Assembly: GCA_000310025.1 (NCBI GenBank)
Contig: FN649740.1
Location: forward strand, 1,562,787 to 1,626,786
Length of the DNA stretch: 64,000 nucleotides
Origin: Ectocarpus siliculosus
Lineage: Eukaryota > Sar > Phaeophyceae > Ectocarpales > Ectocarpaceae
Direction of reading: 5' to 3'
The notes beneath the pieces were generated by a model that searched no databases, was not told the origin of the DNA, and was given only the letters and a program-made list of their open reading frames with translations. The position numbers were made by a program, and so were the translations under genes. Of this stretch, positions 1 to 64,000 are shown piece after piece (the first letter of the stretch is position 1; every line of letters begins with the position of its first letter).

Positions 1-333
1 GATGGCCAACTGGAGGCAGGCACTCTTGGATGCTGTCGACTGAAACGTACCGGCGTCGACGAACTTGGTTAGAGCGTCGAAGTCAAAACCTAAGAGCCTA
101 TCGTCTTGACGATCGACACGATAATCACCTGAGTCGGAAGACGACGTTGAGGAGCAGGACGAGTCACACGAAGCATCGCTGGAGAGAGACGAGCCGGACG
201 ACAGTGAGTACTTCCTACGGTACCTTCTAGACTTCTTCTTGCTGGCCAATCTGTCACTGTCGGAGATCCACTTGCTTGAAACACTCCTTGCGACTTTTAG
301 TCGCAGAATATCCCTCCTCAGTGGGCCTCACGT
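1..333 (-). CDS. Partial Ser/Lys-rich open frame running off the left edge
   Basis: On the minus strand a frame stays open from about 333 to position 1 and leaves the window. It has no stop and no obvious start, so it would be an internal or 3' exon. Its middle is basic then serine-rich (KKKSRRYRRKYSLSSGSS, then SSDASCDSSCSSTSSSDSGD), followed by a more ordinary stretch (LLGFDFDALTKFVDAGTFQS). I do not recognise a family. The preceding minus-strand frame (about 799-257) codes for an Ala-rich tract and ends just where this one starts, so an indel in the low-complexity DNA or a splice could join them. It may equally be a transposon gag-like fragment or chance. Confidence 0.3.
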
Positions 334-770
334 CAGTCACGGCAGTTGCCGAAGCAGCAACCGCACCATCAGCTGCAGTAACCGAGGCAACCTCGGGGTC
401 AACGGCGTCCGAAGCAGCGGTCACCGCAGACACGGCAGGCATCGCAGCAGTAGCAGCAGCGGCCGTAGAAACAGCAATTTCCGGAGTGGTAGCCGCAGGA
501 GCAGGGGCAACGGCAGTAGGAGCCGCAGCCGCAGCAGCAGAGGCTACTGCAGCATGAGCAGCCGGGGCCACGGCAGCAAAAGCCGCAGTAACAGCAGGAG
601 CAGCGGCAGCTGCAGCAGGAGTCGCACCACAGCAGCAGCAGGGGCTACTGCAGCAGGGGCGGCCGGGGCCGCTGCAGCGGGAGCCGCAGCCACAGAAGCA
701 GCAGGGGCAACTGTAGCAGGAGCTGCAGTGGCAGCAGCAGGGGCAGCTGCAGTCGGACTGCCGACGACGC
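330..770. repeat. GCA/GCC-type triplet low-complexity tract
   Basis: About 440 bp of imperfect GCA, GCC and CAG triplets. Most frames read as poly-Ala, poly-Ser/Arg or Cys-rich protein on both strands, which is what a degenerate triplet repeat produces. It may lie inside a real Ala-rich exon of the minus-strand frame to its left, but nothing in the sequence decides that. Confidence 0.75.
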
Positions 771-1197
771 CACAATGTTATGGGGGAACAGAGAAACAAA
801 AAGGGAAGGGAGCAAGTCCGTTGCTCCCAGCTTCGGGTACTCCCAGTTGTTGTTCGATTTCTTGTTTTTGCCTTCTTAAGACCAGGTCCGCTCAGCGCTC
901 ACTCGGAGAGTGAGGGAGTGGGGCTGGGAATTTCATTCTCCTTCAAGCTACTTCAATACCCCTCAACGACGCCAAATATCCATATCCAACGAAGAATCAA
1001 AATAATACCCAAGAAGCGCTCATTCAACGCTCATGTAACGCTCATATGCATACAACGCTCATACTTGCTCCATTCTACCGTCGTCCTACTTCTGTAGACG
1101 AAAAGAAGGGCAAGTGCGTCTTGTGCATGTCTCGATTTTCATTTACGTCACCTGACGCGCGGGACATGGTGTACTGTATTCGTTACTACTGGACGTC

Positions 1198-1300
1198 CCA
1201 TGGTGTGTCCCATGGGAGGTCCCACGCGTCCCACGCCTGGGACGCCCCATGGGACAGCCCTGGAACGTCCCATGTGTCCCATCGGACAAATTCCATGGTG
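1198..1300. repeat. CCCATGGGA-rich palindromic cluster
   Basis: A run of degenerate ten-base units of the form GTCCCATGGG/GTCCCACG, many self-palindromic at CCATGG. A second cluster of the same motif is at 2211-2265, about 1 kb away. The units occur in both orientations, so the clusters could pair with each other. Confidence 0.7.
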
Positions 1301-2123
1301 TTCAAGTGGACGGAAGCCGCGAAAGTGGAGGGGGGAGTACCCTGGCATGCGGCGGTGCTGCAGGGAGCTGAGAGGTTCATGACCTCCTGGCACGAGAAAG
1401 AAGAAGAGGCCAGCCGACAACGAGCACTCAAACGAAACCACAAGCCAACAACCAATGGGGCGGGAGGGGGGCAGGAGACGGACGAGACAGCGAGGGAAGA
1501 AAGCAAACGAGAAGAGACGGATCGAGTGGCGCGATACGTGCCGGATTGAATTTCTTCTAGCCAATTCCCCCCCCCGAACGCTGCTCCCATATTGCACCAA
1601 CCCCCCACTAGTGATGACGTACCATTACAATGTACCGCTGGTTGGTGGCCATGGCGTGTTTGCTTGTTTGTTAGTGGTCTCTCCACCGTGTGCCTTTTTC
1701 TGCCTCTTATTATATTATTTCTTGTTGTTTTCGGCCTGGTCCCTTTTAGTCCTCGCTCTTTTTCATTTTATTTTCATTTTATTTTCTCTTCCTATCTATA
1801 CTGTTTCCTTTTTTTTTTTCTCTTTTTCTCTGTTTTCTCTCTTTTTCTGTGCCAGATGGCCTTGTCTGTGCTTGAGAAGTACCAAGATTGAACCAAGGGG
1901 GTGTATCTCTTTCTCTCCGGCCCGTGATCGTGACTCCAGGTCTCAGTTGATACCTCGCATAGCGCGCAAAGGGAGTGGAGGACTCCAGAATATCTGTCGT
2001 TGATTTCCATTGACTTGCCGACCCCTCGGGGCCAGTGTATTTGAGGGTACTTTTTAGGGTAAGTTAACCTACCTGTGACCACGGGAATCGACCGCGTCTA
2101 GTGTTGGATCAGTACGGACATAC

Positions 2124-2168
2124 GAAGGTACTGGGTAGAGAGAGATCGGAACAGTTTTTAATGTGAAG

Positions 2169-2204
<36 letters not shown>

Positions 2205-2265
2205 GACATGGTCCCATGGGGCGTCCCACGTGTCCCATGGTGTCCCATGGGACGGCCCACATGGG
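2124..2265. repeat. Dispersed repeat plus (AAC)n microsatellite plus CCCATGG cluster
   Basis: The segment starting GGTACTGGGTAGAGAGAGAT (about 2127) and ending GTGAAGAC is followed by about twelve AAC/ACA triplets and then a CCCATGG cluster. Nearly the same segment plus (AAC)n recurs at about 12995-13057, and the tail motif GATGTGAAGACAACAACAAC recurs at about 14843-14862. A repeated body followed by a simple triplet tail resembles the 3' end of a retroposon, but I cannot define its 5' end. Confidence 0.6.
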
Positions 2266-2287
2266 CTCCCAATAACGAAAGTACCCC

Positions 2288-2545
2288 ACCAAAATAAATA
2301 ATAATCGAGCAAACAACTCATTACCAAGCAAGAACAATCATAGTAACAAGCAATAATTCACCACGAAGCAGATCGTCAGCCATAATAAATCATAATCGAG
2401 CGAAACAATTCGTAGTCAAGCTGTAGAGAAATCACAGTAACAAGCAATAGAATTCACCACAGAAGCAGATCGTCAACCAAAATAATCATAATTGAGCAAA
2501 ACAGTTCATAATCAAGGTACAGAAATAATAATTACAAGAAACACG
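2288..2545. repeat. Imperfect tandem repeat, period about 95 bp
   Basis: Two full and one partial copies of an A-rich unit containing ATAATCGAGC, GTAACAAGCAATA and CACCACGAAGCAGATCGTC. The copies start near 2292, 2385 and 2480. No coding potential seen. Confidence 0.65.
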
Positions 2546-3040
2546 ATTCATCCGGAAGTCCGGGTGCTCCACACGGGCTACTACGCTGCGTACAGGGGCT
2601 CCATATTCTGATTGGTACTCGGCAACAAGCTGAAGAGTACATGGCTAGTCAACATTGGAAGCAAGAAGTAGCGTAATAATACCAACAAAGTCACCAACAA
2701 ATCATCAGCCATCACATTGGTTGTACTACCCCCCCCCGATAACAACAAACATAGAGCCAATGGTGATGTGTGCCGGACCAGCTGTTGGTTGCGTGGGGTT
2801 GTCCATCACAACGATCACCATGACGCGCGAGGCAGAGCCGCTCCTGCTCTCCGAACATGTACAGCGCGGTTGCCTCCCACCCTACCTACCCCTTCTCGCC
2901 GTATTGTGGCGACAACCCTGTTCCTCTAGGTCCACGTAATGCTCTTGTCGCGAGCAAACAATCAACGCCGTTCCACCGTGTGACACGGCGGGGAGAGCAG
3001 TTGCAGAACGACGCCAGACACGAAGTTAACGCTTAGTTTC

Positions 3041-6000
3041 TTAGTCGATCATGCAAGGAGCCTTGCCGGTGACGGAGCACATGTTCCCGTTGTCCTTGAT
3101 GTCGCTCTGGCAGCAGTCGTCTCCGTCCAAACCCTCTCCGCGGTTGCTGCAGCCATCGCCGCCGCACTCGCCGCACCCGGCCTGTCGCATGGCGAACAGT
3201 GGCGGAGTGGATTTAGCAGGTGTCCAAGGTTCACGTACAAAAGTAGCACAGCAAGGTGTGTACGAGAACAGGCATCCAACAACAAGAAACCCTGTTCGCG
3301 TCCAACGCGACCGCACACAGCCGTGTTGCTTCGAAAATCGGGAAAAGGGGCACAACACCCAAAACTAGTGTCCGGTCTATCCCAAACGGGCATTTGGAAC
3401 ACGACCACAACCAATCGCCGAGAAGGATGGGGTGATCGGTGCCTCTTTCCGCCCCACCCCCACAATCCAACCAATACCACCATCTTTTTCAGCAGCGGAG
3501 CGGTTTGATTTGGGCTGACGCCGAATCGAGCACTACACACCCACCCGCCAACCAAGAACCGCTTGCACGGAAAGACCCCACTTACCGAGCAACAGAAGTC
3601 ACCCCTCTGGATCCCGTCGCACGTGAAGCCGGTGCCGGTGACAGACGTCGTCCCATAGGACCAGACAGACATCCTATCGTAGCCGCCGCACGTCTGGTCT
3701 GAGGCGCCGGCGCACGCCATGTCGCACTCGGACTCGGGGGCCTCCCCGTGCTGCTCGTAGTCAACCATCTCCATGGACCCGTTCGACGGGCACCAGCACT
3801 TCGTTCGTTCATTCGGTTTCACGAGAATGGTAGATGAGTCGGGAGGTGACAAAAGTAGGTCAGCGAGTGGGTGGCGGAATGCAGACGAATATCAACACAC
3901 GCATTGTGCGATACGCTAGCGCGGCGGTGGTCCGGCGGCTCCGCGCGGGGACACATGCTAACAAGTAAGGGGTTAGCCGGGTTTGGAATGGATAAAGCGG
4001 AGAGAAGAGGTACAGTCCAAAACAGAGCTCTTGTGCACGGAAGGAAGAGCAGGGCTCGATGTTCTAGCACGCCTTTAATTTTCACAGCGCCTCCATCTTG
4101 TTGGCTTGAGACGAGGCATGTATCGATCAACCCCCTCCCCATGCGAAAGCAGATTTGGGCTTGTCCGAAGCTGTTGCGGTTTTGAACTTGATGTACGTCT
4201 GTATCGTCGTCGTCGTCGCTGCCGTCCTCGTGAGCATGATCGACAGTTGGCACTGTGGACCGACTACCATGGCCACGACGCCGTGGGTACGCATTGATGT
4301 CGTGTGCTACGGCGCTGAGCGAGGAGCGGCGGTAAAAGGTTTTGGTGAGCGTTCGTCGGGCGACGAAAACTGGATTTCGGTTCGGGGGCGCCTCAGATCC
4401 GAAAAACAAGGAAAATCAACTCATTGAGTGTGGTTCACTTCCCTCACCTCCTTTCCCCACTGCGTCCCGAAGTACGGGGAGCCTTCGCACTCTTGCATGC
4501 ACCGCTGTGTACGGGTTTGGTTTGGCGTCAACAGAGGAGGGAGGCGAAGAGTAGTAGCCACGCAAAAGACAACACAGTTGTACGCGTCGTCGTCAAAGAA
4601 GGCATAACGCGAGGGTAGGGGAGATTAGTCTCTGTGAACCATCCACAGCGGTGGTTCAAACGGCGAAATCAGTGCTTCGGCTGTGCTCGATCCGCCCTAG
4701 TAACTTTATCGCACTTTCCCTCCCTGGAACAAGGATGGCGGTGTACCTACGATTTCACAGCCACCAGCGTCCTTCAGTGCTCAGGAAGGGCCAGGGTTCT
4801 GAGTTCTAAGCAGCGTTTAGATTTCTCAGGTAAAGCAGCGGTGTGCCCCTAGGGTCCGCGTCGCGGACCCGTTTATGGTCACGGAACTCTCCCTTTCTCT
4901 CGAGGGAACGTGTACTTCGTCGGGATCCATGATAAGTCGTCCTGTAGCGGACGGCCCCGCTCGGCGATACGTGCATGTGCCGTTTCGTTGTGTCTGGGAG
5001 TTTTTTTTTTTGTCTTGACTTCAAATCAGTGCTCACAGCGCTATATCTGAGTATATGGAGCCTCCACAAAAACGTTAACTTCAAAAATTTGAAACGTCGT
5101 GAATTTTTCTCATATGCTCGCACATTTCACGCGGTCACTCGTCGCACCCCTGTGCATGCACCTTCCCCTTGCCCCCTCACGGGCTCCCTCCCTGCAGCTG
5201 CTAAAACGTGCTCACTTTATCTTGCCCCCCACTTACACGTGCCGGCCTTTCCACGTTCTCTATGCCAACTAACCTCATTGGTCATGTAGTGCCTGTCAGT
5301 GATGCGCTCGCTGAAGATCCGACCAGAGTCCTTCACATCGATGTAGCACCCAAGGTAGGTCGCCCCGGGCAGCACCGACGAGGTGGGAGTCGGAGTTGGG
5401 TTCGCTGGAGCGGGGGTGAGAGGAGTCGTGGACTGCACCGGCGAGGTGGGAGTCGGAGTGGGGTTCGTTGGAGCGGGGGTGAGAGGAGTCGTGGACAGCG
5501 CCGGCGAGGTGGGAGTCGGAGTGGGGTTCGTTGGAGCGGGGGTGAGAGGAGTCGTGGACTGCACCGGCGAGGTGGGAGTCGGAGTGGGGGCCGTTGGAGT
5601 GGGGGTGGGGGGAGTCAGGGTCGGCGTGCCCAAGTCGTCGATGAAAGGGACGGAAGGTAAGCTTGACGGGCACTCCTGGTCCCAAGAGTCTTCGATCTCC
5701 TCGTCATCCCTGGAAACGAGAAAAAGAGCGGAAAGGGGGTGGAGGGAGGGGTGGCTCTTGGAGAAGACGGCCACAGATCCTTATGCACCAGACAGGTTAT
5801 AGGAAGAATACAAATTTCCACCTTCTTGTTCACAACCTGCTTCCATGCGTTTGTGCGAGCTAGTCTTCGGAAATGAGATTGAGGTTCCGGCGCCTCCCGC
5901 AATACGGTTTACCTACTCGCGCAACCTTCTTTTCCCGTTGGCCGTACGCACCCTTCCTCGCTGACATCGCAGTCACCGTCCTCGCACGAGTTTTCGCAGA

Positions 6001-9000
6001 TGACCCCCTGGGGGTCCCTCCTCGCCTTGATCGATCCGTCACCGGTCTCTCTGAACGAGTTCCCATAGACCTGTTTGGACGGTGTTTTTTTTATCGGGGT
6101 CGGGAAACTCGGGTGGTGTGAGCGACTACATAACATCTGCTTGATTTTGAAATTTCGAATTGGATCAGGTGCCGGGGAACGCGGGTTCTACCATCCATAT
6201 AAACACATAACTGCGTGAAACCAATTGCGTAGTTGTTAAATAAGAAACAAGACCAGCACGAGCACCAGAACCAGCACGAGCACCAGCAGATGATGATGAT
6301 GGCGATGATCCTCCTTAGGCAGTAGTACCACAAGCGTACGCACGCACAGACCAACCCCCGTCTACAGTTTCCGTCGCCTTCAAGAGAATGGCCTCGTTCG
6401 AGTAGAGGGAGCGGACAAAGATGAGAACCATTGGATTTGCGAGGATTCTCCGGGGTCCGAACATATCTACCGCTATGAGTCGCGGGTGTGTGTGGCGGGG
6501 GTGCCGCAAATTCAACAGGGCAAAGAGGTGCTGGCACTCACGTGGTTGTCGACCCCGTAAGTAATGCCATCGATTTCGTGACCACCCAGACGGATTCCAC
6601 CGCCAAGGCAATTCTCGGCCGTGTTGTACCTGGCACCAAATTCAGACATGAGAGCGGCGGAAGCAGTCTTTGGCTGTTGTTTCGGTAGGAGGTGTTTCTG
6701 TCGGCCGTTGGTTGTCGTTGTCGACAACTTCGTACTCAATAGAAACGATCCTCATGGATGTGTCCTCCGCCCGTACTTTCCTACGGTAGAGAAGGACGTT
6801 GTAACCTGCCCCGTTCGAGTCCAAACACCAATCCAACGAAACGTAAGTCTTTTACCGCAAGTACCTGAAGGTGTTCTCGTTTCCCCTGGAGTCGTAGCAC
6901 CCTGACTCCACGTCCCGCTGGTCCTCGCAATCGTTGTACTCGACGACGTTCATGGTTGCGCCTTCCTTGATGTCCACGCACTCGTTACCGCGAGGCACGA
7001 GCTTGTTCCCGGTCACCCTGTCGGTAAAGCCAATTTTTCATCGTTGTCAGGTCATTACTCTCTTCTCAGCCCCGGTTCTCTAGTCACTCGCTGACTGCAT
7101 GTGTATGTCCACCCCGGCCATTTCAAAGTGTAGCGCATGGTCAGGTGTGGAACGCGTCCCATAGTCTTTAGTCATCGCCGACCACACGTGCTGAACCCAT
7201 CGTTATCTTCGGACTATCATGATGAGTGGTTCTCAAAGGACTATCACAACGACGCCCACGAGGCGCGTCTGGTGATATGCACACCACGAGGGTAGAGACT
7301 AAAAGAAATGTCTTGCTGATCTGAGCACACACACATGACACAGGACAAGGAGGAAACCGAATAAACCAAGAAAAAATGACCTCCAACGAGAGTCACTCGC
7401 ATAGGTCACTCACAGGTTGTAGTTGCATCCGTCAGGGCCATTCGTCACCCTCCCGTCTGCACCATCGGCCCACTGGTTGCTGGACGTTCCGATGTAGATT
7501 GCTTCGCCGACCTTTCCGTCGAACGTGTACCGGTAGTCGTAGATGCCGCAGTCCTCTATGTCGTTGTCGATGATCACAGTGTTGGTGACGAAGTTCCTCA
7601 TGCGGATGCACTCCATCCTGCAAGATGGTTGGTGTGGTTATTGGTACGCAGCTCACGTTTCGGTAATGATCCAACCGGAGGATGCCAAAAAAGAACAAAC
7701 GCGCACACACAGCCGCCGCAGTAACGGAAGGAGGGCAAGAACAAGAAAAATCACGAAGGCTTCACTACCCACGAGTATGGTACTGGTTATGTTTGGAAAA
7801 TTACCGGTGAGTGCCAACCCCCCTCTGAGTGCAATACGCACGCAAGCACGCACCCGCAGTTCTGGATTTTCATGCTGTCGATCACCGTGCCAATCAAGGC
7901 GGTCTCAACAGTGCGACCGTCGTACTCGACGTCCTCAGGCGCGGCCTGACCCTCCACGAAGATACACTTGTCCACGAACGAATCTTCGTGATCGGCGTCG
8001 TCTATCTGACCGTCGATGGTAAACCCCTGGTTGGAAGGGGCAACAAGATACGCACCCCACGTGATATGAGCTCTTTGCTTGTATTTCGAGCATTGGTGTG
8101 AAGAATGGAAGCATGATCTGCCCGCTCTTACGATGCGAAGCGGGAAAAATCGCTGCATCGTATGTACATCATGAACGCTGTACTGGTATTCGCCGAATGT
8201 CGAAAACCACCACAAGCCACCAAATGTATCGACATGAAGACAGTGCGGTAAGTGGTCGTGAAACAATTACGTATTCGGTACGTATGCGATAGACATCTGC
8301 TCGATGCTATTCTGGTGCCATCATGTCATGCACTGCGCCGTAACAGAGCTAAATGGGTTTGTCTTCTCCCCCGCAAAACAAGGAAGAGTATGAACAGATC
8401 GTTATGTCCGTTCTCCAAGAACTTACAGGAATTGTCTCATAGGTGGAACTCCAAGTTTTTGGGGGGCTATCGATTTCGGCGGCGGGTCCGCTTTTTGTTG
8501 GCGTTTGCGTTGGCCTAACAAACAGAACAAAAACATGCGTGCACCCAACCCCGAGCGATTCCTGAGAGTTACTGGTATCGTTGGGACGAGCACCTATTCA
8601 GGTGGAGGATCATGGAACCCGTAGCGTTTGCGCGCCAAGACCTCCGACGGAAATTGTTCCAATACGGGCGTTTCTTCCTGAACACCTCCTACCGGAGAAC
8701 CAGTCGATTCCTGCAGAGGAATTGAAACGGCTGCGGCCAGGCTACGACCTAGCCTTGGAATACGTTCTGGCAGCAGGTGTGCTGAACATCGTGCGATCCA
8801 CAACACGCACGCCCTCACCCACACGTCTTGTCTCTATTCTTCTCTACCATATATCTTTGCCTCTCACCCGCAGAGTGACCCACGAGTGGCGAATATCGAC
8901 GACCTTCTGGGACCACATGATACTCTTATCGCCGGTGTAGTAGTTGACGACCGCGTCTCTGCCACCCTCGATCACGAGCGGATTGCCCTCCACACCGGCT

Positions 9001-9278
9001 TTCATGGTCACGAGCGGCTCGCGGTAGATCCCGTCCCCCAAAGATATGGTGTCGCCTGCACCGGCCACCTCTAGCGCTGCGGCGAGCGTCATGGGATCGC
9101 CATCAGGAGACACCTCGTAGGTGGCCGCGCTAGCGGCGGTGAGGGCGAGGGCTGCCGTGGCAAGGCGCGCGGCGGTGGCCGCGGCGGCGCCGGTGACGGT
9201 GGAGTTTTTACTGACTGGTTTCGCTGTCTCCTGGTATGGCTGCTGTTGCTGACGTCGAAGGTTAGCCGTAACCGCCAT
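3041..9278 (-). CDS. Secreted right-handed beta-helix protein with WSC domain (10 exons)
   Basis: The exons, in transcription order, are 9278-8868, 8026-7854, 7617-7414, 7017-6865, 6629-6542, 6070-5952, 5709-5274, 4504-4448, 3798-3586 and 3181-3041. All junctions are GT/AG, the phases fit and the sum is 1995 nt, giving 664 residues plus stop. The N-terminus is an Ala-rich signal region ending near AASAATYEV. Residues ~45-382 form a parallel beta-helix/pectin-lyase-type fold (GDTISLGDGIYREPL, WVTLRGFTIDGQ, CIRMRNFVTNTVIIDND, VGEAIYIGTSSNQW, ECVDIKEGATMNVVEYNDC, GGIRLGGHEIDG). A Thr/Pro linker of 21-residue repeats follows (~410-492), then a WSC domain (YLGCYIDVKD through CWCPSNG and CGGYDRMSVWSY), then a short Cys-rich tail ending MCSVTGKAPCMID. 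WSC domains bind carbohydrate, so a wall or matrix polysaccharide role is likely; the catalytic activity, if any, is not identifiable. An upstream in-frame ATG at 9359 would add 27 residues; 9278 places the hydrophobic stretch nearer the N-terminus. Confidence 0.88.
5380..5625 (-). repeat. Coding minisatellite, 63-bp units (Thr/Pro linker)
   Basis: Three near-identical 63-bp units (5380-5442, 5443-5505, 5506-5568) and a diverged partial one lie inside exon 7 of the beta-helix/WSC gene. Each encodes 21 residues of the type PVQSTTPLTPAPTNPTPTPT. The unit length is a multiple of three, so copy-number change keeps the frame and alters only the length of the linker between beta-helix and WSC domain. 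Such linkers are commonly O-glycosylated; that is inferred. Confidence 0.9.
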
Positions 9279-11459
9279 GTTGCCGTGGCCGATGTTGGTT
9301 GGTTGCGTCGTCGTCTCGGCGAGTAGGACCTTGTTTTTCAGTTTTGGGTGTGGGGTCAAGGGCGAATGATGAAGTTAACAGTGGTCGGGGGGTCGAATGA
9401 GTCGTGCTCTCAACGTAGTAGGCAGTGTTTCCTCCCGCATTGTCATCACCAGCTCACCTTTCCGCTAGCCGGATACCGGGTAATCATGGAGGCAAAGAGT
9501 GGGCCAGGTGAAGGCGAAGGAGACAAACAAACCGTTGTTCATTGCATCATTCGAAGGTGCCATGATGGTGGTTTTTTATGCAGGGAAGCGTGTAACGTAC
9601 AGTAGTACTGGCCCCCCGAGCGAGAAAAGAGTTGAAGTCGACCACTCTGTCGAAGTTTTGTATTCCAGCAGAGAGTCTAACGTGCCCGAGAGAGCTGTGC
9701 AAACACAAGGAGCTCGGTGATGCACAAGAGGCTTCTCGTGGTTGGTCAGGGTCACGAGACGCCGCTTGAGAGTCGTTTGAATAATTTCTTGTGCGGAGTC
9801 ACTTAGAACCCGATCTATGCTGAGAAACCGGGGTCCTATCCCATGAGGAATCGCCTCGGGAATGGCCAGCGGGCAGATGGGAGAGAAGGGACGTCAGGCG
9901 TGCCATATCGTAGCCACGTCACTGGTATTTACATGTGTGCGCAACTACGAACGTATGTCGATGACAACGTGCGGGAGGGGCCAAAATCCGCATTTGCACG
10001 CCTGTGCGTCTGAGGAGAGAGAATCACGGGCGCTAGCTCGTACGCCTGATCGGTGAGTGGGGCGCCCGTCGCGTGCACGGTCTTCTCCGCGGACCGGAGG
10101 TGGCCCGGGAATCGACAGTGCAGTCATCACCGACCGAGTTTCGCCGAAACGAGGTAATCGACTACACTTGCCCGACGCGATAGCGAACCGAGATGGCGCC
10201 ACCCAACAGCTGCAGCCGGTGATCGACGGCATCAATACTCACCAGGGCGTGGATTCACCTGGGCCAAAGCAGGGCGCTTCTGGTGCGCACGCCAATATGG
10301 AAGGCGGCGAGGTGGGCAAAACGGAGATGGTAGGTGGGTGTAGACGACGGCGCTGCCGAACGCGCAGATTGCCAACATTCAGCAAGTCGCCTTGAATTGG
10401 AGGAGATATCAAGACCTGGCGCAACACCGACGTCATCCAGCCAACCGTGGCTCATCACCACGTCGAAGACGAACATACAGACCGTTGTACTTGTACCTCT
10501 CAGTCTGCGAAATGATTATGAGCAACGTGTCCGGTTTCGAACTGTATATATATACCCACGGCGAACGGTGATGACACTACTGTAGCACTGCAGGAATCTC
10601 GTTACCGGGATACCTTCTGATCGAGACACTACTCTAATGACCTTCCTGTCGAAGGGCGTTACGTGGAATTCTGGTGTAATAAATAGACGATTGTATTCAC
10701 AAACCATGGGCACTGTAAATAAGCGGCCTAGGACGGCAAGAGCAACACCTCGTTTCTCTTGCTCGCGACGTGGTAGCATGCGACACATCTACTGGGGACC
10801 TTGGTGTCTTTCGACCCTCGTTTTTTAGTGCACTAATCAAGCGATGGAGGAAGTAGAAGACGAACAAGTGGGCTGAAAACTCGTGTTATGATGTTCGTGA
10901 GAATCTTTCGGGTCTGTGTTTTTCCGTACAAGAATGATATCCAAGACCGTTGCAGCAGAGTCCTACATAGTCTACATGTGGACGTCTGGACTGAGGTTCG
11001 TAAGAGAACTGGACCCGTTCGGATTGATTGGGGCGAGGATATATTGTAGCCACTCCCTCAGCGTTCCGAAACAAGGCATATCATACCTAGAAGCAAGAGA
11101 GACTGAACGGTTTCTTCATAATTTACGTCTAGGTCGCCATGATAAGAGGTTCTGACCTGTCGATAGAGAAGAGTCATTATTTTCGTATTTTTCTCTGTAT
11201 GTGTACGCATGAATATATATGTAACATCAATAATACAAGTGATGATGAGCATGGATATTTCTGGATTTAAAAAAAATCAAGAAAAGTTTTGTCCTGCTGG
11301 TATAGACTATGTTGTTTGTTACGGCTTGGCTGCAATATATTGCTAAAAAAATGTTCTCCGAGCAGCACAGCTTGAGCCTGCCATTTTAGATACACAGTCT
11401 ACAAGCAGCAGCAACCAGTCTTGACTATTAATTAGAAAATACACCTAATCAATCTCACA

Positions 11460-11570
11460 GAAAGACTACCCGTCCGTCCGTCCGTTCGAGAGTTATTTAG
11501 AAAGTAAACATAGCCTTACAGAAAGACTACCCGTTCGAGATATAACCTCAGTCGAAAGGGATGTGGTGAA
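11460..11570. repeat. Local duplicate of a dispersed repeat
   Basis: ACAGAAAGACTACCCGT occurs at about 11458 and again at about 11518. The second copy continues as TTCGAGATATAACCTCAGTC. The same segment recurs at 63496-63545 (ACAGAAAGACTACGCGTTCG, then AGATATAACCACCGTCGAAG), about 52 kb away. The first copy also contains a CCGT tetranucleotide run. Confidence 0.7.
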
Positions 11571-12113
11571 GTTTTTTCAGTAAGTTTTTTGTCCTCTCTA
11601 ATGAAATATTTCGAGAAATACAAAGTGCACGGGCTGACGTCAAAGAATATACGCTCATCATTTCAAGGATGAGACCCCGGTCGTAGTTGTATTAAAATAC
11701 CCGGGGAAGCGGTCTTCATTCGTGAGATTTGGCAAGGAGGAGGAAGAAGATAGTGTGTGCCACCGATGGGCGAGCTGCGTGAATTGTTGGGTATGTATGT
11801 ATGAAGTCGAAAGAAGATAGATATATCATAGATATCCCGTTGGGCACTGTACCTACAAGTGGTCTCTTGGCGGGTGCATTTCGTTGGAAGAGTCATCATC
11901 TACTGCTGTATTTTTGTTTTTTTTTCGTCCCGTCTCTGGCGCCGCCTGCTTTCTCTCCTCTTCGGTGCACACTACGCGTTTGCCGCATATGTGCACTTAC
12001 ACTTCTTAGCGTACTTGATACACTACAACTAGCTAGACGCACCGTACACGCCGGGTTTTTTCTTCTCTTTTCTTCTTTTGTCCCCACCTACCTCCTGCGG
12101 TATGTACAGTAGC

Positions 12114-12262
12114 ACATCCAACCACAGGTAGGTTGTTTCATCTTCATCATCGCAGCGAGGACCTACAATACATAGACAATGGTATTTACATCCAACCACA
12201 GGTAGGTTGTTTCATCTTCATCATCGCAGCGAGGACCTAGAGTACATTGACATGGTATTTAT
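12114..12262. repeat. Tandem duplication, 74-bp unit
   Basis: Two adjacent copies begin at 12114 and 12188, each starting ACATCCAACCACAGGTAGG and ending near GACATGGTATTT. They differ at only a few positions, so the duplication is recent. No coding role is apparent. Confidence 0.9.
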
Positions 12263-12980
12263 GTACATGTAGTATTTTTAAACTTTTACACCTACTTCGA
12301 GTACTATCTACTAGGGTTAAGGATTGGCCCCCCGTCCCCCAATGGGGCTGGGTGCCAACATCCAGGACGGATGGTGGTGAGTGTCCGGGAGGAAGGGAAG
12401 AAGAAGAAGGGGAGAGGATTTGTAGGGGCGGGAAGAAGGGACGGTGTTGGGAGAGGCAAGGAAGTGGTGAAGAATTTCGGCACTCGATGATGAGCGCGTG
12501 GTCCCGTCGGGGGTGAAAGGGACATGTCAGTCCGTAGTTTTATCTATCGGAATCGAAAAGCCGAAAAATCGAGGTATACATTATGTACACAACGATGGAG
12601 GAGGCCGACCAGGAAGGTACGAAGAGAGGCAAATGCACCCCACGTTCGAAGTTCGAAGTCGGTGTGAAAACCGCGGCAAGGAAGGAGTGCGAAGGAAAAA
12701 GAAAAGAAAAAGGAGACGTCGACGTTTGCGTCGTGGAACGATCTTCCGTATAACGCAGGTACTCACCAATGCAAGACGGAGAGGAGGTAAAATACCCATC
12801 GTGAAAGTCAAAGCGCAGGTCATAACTGTATATGACTCATGCGCGTAGAAGTTACCCACGGAGACTTACCAACAAGAATTTTGAAGGCCGGCTGAGAAGG
12901 TTTGAAGACACAAATACTTAAGCGACGATGGCAAGCGCAACGTCAAAACTTCACAAGAAGAAAAGTGCATAGGTAATCCA

Positions 12981-13057
12981 CAAGTACGGACCTATGAAGG
13001 TACTGGGTAGAGAGAGATCGGAACGGTTTTTAATATGAAGACACAACAACAACAACA
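12981..13057. repeat. Second copy of the dispersed (AAC)n-tailed repeat
   Basis: Matches 2111-2205 from the AAGTACGGAC region through GGTACTGGGTAGAGAGAGAT to GAAGACACAACAACAACAAC, with a shorter triplet tail. The shared body is about 70 bp. Confidence 0.7.
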
Positions 13058-13250
13058 ATGATGAAGGTCGACCCGTCCTGCGTCGTTCGGTGTAAAATGA
13101 TAAATGCGAAAGATGGACTGCGTAAAGATCCAGCGGTCTTTTTCGGCAGTGGCAAAGAAATATGCAACCACATGTCGCAAAAAAAAAGTTGAGCGGGATA
13201 CCGTAGGACATAGAACACCGCCTTCTCTGTTGCTGCAGGCAGGTTTGCTT

Positions 13251-13834
13251 CCACAACCCGGGAACCCAACCCACTCTTGTATTTCGGCCTACAAGACTCC
13301 AATCGACGCAAGCACCGGTAGGAGAGTGCGTGGAAGATGCCGTACAGCACAACTCCACTCTCCTACGACATCTATGTACAGTAGTACTGCTGTCGTTGTA
13401 GCACGATGTGGAAGATCTCCGAGGGGTCCTGCGCGGTAACGACAACATGGCGAGAGTTCTACGTGTACCTGTCGTCGACACATGTGGCAGCCGCACGACA
13501 CACGAACGGATGTTTGCATCGCATTGTACTATGGCTCGCCGTGACAGGAATCATCCAGTTAGATCGTTTGCCGCAGACGCGGATGTCGTTCAGCGTCTAG
13601 TCCATACTGCTGTAGCAAAAACACAGCAGTAATCGTGCTCTGCATGAATTTTTTTGCTCTGGTTCACTTTTGGCTCCACAACCCGAGAATCTCACGGCTG
13701 TATCTCAACCTACAAGACTCCAATCAACAAACCAGCACTGGCAGAAGTGCGTGGAAGATGCTGTGACAGCATAACTAAGTCGACACTCGTACGACTTCTA
13801 TGTACAAGTCGGCGTCCGGTCCATACTGCTGTAG
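13251..13834. repeat. Diverged direct repeat pair of about 140-155 bp
   Basis: 13251-13390 and 13677-13834 share, in order, CCACAACCCG, CCTACAAGACTCCAATC, GTGCGTGGAAGATGC and CTATGTACA. The motif GTCCATACTGCTGTAG sits after the second copy and also at about 13600. Spacing is about 426 bp. The copies are too diverged to be a recent event. Confidence 0.65.
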
Positions 13835-16276
13835 AAATACAAAAATCGAGCCATCTTTTTTTTTTTTCCCATACTAATAACAAGAAATATATCACGTCAC
13901 GACGACCATCCTGTGAGTATATATATAACATGATCTATTCGGTGCTCGGCACCATCGGCGTCCGTGTAGTGCGAAAGCTTGCACCGAGGAGCGGGATGTA
14001 CGTATGAATGTCTAAACGCTGCAACAACGTTCCCCGGTGTTGGATAAAATAAGAGTTGTGTGCAGACAGGGTAATCTGACATCTGGTGTCAGTCCTGGAA
14101 AATTGACAGTAGCGGATGAAGATTTGTAGATGCGGACCGCTATTCATTCTGCAGTGCTGCATGAAGTGGGTGGATGTGCTGTGACGCAAGCGTAATAATA
14201 CGTATGCTACGTGTAGTCGATTTTTTCTTCCGCCGCACAACGTCAATACAAAGCGAACTTTTGTCGTCACCATGTCTGTGTCATTCTGCGACAAAACGGC
14301 GTTGTACTGTCTGTTGTCTCAATCATGTACCCTCGTTAAGAAACTCAGTTATCGCGGGCAGAAAGTGCGAACATTTCCACGACATTGATTGTTGGATTGC
14401 AATCCCATGTAATGTATATGTATGTGTGAAATGAGTCGGTCGCCTGATGATGACGCAAAATGCTGCCGACTTCTTCCCGTTGGCCTCGTCGGTTCAACGT
14501 TTATTAAATAGTCTAGTGCATGCATCCCTCTTCCTTCAGCCTTTCCACAGACAGACAGGCCCGTTCGACCCGTGGATATGTCTCGAACGGGAAGTACATG
14601 TGTAGTCTGTGTTTGTTACTTGTTTTTCCTACTATGTGTTGCAGCAAAAGTCCTTTGTGCATGGGATCACAATATTTTTCTGGACTCCAGCACGGAGGCG
14701 CTCATCGTCTGGACTGACTTGCTGCTGCTGTTGCGTTTCGCTATCTGATTCACTATGCCTGTTTTTTAGGGAGTGCATGCAACAGTTTTTTTCCCAACAA
14801 ACTTCGTTCGTCCCTTCGGTTCTTTTTTGATGAATAGACTATGATGTGAAGACAACAACAACAGAGAGAGACGCGGACCACCGCTCTGTACACAACAGCC
14901 ACCGCATCTCGTTGTATATATGTATATGTGCCCACAGATCCACAGATCAACCGTTTCTTCTTTTCTTCTGCGTGCTGACAAGAGACAATATAATATGTTC
15001 CCCCTCATCCAGGGAGGAATCGCTGCCGCGGCGTGGCTGTGCGTCGCTGTACATCGTGGGAATCGCTGCCGCGGCGTGGCTGTGCGCGCTGTGCAACTTC
15101 GTCTTTTTATGCAGCCCCCCCCTACGTCTGAAGACAGACGTCGTCGTCGGAATTACAAAGAAATCCCCGTCCGGCGCAACCCTTTTCATTCATCACTGAA
15201 AACAATCATCATCATCTGTCTACCTGCGACGGAACGTATTCCTTGCCAAAAACGTGAAACGTTTACCCCTTACATAACTAACCTATCACAACCGCGCGCC
15301 GTTCTGTCGTACACATTCTCTGGGATGAACACATGCATGATGCGCGCAAAACCTCTTAAACTTCCCTAATTTCCAATATTATTGCCACGTTCGTTCGCAA
15401 TGTCCACTCATCACATACAATACATGGAATGAGAGATTCATTCCTCGTGCCTAGATATGCATACAGTAGAACCGCCCATATTTACATAACATAGCCCAAG
15501 CCAGCCGTTTTTTTGAGAATTTTTCATTGATAGGTGGACAGGGAAACAAAGAGGTTCGAGGCGAAGATCGACCCACTGCTGCTGTCGCTCCTGTCTCTCT
15601 CCCTCGTGCATCAGATCCTTACCTGCATGCGCTCAAGGTCGTCGCCCGTGTAATAAGCACACGTTCGTATATGCGTGCGTGACAGGCGACCACACGTCTT
15701 GCAGTGCACCGACTTTCGAAAACGAGCAGGAGGATTCGCTGAGGAGAGACGATGATGCGCACGCGCAGCGATTCTTGACTTTTGTACGGTAGAAATCGAG
15801 CGACGCACACACACGTGCAAAGAGTACGCACTTTTGATGCACCGTACGATACACAATGCACCGATCGATGCACTATCCAAAATCCATGTGATGACATTGC
15901 TGTTAGTGCTGAGGTTTGTTGGGACGCCGCTGTGTAGAAAGCAGATACAGATAGATGTCGAACGTGGGCACTCTCTGTCTCTCTCCGTGGACTCACTCAC
16001 CTGGTGATGATGCGCTCTGTCTCGATTGGGTTGGGGGGGTGAGAAATAGTAAATGAGTAGGTGGGCGAAGTGGGCACATATACATGCATGTAGGGAGGGA
16101 TAGAAGAAAAAATCATTTCAACCATTTGCCATTCTGACTCGAGGTACGGGTCGAATTACAATCTAGAGGCGGAGAGTGGAGACCGCCTACACATCAACAG
16201 GTGAATCTCCGAACAACCATTTGTATACGTTTCCAAAATGATTTTTACTCTCCCAGGTCGAACGGAATGTAACAAG

Positions 16277-16484
16277 AGCCGGAGAGATGGCACCCCCGTG
16301 ATAACGTCCATTTTTGTGGTGTATTCCTCCACAATTAGGAGGGTGCAAAACACTAACCGATACCTCTCAGGAAAGCCCTCGAGGAAATGTGTCCACAACT
16401 ACCCATTTCGGCAATGGTACCCCCCTGATTGTGGAGAAATACGCTATAGAAAAATGCTCCCACGGGGGTGCCATCTCTCCGACG
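16277..16484. mobile_element. MITE-like inverted-repeat element
   Basis: About 208 bp bounded by inverted arms of about 60 bp. The left arm starts CCGGAGAGATGGCACCCCCG and includes TATTCCTCCACAATTAGG. The right arm is its imperfect complement, ending GGGGTGCCATCTCTCCGACG. No ORF of note inside. The same terminal motif recurs in a cluster to 17145. Confidence 0.6.
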
Positions 16485-16697
16485 TTTATTTACGGTAGAT
16501 GGTATCCATCGCGTAGATACCCGACCCACCAACGGGTCAAACATAGGCTACATGTCAAATGGGATGCAGATATCTTGGTGGAACGAAATTATCAACCACA
16601 CATACATCTATATAAAGAAGGAGGTGCACACACAAACACCTGGTCACCGCTCGTATGCGGACGAAAGTCATGGTCTCGGGCCGTTGGGTGGAGTGCA

Positions 16698-16872
16698 TCA
16701 CCATCTGGGCGGGTATATCTTGTAGAAATACACGGACCGCCGGCCTAGAGTCTTTAGTAGTCCGGGTGCAGGCAAGCAACGGACTACTATACTGTTGTTG
16801 GCCGCAGCAAACGCTGTACGTGTATGTATGTAGTGTTTTCTCGTGTTGCCTGTGGGAGTGAGCGATATACCG
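16698..16872. repeat. Fragment of the LTR-like repeat seen at 24.7 kb
   Basis: Shares CACCATCTGGGCGGGTATAT at its left end and GGGAGTGAGCGATA at its right end with 24709-24856. The middle is diverged but of similar length. See the LTR-like entry at 24677-25032. Confidence 0.5.
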
Positions 16873-16877
16873 TAATA

Positions 16878-17145
16878 GTCGGAGAGATGGCACCGGATGC
16901 AATCGCTTTTTTCCGTGTTTAGTCTTTATGTCGTTTTTTTTACGCACTCCGGTACCATCTCTCCGATCGGTGCCATCTCTCCGACCCCGGTACGGAAATG
17001 CAAGTAAATCATTTCATTTAGTTTTTTCAAGGCACCACGGTGCGATCTGTCCGACCGGTGCCATCCCCGATGAAATAGAATACACACAGGTCAGGTGTTG
17101 TGTGCACGCACCCCGGTGCCATCTCCCCGACCGGTACCATAGTAT
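16878..17145. repeat. Cluster of GGTGCCATCTCTCCGA motifs in both orientations
   Basis: TCGGAGAGATGGCACCGG at 16879 is followed by GGTACCATCTCTCCGAT at 16951 and GGTGCCATCTCTCCGACC at 16969, then by diverged copies at about 17044-17068 and 17114-17140. The first two face each other and make an ~88-bp inverted-repeat unit. These are the terminal motifs of the element at 16277-16484. Confidence 0.6.
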
Positions 17146-17149
17146 TGAT

Positions 17150-20100
17150 ACCAGTGTAGGCTTACCCACGCACACACACAGTCTTCTACACACGCTCGTT
17201 GACAATGCTATTGATCAGTATAGGCTAGAACCACACGTGTGTACCGTTGTTGCTGATTGGAAGCACACCAGTAACGGCGACGTAGGCTGATTCACGCGTG
17301 TCAGCTTCCTTCCGTGTTCTCCGCCGCCAGTTCTTCTTGGAGCTTCATGTGATGCTTAGTAGGTTGGGTTAAGCCTTCTTTCCTTCGGCCTCCCCTTGGT
17401 GGGTGCCTTTCCGAGGAGCTCGGGGGCCTGTGCGCGTGCCTCCCGCGGAGAGATTGAGAAGAAACCGGATGTAGTTCCCAACCTTATCCTGGATGGAAAG
17501 GGCTTGATGCAAGGGAAACGGGCCTCTTTATTGTTGTTTCTCTTTCTGATGGCCCCATTGCTTATTATTTGGTTTCTAGGCCACGGATTGGGGAGACAGA
17601 AGCACGGAGGACGCACATCGTCTCGCCGGCACATTGAATAGAGGCGTTAGACCGCGGTTCTCGCCCCACACAAAGATTACCCGCCGGCGGACAACAACTG
17701 CAAATGCAGGAGTCCCACAACCGACCAAGTCCCCCAATGGTGCAATCCATTCTACAACACCGACATCGAGTTCGTTTTCTGACGACTGCCGTAAGTTCGA
17801 CTTTCTGTTTACCTCCCCCCGGCTGTCTCGTGGCTGTTGTGATGCCATCTCCGTATGTTTCCAGTTTCCGCGACACCGGTCGCGACGCCACTGCTCTTTG
17901 TTCTTCTGAGCGTACGGCTTGTATGCATCCGATCTCCATCTTCCCTCTCTCTAAAGTGCTCGTTCTGCGATGTCTGCGCTTGATTCTGAAGTCGTCGCTC
18001 CTCCAACCCTCCAACCGCAAGAAGTGGAACGCGTACTCCCGGGGTTTCGCCCCGACTTCGCAACCGCTGCACGGAGGGCAGCGCTATGCTTCTTCCTAGA
18101 TTACCTTTGCTCTTCGCCATCAGGTCAACGTAGACGGCACATTTGTCGGAAGCACTTCTATCCTGCGCTGCCCGTACCGCAGTTACGGCGGGGGGGCCAG
18201 TATTGTTGTCGCGGTTGCCTTCGTGATGTACGAGACGCATCTTCACTGGCTAACGGATCTGCGTCCGGATCGGTATGGTGCGGCCTGAAGAATGTTGAGC
18301 TTGAGCCCTAATGAACAATTCCGGACAAGGTGGTCCGCATCGAGAGGACGAAGCGGATCGCCATTCATTTTCGTCCACACGACCTGTAGTCGCCAAGCTG
18401 GGCCTCTGTTGACTTACTGCGATCCGTCGACCTACGGTCTGACCTCCTGTCACAGAATACATTGTCACCCGTGCGAGATGGTGCCCGTGTTTGTCTTTTT
18501 GCGACCAGACACTTAAACTACTACTACGTTGTCTGCTTGTGCTCAATGGTTGAGAAACACACCATTTCACGACTTCCAGAGCAGCAATCCATGGACCGAA
18601 CACGATCCCCTTGAAAAACTGAATAGCACCACAGGCATATCTTGCTTAACGATCTCGACGAACTCCGCTGCTAGGTGGTTATACCTCAGCAGGGGACACA
18701 AAACAATGAACAACCCCCCCCCCTCGCAGTCTCTATGTCAAGTAAATTGCTGACGTTTTGCAGGGGTTCTCTCAATATGGCATTGCCTTGGTAAACGGAC
18801 AATCTTGAGGCTCCAAGAAGAACCCGGCAAGAAACCTGAGGGTCGACAAGGAAACTCCCGCTACACTGGGAGCAAACGGAATGCGAAGATGGGTACCTAA
18901 AACAACGTGGGAGTTAAGGATATACCCAAAACACATTCGGAAGCTAAGAACTTTATGGCCTTAACCACAGGTTCTCAGTTTCGACGTGGTATGAAGAATA
19001 CATACAGAACGGGCCCGCAATTAAGAAACATTATGTTAGGAAAAAGGGGCTCAACCTTTCACGAAAACTAAGAAAACAGGTCTAAGAAACTCAGCTCAAT
19101 CTCGCCTACAACAACATAAGAAACGTCCCAATAAGAAACATGATCGGCAATACCCCCCAGATATACGAAGCAAGGGGTTACTGGGGGAACTTGTCCAACA
19201 AGAAAGGTCCCACTGATGATGCTGCTGCTGCCACACTCCAACCCCCTTCGTAGCTCATGTAATACTTTTTGGTAGGGGGGGGAGAAGGTTATTTTCGAGG
19301 CGCCCCCCGCGCCCCAGAGCCGCCGCGGGCTGCGCAATAACCACCAGCCCCTGCTGCTGCTGTACTGGTTTGTTGTTTTCTTCGCCAGCTTCTCCTCTTC
19401 CTTCCCTACGTTCAAAAAGAGAAGAAACGGCTTGACGTGTCCGTAATCCTGCGCATAAGAGAGTACACAAAATCAAGAATAAGAGGGTCAAGCGCAAGTC
19501 CACCACTAGGTTGAATAAGCTAACAATGTTGGTGGACTGAGATATGAATATAAAATACACACAACACAGATGAAGAAAGGACCGAATCGCCTCAAACACT
19601 CAGTCGACAAAAGCGATGCACAAATAACGCGCTTGGTCACCAGCGACCTGAGGTGGATAAGTCGTCGTCGTCGAACTCCATGTTCGTACATCTTAACCTT
19701 GTTGCCCTCCGTATCTGCCAGAGAGGATTGGCCTACCAAAAAACACCTAGCTCATACCCTATTTGCATTCAATGACACCAAACATAGGGCAGCAGGTGCT
19801 CATTGTTGTACACTCCTGGTAGCGTTGTTAGTTCATGCTTCCTCCATGTTATATGCTATTCTGGGATAGCCTCTCCCTGACTCACCAAGTCGTAACATTC
19901 CTCACTCCCTTTCTTGTTTACGGCGCTATTTGCAGCTTTATGGTTAATAACGCGCCGACAAAAAGCAGGTGAAAACGATATTGTATACATACACACCTTT
20001 CCTGGGGATATATACTGGAACTCTGAGCCTCTTCTCTCAACCACGCGTTGGCTTGCCTCTCGCCCAACGAGAACACAAACTTTAACACTGTGCGTGGTGC

Positions 20101-21309
20101 TCCTTATTTCCCGGCACTCCCCGCGCCTCCGCAAAAAAACACAAAACCACAGATAGATTTAATTCTTCTTGACGACTACTACCAGGCAGGGTGTCTACTT
20201 GTATACACGTTGGTAGTAGGCTAGATCTTTTGGACTATAGTGCTTTTGCACCCTCTGATTGGTCGGGCGTTAGTTCCTACTACAGCTGTAGTACGATCAG
20301 CGGCAACATCCCGGGACTGGATAATTTTCGGACGGTGGTGGTTGGAGTTAGTTGGTTTTGGCGTGGTTCAACGTGGTTGGCCTTTGGCACCGCCGTGCTG
20401 CGACGCGGCGGGTTTGTTCGGAGGTGGACATGTTTTTCCGGTCGGATGCTCCTTCGTTTTTCCCCTACGAATTTACGCGCCGCTCTCATGGCATGAGTCG
20501 CACCTATTTTCAGCATGTCAGCATCTATTTCTTGTGTTGAAGCGTACCTCCACTCATTCGTACCGCAGCGGTGTGTTGTGCGCGGGGGGCGCAACTGGGC
20601 GGTCACCCTCCTCGGGCTTGTTTCGTTTTTGATACTGGACGAGCACTCATCACTCGGAGTAGCTGTGTGCCAAGTTTCATTCAAACAGGACAACAAGGTA
20701 CCTCTGCGTACGTACGGCCAACCTTTGATCCTCGCATCCGCGAGCTCCTTGAGTACTTGTGTGGACGGGAGGTGTCAACTTTGTGCGGAGAGCAGCACCG
20801 GCTCGTGAGGGGCGTTTCTGTCCGGTTGGTTTCGTCCGTGCTTGTCGCGGTTTACTGGCCCGGGTCTCCGCCCTTGTTTGTCACACTACGCTCGGTCGCG
20901 AATACATCTAATCTCCTTTGGCACCGCCTCGCCACCTTAAGGTGGCGCAAGGGTTGACGACCTCGCCGGTTGCACGTCCATACGCCATCAAATTGAATGT
21001 TCCCTCAATCTTGCTCGCCCTTCGTTGGGTTTTGTACTACTTTACATATGATGCGAGGCATGCTGCTTTCGACCCAAATAACCATCCGTAGCAACCCTAA
21101 GTGCCAGCATACAAACAAAAAAACACGCTCGGAGTTGCGTTGGCCGTTGCTTGCTTGTGCAGCTGTCAAGTTTTCCTGGACGGTTAGACTCGACTCTCTT
21201 ACAGCATCGATTCAACGCTTATTGCGATGGCCGTACAATACAACGAGCCTACGCTCTAGGCTGCACCGCTTCATTTGTTGCCCTCGGTCCCATACGGTGG
21301 GGGCTGCGA
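17150..21309. other. Region without a supported gene
   Basis: Plus-strand frame 17970-18308 starts with ATG (MSALDSEVVAPPTLQPQEVE) and reads 112 residues. I do not recognise it, and a gag-like retroelement fragment is possible. The rest holds no frame with family signatures. An LTR-like or promoter-like fragment lies at 20008-20110. Confidence 0.35.
20008..20110 (+). repeat. LTR-like/promoter-like fragment, copy 1
   Basis: Matches 33905-34000: TATATACTGGAACTCTGAGC, ACGCGTTGGCTTGCCTCTCG, GTGGTGCTCCTTATTTCCC. The conserved block opens with a TATA-box-like run. That layout would suit the R-U5 part of an LTR, but TG/CA ends and target duplications are not visible. Confidence 0.5.
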
Positions 21310-21632
21310 AGGCAGAGCATCGCGCTGGTGTGCGTCGTAATGCGCATACTGTGGGGGCGACGGCGGGGAGTTTTGCTGGGCAGGAGGTGGCGCGCCGTGG
21401 GAAACGTTGCCTCCGGCAGAGTCGGCGACGAGAGGAGTGGACGTCCTGCTGCTGTTGATGTTCACTCTGGCCATGCTCCAGGCTGTCCCCATCGTAGGAA
21501 GGAGGGGCCGGCGGGCCGGGGTTCTTGCTCTTCGCGGCCCGTCGGCGACATAGGAAGAACCCCAGTGCTGCTACAGTAACGCCAGCGCGCAGGCCACAAC
21601 GCCGACTACAACGCCCACCATCGTTGCTCCGT
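21310..21632 (-). pseudogene. Transmembrane/juxtamembrane exon remnant (block A)
   Basis: The exon would start at 21632 after CAAAG. It encodes GATMVGVVVGVVACALAL, meets a TAG within the helix, and continues in another frame with GFFLCRRRAAKSKNPGPPAP, SYDGDSLEHGQ and DAHQRD. The equivalents in block B are GFFLRRRRAAKSTDPDPPAP, GGDSLEHGR and DAHQRD. The N-side Val/Gly helix followed by Arg clusters is typical of a single-pass membrane anchor. Confidence 0.75.
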
Positions 21633-22971
21633 CTTTGTCCAGACGAGCAGCGGACGAGCAGCGGACGAGCAGCGATGAGCGTTGATGGAGGCGGGACTCC
21701 GACAGGCAAAGGCTGGTAGCAGGACAACGATTTCGACATATTGACCCGAACTATTGTAGGGCCGGTGTTTGCGATCTCACCGCCGCATCTCACAAGACTT
21801 CGTTTACAAGATGTGTGTGTGTGCAACCGCCCATTTTCCTAAAACAAACACCTAGTACTTTGGAGGGTCGATGGCAACCGGGGAGGGTCATTGTATCGGC
21901 TAAACTGGAGGAATTCCGAGCATCAGGACAACACCTATACACCAGGAAGGTGGAAGGCCTCCCGCTCTCAAACGTCGCCCAGAGACTCTTACGGCCACGG
22001 TCTGACCCTGCCTACGGTAGGCGCAAGCTGAGCGCGTGTATTTTGGTCGGCCCAACAAACTATTGAACAAGCGAGCGTCCAATCCTACGGAAGAGTACAC
22101 CGCAGGGGAGTTCGACAAGGGGAACGATGAAAGGGTCGGTTTAATAACGTCAACACTGAGTCGCAAGGGAAGAAAACCCGGCTAACCGCTGTCGGCAGAC
22201 AAAACGCGAACGAGACCGTAACACACACACTTCTTCATGCGGGTTTCACTGCGGGTGTACGTCGGCAAAGCCAAGCTCGTCTGCATCGTGACGCCAGGTA
22301 CTCTTCCACAACGCAACCGTTCTAATCCTGACGCGACCCGTGGAAGGACGGTGACAGGGGATGGTGTGAGAAAAGGAGAATTGAGGTCGAGAGTATCCCA
22401 TGCGAGACAGCAGTGCCGAGCCATTTCACCTACTTAGAACGAAAACATAGGCGCCTTTCGGTCGCTAATTCGCGGCGCCATGTCGCGTTGGCGAGATTAT
22501 TCGGCGCCAGACACCACCACTGTAAACTATCCTCCCTTCCTCTTCAAGGCAACGTCATGGAGAATGCAAGATTTCGCCGAAAACGATCATCTCCATATCA
22601 ACCACGAGGTTGGGAGGTTCTTGAAAAATATGAAAAACAATTTTTTCTGAAATTATACGACCATGATCCCTACACAGCGTGTCGGTACGCACGCAAGCAA
22701 AATTGGGCGGGAAACAGCACTAGGGGAAGCTGAGACTCCTCGTTCCCTAGCGGTGATGACTGCTTGCCCCGTGATATGCAGGATAGAATAACGTAGCTTT
22801 GAGGAGGGCGGAAGGTTTTGGCTGCGGAAATATATCACTCCGGATGTCATTGAACTTGAAGCTTGGAGCAAAACCGGGGATATGTCAATGTTCGACGGCT
22901 TCGTTCCTGTTTTTGACGATATGGCACGCCCCAGTTGAACGGGAGATGCAGCAACTAGTTCGGAAGCTTAC

Positions 22972-23058
22972 TTTCTGAGCTCGAGCCGAGTACCCGCGTA
23001 GGTTGTGCGGCAGATCCTGACGTGGCCGCAGGTGCAGCCCCAGGTGCAAGTGTGGCCC
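22972..23058 (-). CDS. Pro/Ala-rich linker exon of block A
   Basis: 87 nt between ...GCGGCAG and GTAAGCTTCC. It reads ATLAPGAAPAATSGSAAQPT then RVLGSSSE. Three related exons lie in block B. It sits directly before the transmembrane exon and would form the juxtamembrane stalk. Confidence 0.65.
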
Positions 23059-23575
23059 CTGCCGCGAGTACCAGGTTGGTGTGTATCGAAGGATTTATTT
23101 GGGTGGGACAAGCGAGAGCTTCACCAACTACTCCTGCTTCACCCTACATACCCCTAGCCGGAGGAGCGTGAAGGCTAAGCCATCAAGGGAAAAACGACAG
23201 ACGACCTTCCTTGGCAGAATGGATGTGTGCACTCAATCAGCCCGAAGAATATTCACACCTTCCGCCCTTCACAGTGATCCGCATTGCACGACGGGGCAAG
23301 TGATCGATGTACAGTGTCTGGACCAAGGTGCGACGCCGAACGATATGTCGCTGGACCTCTATGCCACTCACCACGAAGAGCCGCGCCGGGATGCCTCGAT
23401 TCGGAAACGGAGCGCAAACGAAATCCCACGCAAAACGCTACTGGGATTCGTATCGCGACATGATCGACCCGACACCTTCTTCGTGGGGTAGACTGCGAGG
23501 CAGCAACAGCAACTTGGTACCGGCGAGTCCCTACAGTATCTCGGTACACCCTGCTCTTCTCGGAGAACCACTCAC

Positions 23576-23622
23576 CACATTCGTAAACGTTTTCATCAAC
23601 GTCGAGGTCGCCATCTTCCACC
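23576..23622 (-). CDS. 47-nt Cys-ending exon after the LRR array (block A)
   Basis: Bounded by CGCAG and GTGAGT, it encodes VEDGDLDVDENVYEC. It opens with the G that completes the Leu codon left by an LRR exon and ends with one extra G, matching the 2-nt start of the linker exon. The block B counterpart has the same length. Position and terminal Cys suggest an LRR C-terminal cap; that is inferred. Confidence 0.6.
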
Positions 23623-24582
23623 CTGCGAAGTATGCACAGGAGGTACGAACGATACGGTGCACAGTCTAAGCAAAAAGGCTTCGTTCAATCTATGTGATGC
23701 TAGGGATCCATGAACATGCTCCGTGGGCAAAGCACAATCTCCTTTCTGTAACTTCAACCGAATATACCATGCAGTGTTTTGTCGTGCTATGAGCCCACGC
23801 GTGCTCGATCAAAACTCGTTGTGGGCCCGAACAATATGGCCAATGCGATATCTCAAGCGGCTGAACGATTCATTCTTGTTCTACGAATCACGGTTTGGTC
23901 AACATTCTAAGAATGCTACAGTAAGACGCATTCGTCCGATATCACGAGCAGCAGCGAACAACAAATGGTGTGCCGGTTGGCCTCGAATCTACGAGATGCT
24001 GGCCAGAACCCCAAACTCGTAATACTGCCCAAATTGTTCAATTGATCTGGATTTCAAAGCGATCGATCGGTGCGTATTTAGCGTTCCTCACTGTGGTGTT
24101 GAGGGCACGCACTCCAGAGAGTTTCCTTCCAGGTCCCTGAAGTTCGAACCCCGAACGAGATTCATTCATTCGCCGGCGCAAGACCGGACGAGAACGGGAG
24201 ATGCAACAACGGATCAAGCGTTGTGGAAGGAACAACAAGATAAGCATGGTTGCAAAAAAAGATACAAATAGATAGTTGTATACTTCCTCTGTCTCGTAAG
24301 TCTGGGAACTTGTGTTGGGAGAGACCGTTAACCGTCTCGGATGTCTAGGGCGATAATTTTTTCGAGATCTTGAGCGTTAGACTAATTGGGTTGAAACACA
24401 TTATTTTTTTTTTTCTTCCGCACTACCCTGCATGGGCCAGCGGCTACTAAAAAAGTAGTAGGGCCTAAAATGGCCGTATTTGACCCTTTTCCAGAGGGGG
24501 GGGGGCGGGGGCACTATGGAAAAACAAACAAAAAAAAAACAAGAATTATCCCCACCCTAAACCTAGCCCCTCCCTCCTCAAC

Positions 24583-25167
24583 GACCCATGTCCCGTCCCC
24601 CTATACTAAAACCAGTATAATAATGAACATACACTAATAAAACCAAGACGCTTTTAGGTCCCACACTAAAACCAAGATGTTATGGTATTTGGAACCTTGG
24701 ACTAAGATACCATCTGGGCGGGTATATCTTTCCGGAATATCCCGACCACCTGCCCAGGTTCCCAGTATTCCGACTTTAGGCAGGTAGCAGTACAATGGTT
24801 ACTAGCAGTAGCAAGCGAGTGCAAGCGTTCCACCTTGCTCAGTGTCTTGCCTGGGAGTGAGCGATAGCGAGCGACTGAGAGAGAAAGGAAGGATAAGGAA
24901 GGAAACAGACTGAAGAAGCGAAGCGGCTCCAACCTGCACACAGTGGTCGGACTAGCTCCACACTAAACCCGCGTCACATCTCGTCACATCTCGTCACAAA
25001 GACACTTGCGGGGCAAACCAAACAACGGTACAGGGCCCTATCCCAACCCCCGCGTATCCATGTGGCTTCCCCCTGTACTAAAATCAGTATAATATCGACC
25101 CCACACTAAAACCAATATACTTGGGGGGACCACACTAAAACCAAGACACTTGGGACCAACACCGTAC
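24583..25167. repeat. Direct repeats flanking an LTR-like sequence
   Basis: CCCCCTATACTAAAACCAGT (about 24598) and CCCCCTGTACTAAAATCAGT (about 25071) begin two similar segments, each followed by one or two copies of CACACTAAAACCAAGA. They lie on either side of the LTR-like block. Confidence 0.5.
24677..25032 (+). mobile_element. LTR-like sequence nested in the TIR element
   Basis: Starts TGTTATGGTATTTGGA, the same 16 bases that open the putative gypsy 3' LTR at 56409. Near its right part it shares GTGGTCGGACTAGCTCCACA with that LTR's GTGGTCGGACAAGAGAGTTC. It may end at GGTACA. This fits a solo LTR of a related family; the end and a target duplication are not secure. Confidence 0.45.
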
Positions 25168-26768
25168 TTTTCGCAGATCGGGCCCATCGAGCCCTTGGGC
25201 ACCCGCACGTTGCCCAACGGAATAACCAGCGCAACCTCCACCGCAATTGCAATGCGGCGGCCCTCTGATAGCTCTCCACCCTTACAGCGGGAAGGGGGGG
25301 TACTCGGGGGCGAGTCGATCGTCGTCTGTGGTCTGTGGGCTTGGTTTAGGGGTGGTAAACACGAATTCTCATGGAAATTCGAAAAAAACTCCCTTAAATA
25401 TTCCGAAAAATAATTCTCAAAAATGGGCCAAAATGCGCATATTTTGACTTCATTTTAGGATGGACAGCGAAGTTTTTTTTTTTTGCATCAGCTTTGTTGG
25501 CGCTTCGTCTTTCCAACGAACCCAACTATACGATGACCGGAGTAGTGTGCACACCCTAACAATTAAAAGTCCATAAGTTCCCAGACTTACGATACAGAGG
25601 AAGTATACGTGAGGAGCCGTCGCCAAACACAGCAACAAGTCATGACCACAGCACCACGCCGATGAGGGTCGAGGAGAGCGAAAATGCTATTAATAGTACA
25701 AGAACAGGACGGCATTCCACCATTCACACTGTCTTGCTCGGGGGGGAATCTATGGACTCCTCCTGAGATAGAAGACAACCTTGCCTGGGAAAGGGAGAAC
25801 TTTGAGTACAATTGGAGGGACTTGAGAAAGGAGTTTTGTAAGAGGGGCACCCAAAAGGCGGGCCATGTTGGGAAACTGAGCATTTTTCCCCGTAACCTTG
25901 AATCAACGTGTATCATGATTCCCGACTCGTGTTTACTACGACCACATTTCCTGGATATGCGGGTGTTCGTTTTTTACTGGCGTAAGCAACAAAGGATCTA
26001 CCAGAGAACCGGCAGATTGGGGACAGCTGCCAGTGACACCGATAAAACTATAGACACAAGTGGGGGTGTGATGTCATGCCCAATGCAGGCAGGCCTCAGT
26101 GTATTTGGCAGGTACGCCGTAAGCTGCAACGACGAGGATACAACATGACCCGGGTACAAACGTACCAATCATCCATCATTCTCGCTACAGCTGAGGCGAG
26201 CGAGTTGGCCGTCGTAACCCGGTTCAGGTTGCATGGCGTATGCCGCGGATCGGATAGGAGATTAGGATATGAGGCAAGTGAGGGCACCACCATGTGAACG
26301 GTCTACTGTCAACTCGAGGAAGGGACAACCTATCCCGTTAGGCAATGCGATACGATATACTTGGGTACTCGCGTTTTTAGCCACGCCGAGATCGCCTCCT
26401 TCTCTCGATCACCTCAACAAACGCATACATCCGGTGGATGTACCCGCAAATGGCCGAATGAACGCACATTCAAATCGAAACTGTCCAACTCTTATGTATG
26501 ACAATCATCCCAACGCAAGCTTGGAGACAGTGCAGCGGCTGGGGGTAGACGTGATAGCTGCAGCGAAACTGCGGTGCTTAGGTTGGAGCTGGTCTTGGGG
26601 CTCCCTGACCTGTGTTACATCGAAATTCCTACCACCTGCGCTCCAGCGCGCTCGTTGGGGTGTAATAGTTCATGGGCACGATTGGTCTACGGTGTTTGTG
26701 TTCCCCATCGCAGGTTCACCCCATGCGGAAAAGCGCCCTTCCGACAACCATGTCGAACAACTACTTAC

Positions 26769-26840
26769 AGATATTCCAAGGCCGTAAGATCCCCGAAGAT
26801 TCCCTCGGGGAGGGCGGTGAGGTTGTTGTTGCCCAGGTAC
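26769..26840 (-). CDS. LRR exon A1 (24 residues)
   Basis: 72 nt, acceptor GTAAG, donor GTAAGT, starts at the third codon base and ends at the second. Encodes YLGNNNLTALPEGIFGDL then TALEYL, a full LRR of the LxxNxLTxLPxGIFxxL type. No stop in frame. Confidence 0.88.
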
Positions 26841-27575
26841 CTTACGGTGTCGAGGGAAGGCCACGAGCGGAGCAGAGAACACGCGTTAGCTAGGAATAAG
26901 TGTTTGCTGTCGCACATGGTGATCTACAAGGCGCGGCGATCCCACCAACGTGCACCGAAGTTGTTCTGTGCCGCTAGCAAAGTCACGATCTCTACGCCGC
27001 CGCGTGGTGATCTGGGCACGATCTTACCAATATACACGTAACCCGTTCCAGGGCTGCAATGCGTACACCGTCGATCGGAAAAGAGGTTGGCGTACTTGCA
27101 CGAAGCAAGTGAGGGCACCACCATGTGAGAGGTCTACCGTCAACTCGAGGAAACGACAACCTATGCCGTTAAGCAATGCGAACTTGGGTACTCGCGTTTC
27201 TAGCCATGCCGAGATCGCTGCCTTCTCTTGATAAGCTCGACAAATGTACACGCACAAGGCCGGATGAAACCACGCTCAAATCGAAGTTGACCGAATAGTG
27301 TGCTTGGCAAGCAAAATGACCCCAGCGCCCAAGCTTCGAGACAGCGCAGCAATGGGGAATAGACGCGACAACCGCAGCGAGACTACGGTGCGGAGGTTGG
27401 TCTTGGCGCGCCCCGACCTGTTCTACAACGAAATCCTACAACCTGCACTCCAGGGCGCTCGTTGGGGCTTAGTTGTTAATGCGCGCGATTGGTCTGTGGT
27501 ATTTTTGTTCTTCATCGCAGGCTCATTCCATGCAGAGGAGCACCCTACCGGCAACCATGTCGAACAACTACTTAC

Positions 27576-27647
27576 AGTCCTTTAAGGGCCGTAAGACCCC
27601 CGAAGATTCCCTCAGGCAGGCTGGTGAGCTCGTTGTCATACAGGTAC
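27576..27647 (-). CDS. LRR exon A2 (24 residues)
   Basis: 72 nt, same phases and borders as A1. Encodes YLYDNELTSLPEGIFGGL then TALKGL. Open. Confidence 0.88.
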
Positions 27648-28413
27648 CTTCGGGTGCAGAGGGCGAGGACACGAGCGGACAGAGAACACACATCAGCTAG
27701 GAATCAGTACTTGCTGCCGTACACGGTGATCTATGAGGCGCGGCCTGCCCGCCAAAATGCACAGGCGACGTTCTGTGGCACTAGCAAAGCTGCTGCTTGG
27801 TGACCGGGGTACAATCATAATCATACCAATCATACCTTATTCCAACTACAAGCGACTGAGTGGCCGTCGCAACCCGTTCCAGGGTGAACTGCGTAAACCG
27901 CGGATCGCATCAGAGGTTGGAATATGAGGCCTGTGAGGGCATCACCACGTGAGAGGTCTACCGCCAATTCCAGGAAACGACACCTATCCCGTTACGTGAT
28001 GCGATGCTTGGGTACGAGCGTTTCTAGCCACGCCGAGATTGCCTCCTTCTCTCGATCACCTCAACAAATGCTTACATCCGACGGACGTACTCGAAAACGG
28101 TCGATTGAAAGCACATTGAAATCGAAAGTGACCCAATTGTGTATATAACAATCATCCCAACGCAGGCTTCGGCAGTGCCGCAGTGGGGGGTACACGCGAT
28201 AACCGTAGCGAGACTTCGGTGCATAGGTTGGAGCTGGTCCTGGGCCACCTCTACATGTTGCACACCGAATTTCTTACCGCCTGCATTCTGGCGCGCTCAT
28301 TGGGGCTGAATGGTTCATGGTCACGATTGGTCTGTGGTATTTGTGTTCTCCATCGCAGACTGGCCCCATGCGGAGGAGCACCCTACCGACAACGATGTGG
28401 AACAAATACTTAC

Positions 28414-28485
28414 AGCCATTCCAAGGTCGTAAGACCCTCGAAGATCCCCTCAGGCAGGGTGGTGATACCGTTGGAATAAAGTTGC
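28414..28485 (-). CDS. LRR exon A3 (24 residues)
   Basis: 72 nt, same phases. Encodes QLYSNGITTLPEGIFEGL then TTLEWL. Open. Confidence 0.88.
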
Positions 28486-29290
28486 CTTTGGGTGTCGAGG
28501 GAAGGCCACGAGTGGAGCAGAGAACACGCGTTAGCTAGGAATCAGTGCTTGCTGCCGCACATGGTGGCCTAAAAGGCACGGCCAGCTCATAAACATGCAC
28601 AGACGACACAGACGACGTTCAGTGCAGTGGCATTAGCAAAATCACGGACTCTAAGCTGCCCCGTGATAACCTCGGTACTGTATAATCATACCAATCATAC
28701 ATCCTTCCCGCTGCAACTGAGGCGACTGAGTTGGCCATGGTAACCCGTTCCAGGGTGAATTGCGTACTGCGGACCGGATAAGAGATTGGAATATGAGGCA
28801 AGTGAGGGCACCAACATGTGGAAGATCTACCGCCAATTCCATGACGGGACAACCTATCCCGTTACGTAATGCGATGCTTGGGAACTCGCGTTTCTAGACA
28901 CGCCGAGATCGCCGATTCTCTCGATCACGTCCACAAATGCTTACATCCGATGGATGCACGCGAAACACGGCCGAATGAGCGCACATTCAAATCGAAGTTG
29001 ACCGAATCGTGTGTTTGACAATCATCCCAACGCAGGCTTCGACAATGCCGCAGTGGGGGGTAGACGCGATGTCGGAAGCGAGACTTTGGTGCGTAGGTTG
29101 GAGCTGGTCCTGGGCCACCTCCACATGTTGCACACCGAAATCTTACCACCTGCATTCTGGCGCGTTCGTTGGGGCATAGTCTAATGGTTCATAGTCACGA
29201 TTGGTCTGTGGTATTTGTGTTCTCCATCGCAGGCTCACCCCATGCACTGGAGGAGCATCCTACCGACAACCATGTGGAACAACTACTTAC

Positions 29291-29362
29291 AGGGTTTCCA
29301 AGGCCGTAAGACCCCCGAAGATTCCCTCAGGCAGGGTGGTGAGCTCGTTTTCGCGCAGGCCC
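29291..29362 (-). CDS. LRR exon A4 (24 residues)
   Basis: 72 nt, same phases. Encodes GLRENELTTLPEGIFGGL then TALETL. Open. It is the most 5' LRR exon visible in block A; no signal-peptide exon is seen upstream. Confidence 0.88.
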
Positions 29363-30058
29363 CTTCGTGTGTCGAGGGAAGGCCACGAGCGGAGCAGAGA
29401 ACCCACATGAGCTAGGAACCAGGGCTTGCTACCGCACATGGTGATCTACTAAGCGCGACCAGCCTACCAACATGCACAGGCGACGTTCTGTGGCACTAGC
29501 AAAGTCACGGCCTCTTACGACGCGTGGTGATCTGGATCAGTCCTACCAATCATACTCCACTCCCACTACAGCAGTTGGGGCGACTAAGTTGGCTGTCGCA
29601 ACCCGTTCCAGGGTTGCATTGCACACACCGCGGATCGGATAAATATTAGAATATGAGGCCAGTGGGGACACCACCATGTGAAAGACCTACTGTACCGCCA
29701 ACTCGACGAAACGACAATTTATCTCGTTACGCGATGCTTTGGTACTCGCGTTTCTAGCCACGCCGAGATCGCTCCTTCTCTCGATCACCTCAACAAATGC
29801 TTACATCTACCGTAAATGCCTGAATGTACGCACAATCAACAAATCAAAATTGACCGACTCGTACGTTAGACAGACAAAACCATCGAAGCGTAAGCGTCGA
29901 GACTATGCAGCGGTTGGGGATAGACGCGATAACCGCAGCGAGACTACGGTGCGTAGGTTGGAGCTGGTCCTGGGCCACCCCCACCTGTTCTACAACAAAA
30001 TTCCTATCAGCTGCTTTCTGGCGTGCTCGTTGGGGCTTAATGGTTCATGGGCACGATT

Positions 30059-31576
30059 GGTGTCTCGTGGTTGTTGTTCAGGTGAGAATAATGCACCTTG
30101 CAGTTCGAGTCTATCCCTCGCTCAAGCTGGGGGGTATCAATGCAGCACCTTGCAAAGGCCACTTCGATCAAATGTGCCAAGCATCTGGCCATAATAATAA
30201 GGCTTGGCACATTAGCACTCACAGATGTGTGATTGTTTCTGGTCCGGCAGCTTCCAAGCATGACGCTATGTCGTCGAAATCGGCATCTGTTACGCCGCAA
30301 CCGTGAACGATCCTGGGATAAATGAGATCGCACACACCAAACGGCGGCGGGTCAAGTCTTGCTCTATGTGAGGTGCGGCGGCATCGTGCACAGTAAGAGC
30401 GCGAACATGCGTGGATGAAATAGCATGCCAAGTGCTCCGAACTCAAAATACCGCCGTTTCTCGACCAACGCGTATCGGAGGATTAGATTGAAACGCCGCT
30501 CATTTAGGAGCGAGCTTTGCCGAAGAAATTGCACAAATCTACCCTGCAAGGTAACTCAATCGTCCTGCAACGAGCCACGCCGAACATGAACGGGTGCCCT
30601 GTCAGCCACCATCACAAACTAAACATGTTTGGGGTCTTGGAGGAGGAAACACAATACGATGTAGTATTCTTTTTGGGGGCTCACCATGCACCAGTCCTAC
30701 TGGTCTGACATCGGTCGGTGTCGGTGGAGTCCAGGCATTCATTAACTGCAACCGACGGCGCACGTGGGACAGACGGCAGACGGGATGAAATGAGGGGACG
30801 CACTGTGAGATTGGCACAGAACGATCTATGCTAATGGAGCAGTAGAATAAGAATTGAATATTGTCGAATCGACCAGTCGACTACGGTAGGTCAACGCACT
30901 AGGATGTTCCACGACAGAGAAGAGATACCCGAGTACGAGGTATACCAAGAGGCGAGCTCGAAAAAACTGGCATCGATGCGACAGGCTCTATGTGCGATGC
31001 GACAGGCTCTATGTGTACAAGAAATGAGGGAGAACTGCCAACTTATCCAGTCCATCAACGATGGATCGCAGCCTCCACAACCAATACCGGCGTGGAGGTT
31101 CGAGGCATAGAACAAAACCCGATGACGTCAGTACGCGAAAACAGATATCGAGCTGACAATCTCCCCGAACAACGATGGGACAGTGTTTCCATTTCTTGGA
31201 AATCAAGGTTCTGAAGAGGCTACAGCGTTCTCGCCCCATGCGCTACAGTAAACCTTCCTTTACACACGTGGAACCTTCGACATGGCGTAGATCCCAAATT
31301 TCAAATTTTAACCCTTTTGAGCCGTCACGCGTACTGACGTACTGGGCAAATATTCGAAACATGAGAAATGCGCTAAATGCTAACGTGAATCTCTTTTTAC
31401 ACGTCTAGACTATGCTGTCACAGAGACACACATCACAGCGCCACACATACCCTCGCCCGAACCTACGAAGCCACTGACGCAAAGACTGGAGGGCAGCAAA
31501 AAGGGTATTACAAGCCCAGCCGAAGCTCGGATATCGTGGTAGTGTATGCTGCATCTCCCAAAACGTTGAAAATCAA
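30059..31576. other. Gene-free stretch right of LRR array A
   Basis: No supported gene. If block A had a signal peptide and more LRRs, they would lie here on the minus strand; I find neither LRR consensus nor further unit homology. A small direct repeat of GATGCGACAGGCTCTATGTG lies at about 30975-31015. Confidence 0.45.
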
Positions 31577-32310
31577 TGGTATTTATTCCCAAGATCCAGC
31601 AGTCACCATGTCAGCAGCTAGGTCAAACAATTGCAACATCTACACATCATAGCTCCCACACATACCCTCGCCCGACCTAGAAAGACACTACTGTAGGTGT
31701 GTGTGTGCTGGTATGCTCGTGTGCTCGTGTGCTTGTGGGAAAAACGCAGGAGCTCTATAATAGTGAGTCGGCAGGGCAACAGAGTACTACAGTACAAACA
31801 CCAGCTAAATTCATCTGGCCCTTCAAGCCCTCTCGTTGATCATTTCCATTGATCATCGTATAATACTAAAAGTAGAGTCGTTGAGGCAGCCNNNNNNNNN
31901 NNNNNNNNNNNNNNNNNNNNNNNNNNNNNNNNNNNNNNNNNNNNNNNNNNNNNNNNNNNNNNNNNNNNNNNNNNNNNNNNNNNNNNNNNNNTCAATGGTA
32001 TTTATTCTCAGGATCCAGCAGTCAGCAAGTCTGCAGGTAGGTCAAACAAATGCAACATCTACACATCATCGCTCCCACACATACCCTCGCCCGTCCTAGA
32101 ACGACGATAAGGGAATTGTGATTCCTCTGATTTGCGGGCGAATTGGGCTCTTTGGAGGCAAGCTCCAGCGGCCGTCTGATTGCGAGTAGGCGTAGCATCC
32201 GACGTGTACCGTACAAACGCCAGCTAATTTCATTTGTCCATTCAAGCGCTCTGGTCGCTCACTTTCATTGATCCTCGTCTCATAGTAGAAGCAGAGCCGT
32301 TGAGGCTGCC
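31577..32310. repeat. Direct duplication (~415-bp period) containing an assembly gap
   Basis: The first copy (31577-31891) and second copy (31992-32310) share TCAATGGTATTTATTC at their starts, CCCACACATACCCTCGCCCG in the middle and GTTGAGGC-GCC at their ends. A further fragment with ACACATACCCTCGCCCG is at about 31444. The 100-N gap (31892-31991) falls exactly between copies, as expected where a repeat stopped assembly. The real distance is unknown. Confidence 0.8.
31892..31991. other. Assembly gap, 100 N
   Basis: Exactly 100 N, a conventional placeholder length. The true size is unknown because the gap lies between repeat copies. Confidence 0.98.
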
Positions 32311-32359
32311 AGACACCTCATCACAATGATGAGGTGTCTGGCTGCCTCAACTGCTCTGC
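32291..32359. repeat. Long near-perfect hairpin
   Basis: Left arm 32291-32323 and right arm 32327-32359 are inverted with two mismatches in 33 pairs around a 3-nt loop (CAA). The core is AGACACCTCATCA/TGATGAGGTGTCT. The left arm is the end of the duplicated unit (GTTGAGGCTGCC), so the hairpin may be where that unit turns back on itself. Confidence 0.85.
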
Positions 32360-32760
32360 TACTACCATGTGTGGCGGAACAAGGAAAGTTTGAGAGCTGT
32401 GCTATGGTTTTGACCACCGAGACGAGTTGGCCCTTGGTGGGAACACGTGGTACAGTACTTCAGCAGTACACCCATCGATGGCGTTCCCCAATGTTGCTCG
32501 AACCCACCCACCCACCTGCGGAGGTAACCGACAACGATGAGAGTCCCAGCAGAACGACCAAGAGCATCTCCAACATTCTCCCACGCCGTGTCCATGATGA
32601 CAGAAAATATGAGCTGCACGTTTCGGGAAAGGACGGCGTGGACGGATTGAACAAGGAACTTCTTCCGCATCGTATGATATTCGCCGGCCACACAGCGAAT
32701 CCGACAACAGCATTTATTTTGACACTCCACCGGGGGAACAGATGCACCAACCAGTCTTGA
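32329..32760 (+). CDS. Unrecognised ORF with possible signal peptide
   Basis: Reads 143 residues from an ATG at 32329 with a hydrophobic start (MRCLAASTALLLPCVAEQG). I recognise no domain. The start lies inside the right arm of the hairpin, so translation signals overlap a strong inverted repeat. It could be chance; the minus strand over the same stretch is also open. Confidence 0.25.
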   Translation: MRCLAASTALLLPCVAEQGKFESCAMVLTTETSWPLVGTRGTVLQQYTHRWRSPMLLEPTHPPAEVTDNDESPSRTTKSISNILPRRVHDDRKYELHVSGKDGVDGLNKELLPHRMIFAGHTANPTTAFILTLHRGNRCTNQS

Positions 32761-35041
32761 AGATCATCTTGAAATACGTATTCCGGATACATGTATGCGT
32801 ATGTACCGAGGAATAGATTAGGATCGAATAGAGCAGCGGCCCCACACTCCGCAAATTGGACCTAAATTGGACTACATACGTAGCTGCCGCCATTACCACT
32901 GCTGCTGACGGCCAGCAGTTCCGGAGTTCCGGAGATCCAGGTCCGTGGGTGGCTGTTACAAAGTCGTGTGTCGGTCCAATACGACAACGTGTGTCGGTCC
33001 AACACGACCGTAATGATATGCTGCCGAGCGCCGAATCTATTATTCACAAAGAACAACATTTTTTTACCCCGAGGTGCAGGTGAGATTGCAGGTGAGGTGA
33101 GATTCGAATGTACCCTCGACAGCAGTAGATCTGAACGTGCCATCACAAATTTCACCTCTGCATGTTGTCCTTGGAAGATAGAAAGGTGCTTTTCGTGTTG
33201 GTGGGACATATTATCTATCTGTGTGAGTGGCGAAGAGAGTTGGGTTTTTTCCCTACAGAACACGCCGGGAGCACCGGGAGCGCCGAGAGCGCCGAGAGCG
33301 CCGTTGTGTGTTGTCCATACTGCTGCAGGAGGCGGCTTTGAAACTTGAAATCCAAATCAGGGTTGGCATTGGTCATGCTCTGGTCTTGAAGACAAATCCC
33401 TAGCTAGGCAAATTGGCGCAAGGCCCAAGCGGCGTTTTCAGTCTTCCGTGACGGACTCGACAAACAACAACGGCGGTGGTCCGTGAAATCAAAACGACAC
33501 AAGCACCCAAAGAGGACTGGTACCTCATCATGGTGACGCGATCGATCCCGCTGGGGAGGGGATTCAGAGACAGACCAGACCTGGCCCCTCACGGTTCCTC
33601 GCTAGGAACTGACTGTTTTCGACTGGCTGATCTTGATCCTGTGGGGAGCTCGAACGACGGGATGAGAGGTCGGATGAGAGGATATACTGCTGGTTGCATG
33701 CAGCTGGTTATGTGTTGTGCGGGGCAGCTGGTCGAAAGTTGTGGTCTCCATGTCAGAATGTATATTTCTTGGGTCATTCTTTGGGAATTGCAACGAATTC
33801 TTGGGGAATTGGGAAGCTCTCATCTCTCATCCCTCATCCCTCTTCGCCCCGGCCGAGGGCATACTGTAGTCTAGCCTACATACAAGGCTTGCACCTTACC
33901 TCGGTATATATACTGGAACTCTGAGCCTCTCTAGCACGCGTTGGCTTGCCTCTCGGAGAGCACAAACTTGACACCGTGGTGCTCCTTATTTCCCCGCATC
34001 CTTCACGCCTAGGTAGCAAGAATACATGCTGTGTATCGTACCATCAACATTTTTCTGCAAGCAACGAAAAAAAACGAGACACCTGAAACAAAGTGAGAGC
34101 GAAGTTAAAGCGCCTTCTTGCTCCCAATGTGTCTTTTATCGGACCGCTACTACCTTAGTAACCTGCCTGGATTGCCCTACTAATATTCTTCTTGTATGTT
34201 CGGACCCTTTACGGACCCTTTACGAAGGTGATCTCCATCTGGCCCAAACAGAACTTATGCACTTTTATTTATATAGACGATGATCTTCTTACCGGAATTC
34301 TTACTCCGTAACCAATACAAAGTCTAGTCTAGTTCCTCGGGTTCAGTGAGGCCCGTGACACGAGCCTCATGCCATCCGCCCAGGATCTGAAGTTGCGACC
34401 TTAGCAACTCCCACCCTGCTTACATCTTGTTAAACCGTTTTTTTACTGGATAGATATATACCCGACCCGTGAATCGTCTGGGTCTGGGTCTTGTGTACGA
34501 AACACCGACGGGCCATGAGCGCTGACAGCATTTCCCCGCCGCATTATCTATCCCGTCTCTCTCTCGCAGCCACGGGCTCAAACACTCTTGCGCTCGTGCA
34601 GTCCTCCAAGTATGTGTTCCACATTTTGGGTACACTTTGTTGGTACCACTGCCTAATGACCCGAACGTGAGGGTGTCAGCCAACCGCCTTCCCTCTTCGC
34701 TCGTGTTGGCCCGGCCGTCCTTCTCTTGTGTACCTGATATTATTTCATTGAGTACAATACAGAAATACACGAAGCTTACGGCGGGAACACAAATTCGAGG
34801 GACCTCCTCTGAACGCGCAAAATATCCACGCATGCATGCCGTTGAATAGCCCCAGAATAGGCGAGAGGGGTAAGAGAATCGGTCGTCCGAACCGTATCAT
34901 CTTCCCAAGGCCAAAGACATTCCATCAAGACGTGTCAAGTCAGTGAGTGGTTGTGGGGGCGTGCCCACCGCTCCCTCTTTCTCGGGACTATGATTCGTTG
35001 ACCAGTTATGTGCAGTAGTTCGTTTTAAAGGAAGAATAACA
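32761..35041. other. Stretch without a supported gene
   Basis: No gene seen. It contains a 9-bp repeat run of GAGAGCGCC type at about 33268-33302, an LTR-like fragment at 33905-34000, and a short tandem of CGGACCCTTTA at about 34201-34222. Confidence 0.45.
33905..34000 (+). repeat. LTR-like/promoter-like fragment, copy 2
   Basis: Counterpart of 20008-20110: TATATATACTGGAACTCTGA, CACGCGTTGGCTTGCCTCTC and GTGGTGCTCCTTATTTCCC in the same order. It is shorter by small deletions. Confidence 0.5.
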
Positions 35042-35587
35042 TCAGCCAATTGCAGTACAATCTTTCACGTCCGCGCATTCAAATGGCGTTTTACCATACA
35101 CGGGAGGTGATATAGGGCTAACTCGCAATGAAGCACACTCGGAGTTTTCCCCCGCAGCTCCTGGAGAAGCAAGTTGTACCTCATACCGAACATCCTTTCC
35201 CTCGCTAACCGTGATGCTCACTTGAACTTGCACCCGTGTCAGCGGCCACGGTCGGGATCGAAGACGAGGACACATTTCCATAACGAAGTGTAATTGGTGG
35301 GCCGTGTCTGTGTCTGTCCCTGCGGGCCCGAAGAAATCGGTCCTCGCGATATCGTTCGGGTGAATGTCGGCCGGGTTGCCAGCGACGACTTGCATCACCC
35401 CCGCTCTAGCAGCGTCCATGAACGTCACCGAAGATACTTCGATCACGTTCGCCGCGGCGGCTTCGGTGGCGGTATGATGAGTTCGCTGACCAAAGAAGGC
35501 ATGGCTACGGCTAGTAGGGCTACCACAGATAGAGCCGGGGAGGAAAGACAAGGGTGGCAGCAGGCGTCTCGTTAATAATAGCTAGCT
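35042..35587 (-). CDS. Unrecognised open frame, possible 3' exon
   Basis: About 181 codons open on the minus strand from just after a TAG near 35588 to a TAA at 35042. The first ATG in frame is far in (MDAARAGVMQVVAGN), so if real it is a terminal exon reached by splicing. It includes VQVQVSITVSEGKDVRYEVQ. It lies downstream of the kinase pseudogene on the same strand, but nothing ties it to that gene. Confidence 0.3.
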
Positions 35588-36391
35588 AAAGTTGGGTGCT
35601 CATCGTATTGCTTGTCGTTCATTTCCCTGCGACCCGTGAAGGGGGCCTTTCTTCCTTACCGATCGTATCTTCGCCGACCCTTGCCGTTGATAGTTTCGGT
35701 CCCCCCGTAGTCTCTGTTCTTCTACGGTTAGTTACACAAAAGAGATGCTGCTGCAAGCGTGCCCGGTCGTCCCTGGTCGCCCCCACGGACTTCACGTCGC
35801 CGAGCCGTCGGGGGTGATACTGCACCTGTCACCACTCGTTCTGACAAACCGGGGGGCCTGATCAAGCTGTTCAAAGCGACGCCTGTCTAGCCTCCTGGAA
35901 AGTGAGAGCTACAGTAGAGCGGAGACTACTTCCCTCGCCGCACCTTCTCCCCCAGGGAGAATTGACTGCCGATCTCGTTCGCTCCCTCTAGGTCTTACAA
36001 GATCGTGGCCTCCTAGAACACGGACTATACCAGCGAAAACTCCCCGATCGACACACCATCTTCTCACGTGCAGCACCATCGGCTCTCCGACAGCCCGCGG
36101 CATTAACTCTGCTTTTGGGATTGGCCATGCCGGAACCAGGGAGGTTGTGCCTATGATGGCCGGCACCTGGCCGAGGCCAATGATACTGGAGGAAGGAGGC
36201 GCCTACACACAACCCAAACGCAGAACTGTAGTCGCTGTGCCAACAGTTCAACCCCTGATCCATGTACGATACCGAAAACATCAAAATAACGATACAGATC
36301 ACGGTTGGGTGTATCGTCTCAATGGAAACTAGAAGATGATACGTATCAGGGTCATCCCCGAAGTTTTACATGCGTTTTTCGAAATCAAGAG
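35588..36391. other. Intergenic stretch
   Basis: No feature supported here. This is the 3' flank of the kinase pseudogene, which is transcribed toward it. Confidence 0.4.
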
Positions 36392-36679
36392 CTATTTCTT
36401 CTTCAAAGCCGTCGGTCGGACTTTCCCCCCATTGCAAAACACTGAAAACGTAGGGCGGTCCATGGGCGCCTGGGCCCAGCAGCTGCGCACCATCTCTGCG
36501 ATATCTAGGGGGGCGTCCGCGGGAATTGCGGGGCGTTCCTCGCGCATGACAACACGGAGGTAGATGTCTCGAGGCCGAATTTCGTTCGCCCAAGGTATCT
36601 GTCTTGTCAATACCTCCTACACCACCATCCCAAAGCTGTAGACGTCGCTCGCCTTGGAGGTTTTACTGGACTCCAGCAC
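36392..36679 (-). pseudogene. Kinase C-lobe exon with in-frame TAG
   Basis: After acceptor GAGAAG it reads VLESSKTSKASDVYSFGMVV, then TAG (36617-36619), then EVLTRQIPWANEIRPRDIYL, CWAQAPMDRPTF. TKL kinases have Trp at the stop position (VVWEV), so one G-to-A change explains it. The end FSVFCNGGK looks shifted: dropping one T from the GTTTTG run gives a frame that ends LDFEKRM. Confidence 0.85.
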
Positions 36680-37864
36680 CTTCTCGCGCGCAGATGGAAG
36701 AAGCGAATGTCAGACGCGCAATCACAACGCCGAAGGGGGTGGCATGCACAGTGCAATTTACATCCGAATCGCAACATAGCCCAGTACACGTTTGCAACTA
36801 CTAGTGTTGAAGGCCTTCCTATGTTTGTTTTCCTTCTAGGATCGCTGGATCGCCGGAGCGCAATCGACGAGAGAGCAGCACCGTCAATTTCCCAATTGGC
36901 CCATTTCGGATGGATGCCCGCCCGACTAAGCACCGCCCACATAAAGCACCAAGAGCACCGGGAATCTGCCTCAGTGCTCTCGTGCAGCCGGTATTGACAC
37001 GGCAGAGGCACTGTCTATTGCTTTGAAGCAGAACGCGTGATTCTAGAGGGCTCTGGTGATGCGTGCTTTGCACCGTTTCCGGAAACAAGTCAGCGACATG
37101 TGCTCCGGTTACAACCATCGACATCCACTCAGCAACGCCCATCTAGTTTCGCACTTGGGTGTGGCTAAGGTCTCTCATAGTAGAGTATTGTAGTCCTGCT
37201 GGAGTCAAGCTGATCTTGTTTTGAAATTCGTTTGAAATCCCTCAAACCGTCGTGACGTACACACACTAGCCGGCGCGGAGCAGCGCCAAGAATGTTGACA
37301 TTTTCATCTACAGAGTGCAGGGACCTATAGATGATGGGGCACGGACGCACAGCAGCACCAACATTTTCTTGGGAATCGCACAATTTGAGCGGGGGTGCGC
37401 CAGCACCAACGGCCCTTGGTACATATTTTTTCTTGTTCGCAATGGCACCACAAGAGACAACAATCGCCACAATATAGTTCTCCGTTGGAGAAGAAGTAAC
37501 AGCTGGGGGACAATTTCAAAGGCACAGAGACGACGTCGAGCTTCCAAGACCAAATTGTTGCACGAAACGCCAACGTACGCAAATGGCTGACAATATGCAG
37601 CGGATAGTTTCGAGAGCACGTCATTCCGTCTTGATTCTCTGCATGTATCACATGACCTTCACACCTTCAAGCCGTGCGGGAATTCAGCACAAAGTGCATC
37701 TCAACCGCAATGAATTTGAGCGCGTGCATTCGTTCGGTTCACAGGCGTATTTGGTATTTTTCCAGATCAACAGAGGCTCATACCCCGCACCTCGTCCTTG
37801 TTGGTACCAACCGTCCGTAAAAGCCCATCAGGGAAAACGATAGAATCACAGGCCGTCTCCTCAC

Positions 37865-37984
37865 CTCTGGGGCAGTCCATGCAAAGCTGACGTGGGCACT
37901 TGGTCCCGGATTTGTGGTGGAGGTGGCAAGGCCTGTGGATCTCTCGGTGTTCTGAGCCCACCTCGACTTGCCGAAGTCCCCAAT
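37865..37984 (-). CDS. Kinase activation-loop exon (DFG to APE)
   Basis: 120 nt, open. Encodes IGDFGKSRWAQNTERSTGLA through VSFAWTAPE, with the Mg-binding DFG and the APE anchor. The acceptor is CCCTCCAG and the donor is GTGAGG. The upstream intron has a GC donor. Confidence 0.9.
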
Positions 37985-38392
37985 CTGGAGGGACAACATG
38001 ACGCATCAGCAGGATATGAAACTATGTATTGATATGTAATTTGTGGTCCATAGTTTGGGTTTGAACTTCACTTACTGTACACAACCGAACCCATTTGCAA
38101 ATGTATGGAATATGAGGAACTGGGTAGAGCCGGCTCTTTCTTCCGTATGATTTAACACCACCACAACCACCAGCTCCACCACAGACAACAACAACAACCA
38201 CTACATGACAGCCATCCTGTAGCGACAGATGTAGACAAAGGGGGTGTATGTTTCTCGTCAGAGCCGCGGCGACAGGAACGCGGGGTACGTCCACAACCCT
38301 TCGAAAGAAAGGCGGGGACCAAAACCAGCGCGGAAATACGACAAGATCTACAGCACTTGTGGCACAAGACAACCCCCAGACGCCCAACATGC

Positions 38393-38725
38393 CTTTGCCC
38401 TTCCGCGGCCATCCAGAAGAACGTTGGCAGACTTAAGGTCGCCATGCACCGTCGCCTTGCTGTGCAGGAAGGCCATCCCCGCGCATACATCCTGGATGAT
38501 CTTCCGGCACTTATCCTCGGGAAGCGGGTGCTCAAAGTTCTTCAGCATGGCCCGAAGTCACCGCCCGCGAGCAGCTCCATGACCAGAACCAGGCGGCCCG
38601 GCAGCGAGGTGATCGCCCCGTAGACGTTGACGGTATGAGGGTTTCTCAGGCGAATCATGGCGTCCAGTTCGCGCAGGAATGCCTTGCGCTCGGCCTTCTC
38701 CCGCAGTGCGTTAGACTCGCCCATC
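38393..38725 (-). pseudogene. Kinase core exon (alphaC to HGD loop) with frameshift
   Basis: Encodes MGESNALREKAERKAFLREL, IRLRNPHTVNVYGAITSLPG, LVLVMELLAGGD, then a 1-nt loss at about 38557, then MLKNFEHPLPEDKCRKIIQD, GMAFLHSKATVHGDLKSANV. HGDLKxxN is the TKL form of the catalytic loop. Length is 333 nt while phase at both borders demands 334. The donor after GGGCAAAG is GCATGT, a GC-AG intron. Confidence 0.87.
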
Positions 38726-39000
38726 CTTGGCCCACTCAGTGGTATGTCGCTCTCTCCCGGCTTCCCGAGACCGTGGGTGATGTGCTGTACCTGTATCGTC
38801 CAGCCATACCACCGTTGATAAGAAACCGAACAAGAATCAGACAGAGCACGACAGCGGGAAACAAACAAGGGGTGGAAAATGACTCCTGCGGGTGGTTGGG
38901 TGTTGGTGCTTCCGCTCCCCAGGCATGCCCTACTCGGTCGCTCGGCGGTACTTATTACTCCCAGCTGCTTTGGTCTACCAGTCGAGCATGGCTTACGCAC

Positions 39001-39182
39001 ACCTTCGCCGCGTTGTGGCCGTTGTAGTCGGCCAGGTACACCACGCCAAATCCCCCCTTTCCCAGCATCTCGTTTGTGATCGACACGTGGTCCTCGGGGA
39101 TTTCGATCTGATCAAGCTTTCGCTGCCGCCTCGACCTGCGGGCTTCAGCCAGAGATTCCGCCTGAGCCTCCGCCGTGGACCT
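39001..39182 (-). CDS. Kinase N-lobe exon (glycine loop and VAxK lysine)
   Basis: 182 nt. Starts RSTAEAQAESLAEARRSRRQ, then KLDQIEIPEDHVSITNEMLG, KGGFGVVYLADYNGHNAAKV. GKGGFG is the nucleotide loop and AAKV carries the ATP-binding lysine. Ends with two bases of the next codon; donor GTGCGT. Confidence 0.9.
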
Positions 39183-39480
39183 CTGTAATATAGAGACGAA
39201 CGTCAAGTCATCAAGAGGCACATGTCCAAACACAAATCGTTAAACGCTGCTTGACTGAACCCTCCCGACCCATAGGAAGGGATTCGGTCTAAAGGTGAGG
39301 CGAGTCGGCGAAGAAGGTGGAAACGGGGTGTCCTCGAAAGGGCCCTGTACATGGCTTATCCCGTGGTTAGTACAAGCCACCGAGGCGCAACCTGCGGCGG
39401 GCTATGCATACAGCAGCAACCGCGTTGGAATTCGAAGGATTCTGCATAGAGTTCGCTTCATCTCCGTGGCACGTCCTCAC

Positions 39481-39570
39481 CTCGACAAGGTGCGCCACGT
39501 CGTGTCGAACCTGCCCAACGTCGTGCCCCACCTGCGCAACGTTGTGTCCCACCTGCACCTGCAGGCCCAA
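39481..39570 (-). CDS. Amphipathic repeat exon between helical domain and kinase
   Basis: 90 nt, phase 0 at both ends: LGLQVQVGHNVAQVGHDVGQ then VRHDVAHLVE. An xxVGHDV-type repeat of about seven residues recurs three times, suggesting an amphipathic brace helix. Acceptor CGCCCAG, donor GTGAGG. Confidence 0.8.
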
Positions 39571-39963
39571 CTGGGCGACACCAAGCAGCCAATATGGAAA
39601 CCGGCAGGCGGTAACGCGACAACCGAGGTCAGAACACCCTGTACAAGTCGGTCGACGTGAGAAGCGCCATGAGGCAACCTTACATTCGTCCGATGGAAAC
39701 CGTTCCAGACCCCTCTACGAGGAATTCCCACTACGTGTACCCCGCGTTGCCAAAAGCAAAATCGTGATTTCTGAAACGGGATTACAAGTCCCCAAAACCC
39801 CGCATAGACGTTTCTTTTCAATGAACGACGTGCACAGAGCGAGCCCTTAGAAGAAGCTAGACATGAGAGAGACAACAACGCATGTTTTAGCGCAGCTGGC
39901 TGCGCAGTCGAGGAAAAATCCATACTCAATATAGCGCATTGCTTTGTGGTACACGGCACTCAC

Positions 39964-40155
39964 GTGCAGGCCCCAGATGGCCCTGTCCATAACCGCGTTC
40001 AGCTCGTCCTGGCGCCGCTTGAACAGGGACGATGTCAACACCTGGGCGAGTTTGCTCTTGTTTTGGAAAGTTTTGATCAGCTCCACGAGATCGGAGACGG
40101 CGTCGTGCACTTCTTCGATCAAAACGCGCTCATCCTCTTCGCTCGTGTCGCCACC
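39964..40155 (-). CDS. Helical-domain exon 2 (HeLo/MLKL-NTD-like)
   Basis: 192 nt, phase 0 at both ends. Encodes GGDTSEEDERVLIEEVHDAV, SDLVELIKTFQNKSKLAQVL, SLFKRRQDELNAVMDRAIWG. The helix pattern and its place before a kinase resemble the four-helix N-terminal domain of MLKL and HeLo-type proteins. That similarity is by pattern and context, not by search. Confidence 0.75.
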
Positions 40156-40885
40156 CTACATGTAGATAGCAGTAGTCGAGCGCTAAGGATTGCACAACGG
40201 AGAAATCAATGTGTTCGCCGTCGCACACAACGCACCGCTTTCGCAAAGCAGCAGAGAGGCTGGCCGTGGGGGTCGTGTGGGCGTCGCCTCAGCAAACACT
40301 CAACGACCAAAGCACCAGCCGCCAAAAATCAGGCGTTCCTACGCCTACACACAACGTTTTGTCATTCATGAATCCAATCTAATCGTAACAAGAGAACGAC
40401 TACAAACGCTGGCAACCTGATCAAAGCATGTGCTCCTTGTATATTGTGCAATTTATGAAACAGCTAGATTCCATGATACGAAACAGCACAAACATTAGAC
40501 CACGTACGACTACAGAACACGTACTGGCGCAACCTCTCGGACCCGTGGCAAAAAATGTAGGTTTCCGTGCCGGACAAAGACGGCAAAATCTTCCATGAGG
40601 CACAAACCGCAGGTTATGGCCCCTAAGGCTTAAACAAAAGCCAAGCGAAACCCGGGAACATGAGGCAGTGAAATGCCTGATCGTGTCATTGTGGCGGAGA
40701 CAACTGCGCGATTCTGCAGGAACAGCCGAACGACACCACGTGATAGATCTTTGACCGTACTTGTACCTGAAAATTCAGTGTGTACGCCAAGAAGAAAGCT
40801 TGTCTCCAACATCCTCCGACGTCTCCAAATTAGGCAGGACACGCATGGTGTACACACACACACAAACACGAGTAATGTAGCTCAC

Positions 40886-41858
40886 CTTGCCGAGCACTTT
40901 GGCCTCCCGTTCAAGCATCATCACGATCGACCGGCACTGCTTAACCCCGGCTTCCGCCCGACTCGTCAAGTCCCGACTGTCCAAGACCAAGTGTATCAGA
41001 ATCGACACCGCCGTCGCTGCCTCACTGACGCCGGGGATCTGGCAATGATGTGCCAGCTCCTCTGCAGCCGCCAGTACTGCCTGGCCGTACCCGACGCCGC
41101 TGGACGTCCGTCGGCGGCCGCTAGCAGGAGCAGCAGCAGCAGCAACCGCAGCAGCCGCCGAAGGAGAGCCGTCCGTCCTTTCCTCCGCCGAAAATCCGAA
41201 CCCGGCAACCTCGACGGCCCGTTTTTCCGTCGACACATCGGCGGTGGAGTTCGTAGTCGATAATGATAGCAACGACTGCTCGGCTGCTGCCACGCAGTCG
41301 CCGCCGTCTTCCGCCGCATCGCCCCCGGCCCGGCCCCGGCCTGCACCCGCCGCCCTAGTGCCAACACCGCTTTCGTTGTTGTCGCGTGTGCGCTTGGGTT
41401 TTTCCTCGGAGCTGGGCTCCGGCAGGGTGTCCACGGGTGGAGCTGGGAGCAACGATTGGATGGGCGTGCCATCTTCGCCGAATTTTGTCTCAGCGACGAC
41501 CGCCGCGGGCTGCTGACCGGCGGCGGGTAGCCAACTATCGCGCTGGTGAGCATCATCATGCGCATGCGGTGGGGGCGGCGGCGGGGAGTCTTGCCGGGCA
41601 GGAGGCGGTGGGCCGCGGGTAACGTTGTCCCCGGCAGAGCCGGCGACGATCGGCGAAGAGGAGTGAATGTCCTGCTGCAGTTGCTGGTGTTGTTCCCCCC
41701 GGCCATGCTCCAGGCTGTCCCCACCGAAAAAAGGAGGGGCCGGCGGGTCGGGGTCCGTGCTCTTCGCGGCCCGTCGGCGACGTAGGAAGAACCCCAGTGC
41801 TGCTAAAGCCAGCGCGCGGCCACAACGCCGACTACAACGCCCACCGTCGATGCGCCTT
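40886..41858 (-). pseudogene. Transmembrane, proline-rich and helical-domain exon 1, frameshifted
   Basis: Starts after GACAAAG; with the G left by a linker exon it reads EGASTVGVVVGVVA, then a 1-nt loss (about 41812), then ALALAALGFFLRRRRAAKS. Together these are one membrane helix with Arg stop-transfer. A disordered Pro/Gln/Ala segment follows (RGPPPPARQDSPPPPPPHAH), then GYGQAVLAAAEELAHHCQIP, GVSEAATAVSILIHLVLDSR and KQCRSIVMMLEREAKVLGK, the first helices of the helical domain. Without the lost base the upstream frame stops at RWL-TAG. Confidence 0.83.
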
Positions 41859-43172
41859 CTTTGTCCAGACGAGCAGCGGAGGAGCAGCGATGAGCGTTGA
41901 TGGAGGCGGCACTCCGATAGGCAATAGCTGGTACCAGGACAACGACATTTCGACGTATCAACCCGAAGTATTTCAGGGCCAGTCTTTGCGATCTCACCGC
42001 CGCATCAAACAATCATGTGCGGGTGTGCAACTGCCCGTGTCCCCAAACAATTACCTGGTACTTTGGAGGTGCAATGGCAACCGGGGAGGGTCATCGTATC
42101 GGCAATAGTGAGGGTATTCTGGACATCAGGACAGTAGCTATCCACCATGAAGGTGGAAAGCCACCCGCTCTCAAACATTGCCCAGAAACTCTTGCGGCGG
42201 CGGGTTGACCCTGCCTATCGGTAGGCGCAAGCTGAGCGCAGGTATTTTGGTAGACACAAAAACTAATGAACAAGCGAGCGTCGAATCCTACAGAAAAGTA
42301 CACCGCAGGGGAGTTCGAAGAGGGAACCGACAAGGGGTTGGCTTAATAAAGCCAAACACTGAATCGCCAGGGAAAAAAAACGGCTAACAGTGGACAGAAA
42401 AACACGAACGAGAGCATAGACATGTACTTCTTCATGGGGGTTTCAAAACGGGCTTACATCGGCAAAGCCAAGCTCGTCTGAGTCGTGACGCCATGCCCTC
42501 TTCAACAAGGCAACCGTTCCCCTCCTGAGGCGACCCGTGGAGGGACGGTGACAGGGGATGGTGTGAGAAAAGGAGAATTGAGGCAGAGAGAAACCCATGC
42601 GAGACAGCAGTGTCGAGGTATTTCACCTGGAGAAAACGAAAAAATAGGCGCCTATGGGTCACTAGTTGGCGGCGCCACGTCGCGATCGCGTGAGCATTGC
42701 GCATAAGATCACCACTGTATACCCTCCTCCTATCATTTGCAGTACGTTGTCAGGGAGAATGCTAGATTCCGCCGAACACGATCACGTCGACATCAACCAC
42801 GAGGTATTGTAGGGAGTTATTCGCCAACAATGAAAAGCAAAGTACCCCGCAAATAAACGACCATGATCCCTACACAGCGTGTAGGAAGCACACCAGCAAC
42901 AACGGTCGGAAAACAGCTCTACGAGAAGCTGAGACCCTTCATTCACTAGCGGTGATGGTCACTAGCCCCGTGACCTGCCGGATAGAATAACGTAGCCTTG
43001 AAGAGGGCGGAAGGTTTTGGGTGCGGACAAATACCACTCCGGATGGTAGTGGACTGGCGATGTTTGGAGCAAAGCCACGGATATGTCAATGCTCGACAGC
43101 TTAGTTCAGCATGTAGTCAATACGGCATGCCCCAGTTGAACGGGAGATGCGGCATCAGGTTCGGAAGCTTAC

Positions 43173-44259
43173 CTTCTGAGCTCGAGCCAGGTGCCAGTGT
43201 AGATTGTGGGGCAGATTCCGGCGCGGTCGCGCAGGTGCAGGCGCAGGCGTAAGTGTGGCCGCTGCCTCTAGATACCAGGTTGACGTGAAGGATTTATGTG
43301 GGTTGGACAAGCAAGAGGTTCGCCGGTACTCATGCTTCACCCTACCTCCTGCCGAAGGAGCGGGAAAGCCAAGCCAGCAAGCCAAATACGACATGCGACC
43401 TTCCTTGGTGGCATGGATGCGTGCACTCAATCAGCTGGAAGAACAATCACACTTTCGGAAGACTCACTTTGCTTGAGAGAGTTCTTCAAAGAATGTTATG
43501 GGTTTGGAGACAAACGACGGTCGCACATGTAACCTACGGCATTCCTGCAGGCACAGCGGTTCAGGCACTCTCGTTAGGGGTTATCACACCATAGACCATG
43601 ACCCTTACACAGCGGGTAGAAAGCACACAAGGAACGGAGGTCGGAAACGAGCACTAGGAGAAACTGACACCCTTCGGTCACTAGCGGTGTAGTCTCCTAG
43701 CCCCGACATAGGCAGGATAGAACAACGTAGCTTTGAGAACGGCGCGAAGGCGGAAGGTTTTGAGTGCGGCAAAGTACCACTCCAGATGGTAGTGAACTGC
43801 GAATGTTTGGAGCAAAGCCGCGGATATGTCAATGTTCGACGGCTTAGGTCCTGCTTTTACCAGCACGGCATGCCCCAGTTGAACGGGAGATGCGGCATCA
43901 AGTTAGGAAGCTTACCTTCTAAGCTCGAGCCGGGGGCCGGCGTGAGTTGTGGGACAGACTCCGGGCCGGCGGCAGGTGCAAGCGCAGGCACAAGTGTGGC
44001 AACTGCCGAGCGATACCAGGTTGCACTCCGGATGGTAGTAAACTGGCAATGTTTGGAGCAAAAGCCGGGGATATGTCAATGGTCGACGACTTGGTTCTCT
44101 GCTTGTGACAATACGGCATGTCCCAGTTGAACGGGAGATGCGGCATCAGGTTCGGAAGCTTACCTTCTGAGCTCGAGCCGGGTGCCGGCGTAGGTTGTAC
44201 GGCAGATTCCGGCACGGCCGTGCCCAGTGCAGGTGCAGGCACAGGCGCAAGTGTGGCCG
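43173..44259 (-). repeat. Three tandem copies of the Pro/Ala linker exon
   Basis: Copies at 44259-44164 (96 nt), 44002-43916 (87 nt) and 43261-43173 (89 nt) all end before GTAAGCTTCC. The first reads ATLAPVPAPALGTAVPESAV then QPTPAPGSSSE. The second reads ATLVPALALAPAAGPESVPQ then LTPAPGSSLE. The third has lost its frame. The first two are multiples of three with matching phase, so either or both could be spliced in. Confidence 0.72.
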
Positions 44260-45629
44260 CTGCTGCGAGATAGCAAATTGGTGGGAGTTCGAGGATTTAT
44301 TTCGGTTGGACACACGAGGGGTTCACCAGGTACTCATGCTTCACCCTAACCCCCGCCGGGGGGCGGGAAAGCCAAGCCAAGAAGGGAAACCGACAGTGGT
44401 ACAATAATCACACTTTCACAAGACATCACTGCTTCAGAGAGTTTTTTATGGTATATATTGAATGGGTTCGGAGAAAAACGGCGGTTGCAACTGCAACCTA
44501 AGGGATTCGTGCCGGCACATCGGTTCAGGCGCTCGTTAGGCGGTATTTGCAACTGGAAGGTTGCGATGCATGTTTGCTTGGTGCAGATCACACTGCCTTT
44601 GTAGGCCATCAGATTAGGGGGCGTCAACAGCTGAAACGTCAAACAACGATCTTATTCGTAGCAGATGGCGTCTTGGTGCAACCTGAGCATGTAAATCAAT
44701 ATCTAGTTCCTAAACATGGAGAAGAGAAGCAATTGTTTCGGGATGAACAGCATCATTTGGTCGACTGCCCAGGACCCTCGATGAAGAGGATGGACCAGAA
44801 CGGTAATTTACTATTGGCATGCTTTTCGGGCCGATATTCTTCTCTCACCACAAGAGTACCCTTAATCTCCGGGAGTGCACGTTTCTTGACCGCACACGTT
44901 GTCGGTCACGCCCTCAATAGAACACCCTGAAAACGCTCGAAGCATATCAGTGCACGGGCGGGCGCGCATCGCAAAAAAATGCTCGTGAAGGTACAAACCC
45001 TAGCGCTGCTTGGGGAGAAGGGTGACAACACATCTCGCCCAAAAATAAGCATGCCAACATCCATCCCTCGCCCGATTGTGACTTTCGAAATCAGTCTCGC
45101 GCAGAGGATTGGAGATGCGGATTTGCACAGAGTAACAGACCTCATATAGAACGGAACAGCCGCGTTTGGGTTCAAACAGATAGAACTGTAGCTCGTTTCG
45201 ATCATTGTTTTGACTTCAAGCGATGCCCGGGACTGAATCAATTTGCAGACCCATCTTCGGCGGTTTCGCCGTGCGTTCTCTTCATGGTGTAGTCTGGGCG
45301 TGGTACAGCTGACCGCCATTCACAGCGATCCGGATTGCACGAGGGTGAGGGAGCAAGTGATCGATGTACTGTAAAGTAGCTGGACCAAGGGGCGACGCAG
45401 AACGACATTTCGCCGGACCTCTGTGCCGCTCACCACCAGAAGCCCCGGCCGGATGCCTCGGTTGGGAAGTGGAGCGCAAAACAAAATCACAGTACTGGAC
45501 ACCCGCATCGAAGAAGGACATGACCGACCCGATGCCTTCGTGGGGAGGACTGCGAGGCAGCAACAGCAACTGGGCACCGGTGAGAGTCCCTATCTCGGTA
45601 CATCCTTCTCTTCTCGGCGAACCATTAAC

Positions 45630-45676
45630 CACATTCGTCACAGTATGCATCAACTTCGAGCCCGTCTTCTTCCACC
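45630..45676 (-). CDS. 47-nt Cys-ending exon after the LRR array (block B)
   Basis: Bounded by ATCGCAG and GTTAAT, it encodes VEEDGLEVDAYCDEC. Same length and phases as the block A exon; the donor is weaker. Confidence 0.6.
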
Positions 45677-47409
45677 CTGCGATGATGCACAGGAGTTATG
45701 TAAGACAGATGCGGTGCACAGTCTAAACAACAAAGGCTATGTTCTATCCATGGGCAAAGCACAAGCAAGGCGCATGCCGGGAACAACTCGACGTTCTGTA
45801 GGTTTAACCGAAGATGCAATGTATTATTTAGGCGTGCTACGAGCCCACGCGTGCTCGATAAATACTCGCCGTGGGCCCGAACAATGATTACCAACGCGAT
45901 TGCTCAAGCGGCTCGACGATTTCCACGTTCTACGAATCACGTTTCGGTGAATACTCTGAGAAGCAACGCTACTGTAAGACACGTCTAATATCACGAGCAG
46001 CAGCGAACAGCAATTGGTGCGCCGACTTCGTATCTACGTCATGCTGGCCAGATCCCCAACCGCGTTTTACGGTCCACGTTGTTCTATCGATCTGGATTTC
46101 AAAGCGATCGATCGATTCTTATTTCGAGTTCCTCACAGTGTTGTTGAGGGCAAGCACTCCAGAGAGTTTCCCTGCAGCCACCTGAAATTCAGACCCCGAA
46201 CGAGATTCATTCATTCGCCGGCGCAAGACAGGACGAGAACGGCAGATGCAATAACGAATCAAACGTTGTGGAATAAACCACAAGGTAAGCATCGTTGCCA
46301 CTAACGATACAACTAGTTGTTCGTGGGGAGCCGTCGCCAAATACAGCAACAAGCCAGGGCCGCAACACCACGCCGATGAGGGTCGAGGTAGAGCAACAAT
46401 GGTACAGATAGTAGTAAGTGTAGGACGATAATTCCTCTTTTTCTCATGGCTTGCTTGGGGGGAAATCGATAGACTTCTGAGCAAAATACAATCTCGCCTG
46501 GAAAAGGGAGAACTTTGAGTACAATCGGAGGGGTTTGAGAAAGGAGCTTTGTAAGAGGGACGTCATAAAGGCCGGCCATGTCGGGAAACTGAGTACCTTT
46601 TCCCGCTACCTTGGGACAACGTATACAATGATGCCCGACGGGTATTATAGTTCGACCACGTTTCCTCGATTTGCAGGTGTTCGTTTTTGCTGGCGTACGT
46701 AGCAAAGGATCTATTAGAAAACCGGCAGGTTGGGGACATATGCCAAATACACTGGGATTAGGAGAGCACACAAGCGTGGGGGTGATCTCATGCCGTGGCA
46801 GGCAGGCCTCAGTGTATGTTGGCAGGTGCCCCTGGTACGTCGTAAGCTACAACGACGAAGAAACAACAGATACTAAACGTAGTGCGCGGGTGAAGTATCA
46901 CGTGGAGCACAAAAAAGAAAAATGAACCTCTTTCCCAGTACGTTGAACTACCTGGGCTCTGAATCTCCCAATTGCGCACGGAATACGGTGAGGCGAAACA
47001 AAAAACTGTGATGTGACACACAGTAGACCATTAAGCATCTACACGAGGCTAGAGAAAAATCGCAAGAGGAACATTGTCAATGAACGGAGCCAACGTTCAA
47101 TAATCTCAGCAGCGAAGGGTGTCCGAACTGCATCAGTTACCCGTTCCCGGTGCGCTGCCCACCATCATTTTTGACGGCAGTTTCGAGCAGGGGCTGACTT
47201 AGACGTAGCAAACTCTCACCGACTTCGGCAGTTGCGCTTCTAGTGCAGTGGTACTCTCCCCCGCATCTCCCAACCGCTCGTTCGACAGTCCAGACTCTCT
47301 CTTGAAAAGGAACACGTCGATTGCAGTTCTGCAATCCAGGAAAACGTTTGGTGATTTCATTGCTCTAGCGCAGGCTGAGCCCATGCTGAAAAGCATCCCA
47401 GCTACTTAC

Positions 47410-47481
47410 AGTGTTGTCAGGGCGGTAAGACCCCCGAAGATTCCCTCCGGCAGCGTGGTGAGGTTGTTGTCAAACAAATAC
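47410..47481 (-). CDS. LRR exon B0 (24 residues)
   Basis: 72 nt, AG/GTAAGT borders, phase 2 to phase 2. Encodes YLFDNNLTTLPEGIFGGL then TALTTL. Open. Confidence 0.88.
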
Positions 47482-48351
47482 CTTTGAGTGTCAAGGGGAG
47501 GCCACGTGAGGAGCAAGGCAACGACAAGTTAGCGATGAATCACTTTGTTAATTAATGCACTGACGACGTTCGAGTGCTTTGGTACAGTAACGGAACATTT
47601 TCCGCCGTGTGATGACCTACCAAAATCATTATTCGGAACAACGGAGCCGATGATTGAATATTCCCACTAGATACACAGCGACCGTAACCTGCACATTCCC
47701 CGCAGTGAGAAGGGACCTGTCATGGGCAAACAAGAAGCCTGGCGCGCCCTCAAAATTAGAAGGGTGTCTTGCACACCAAAATGGAGTCCACGCGGTTAAA
47801 CGATCCCAGGCAAGGACAAACTGAAGTGTTGAGGGGTTTTGGGTGTTGTTCGTCCTATTTGCCTCACACACGCTTGACCACATTTCGGGGCAAATTGGCA
47901 AGTGGATTAACCACCAAATTAGTGTTGCACCCCACCAAATTAGTGTTGCACCGACACCAGCAGGGGAGAGCAAAGCGTGACCCCCAAAAGACCCCCCTGT
48001 GCACTCCCAATGGTAGGGCGCTCGAAAGGTAGGTAATCGTGATGCTCGGCCAGAATCATTTGGAGAGGGTGTCCCATGGTTCGGGGATTCGCCAAAGGAT
48101 ATTGCATGCCCGTTTCCGTTCGCGGGCGGGCGCACTGAATGCCACCTCTGATGGCTAACTTCAACCATGGGGGCTGATAAAAGTACCGATCCCCGCCGAC
48201 TTCTTCAACATCGTTGCTAACGCCATGGTGCCCAGCATCCCTGAAACACTTGTTCGACATCCGCATACGCCCCCTCTCTCGCTCACTAGTAGCAGCGTGG
48301 AGCTCATGGGGAAAAACATCTCACCGACAACCGCGTCCAACAACTACCTAC

Positions 48352-48423
48352 AGATTTTCCAAGGCCGTATGACCCCCGAAGACTTCCTCAGGCAGGGTGG
48401 TGAGCTCGTTGGAATTCAGATTC
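48352..48423 (-). CDS. LRR exon B1 (24 residues)
   Basis: 72 nt. Encodes NLNSNELTTLPEEVFGGH then TALENL. Donor GTAGGT instead of GTAAGT, and the usual Leu before TAL is His. Confidence 0.86.
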
Positions 48424-49215
48424 CTTTGGGTGTCGAGGGAAGGCCACGAGCGGGGCAGAGAGCACACATGAGCTAGATATCAGTGCGTGCTGCCGGACAT
48501 GGTGATCTACATGGCGCGGCCAGCCCGCCAACATGCACCGACGACGTTCAGTACAGTGGCACTATCAAAGTCACGGACTCTTCCGCCGCCGCGTGATTCC
48601 CTGGGTACAGTCATACCTGGTACAATAATGCATCATTCCCGCTACAGTTGAGGCGACCGAGTTGGCCGCCGTAACCCGTTCCAGGGTTGCGTTACGTACA
48701 CCAAGGATCGGATAAGCGATAAGGATATGAGTCCAGTGCGGGAACCACCATGTTAAGGGTCTACCGCCAATTCCAGGAAAGGATAATCTATCCCGCTACG
48801 TCATGCGATGCTTGGGTACTTGCGTTTCTAGCCACGCTGACATCGCCTCCTTCTCTCGATCACGTCAACAAATGATTAGATCCGATGAACTTGCAAGTCA
48901 ATGCCCAAATGAACCCACCATCAAATCGAATTTGACCCAATCGTGTGTATGACACCCATCCAAGCGCAAGTTTCGAGACAGTGCAGCGGGGTAGACGCGA
49001 TAACTACAGCGAGACTACGGTGCGTAGGCTGGAGCTGGTCTTGGGGCACCCCCCCCTATTCTACACCGAAATTCTTACCACCTGCTTTCTGGCGCGCTCG
49101 TTGGGGTTCAATGGTTCGTGGGCACGATCGGTCTGTGGTGTTTGTGTTCTCCATCGCAGGGCTCACCACATGCGGAAAAGTGTCCTACCGACCACCATTT
49201 CGAACAACTACTTAC

Positions 49216-49287
49216 AGAAATCCCAAGGCCGTGAGACCCCCGAAGATTCCCTCAGGAAGGGTGGTGAGCTGGTTGGAATACAGGGAC
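49216..49287 (-). CDS. LRR exon B2 (24 residues)
   Basis: 72 nt. Encodes SLYSNQLTTLPEGIFGGL then TALGFL. Open, with standard borders. It lies about 230 bp from the gypsy junction. Confidence 0.88.
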
Positions 49288-49519
49288 CTTTGGTTGTAGA
49301 GGGAAGGCCACGAGCGGAGCAGAGAACACATGTGAGAGAGGAATCAGTCCTTGCTGCCGCCCATGGTAATCTACGAGGCGCGGCCAGCCCACCAACATGC
49401 ACCGACGACGTTCTGTGGTGCTAGCAAAGTCGTGGACTCTACGCCGCCGTGTGGTTATCTGGGTACAATCTTACCATCACACACGTAACCCGTTCCAGGG
49501 TTGCAATGCGTACAACACG

Positions 49520-50284
49520 GAATCACAATATGGTTGCGCCGCTCTGCTCGATTCAGGATCACCGGCCACGTTCATCAACAGCAACGCTGTCGGTACCCTC
49601 AAAGCCATGGGAGCCATCTCAGAGGCTTGCATCTCGCACGGCAACGCACATTCTTGGGGAGGTTTTGGTAAATCCGAATCTCTTCAAACGTCTGATACAG
49701 TCCGTCTGAGTGTGCAATTTTTCCACGGTGATACGCCTTCGGTTTCTCTTGCCGTTGGGGCGCACATCGTCCCTGCAAACACCATGCAGTTTCCCATCCT
49801 ATTGGGACGCGATAGTTTCATGCGATGTAACGCTCGCACGTACCATATGTTGCCTCCGAGGCCACTGGACAATCGCGTTTTTGGTGAATATACGCTTGCC
49901 CACCAGGATGATTCTGGTGCGGTCGCGTATGTGCCCGATTTCACAGACCCCGCGGACCAATTCCAGCTCCGTCATGCATGGCCAACGGGTACCTCATTGT
50001 CAGACGACCACCAAATGATCGAAGTCAACTTGGTGCGTTCCAACGGTACACCGACTCTGACCGGTCAATATCTTGTCGACATGTTGCCTGATGTTTCGTC
50101 GAACGAAGAAATCTTTGTCTCCTACGGACGTCAGTTTGTGCCGCTCGCGGGTGCTGCAGAACTTGAGCCTGGAGACTTGCTCGGTACTGCTGCCGCCCCA
50201 CTGATGCGCGTCCCGGTAGAGCATTTAGAACAACAGTTTAGTGACGAAGCTGATACTTCATGTTCGGTGCCTGGACCTATTTAG
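49520..50284 (+). pseudogene. Gypsy aspartic protease region
   Basis: The frame carries CAALLDSGSPATFINSNAVG with the D-S-G active-site triad and a later ILLGRDSF motif, the usual layout of retroelement proteases. It ends at a TAG (50282-50284), and the same frame reopens directly into the RT-proximal segment, so this is a single nonsense codon or a readthrough site. Confidence 0.8.
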
Positions 50285-51780
50285 GGTTCTACCGAGGATA
50301 ACGCGGACAGGACCATCGATCCGCAGGTGCGTTGCCACGATCCCTTCGTGCACAACCTACGATCCACCGATCCTCCTGTGCCGGACCCAGGGAAATCATC
50401 CCCTGCGGTCCCTGCCCCCGCTCACACTTCGCCCTCGCCGCCGCCACAGCATGTGACGGAGCGGTTGAGCGTTGATCAGAGAGTTAGCTTTGAGCCATTG
50501 TGGAATCGCTTGCCGCCTCACCTGAAGTTGGTTAAGTTTGATTTACACGGTCCTGGTTGGTCACCAGAGGTCATCACAGAACTTGGTGATCTTTTGCATG
50601 ATTTCCAAGACGTGTTTTCCACATCCTCGACGGATTTGGGGTCCTGTTCCCTATTGCCGTTTGAGATCAAAGTACCTGCGGATTGTCCCCCTGTGACGTC
50701 CAAACCGTACCGTATGAATCTTTTGGTTGCAAAGCAAGTCGATGCCATTTTGGACCAGCATCTAGCTGCTGGCCTAATTCAGCACTCGACCTCTCCTTAA
50801 TTTCAGCCCCATTGTGGTTATACCAAAGAAGTCTGGTGGAATACCCATCACGGTTAACTACAGAAAGTTGAACCATATCAGCAGCTTTGGTCAACCTCCC
50901 ATTCCCCGAGTCGACGAGATTCTAACGAAACTCAATAAAGGTTCGATTTTCTCGCTATTCGATTTTACGGGTCCCTTCCACCAGATCACTGTCCACAAGG
51001 ACACTATCCCCCTTACGGCCTTTGCGACCCCCACTCGTTTGTTCGAATGGCTACGCATGCCGATGGGTGCTAGCCAATCCGCAGGCCACTTTGTAAAAGT
51101 GATCAACGAAGTAATCAAAGGACTCGATGGAGTCGAGGCATACCTCGATGACGTCGTTGTTTTTGACGAAGGCCCGCAGCAGCGTGTCCGTAATATGCGC
51201 ACGCTCTTCGAACGGTTGAGGAAGTACGACCTCAAACTTTCTGCCTCGAAAGCCACCATCGGTACCACCAAGGCTGACTTCTTGGGGCACACCATATCTT
51301 CGAAAGGTGTCCTCCCCAACGCCCGTAAAGTAGCCGCCCTGGCAGGTATGCCCATGCCTACGACCGTCAAGCAACTCAGGTCACTCATGGGTGGTCTGAG
51401 CTACTACCGACGTTTCCTCAGAGACATGGCCAAGCGTGTGAAGTCCATTACGCACTTGCTCAAAAAAGGTGTTCCCTTCGCTTTCACAAGCGACATGGAA
51501 ACAACTGTTCGCAGCCTACTGGCTGAGCTCGCGAAACCGCCCATTTTAGTGTTTCCTGATTGGGACGCTATCGCGGACGGTACACGCCCTTTACGTCTTT
51601 GCTGTGACGCCAGCTCCGACGGTCTCGGCGCCGCGCTGTAGCAAGAGCAGAAAGACGGCTCGGTACGGCCGATCGTTTTCATCAGCAGAGCCACGCTCGA
51701 CGCTGAACGCAACCGGGCCGCTCTCGATCTCGAAGCAGGTGCCGTTGTATGGGCGATCAAGCGTCTCCGACCCTCGTGGC
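50285..51780 (+). pseudogene. Gypsy reverse transcriptase and start of RNase H
   Basis: Begins with a Pro-rich spacer and LPFEIKVPADCPPVTSKPYR, the N-side of RT. A 1-nt gain near 50799 shifts into VIPKKSGGIPITVNYRKLNH, RVDEILTKLNKGSIFSLFDF, MGASQSAGHF, AYLDDVVVF (catalytic YxDD) and FLGHTISSKG. Then comes TLLCCDASSDGLGAAL-type RNase H sequence interrupted by TAG at 51639-51641 where an acidic residue is usual, continuing through IVFISRATLDAERNRAALDL. Confidence 0.87.
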
Positions 51781-52398
51781 ACACACTTCCGCATCTATTC
51801 CGACAATAAGGCGCTGGAAAGTTTGTCGAAAATCAGCGAGCACAACCCACGCGTCCAACGCTGGATTGAGTTCCTTGAAGCATACAGCTGCACGTTGGAG
51901 TACCGACGAGGTGCCTCCAACGGAAATGCTGACATGCTGTCTCGTCTGCCGATTGAGCCTGCTGCCGTCGACATCAATGGTAACAGTAGTTTGACGTCCT
52001 CAGAAGACGTTGGTGTGTATCTGATCCGAGCGACAGGTCACACATCACCCGGACAAACCACGCCTGGCGTTGGTTTGGGTGGGCTGGCGCCCCCGAGCGA
52101 GAACGCCGCTTTGGGTGGGCTACCCCTCACTTCCGATGATTTTGCGGATTTTCGCAGCAAACACGGGCCTCCAATGAGGATTGACGACCTTGATGCTCCT
52201 GCAGGAGAATTCGTCGCTCGTGTTTTTCCGTACGTCAATGCGCGAGGACCTTTGCGACACCCTGCGGACGATCGTGCATTGTCTTGCACCGAACACTCCG
52301 TATTTGCTGTGCCTGAGGTTATTTCCGTTGCAACCCAGAAAAAACAGGGCGCTCTGCCGGCACTCCGGTCTGAGCTTCTCCGGTTGTGTCTCCGATGA
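51781..52398 (+). pseudogene. Gypsy RNase H tail and spacer to integrase
   Basis: Reads GTHFRIYSDNKALESLSKIS and LEYRRGASNGNADMLSRLP, the RNase H C-terminal signature with its SDNKAL and NADxLSR motifs. It then runs through a low-homology spacer to a TGA. The start is a shift of frame from the preceding segment. Confidence 0.82.
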
Positions 52399-52573
52399 GA
52401 CCATTGTATAGGGACACCGCCACGGTGTACGGACCGTCTGCGCGACCCCACACGGATACAGCTGCATTTGCGCTCCCTATCCACGACACACAGACCGCCG
52501 ACGGTAACTCTCGGTTGCCCCCTGTCGTGTCTCCGCGACAGCAACTGTCGACGCCGGCTCCCATTCTGATCGT

Positions 52574-54630
52574 TTGGATGCCGCCGACTCATTGCCGCCG
52601 CCTTCGACCTCTCGATTGCAACCGCATCGTATTGATCCGTCGGAACTGATCTCTACTCGTACGCGTCGCAGAACCGCGGCTGCTGCGGGTCAGCGTCAAC
52701 CCGATGTAAACTACGGTTTCGGTCCTGATTTGTCGATCCCCCCACACGCTCCGCGTGCAGCTGCCGCTGCAGGCGCTTCTCGTCGTCAAACACGAGTGAC
52801 ACCAGCTGACACCACGTCTGAGCCTGCTGTCGAACCTGCCCCAACGGTGCCCATAGCGCCGCCGGAGACGGTTACCGACGCCCCTACGGGTCCTCTGTTG
52901 GGTTTGTCACAAACGGCTGCTGCAGCTGGTAAGGCAACGCCCGCAGTGGATTCCATGGTCCTCAATCCTGCAGAGTTAGAATTCCGTGAGTCCGTCGAAC
53001 GCTACACGCGTGCTGATTGGGCGCGGGAACAGCAGAAAGAGCCGGTGTGTGAAGCCACCATCCGCTACATTCTCCTCAAACGCCCTCAGAGTCTACCTGT
53101 CGGTTTCTTTGCCAGAGTGTCATATCACTCCAGGCATAGACCATCGTTGGAGGACATTCGAGAGCTTGCAGATAAAGGACGCCTCGTCACTGACGATGGC
53201 CTTTGCCTCTTGGTACGAAAGAATACCAAGCCCCCGGTCTCTTCTGACCGTCCCGGAGGACGAGCTGCACGTCTGTTGAATGACGAACCCACTCGTATTT
53301 ACGTGCCCATGTTAATGCGACCTTGGGTCATGCAAGCTTGTCATGCCAACGCCCTCTGCCTTGGTACCGCTCGCACGCTTAGCTTGCTTGAGAGGTTTTA
53401 CTGGTGGATTGGGATGAGTATCAGTACTCGTTGGTGGATTCGGCGATGTTTGAAATGTCAGGCCCGCAAAACTGCGCGCCAGACTATTCGCTGGCCGATT
53501 CTCACGATCCCTCTGCCTTCGGCACCAGGGGTCGCGATTAGCGTCGACTATTTTGGTCCGCTTCCCACAACTCCGCGAGGTTTCTCGTATAATTTGCTAT
53601 TCGATGACCGTTTCAGTCGGAGAGCCAGTACGTACGCAGTGACTGACGCCGAGTTCACAGCTGAAGGTACAGCTGACGTCCTTGTCAATAAATACATGCC
53701 TGTTTGGGGATGCCCCCTCAGCATTCATTCTGACAATGGATTGCAGTTTTGCTCCAAACTGTCGGTTGCCATCCTAAAATTGCTACGCGTCCGAAAAATT
53801 ACGACGAGCGCGTACCACCCTAGCGGCAACGGAGGGGTTGAGCGCGTGAACCACACCATGGCCCAGATGCTGGCAATGGTTGTGAACGAACGACAAGATG
53901 ATTGGGACATTCATCTCCCTCATGTTGAATTCGCGTACAACAACTCCGTTAGCGCTGCCACAGGATTGGCGCCCAATGAGGTGCATATGGCGCGCCTTCC
54001 CAGGTTTCCACTGACCGTTTTTGACAACATTTACGCTCGTGGTCACCAGTCGCTTGCCCGCGATCAGCTCGAGTATTGCAACCTTGCCGCCGATCGGCAA
54101 CGGCGCTCCTACGAGCTAGTGCGTGAACAACACGCACTCACAGTTTCCCGTACGGAAAAACGGAACTCGAAACTGTCTGATGCCTTACATAAACTACCCG
54201 TTTACGCTACCGGTGGTTGGGTGTGGGTCTACAACCATTTGGCTACCATCCGCCAAGGTGCCAAACTCACTTCCAAAGCCCGCGCAGACGCTGACTCCCA
54301 GGTACTCAAGAAGAAGCTGTCCTTGAATTGGACAGGTCCTTTTAAAATCCTCGCAGTCGGTCCTCCCGATGGCAGCCCGGTGGCTGACAAGCTCCTGTAC
54401 TTGGATCTTCCTTCCGATATGCCCGGAGTGGATGCCAAGCACCGAGTTTCTGTCGCTCGTTGCAAACCGTGTGCGAACCCACACGATAATGACGACATGC
54501 CCCGGTTCTTGCGTGCAGGCCTCACGCAGTATGTTCTCAACAACTACACGACAAAGTCTCCGCCGTACCATGTTACCGCGGACGATGTTTCGGCGCCTGT
54601 CCGCAGGCTCGAGGTTAATAAATCACGGGA
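52574..54630 (+). CDS. Gypsy integrase
   Basis: Long open stretch with an Ala/Pro-rich lead. A zinc-binding region follows, with C-L-K-C intact but CLG where HLG is expected (MQACHANALCLGTARTLSLL). The DDE core is complete: ISVDYFGPLP, IHSDNGLQFCSKL and HPSGNGGVERVNHTM. A C-terminal GPF(K)ILAVG-type beta-barrel region follows. There is no methionine at the first open codon; as part of a polyprotein none is needed. The open frame continues to 54982, but after about 54628 the protein-like signal moves to another frame. Confidence 0.88.
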
Positions 54631-55047
54631 CACCAGTCGGTTCGAGGACGTGGCGGCGTCATCGCAGTCATGTACGAGACCCACTGGAAAGGTCTTATGC
54701 GCCCCTCGTGGGAACGAGAAACGGACCTCCAACACTCCCGAAAACAGATTCTTCTGTATTGGGCTGGTACGCCCGACCATCATCGGCAGACTATCCGTCT
54801 GTATCGTCGCATACGCATTGGCGCAGCGGAACGTGAACTGTCTCGCATCAAAGGCGAGCGGTCCTCGTCGCCTGGGTACGAATATGTTCCCCGCGATGTT
54901 TGGGCCCGCCGTTTTCGCAACACCGTGCTGCCTGTTGGCGCACACTTCTGGTATAAGGCTCAAGCCGCTCTATGGTGGCTAGGGAAAATCTCCGGACACA
55001 CTCCAACTACAAATGTCTTCTTCGTTCGCTTCCTGGATGACCCTTGA
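54631..55047 (+). pseudogene. Gypsy polyprotein C-terminal segment, shifted frame
   Basis: From about 54631 the plausible frame reads MYETHWKGLMRPSWERETDL, YWAGTPDHHRQTIRLYRRIR and VLPVGAHFWYKAQAALWWLG, then KISGHTPTTNVFFVRFLDDP and a stop. A lost A in the AATAAATC run explains the jump. A Tudor/chromo-like small domain is possible; not certain. Confidence 0.6.
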
Positions 55048-55296
55048 CCTGTCAAGATCACCCTCTCCCCTTTGCGCTACACAACAGCTTTGGGAGCTGT
55101 TTGTGGTTCTTGGTGCCTTCAGCTGCACCGAAGTAGTCCCTTCAGGCGAGGTATCTTGCGCAATGTAGACGAATCGCGTGGTGCGGATAGTATTGCCCCT
55201 GGCTAAAGTACTGTTGCCCTTGCTCTTGTTTTATGTGTATGCATATGTATGTGTATATGTTTGTGTGTTATATGTTTGTGTTTATGTATGTTTGTC

Positions 55297-55560
55297 TGTA
55301 TGTTTCTAGCTCGCCCTCCCGATCTATTTTCTAGACTGGCTATTGCTTCTGTATGTTTCCCTCTCGATCTATTTTTTGAGACTGGCTATTGCTTCTGTAT
55401 GTTTCTAGCTCGCCCTCTCGATCTATTTTTGAGATTGGCTATTGCTTCTGTATGTTTCTAGCTCGCTCTCTCGAATATTTTGAGACTGGTTATAGCTCCT
55501 TTATGCTTTCCGCTCGCCCTCTCAATCTCTTTGAGGCTGGCTCTTGCTTTTGTGTTGCGT
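55297..55560 (+). repeat. Minisatellite in gypsy 3' region, about 60-bp units
   Basis: Four to five imperfect copies of a unit containing GACTGGCTATTGCTTCTGTA and TAGCTCGCCCTC(T/C)CGATC. Located after the last coding segment, as seen in many LTR-element 3' untranslated regions. Confidence 0.8.
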
Positions 55561-56408
55561 ACTTTCTCGCCCCATTTGTCACTTCTTGGTCGGTTGTAGA
55601 AAGTTTTCGCTCCCCTTTCCCCATTTTTTAATGCGACCTAGGTTCGTCATTAGTTGCGGTGACACCCATCGTTTAACTCCCCCCCCTATGGTTTGCTTTG
55701 CATATTTTATGGTCTAACGTTCCGCCAGTTCTTCTATTGCATGCCACGGCCAACGTGTTCCATCTTGATACTTGCTTCAGCATTTTTTCTTCATGCAATT
55801 GGCCTTGACGTCCCATTAGGATTGTTTTCTTCGCCCCACCCCGACCGCAAGCACGTTGTATCGTGACATGCGAACGTTTGTTTTGGCGTTGGTTCCTGTC
55901 CTTTTCTTTGGCCGTTGTTTACGTTCCCCGGAAACCCCCTTTTTCCATGCTTTTCTCGATTTTGGTCGACCCTTAACGGTTTTCCATGTCGTTTTAGCTT
56001 TTTCAGGCTCGGTTTTCGTTTCTTATTATTTATGTTTGCATTTCGGAACTCGATCGCATCGTAGCCCCCCTTCCCGTAAGGTTTTGGCTTACTTGATGGC
56101 GTAGTCGATCTGTTCATTCGTGCGAGATCGTTTGTGATTTTCCCTTCACGATTTCGTTACTTCGGATGTTTTGGTTATTTTTCGCACCCATGTGCCTTTT
56201 TCCGATTTTATCCGCCGAGTTTGCCGCCCCCGGCTTCTTTGTTTTCTTCTTTCTTGGTTCCGCTTCTTTGGTTTGGCTAACGGAGAGGTGCGGGTGAGGG
56301 TTTTGAGTTGTCGTATCTTCGATCCATCCCGCAATCCTCTTGATTGACTAGAGTCCCTCCGAGGTTTGCTTCTGTATCTGCATCTACGTCCACTCAGGGT
56401 GGGCTATT
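55561..56408 (+). other. Gypsy 3' untranslated region to putative polypurine tract
   Basis: Pyrimidine-rich sequence without coding signal. It ends CAGGGTGGGCTAT directly before TGTTATGG; the purine-rich CAGGGTGGG is a candidate second-strand primer. Confidence 0.45.
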
Positions 56409-56719
56409 GTTATGGTATTTGGAGGTAGACATGTGATCGTGGTTGATCATGGTTATTTGGCGCCGTCGGATGATAAGACGTGATGTCATGCTAGATCAGG
56501 GCTTTATGCCGCGACATGTGCCCTTTTCTTCAGTGTGTGCGTACAGACGATCCCTGATCGTGTGTGCGTGGGATATTGTGAGTTGGCTTGGAAAGCGTTA
56601 ATCAAGAGAAAGAGAACAACAACGGAAAACAACAACAACCTGCTACTGTGGTCGGACAAGAGAGTTCCACACAGCTCAAAGGTGATTGGTTCTGAAGGAA
56701 GGGGTCAAATACCATTACA
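56409..56719 (+). mobile_element. Putative gypsy 3' LTR
   Basis: Begins TGTTATGGTATTTGGA and ends ACCATTACA, so it has TG...CA ends over 311 bp. The right boundary is fixed by the inverted copy at 58273, where similarity also stops at the complement of TTACA. No 5' LTR exists to confirm. Confidence 0.6.
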
Positions 56720-56998
56720 AAGAACCCCATTTATCGTAGGTGGATGCCTGCTCCAAATAAGAACTCGGCAAATAAGAATATGTGCTCGGTTTGGGGCAAC
56801 CAATAAGCGTCGAGCCTCACGCAAAATGAGCGGTTCTTAAGTGGTGGCGCGTTCTGTAGTGCACATTTTCTCCCGACTTCGACATTTTCCACAAGAGGAA
56901 AATCGAAGTCACCTCCTGGCCCGATCCTCAATAATCTGTTGAGATCTCCATGAACTACCCTGCCTGGTCCCAATATCCCGCGCAGAGGGTAGAGTGTG

Positions 56999-57322
56999 TG
57001 GGTGGAAAGTGTTGTGAAGGATCCGTTTACCAAGGTACCTGCCAGGGGTTTTTTCCGTAATCTGTACAAATTCACACAGCAGACGCTCGCGGGCACAGGA
57101 TATTTGCAGTGGAATTGCTTGGCGTTTGCACTCGATGTCAGTTCCTTCGCCCTATATTGTTTTGCGTTTCACCGACGCCATAAGGACACAGACTACCCTC
57201 CTTACAAGGAGACCCCAAAGGTCGTGGAAGCTTTCACCCACTACTGGGGGCTGGCAGCTTTCTCTCTTGAGACTTGGCAAGGAGAAAAAGGTCTCGGAGT
57301 GCTTGCCACCACCGGTCAGTGA
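56999..57322 (+). CDS. Unrecognised ORF between LTR copies
   Basis: 107 residues from an in-frame GTG at 56999 (no ATG at the start), with VPARGFFRNLYKFTQQTLAG and CLAFALDVSSFALYCFAFHR. No family recognised. Probably chance or a decayed element part; it lies between the two opposed LTR copies. Confidence 0.2.
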   Translation, partial: WVESVVKDPFTKVPARGFFRNLYKFTQQTLAGTGYLQWNCLAFALDVSSFALYCFAFHRRHKDTDYPPYKETPKVVEAFTHYWGLAAFSLETWQGEKGLGVLATTGQ

Positions 57323-58272
57323 GGGCCGCCGGGAATAGTCCGACGACTGAAGATTTCCTATTCCCTGTCTCAGAATCGAACCTCGAGCGGGGTGTTTCTT
57401 CATGTTCCAACCACTAACAAGGTACCGCTCAGATTTTGCTATGCTCACGTATGTGCACCACCAGTCGCTTCGTCATCTCTACACCCTGTCCTGCCCATTC
57501 GTTATTAAGTGCTTCCGGAGAGGCGTCATCTCTAGACTGCACCTGTCATGCCCGTTTCTAGGAAGTATGTCCGGAGAAGCTCCAAGAAAAAATCTAGGTC
57601 TACAAAGCGTAGTAGGTGGAGATGGAGTAGTCAGTGTACACAACAAGTAGTCTACCGTATCAAAATGCTACAGGCAGGCTTGGAAGCGGTGCTACTGTAG
57701 TAGCGGTACTAATATTTCTTTCCATGCGCACCGTATGACAAAAGTACTGCACGCTGTACGCATACCGCGCCGGGGGAGAAGAATTCGGACCGCCGCTAGA
57801 GCCCCCGGAGGCCTACCGGAGGCCACCGGACGTACAGGCTGGCCCTCCCCGTCGCCGTCACTCTTGGTCATGCGGTGTTCTTCCTGAAATTCCGGAGATT
57901 AGTTTCACCCATCCAACGAACCGACTTTCTTGCGGTTGGAAACCCATGTTGTGAAGAATTTTATTTTTTGTTGAGTTGGTTGACTTTGGATATTTTTCTG
58001 TTTTACGTGTTGTTGAAGGTTTTCGACGAACGCATGTATGTGTGTGGTGCGCGGTGCCCCAGTTGTCCTGGACAGACCACCGCTCTCCACACATTTCGGT
58101 AAATTGTATGGATTCATCAGCTCGCGGGTCACCCAGGAGGAAGGAGACACGCAGGGATGTTTTTCTCCGCTGTCTTCTTCTGCGTAGATGGCTTAATTCT
58201 TCGCGAAAAAAGGATTCGGCCGTTTCCTTATTCCTCGTCGACCGGGAAGAGCAGTTTGCTGCGTTCGCATGC

Positions 58273-58500
58273 TGTAACGGTACTTGACCCCTTCCTTCAG
58301 AATCAATCACCTTTGAGCTGTGTGGAACTCTCTTGTCCAACCACAGTAGTAGCAGGTTGTTGTTGCTTTCCGTTGTTCTCTTTCTCTTGATTAACGCTTT
58401 CCAAGCCAACTCACAATATCCCACACACCCACGATCAGGGATCGTCTGCACGCACACTGAACAAAAGGGCACATGCCTCGGCATAAAGCCCTGATCTAGC
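58273..58500 (-). mobile_element. Inverted partial copy of the gypsy LTR
   Basis: The complement of 58273-58500 matches 56490-56719 at more than 90% by eye (CTAGATCAGGGCTTTATGCC; GGATATTGTGAGTTGGCTTG; GTGATTGATTCTGAAGGAAG). The first ~80 bp of the LTR are absent. With the copy at 56409 it forms an inverted repeat with a ~1.55 kb spacer. Confidence 0.75.
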
Positions 58501-61246
58501 CCACACAAGATAGCAAGCTTACCCCACCTTCATCACTCTCAGACTGCTGCTGTTCGACCTGCAAGGATGTAGTACGATGCGATGCTGGTTTTTTCTCGGG
58601 AAAACAGGAAAACGGCAGGAAGCGGTTACCCGAGCGGGGGGGGGGAAGACCAACAACGGTACACAGAAAAAGGAAGAATAGAAGTGTTGTCTGTCGCAGT
58701 ACCATTTATTGCCGCGACGTAACAAAGCTCCCGCAACAAGAAGATCGCATGCGGCGTACCTACAACAGTCGACCTCTCAACTCACCGTTCATCCGATCAG
58801 ATCATCATGAGATCATGTGCGGGATGACATCAACAATGGACTCGGATCCATACCAACTGTCTCACCGTCTCCATGAACATGTGAATCCATCTCCAACATC
58901 CGAACACGCCGACCCCTCTTGTCCCCTCTAACCTGGTTGGTGTTCCTCCGACCGCGCAACGCCCATAATCGTTGAAGAAGAAAAAAAAATGAGGGGAAAA
59001 ACACGGTCGGTCGTCGCCTGCCTTCGCCGCTCGCAGGAGGCGCGCGTCCTGTGTACGTACGTACGTGTTCGGAAATCGGATAGCCCCGTGTGCGGCCACA
59101 TGTCACTTTTCCCCCTCTAGCACAACTCCACACTACAGCCGGTGGACCGACAAGCATATAAATCACACAGACACAATGCCCCAACTTTTGACTATATTTA
59201 CTATTTCCTCTGTGCATGTACTCTGTAGCCTCGTTGCAAGTTGCGAGGTTGATTTCCTGTATGTATGTACATGTCACTGGCGACAACTGCGACGAAAGCA
59301 GCAAGCGGGGACACAGATGCATTTCACTCACACGCCGTGTGCCCACGGGAGTCGCAGTTGCCATCCGAACACCCTACACATGCTAATTACCCGTGCGCAT
59401 AACACCAACATGTGCTCTCCGGAACCGGCGCCCCCGAGATCTTGCCCGACAACGGCGGACGCACGTAATCAACTCAGATTATTAGATTTTGTAACGGCGA
59501 AAAAGGTTTCGTATAGAACAGATGGCGTTTTTTTGGCGCGCGGCAAATCCGTACACAGAGAGCAGAGAGCAGCGAGCAGCGAGAAAGAGAGGAAGTTGTT
59601 TGGGCACACGCAGCTGTCGACACGCACGCAGCGCAGAGAGGACGCTGGGTAACATATAGGAAGATCGGAGAGAGTGCGGCGTTACACTTTGGTGAGTTGA
59701 TGCGCATTGATGCTGTTATGCGCTCGAAAAGGAAGATTGGTTGGGCGCAGGAGAGGTGGACTGCGCGAAACACACCATTGCATGCTCTCAGCAGGACCTC
59801 TGAGCCTCTGAGGCACTCGCTTCCACAACCCACGACTATTGCACAACTAAACACAATCAGGTTCCTTGTTGGTTTTCGAATGTTGCGTGTGTCAACGAGC
59901 CCGTCTGGTTGCCCCGCGTTTGATCCCTATCTCCCAGCAACCAAGAAGTGCAGCTCGTATGTACGTCGCAAAGTGTGCGTTCCGGATGCATCATGCCGCC
60001 CCTCCAGCTCTAACGGGTGCGGTGCGGTGGTAGGCAGCACAGCAGCGGAAGTAAGTGATCTAGCGGAGCCTTTGTTCGGCCTGCAGGTCGGACCTGGAGC
60101 CACCCTCTTCCCATTTCATATGCATCAGCGTTCGTACGTCTACCACAGCGGTGAATACGTCGGGATCGCTCCGGATGCCGATCGATCTGCGTGCGCATGA
60201 TTTTCATGTTGCAGTCCTTTTCGGCGTCAACACACGCACACATGTTTTTTGTCCGTGTTACTCGTCGCAGCGCGACACCTATGGTGACACCTGTGACAAT
60301 CTGTTCTCTGTCTCAAAGCGCAAATGACCCTTGCGCAATCGAAGTGTTCCTTGTACTCAACGAAATGACATGTTCTCGTTGGCCAGCCTGCTGCTATGTA
60401 GTCCTAAGTCCTTAGAGCGAAGTCTACGAGCAAGCCTATTTGGCGCCGCATGTTGCGGACCCCGCCGGCTGCGACGATGCAGGCTGGGCCAGAGAGAGGG
60501 GGAGCAAGGACTGCATTGGCGTGTAGATGTTATATCATTTTGTTAGTGTCGACCGCGCCAAACGGCTCGCCAATGAAAATATGTTGCTCTTGTTGCATAT
60601 ACAGCAGTGGCGACATAAGAACACGCGATACGGCAAATACGGCCGTTATTTTGTTTTTCCCCCACCAGTGGGGTATTAACCCACCGGTGGGGAAAAAATA
60701 CGCATCGAGGTGTACCGAAAACAATACGGTAAAACATACGGTTGATCGTATGCATACTGGGCGCGGCCTCGCCTGTCCGATTGGACCAAAGGGCGCCCTT
60801 TCTCCACAGGCGCTAAAGTGCGGCGAAAGATAACCCGCTGGTTTGGGTCGAGAGGGACGCTTGTGAGATGGGGTATTGAGCCGATTTTGGTTTCGGCAGC
60901 TCAGCTGTGTTGTTCTGGCTCAGCCAAGGCCTTGAACCCCGATTCATGAATGAGAATGGAACAACAAACTTATGCCCCATGCATACATATGTCCCGTTCC
61001 CGCTCCGGAGTGCCTTGCCGCAACTGCTACAAGTACAATGTACCACCTTTTTTTGCCCTTGGATGCTCCCCGGTGTCGACATGGAAAAAATTGCCCTTGC
61101 AACCATCCAGGCCTTGCCACCAAGCACTGACAGGCTAACAAGCATACCACTTTTCTGCCTCTGAACCTTTCGCCGCGGTTTTTCCTTCCCACTGGGAATC
61201 AGCATACAGCCAGAGCTCAGCAGACGGACCGGGCCGTGTCGTAAGG
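58501..61246. other. Stretch upstream of the carotenoid gene without a supported gene
   Basis: A plus-strand frame from ATG 59700 to 60200 (166 codons) and a minus-strand frame 61205-60813 with CTCSSCGKALRSGNGTYVCM are the longest. Neither is recognised, and both may be chance. Also present are an ACGT/GTAC run at about 59054-59065 and the hairpin at 60654. The last few hundred bases would hold the promoter of the desaturase gene. Confidence 0.4.
60654..60698. repeat. Hairpin of CCCACC-GGTGGG type
   Basis: TTTTTCCCCCACCAGTGGGG and CCCACCGGTGGGGAAAAA form opposed arms around GTATTAA. Each arm is itself partly self-complementary. It may be the fused termini of a small inverted-repeat element. 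Confidence 0.65.
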
Positions 61247-61388
61247 ATGATGAAGGCTTCAGCCATGGCCCTCCTCGGGGCGGCGGTGCTCGCGGGCCAG
61301 CAGGCGTCGGCGTTTGTCGTAGGCGTGCCGCCGTCGCTCACGAGATTGCCGTCGGGACCCCCTTCCTCTTCGGCGGTGGCGCCGAGGT
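61247..61388 (+). CDS. ZDS: ZDS exon 1: bipartite plastid-targeting leader
   Basis: 142 nt from ATG to donor GTGAGAGG. A hydrophobic signal ([17 protein letters not shown]) is followed directly by [15 protein letters not shown], a Ser/Arg-bearing transit peptide with Phe at +1. A second ATG follows immediately; either start keeps the leader intact. Confidence 0.75.
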
Positions 61389-64000
61389 GAGAGGAGCATA
61401 GCAGGAGCCTCCTCCTGCGGGGACGGGGGGGGCATACTCATGTACACGCATGCCTTAGTCGTGAGATCGTCATTGACCTCGCATACAACGCCGGGGAGGA
61501 GCGATTTCGCCGGCCCAGGGTTGCGTTTCACAAGGATCAGAAGCTGGTCACTCATGCGAAGAGGGATCGGCGGGGGGGGGGGCGTATCAATATGTTGCAT
61601 TCCTTGGTTGTCAGACCGTTTGACCATGCGTCCTCGAGGAGGGGACTGAGCATTTACCCCACAGGACCGATCACCGATGGCCAATCGTTCCTCCTCACTG
61701 TGCCAAAGGTGGCTCAAGAAGTTTTACCCAACCTGGTCTATCATATCACTTCCTCACTTTTCAGCACTGATGGATTCTCGGCTGGTGCTTGCTTGTCTTG
61801 GTCTTGATCGACCGATCGACGCGCAAAGCTCAAGTAATATATATAGGCGGAGCACGAAAGCATCCCAACTGAAAAGAAGGCTGGTTAGGAGGGAGTGCGA
61901 TCGGTGGTCGAGTGGGGCAGGGGTGATGGTGCCCGGTGGAGCCCTGGGGGGGGGGATACGGGATACGGTTGGCCGCTGAAAGGGGATGAAAGTGCCGAAT
62001 CTCTACTTATAGTGGAGCCTAAATAGGAGGATATATTGTAGTGACGCTGAGGAGGGGTGTGTTGTAGGGGACAGCCACGACCTTCTTGTAAGGCCCACCT
62101 TGGGTGAGGATGGGGGGCGATGATTGTGATTGCCGCGGGAGCCATCGGGTGTCGACTGCGACGATCTCCGTCAACGCTGCATTTGTCAGCACACGGCTGG
62201 CGATGGTGATGATGATGATGATGATAGTTATCCGATCCATAGCATGAAGGCCAATGATCCCTTTCACTTGCTTCCACAGCCTGGCGCGCGCGGGTGAGTA
62301 ATCCATCCACGTGTATTCGCTGTCTGTCTCTCGTCGCCACTGCTGTGGTCAACAGGATGGTTGCCGGCGTGGCAGGGACAGTTGGGGCTACCGGTATCGA
62401 GCGCATCAAGGGGACAGACAAGGAGGGGTTGCTTGACGTGAACCGTATCGACAGGTGTGTGCGCTGGGTACATACAATTTTTTTTTTGTTTTTTATTGTG
62501 TACCATCGACCGCGCTTATAGCCGGCTGACCGATGAAACGCCGCCAAGCCTGCGTGAGTGTGTGTGTGTGTGTGTTTTTGTGTTTTCGTTCTTGTTTGCA
62601 ATGTTGACATCCACCCGCGTTTAGATCCGGCTGACCAATGAACAGACCCCAATTTTTAAGAATAGTGTGTGTACATATGTAAATGTTGTGAATTTAGTTG
62701 GCATCGACCAGCCTTACAACAATCACGGGGCTCCGTCTACTCGGCAGGCCGTGTGCACCTCTGCGTGTTTTTTTTACCACTAGCATACCATGTACTGAAG
62801 CATGTGACATCACCAGGCAGATGCCCTTTTTTTTTGTCTGCGGGATCCCGGAAATGGCGCATGCATGTGAGGAAACACACACCCAAACGTGTTGTTGCTC
62901 TGGGCCCGGGTGATCGCTTCGTGTAAGAATTTCTACCTCATTAATTTAGAGCACTTCCTGCGCTCATGCGAACGAAACAAAAAAAATGTCGATGACACCA
63001 CCGTTCTGTTCCTCTCGGTGCTGATCCCCTCCCCCCCCCCCGGATATGAAAAAAACAGGGCGCGCAAGGGTCCCGAAATCAAGCTGCCGGAGGACCAGAA
63101 GCTCAAGGTCGGCGTTATCGGGGGCGGGCTTGCGGGCATGATCACGTCCATGGACTTAGCGGAGGCCGGGCACGAGGTGGAGATCTTCGAGGCTAGGCCG
63201 TTCATGGGGGGCAAGGTGAGGGAGCCGGCAGGTCGCAGGAGTAACTGGCACTGCAGGCAACACGGGAGTTTTCTGCAGTTTGTGTTTTGAGTGGTGTTCG
63301 GAACAGCAGTGTTAGTTTCGCGGTACATTCGAGTTTCGTTGCGGGTATTGTTCGAGTGTAGTTTGGCGGTGCGGTGCGGGGGGAATCGAAACAGTGGTTC
63401 GGGTGGAGGTCGTGGGATGGCGGGGGATGCCGTGGAGAAACGGTTTGAAGCGAAAGGCAAGTGCGTGGTAGCCGGGTGTCTTTAGAAATTTTGCAATCAC
63501 AGAAAGACTACGCGTTCGAGATATAACCACCGTCGAAGGGGATGTATCCAAGTCTAGTTTTTAGATGAACCACAGTCTCAGGGGGGGATGTGTCGGAAGT
63601 CTAATATTTTTCTCCTGAGTTTGTGCAAGTCAGATGACCGCATTAGCGCTGCCGTGTGCTATCCTCGTCCTCCTTCGCTTGTTACATGGATCTGTCAAGC
63701 AGCATGTGTGATTGAGGCATGCCGTCGAATGAACACGCTCTCTTTTCCTCTCTCGCGCCGCCCGCACACCGCCCTCATCACCATCACCACCACCTAAGGT
63801 GGGGAGCTGGAAGGACAAGGACGGCAACCACATCGAGATGGGGCTCCACGTGTTCTTCGGCTGCTATTACAACTTCTTCGGGATCTTCCGCCGCCTGGGC
63901 ATCTTCGACTCGGCCCTCCGCCTCAAGGACCACAACCACCAGTTCCTCAAACAGGTGTGGTAACAATGGCGTGGGGTGTGTGGGCGGGGGTTGCGCCATG
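61247..64000 (+). CDS. ZDS: Zeta-carotene desaturase, plastid-targeted, 5' part
   Basis: Visible exons: 61247-61388, 62356-62454, 63059-63215 and 63799-63954; the gene continues beyond the window. Exon 1 encodes [20 protein letters not shown] then SAFVVG, a signal peptide followed by Phe at the cleavage site (the ASAF motif of complex red plastids). Exon 3 has the FAD dinucleotide fold [20 protein letters not shown] then [16 protein letters not shown]. Exon 4 continues [27 protein letters not shown], the ZDS form of this block. The enzyme desaturates zeta-carotene toward lycopene in the plastid. Exons 2-3-4 join in phase ([15 protein letters not shown]). Exon 1 leaves one base while exon 2 needs two, so a small exon between 61389 and 62355 is missing from my model or exon 1 ends elsewhere. 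Confidence 0.85.
61389..63058 (+). other. ZDS intronic region with simple repeats
   Basis: Apart from exon 2 (62356-62454, [20 protein letters not shown]) this is intron. It contains an ATG/ATC run at about 62200-62225, a (GT)n run at about 62549-62573, a short repeat of CCGGCTGACCNATGAA at 62521 and 62626, and a poly-C run just before exon 3. Confidence 0.55.
63496..63545 (+). repeat. Distant copy of the 11.5-kb dispersed repeat
   Basis: ACAGAAAGACTACGCGTTCG followed by AGATATAACCACCGTCGAAG, within a ZDS intron, matches 11519-11563 in the same orientation. Confidence 0.7.

What the first reader, a model, noticed from the sequence alone, without database searches (positions are those of the whole stretch)
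36392..49287. LRR receptor joining a HeLo/MLKL-like helical domain to a TKL kinase
Minus-strand exons with compatible phases predict LRRs, a Cys-ending cap, a Pro/Ala stalk, one membrane helix, a Pro-rich segment, a helical domain (GVSEAATAVSILIHLVLDSR; EEVHDAVSDLVELIKTFQNK), an amphipathic repeat and a TKL kinase. In animals and plants the MLKL N-terminal bundle is tied to kinase-regulated cell death. A surface receptor carrying LRRs and such a bundle on one chain would be an unusual immune-type design for an alga. The exons and motifs are seen in the sequence; the HeLo likeness and the immune role are inference.
Basis: partly seen in the sequence, partly recalled or inferred. Interest (0 to 1): 0.92.

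Follow-up and report, generated by a model that had tools for sequence, protein, structure and literature searches.

The report
Brown-alga receptor kinase with MLKL-like bundle
The stretch holds a broken copy of a brown-algal cell-surface receptor whose intact relatives carry an outer sensor, a membrane anchor, a helical bundle that resembles the cell-death domain of the protein MLKL, and a kinase on one chain; that design would be unusual if the resemblance reflects function.

Summary
The window lies in the Ectocarpus siliculosus genome. On the minus strand (49287-36392) LRR exons, stalk exons, a TM/Pro-rich/helical exon, a second helical exon, a brace-like exon and four TKL-kinase exons lie in the order of annotated one-chain relatives. 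This copy is almost certainly a pseudogene: two in-frame stops, two frameshifts, no signal-peptide exon found, retroelement ORFs abutting the LRR side. The family is alive: 19 genomic places (2 more weak) have the helical exons with a kinase downstream, and 83 related proteins come from five brown-algal genera and unnamed metagenomes. Ectodomains vary (LRR or beta-propeller) while the helical domain is nearly as conserved as the kinase. It matches Pfam MLKL_N just under the cut-off (best 7.6e-6); MLKL and NRG1 are among the natural fold matches. Profile-profile, PDB-sequence and Foldseek tests were not significant, so HeLo homology is probable, not proven. The kinase motifs are kept (non-RD, HGD), unlike pseudokinase MLKL. 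Brown-algal LRR receptor kinases are in print; my ten searches of an open-licence library found no description of this bundle. A cell-death role is inference.

The parts
49216..49287 (-). LRR exon, 72 nt (one 24-residue LRR)
48352..48423 (-). LRR exon, 72 nt
47410..47481 (-). LRR exon, 72 nt
46136..46180 (-). last-LRR piece (WLQGNSLECLPSTTL)
   Evidence: 93% to P0012 over 15 residues, E 0.003
44847..44927 (-). Cys-rich cap exon with in-frame TAA at about 44864-44862
44165..44260 (-). Ala/Pro stalk exon; related tandem copies at 43861-43975 and 43118-43232
40886..41884 (-). exon with TM segment (frameshift at about 41815), Pro-rich linker and helices of the bundle; upstream border approximate
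39964..40155 (-). second helical exon (GGDT...GLH), 192 nt
39481..39570 (-). brace-like amphipathic exon with an expanded 7-residue repeat, 90 nt
39003..39182 (-). kinase exon 1 (linker helix, GKGGFGVVY, lysine region)
38393..38790 (-). kinase exon 2 (HGDLKSAN), frameshift at about 38557, GC donor
37865..37984 (-). kinase exon 3 (DFG to APE)
36392..36679 (-). kinase exon 4 with in-frame TAG at 36619-36617

Best explanation
A decayed member of a brown-algal receptor-kinase family. In intact members an extracellular sensor (LRRs or an SBBP-type beta-propeller) sits on one TM helix; a Pro/Ala-rich tether holds a conserved MLKL_N/HeLo-like helical bundle, a brace-like segment and a TKL kinase that keeps its catalytic motifs (non-RD, HGD) under the membrane. 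Most likely working: ligand binding clusters receptors, the kinases phosphorylate brace or bundle in cis or trans, and the freed bundle oligomerises at the inner membrane to start the output (ion flux or membrane signalling, at the extreme cell death). Shown: anatomy, disablement of this copy, the family with varying ectodomains, conservation of the bundle. Inferred: HeLo homology (about 0.65-0.7) and every step of the mechanism.
For: One-chain relatives with LRR, TM, bundle and kinase. 19 places in the genome with a helical exon at E<=1e-3, each with a kinase match on the same strand within about 6 kb (sorted by hand). Helical domain 62-72% identical in four comparisons where the kinase is 65-80%, also between an LRR and two propeller receptors. 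MLKL_N: P0007 7.6e-6 and P0006 8.6e-6, 4 of 11 fragments with best 2.5e-5, 13 of 57 proteins at E<=0.5, 0 of 11 reversed fragments, and one register in P0006, P0007 and P0017. MLKL (6zvo, 4btf) and NRG1.1 (7l7v) in the first 20 VIA-align rows. Catalytic motifs kept: HGD in 64 of the 65 of 84 that show the motif.
Confidence: 0.5

Rival explanations
1. The helical domain is a lineage-specific juxtamembrane bundle that dimerises or scaffolds the receptor and regulates the kinase, without HeLo homology or membrane activity; the output is ordinary kinase signalling.
For: hhalign, PDB sequence search and Foldseek not significant; internal position of the bundle; active-looking kinase.
Against: MLKL_N matches in one register with none in the reversed control; MLKL and NRG1.1 among the natural fold matches.
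Confidence: 0.33
2. The receptors sense the cell wall or developmental signals rather than pathogens, whatever the bundle does (not exclusive with the other readings).
For: A review treats brown-algal LRR receptor kinases as possible wall sensors with unknown ligands (PMC8307928, passages); beta-propeller ectodomains in some members.
Against: None direct; separately encoded LRR exons resemble those of brown-algal ROCO candidate immune genes (PMC11378527, passages).
Confidence: 0.35
3. The window copy is a working gene and the stops and frameshifts are assembly errors.
For: Each defect is a small change; reads were not available to me.
Against: Four separate disablements in one copy, no signal-peptide exon found and retroelement ORFs beside it; the cytosolic exons of paralog L040 read through, and L041 shows the same exons open.
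Confidence: 0.05
4. LRR exons and kinase exons belong to separate genes.
For: No transcript data seen here; many database models are partial.
Against: Database proteins join LRR, TM, bundle and kinase (P0001, P0012, P0017, P0062), and the window has the same order.
Confidence: 0.04

Closest known systems
Ectocarpus LRR receptor kinases (Dievart et al. 2011, PMC3268121, passages; Cock et al. 2010, not read)
   Same: LRR ectodomain, TM, kinase; brown alga; described as an independent origin of LRR receptor kinases
   Different: the passages seen name 2 LRR-RK genes in Ectocarpus and no helical domain; here 19-21 places share a bundle, and some relatives have a beta-propeller ectodomain
MLKL and fungal HeLo/HELL proteins
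   Same: helical bundle, brace-like segment, then kinase domain; MLKL_N matches near the cut-off; MLKL among the natural fold matches
   Different: bundle internal in a membrane receptor; kinase motifs intact, not a pseudokinase; scores below the family cut-off
Soluble MLKL_N-TKL kinases of Ectocarpus (P0085-P0107)
   Same: same genus, MLKL_N-type domain then TKL kinase
   Different: clear MLKL_N scores; HRD in 16 of 17 with the motif, of 25; bundle at the N-terminus; TPR or LRR tails in some
Plant LRR receptor-like kinases
   Same: works-like resemblance: LRRs, one TM, non-RD kinase (the link of non-RD kinases to immunity is recalled, no call)
   Different: separate origin according to Dievart et al.; I recall no MLKL-like bundle in plant receptor kinases (no call)

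Membership tests
Brown-algal LRR receptor kinase | LRR ectodomain | tested here: met
   LRR_8 9.3e-21 for joined window pieces; LRR_8 in 26 of 57 relatives
Brown-algal LRR receptor kinase | single TM between ectodomain and kinase | tested here: met
   in complete relatives such as P0012, P0017, P0062 by hydropathy; frameshifted in the window copy
Brown-algal LRR receptor kinase | signal peptide | tested here: inconclusive
   hydrophobic N-terminus in P0012, P0017, P0062; not found for the window copy
Brown-algal LRR receptor kinase | kinase domain on the same chain | tested here: met
   57 of 57 relatives match PF07714; window exons in order
MLKL / HeLo | MLKL_N (PF22215) score over the curated cut-off | tested here: inconclusive
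   25.8 and 25.9 against 27 bits in the version searched; precomputed PF22215.2 listed for 2 of 83 relatives
MLKL / HeLo | HeLo-type four-helix bundle fold | tested here: inconclusive
MLKL / HeLo | bundle at a free N-terminus | tested here: not met
   bundle lies behind ectodomain, TM and linker
MLKL (animal) | pseudokinase | tested here: not met
   HGDLK in 64 of 65 with the motif, of 84; DFG-T/K-SR in 55 of 84; AAK lysine in 68 of 84
MLKL / HeLo | membrane permeabilisation or cell death on activation | not testable with these tools
   needs an assay

The most novel reading that the evidence does not exclude
Brown algae built single-chain receptor-executioners: surface receptors with varying LRR or propeller sensors whose own MLKL-type bundle is freed by their own kinase, joining in one protein the ligand perception, kinase switch and membrane executioner that animals and plants divide among several.
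Probability: 0.2. Interest if true: 0.9.

Novelty: new variant of a known kind. Interest (0 to 1): 0.58.

Why it matters
If the bundle is a HeLo domain, the MLKL module, known to me as a soluble effector or NLR part, has been built into membrane receptors in a separate multicellular lineage whose genome also encodes soluble MLKL_N kinases. That would give the brown-algal receptor kinases, whose ligands and outputs are unknown, a concrete output domain to test and would make the origin of regulated cell death in brown algae testable.

Tried and rejected
Separate genes for LRR and kinase exons: set aside, since P0001, P0012, P0017 and P0062 join them and the window has the same order.

Sequences: a search seeded with P0075 gave 4 proteins, one new. 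Searches of solved structures found no MLKL at E<=10. hhalign of the bundle with soluble MLKL_N proteins gave E 0.026 in one run, and 17.2 in another against 100 column shuffles of mean 13.6, s.d. 3.0, maximum 21.4, and 14.3 for the reversed profile. Kinase tree of 19 sequences with one outgroup: soluble MLKL_N kinases and receptors form separate groups; five short pieces of four loci (L003, L004, L006, L008) were dropped, and the cut-outs of P0018 and P0073 were over-long, so it says little on sisterhood.

Papers: ten searches of an open-licence library. The listings, which were capped in several cases, showed no paper that ties MLKL or HeLo to brown-algal receptors. The one hit for MLKL with Ectocarpus is an atherosclerosis review (listing). 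PMC10197012 names brown algae only for NB-ARC-TPR exon shuffling in the passages seen. Zambounis 2012 is not held; Cock 2010 was not looked up.

Full report
Where it is. The window is part of a 189-Mb assembly.

What is there. On the minus strand from 49287 to 36392 lie three 72-nt LRR exons, a short last-LRR piece, a Cys-rich cap exon, an Ala/Pro stalk exon with tandem related copies, an exon with TM, Pro-rich linker and the first part of a helical domain, a second helical exon, a brace-like exon with an expanded 7-residue repeat, and four kinase exons. In the C12 paralog that I spliced (L040) every exon from the TM exon on is a multiple of three and read in frame. Pfam sees LRR_8 (9.3e-21) and protein kinase in window pieces.

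The copy is broken: an in-frame TAA in the cap exon, a frameshift in the TM segment, a frameshift in kinase exon 2 (398 nt against 402 nt in L040), a TAG in the last kinase exon, and one Ala fewer next to the kinase lysine. tblastn with P0001, P0012 and P0006 found no signal-peptide exon upstream of the LRRs. ORFs with reverse transcriptase (50778-51638) and integrase (52508-54979) domains, and an ORF from 49370 without a Pfam match, lie on the plus strand next to the LRR side.

The family. The helical domain gives 42 matches in the own genome. By hand I sort them into 19 places with at least one exon at E<=1e-3, the window included, and 2 weaker ones; each has a PF07714 match on the same strand within about 6 kb. 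A search with the helical region of the L040 protein returned 83 proteins, named ones from Ectocarpus, Scytosiphon, Laminaria, Hapterophycus and Pylaiella, others from unnamed sources; P0075 as seed gave 4, one new. Of 57 scanned, 57 match PF07714 and 26 LRR_8. My own motif census of 84 finds LRR motifs in 30 and propeller-like motifs in 6; P0027 matches an SBBP beta-propeller model at 2.3e-16. Many entries are partial, so absences mean little. P0017 (LRR) against P0027 (propeller): ectodomain 10%, linker 33%, helical 67%, brace 62%, kinase 70% identical; over four comparisons helical 62-72%, kinase 65-80%, linker 31-55%. The bundle is thus kept nearly as strongly as the kinase.

Context. The own genome has 4 MLKL_N matches over the cut-off at other loci, two of them (C10, C29) next to an HRD-type TKL kinase. 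A search with the C10 protein gave 25 proteins, 22 with precomputed MLKL_N, some with TPR or LRR (six scanned). The receptors show HGD in 64 of the 65 with the motif, of 84; the soluble ones HRD in 16 of 17, of 25. That the receptors are active, non-RD kinases is inference.

Mechanism. Clustering by ligand, kinase action on brace or bundle, and bundle oligomerisation at the membrane is the reading that uses every conserved part; it is inference. The internal position argues against simple insertion of a free N-terminal helix as in HET-S (passages of PMC10197012). A plain scaffold role is a serious rival (0.33). Hypersensitive-like responses are reported for brown algae (PMC11570863, passages); the word 'receptor' does not occur in that paper's text.

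Literature. Dievart et al. 2011 (PMC3268121, passages) report 2 Ectocarpus LRR-RKs in a lineage-specific clade. A 2021 review says brown algae independently evolved LRR receptor kinases and that their link to the wall is unknown (PMC8307928, passages). Brown-algal ROCO LRRs are encoded by separate exons that are shuffled (PMC11378527, passages). No listing of my ten searches joins MLKL or HeLo with brown-algal receptors.

Verdict. Real anatomy, dead copy, live family; a known kind of receptor with a probable but unproven MLKL-like domain that I could not find described.

Noticed in passing
window 32576-21301, minus strand: Relic of a second receptor: signal-peptide-like exon 32576-32475 (E 0.008), LRR exons near 29358, 28484, 27646 and 26839, and a TM/Pro-rich remnant 21598-21301 in shifted frames; no helical or kinase match there with three relatives.
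   Followed up: partly
window 49370-54979, plus strand: Retroelement-type ORFs: reverse transcriptase 50778-51638 and integrase 52508-54979; ORF 49370-50281 has no Pfam match.
   Followed up: partly
L001, L002; proteins P0085-P0107: Soluble MLKL_N-TKL kinases in Ectocarpus, some with TPR or LRR tails; 22 of 25 search hits carry precomputed MLKL_N.
   Followed up: partly
L042, L043, L044, L046: Further MLKL_N-like stretches in the own genome, two over the cut-off (C485:50478, C21:3137075); their full genes were not worked out.
   Followed up: no
P0059, P0060, P0069, P0070, P0072, P0075, P0084: Relatives from metagenome sources without organism names; P0072 has LRR, TM, bundle and kinase.
   Followed up: no
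window 3052-3891, minus strand: ORF with a weak WSC-domain match (E 0.0012, under the cut-off).
   Followed up: no
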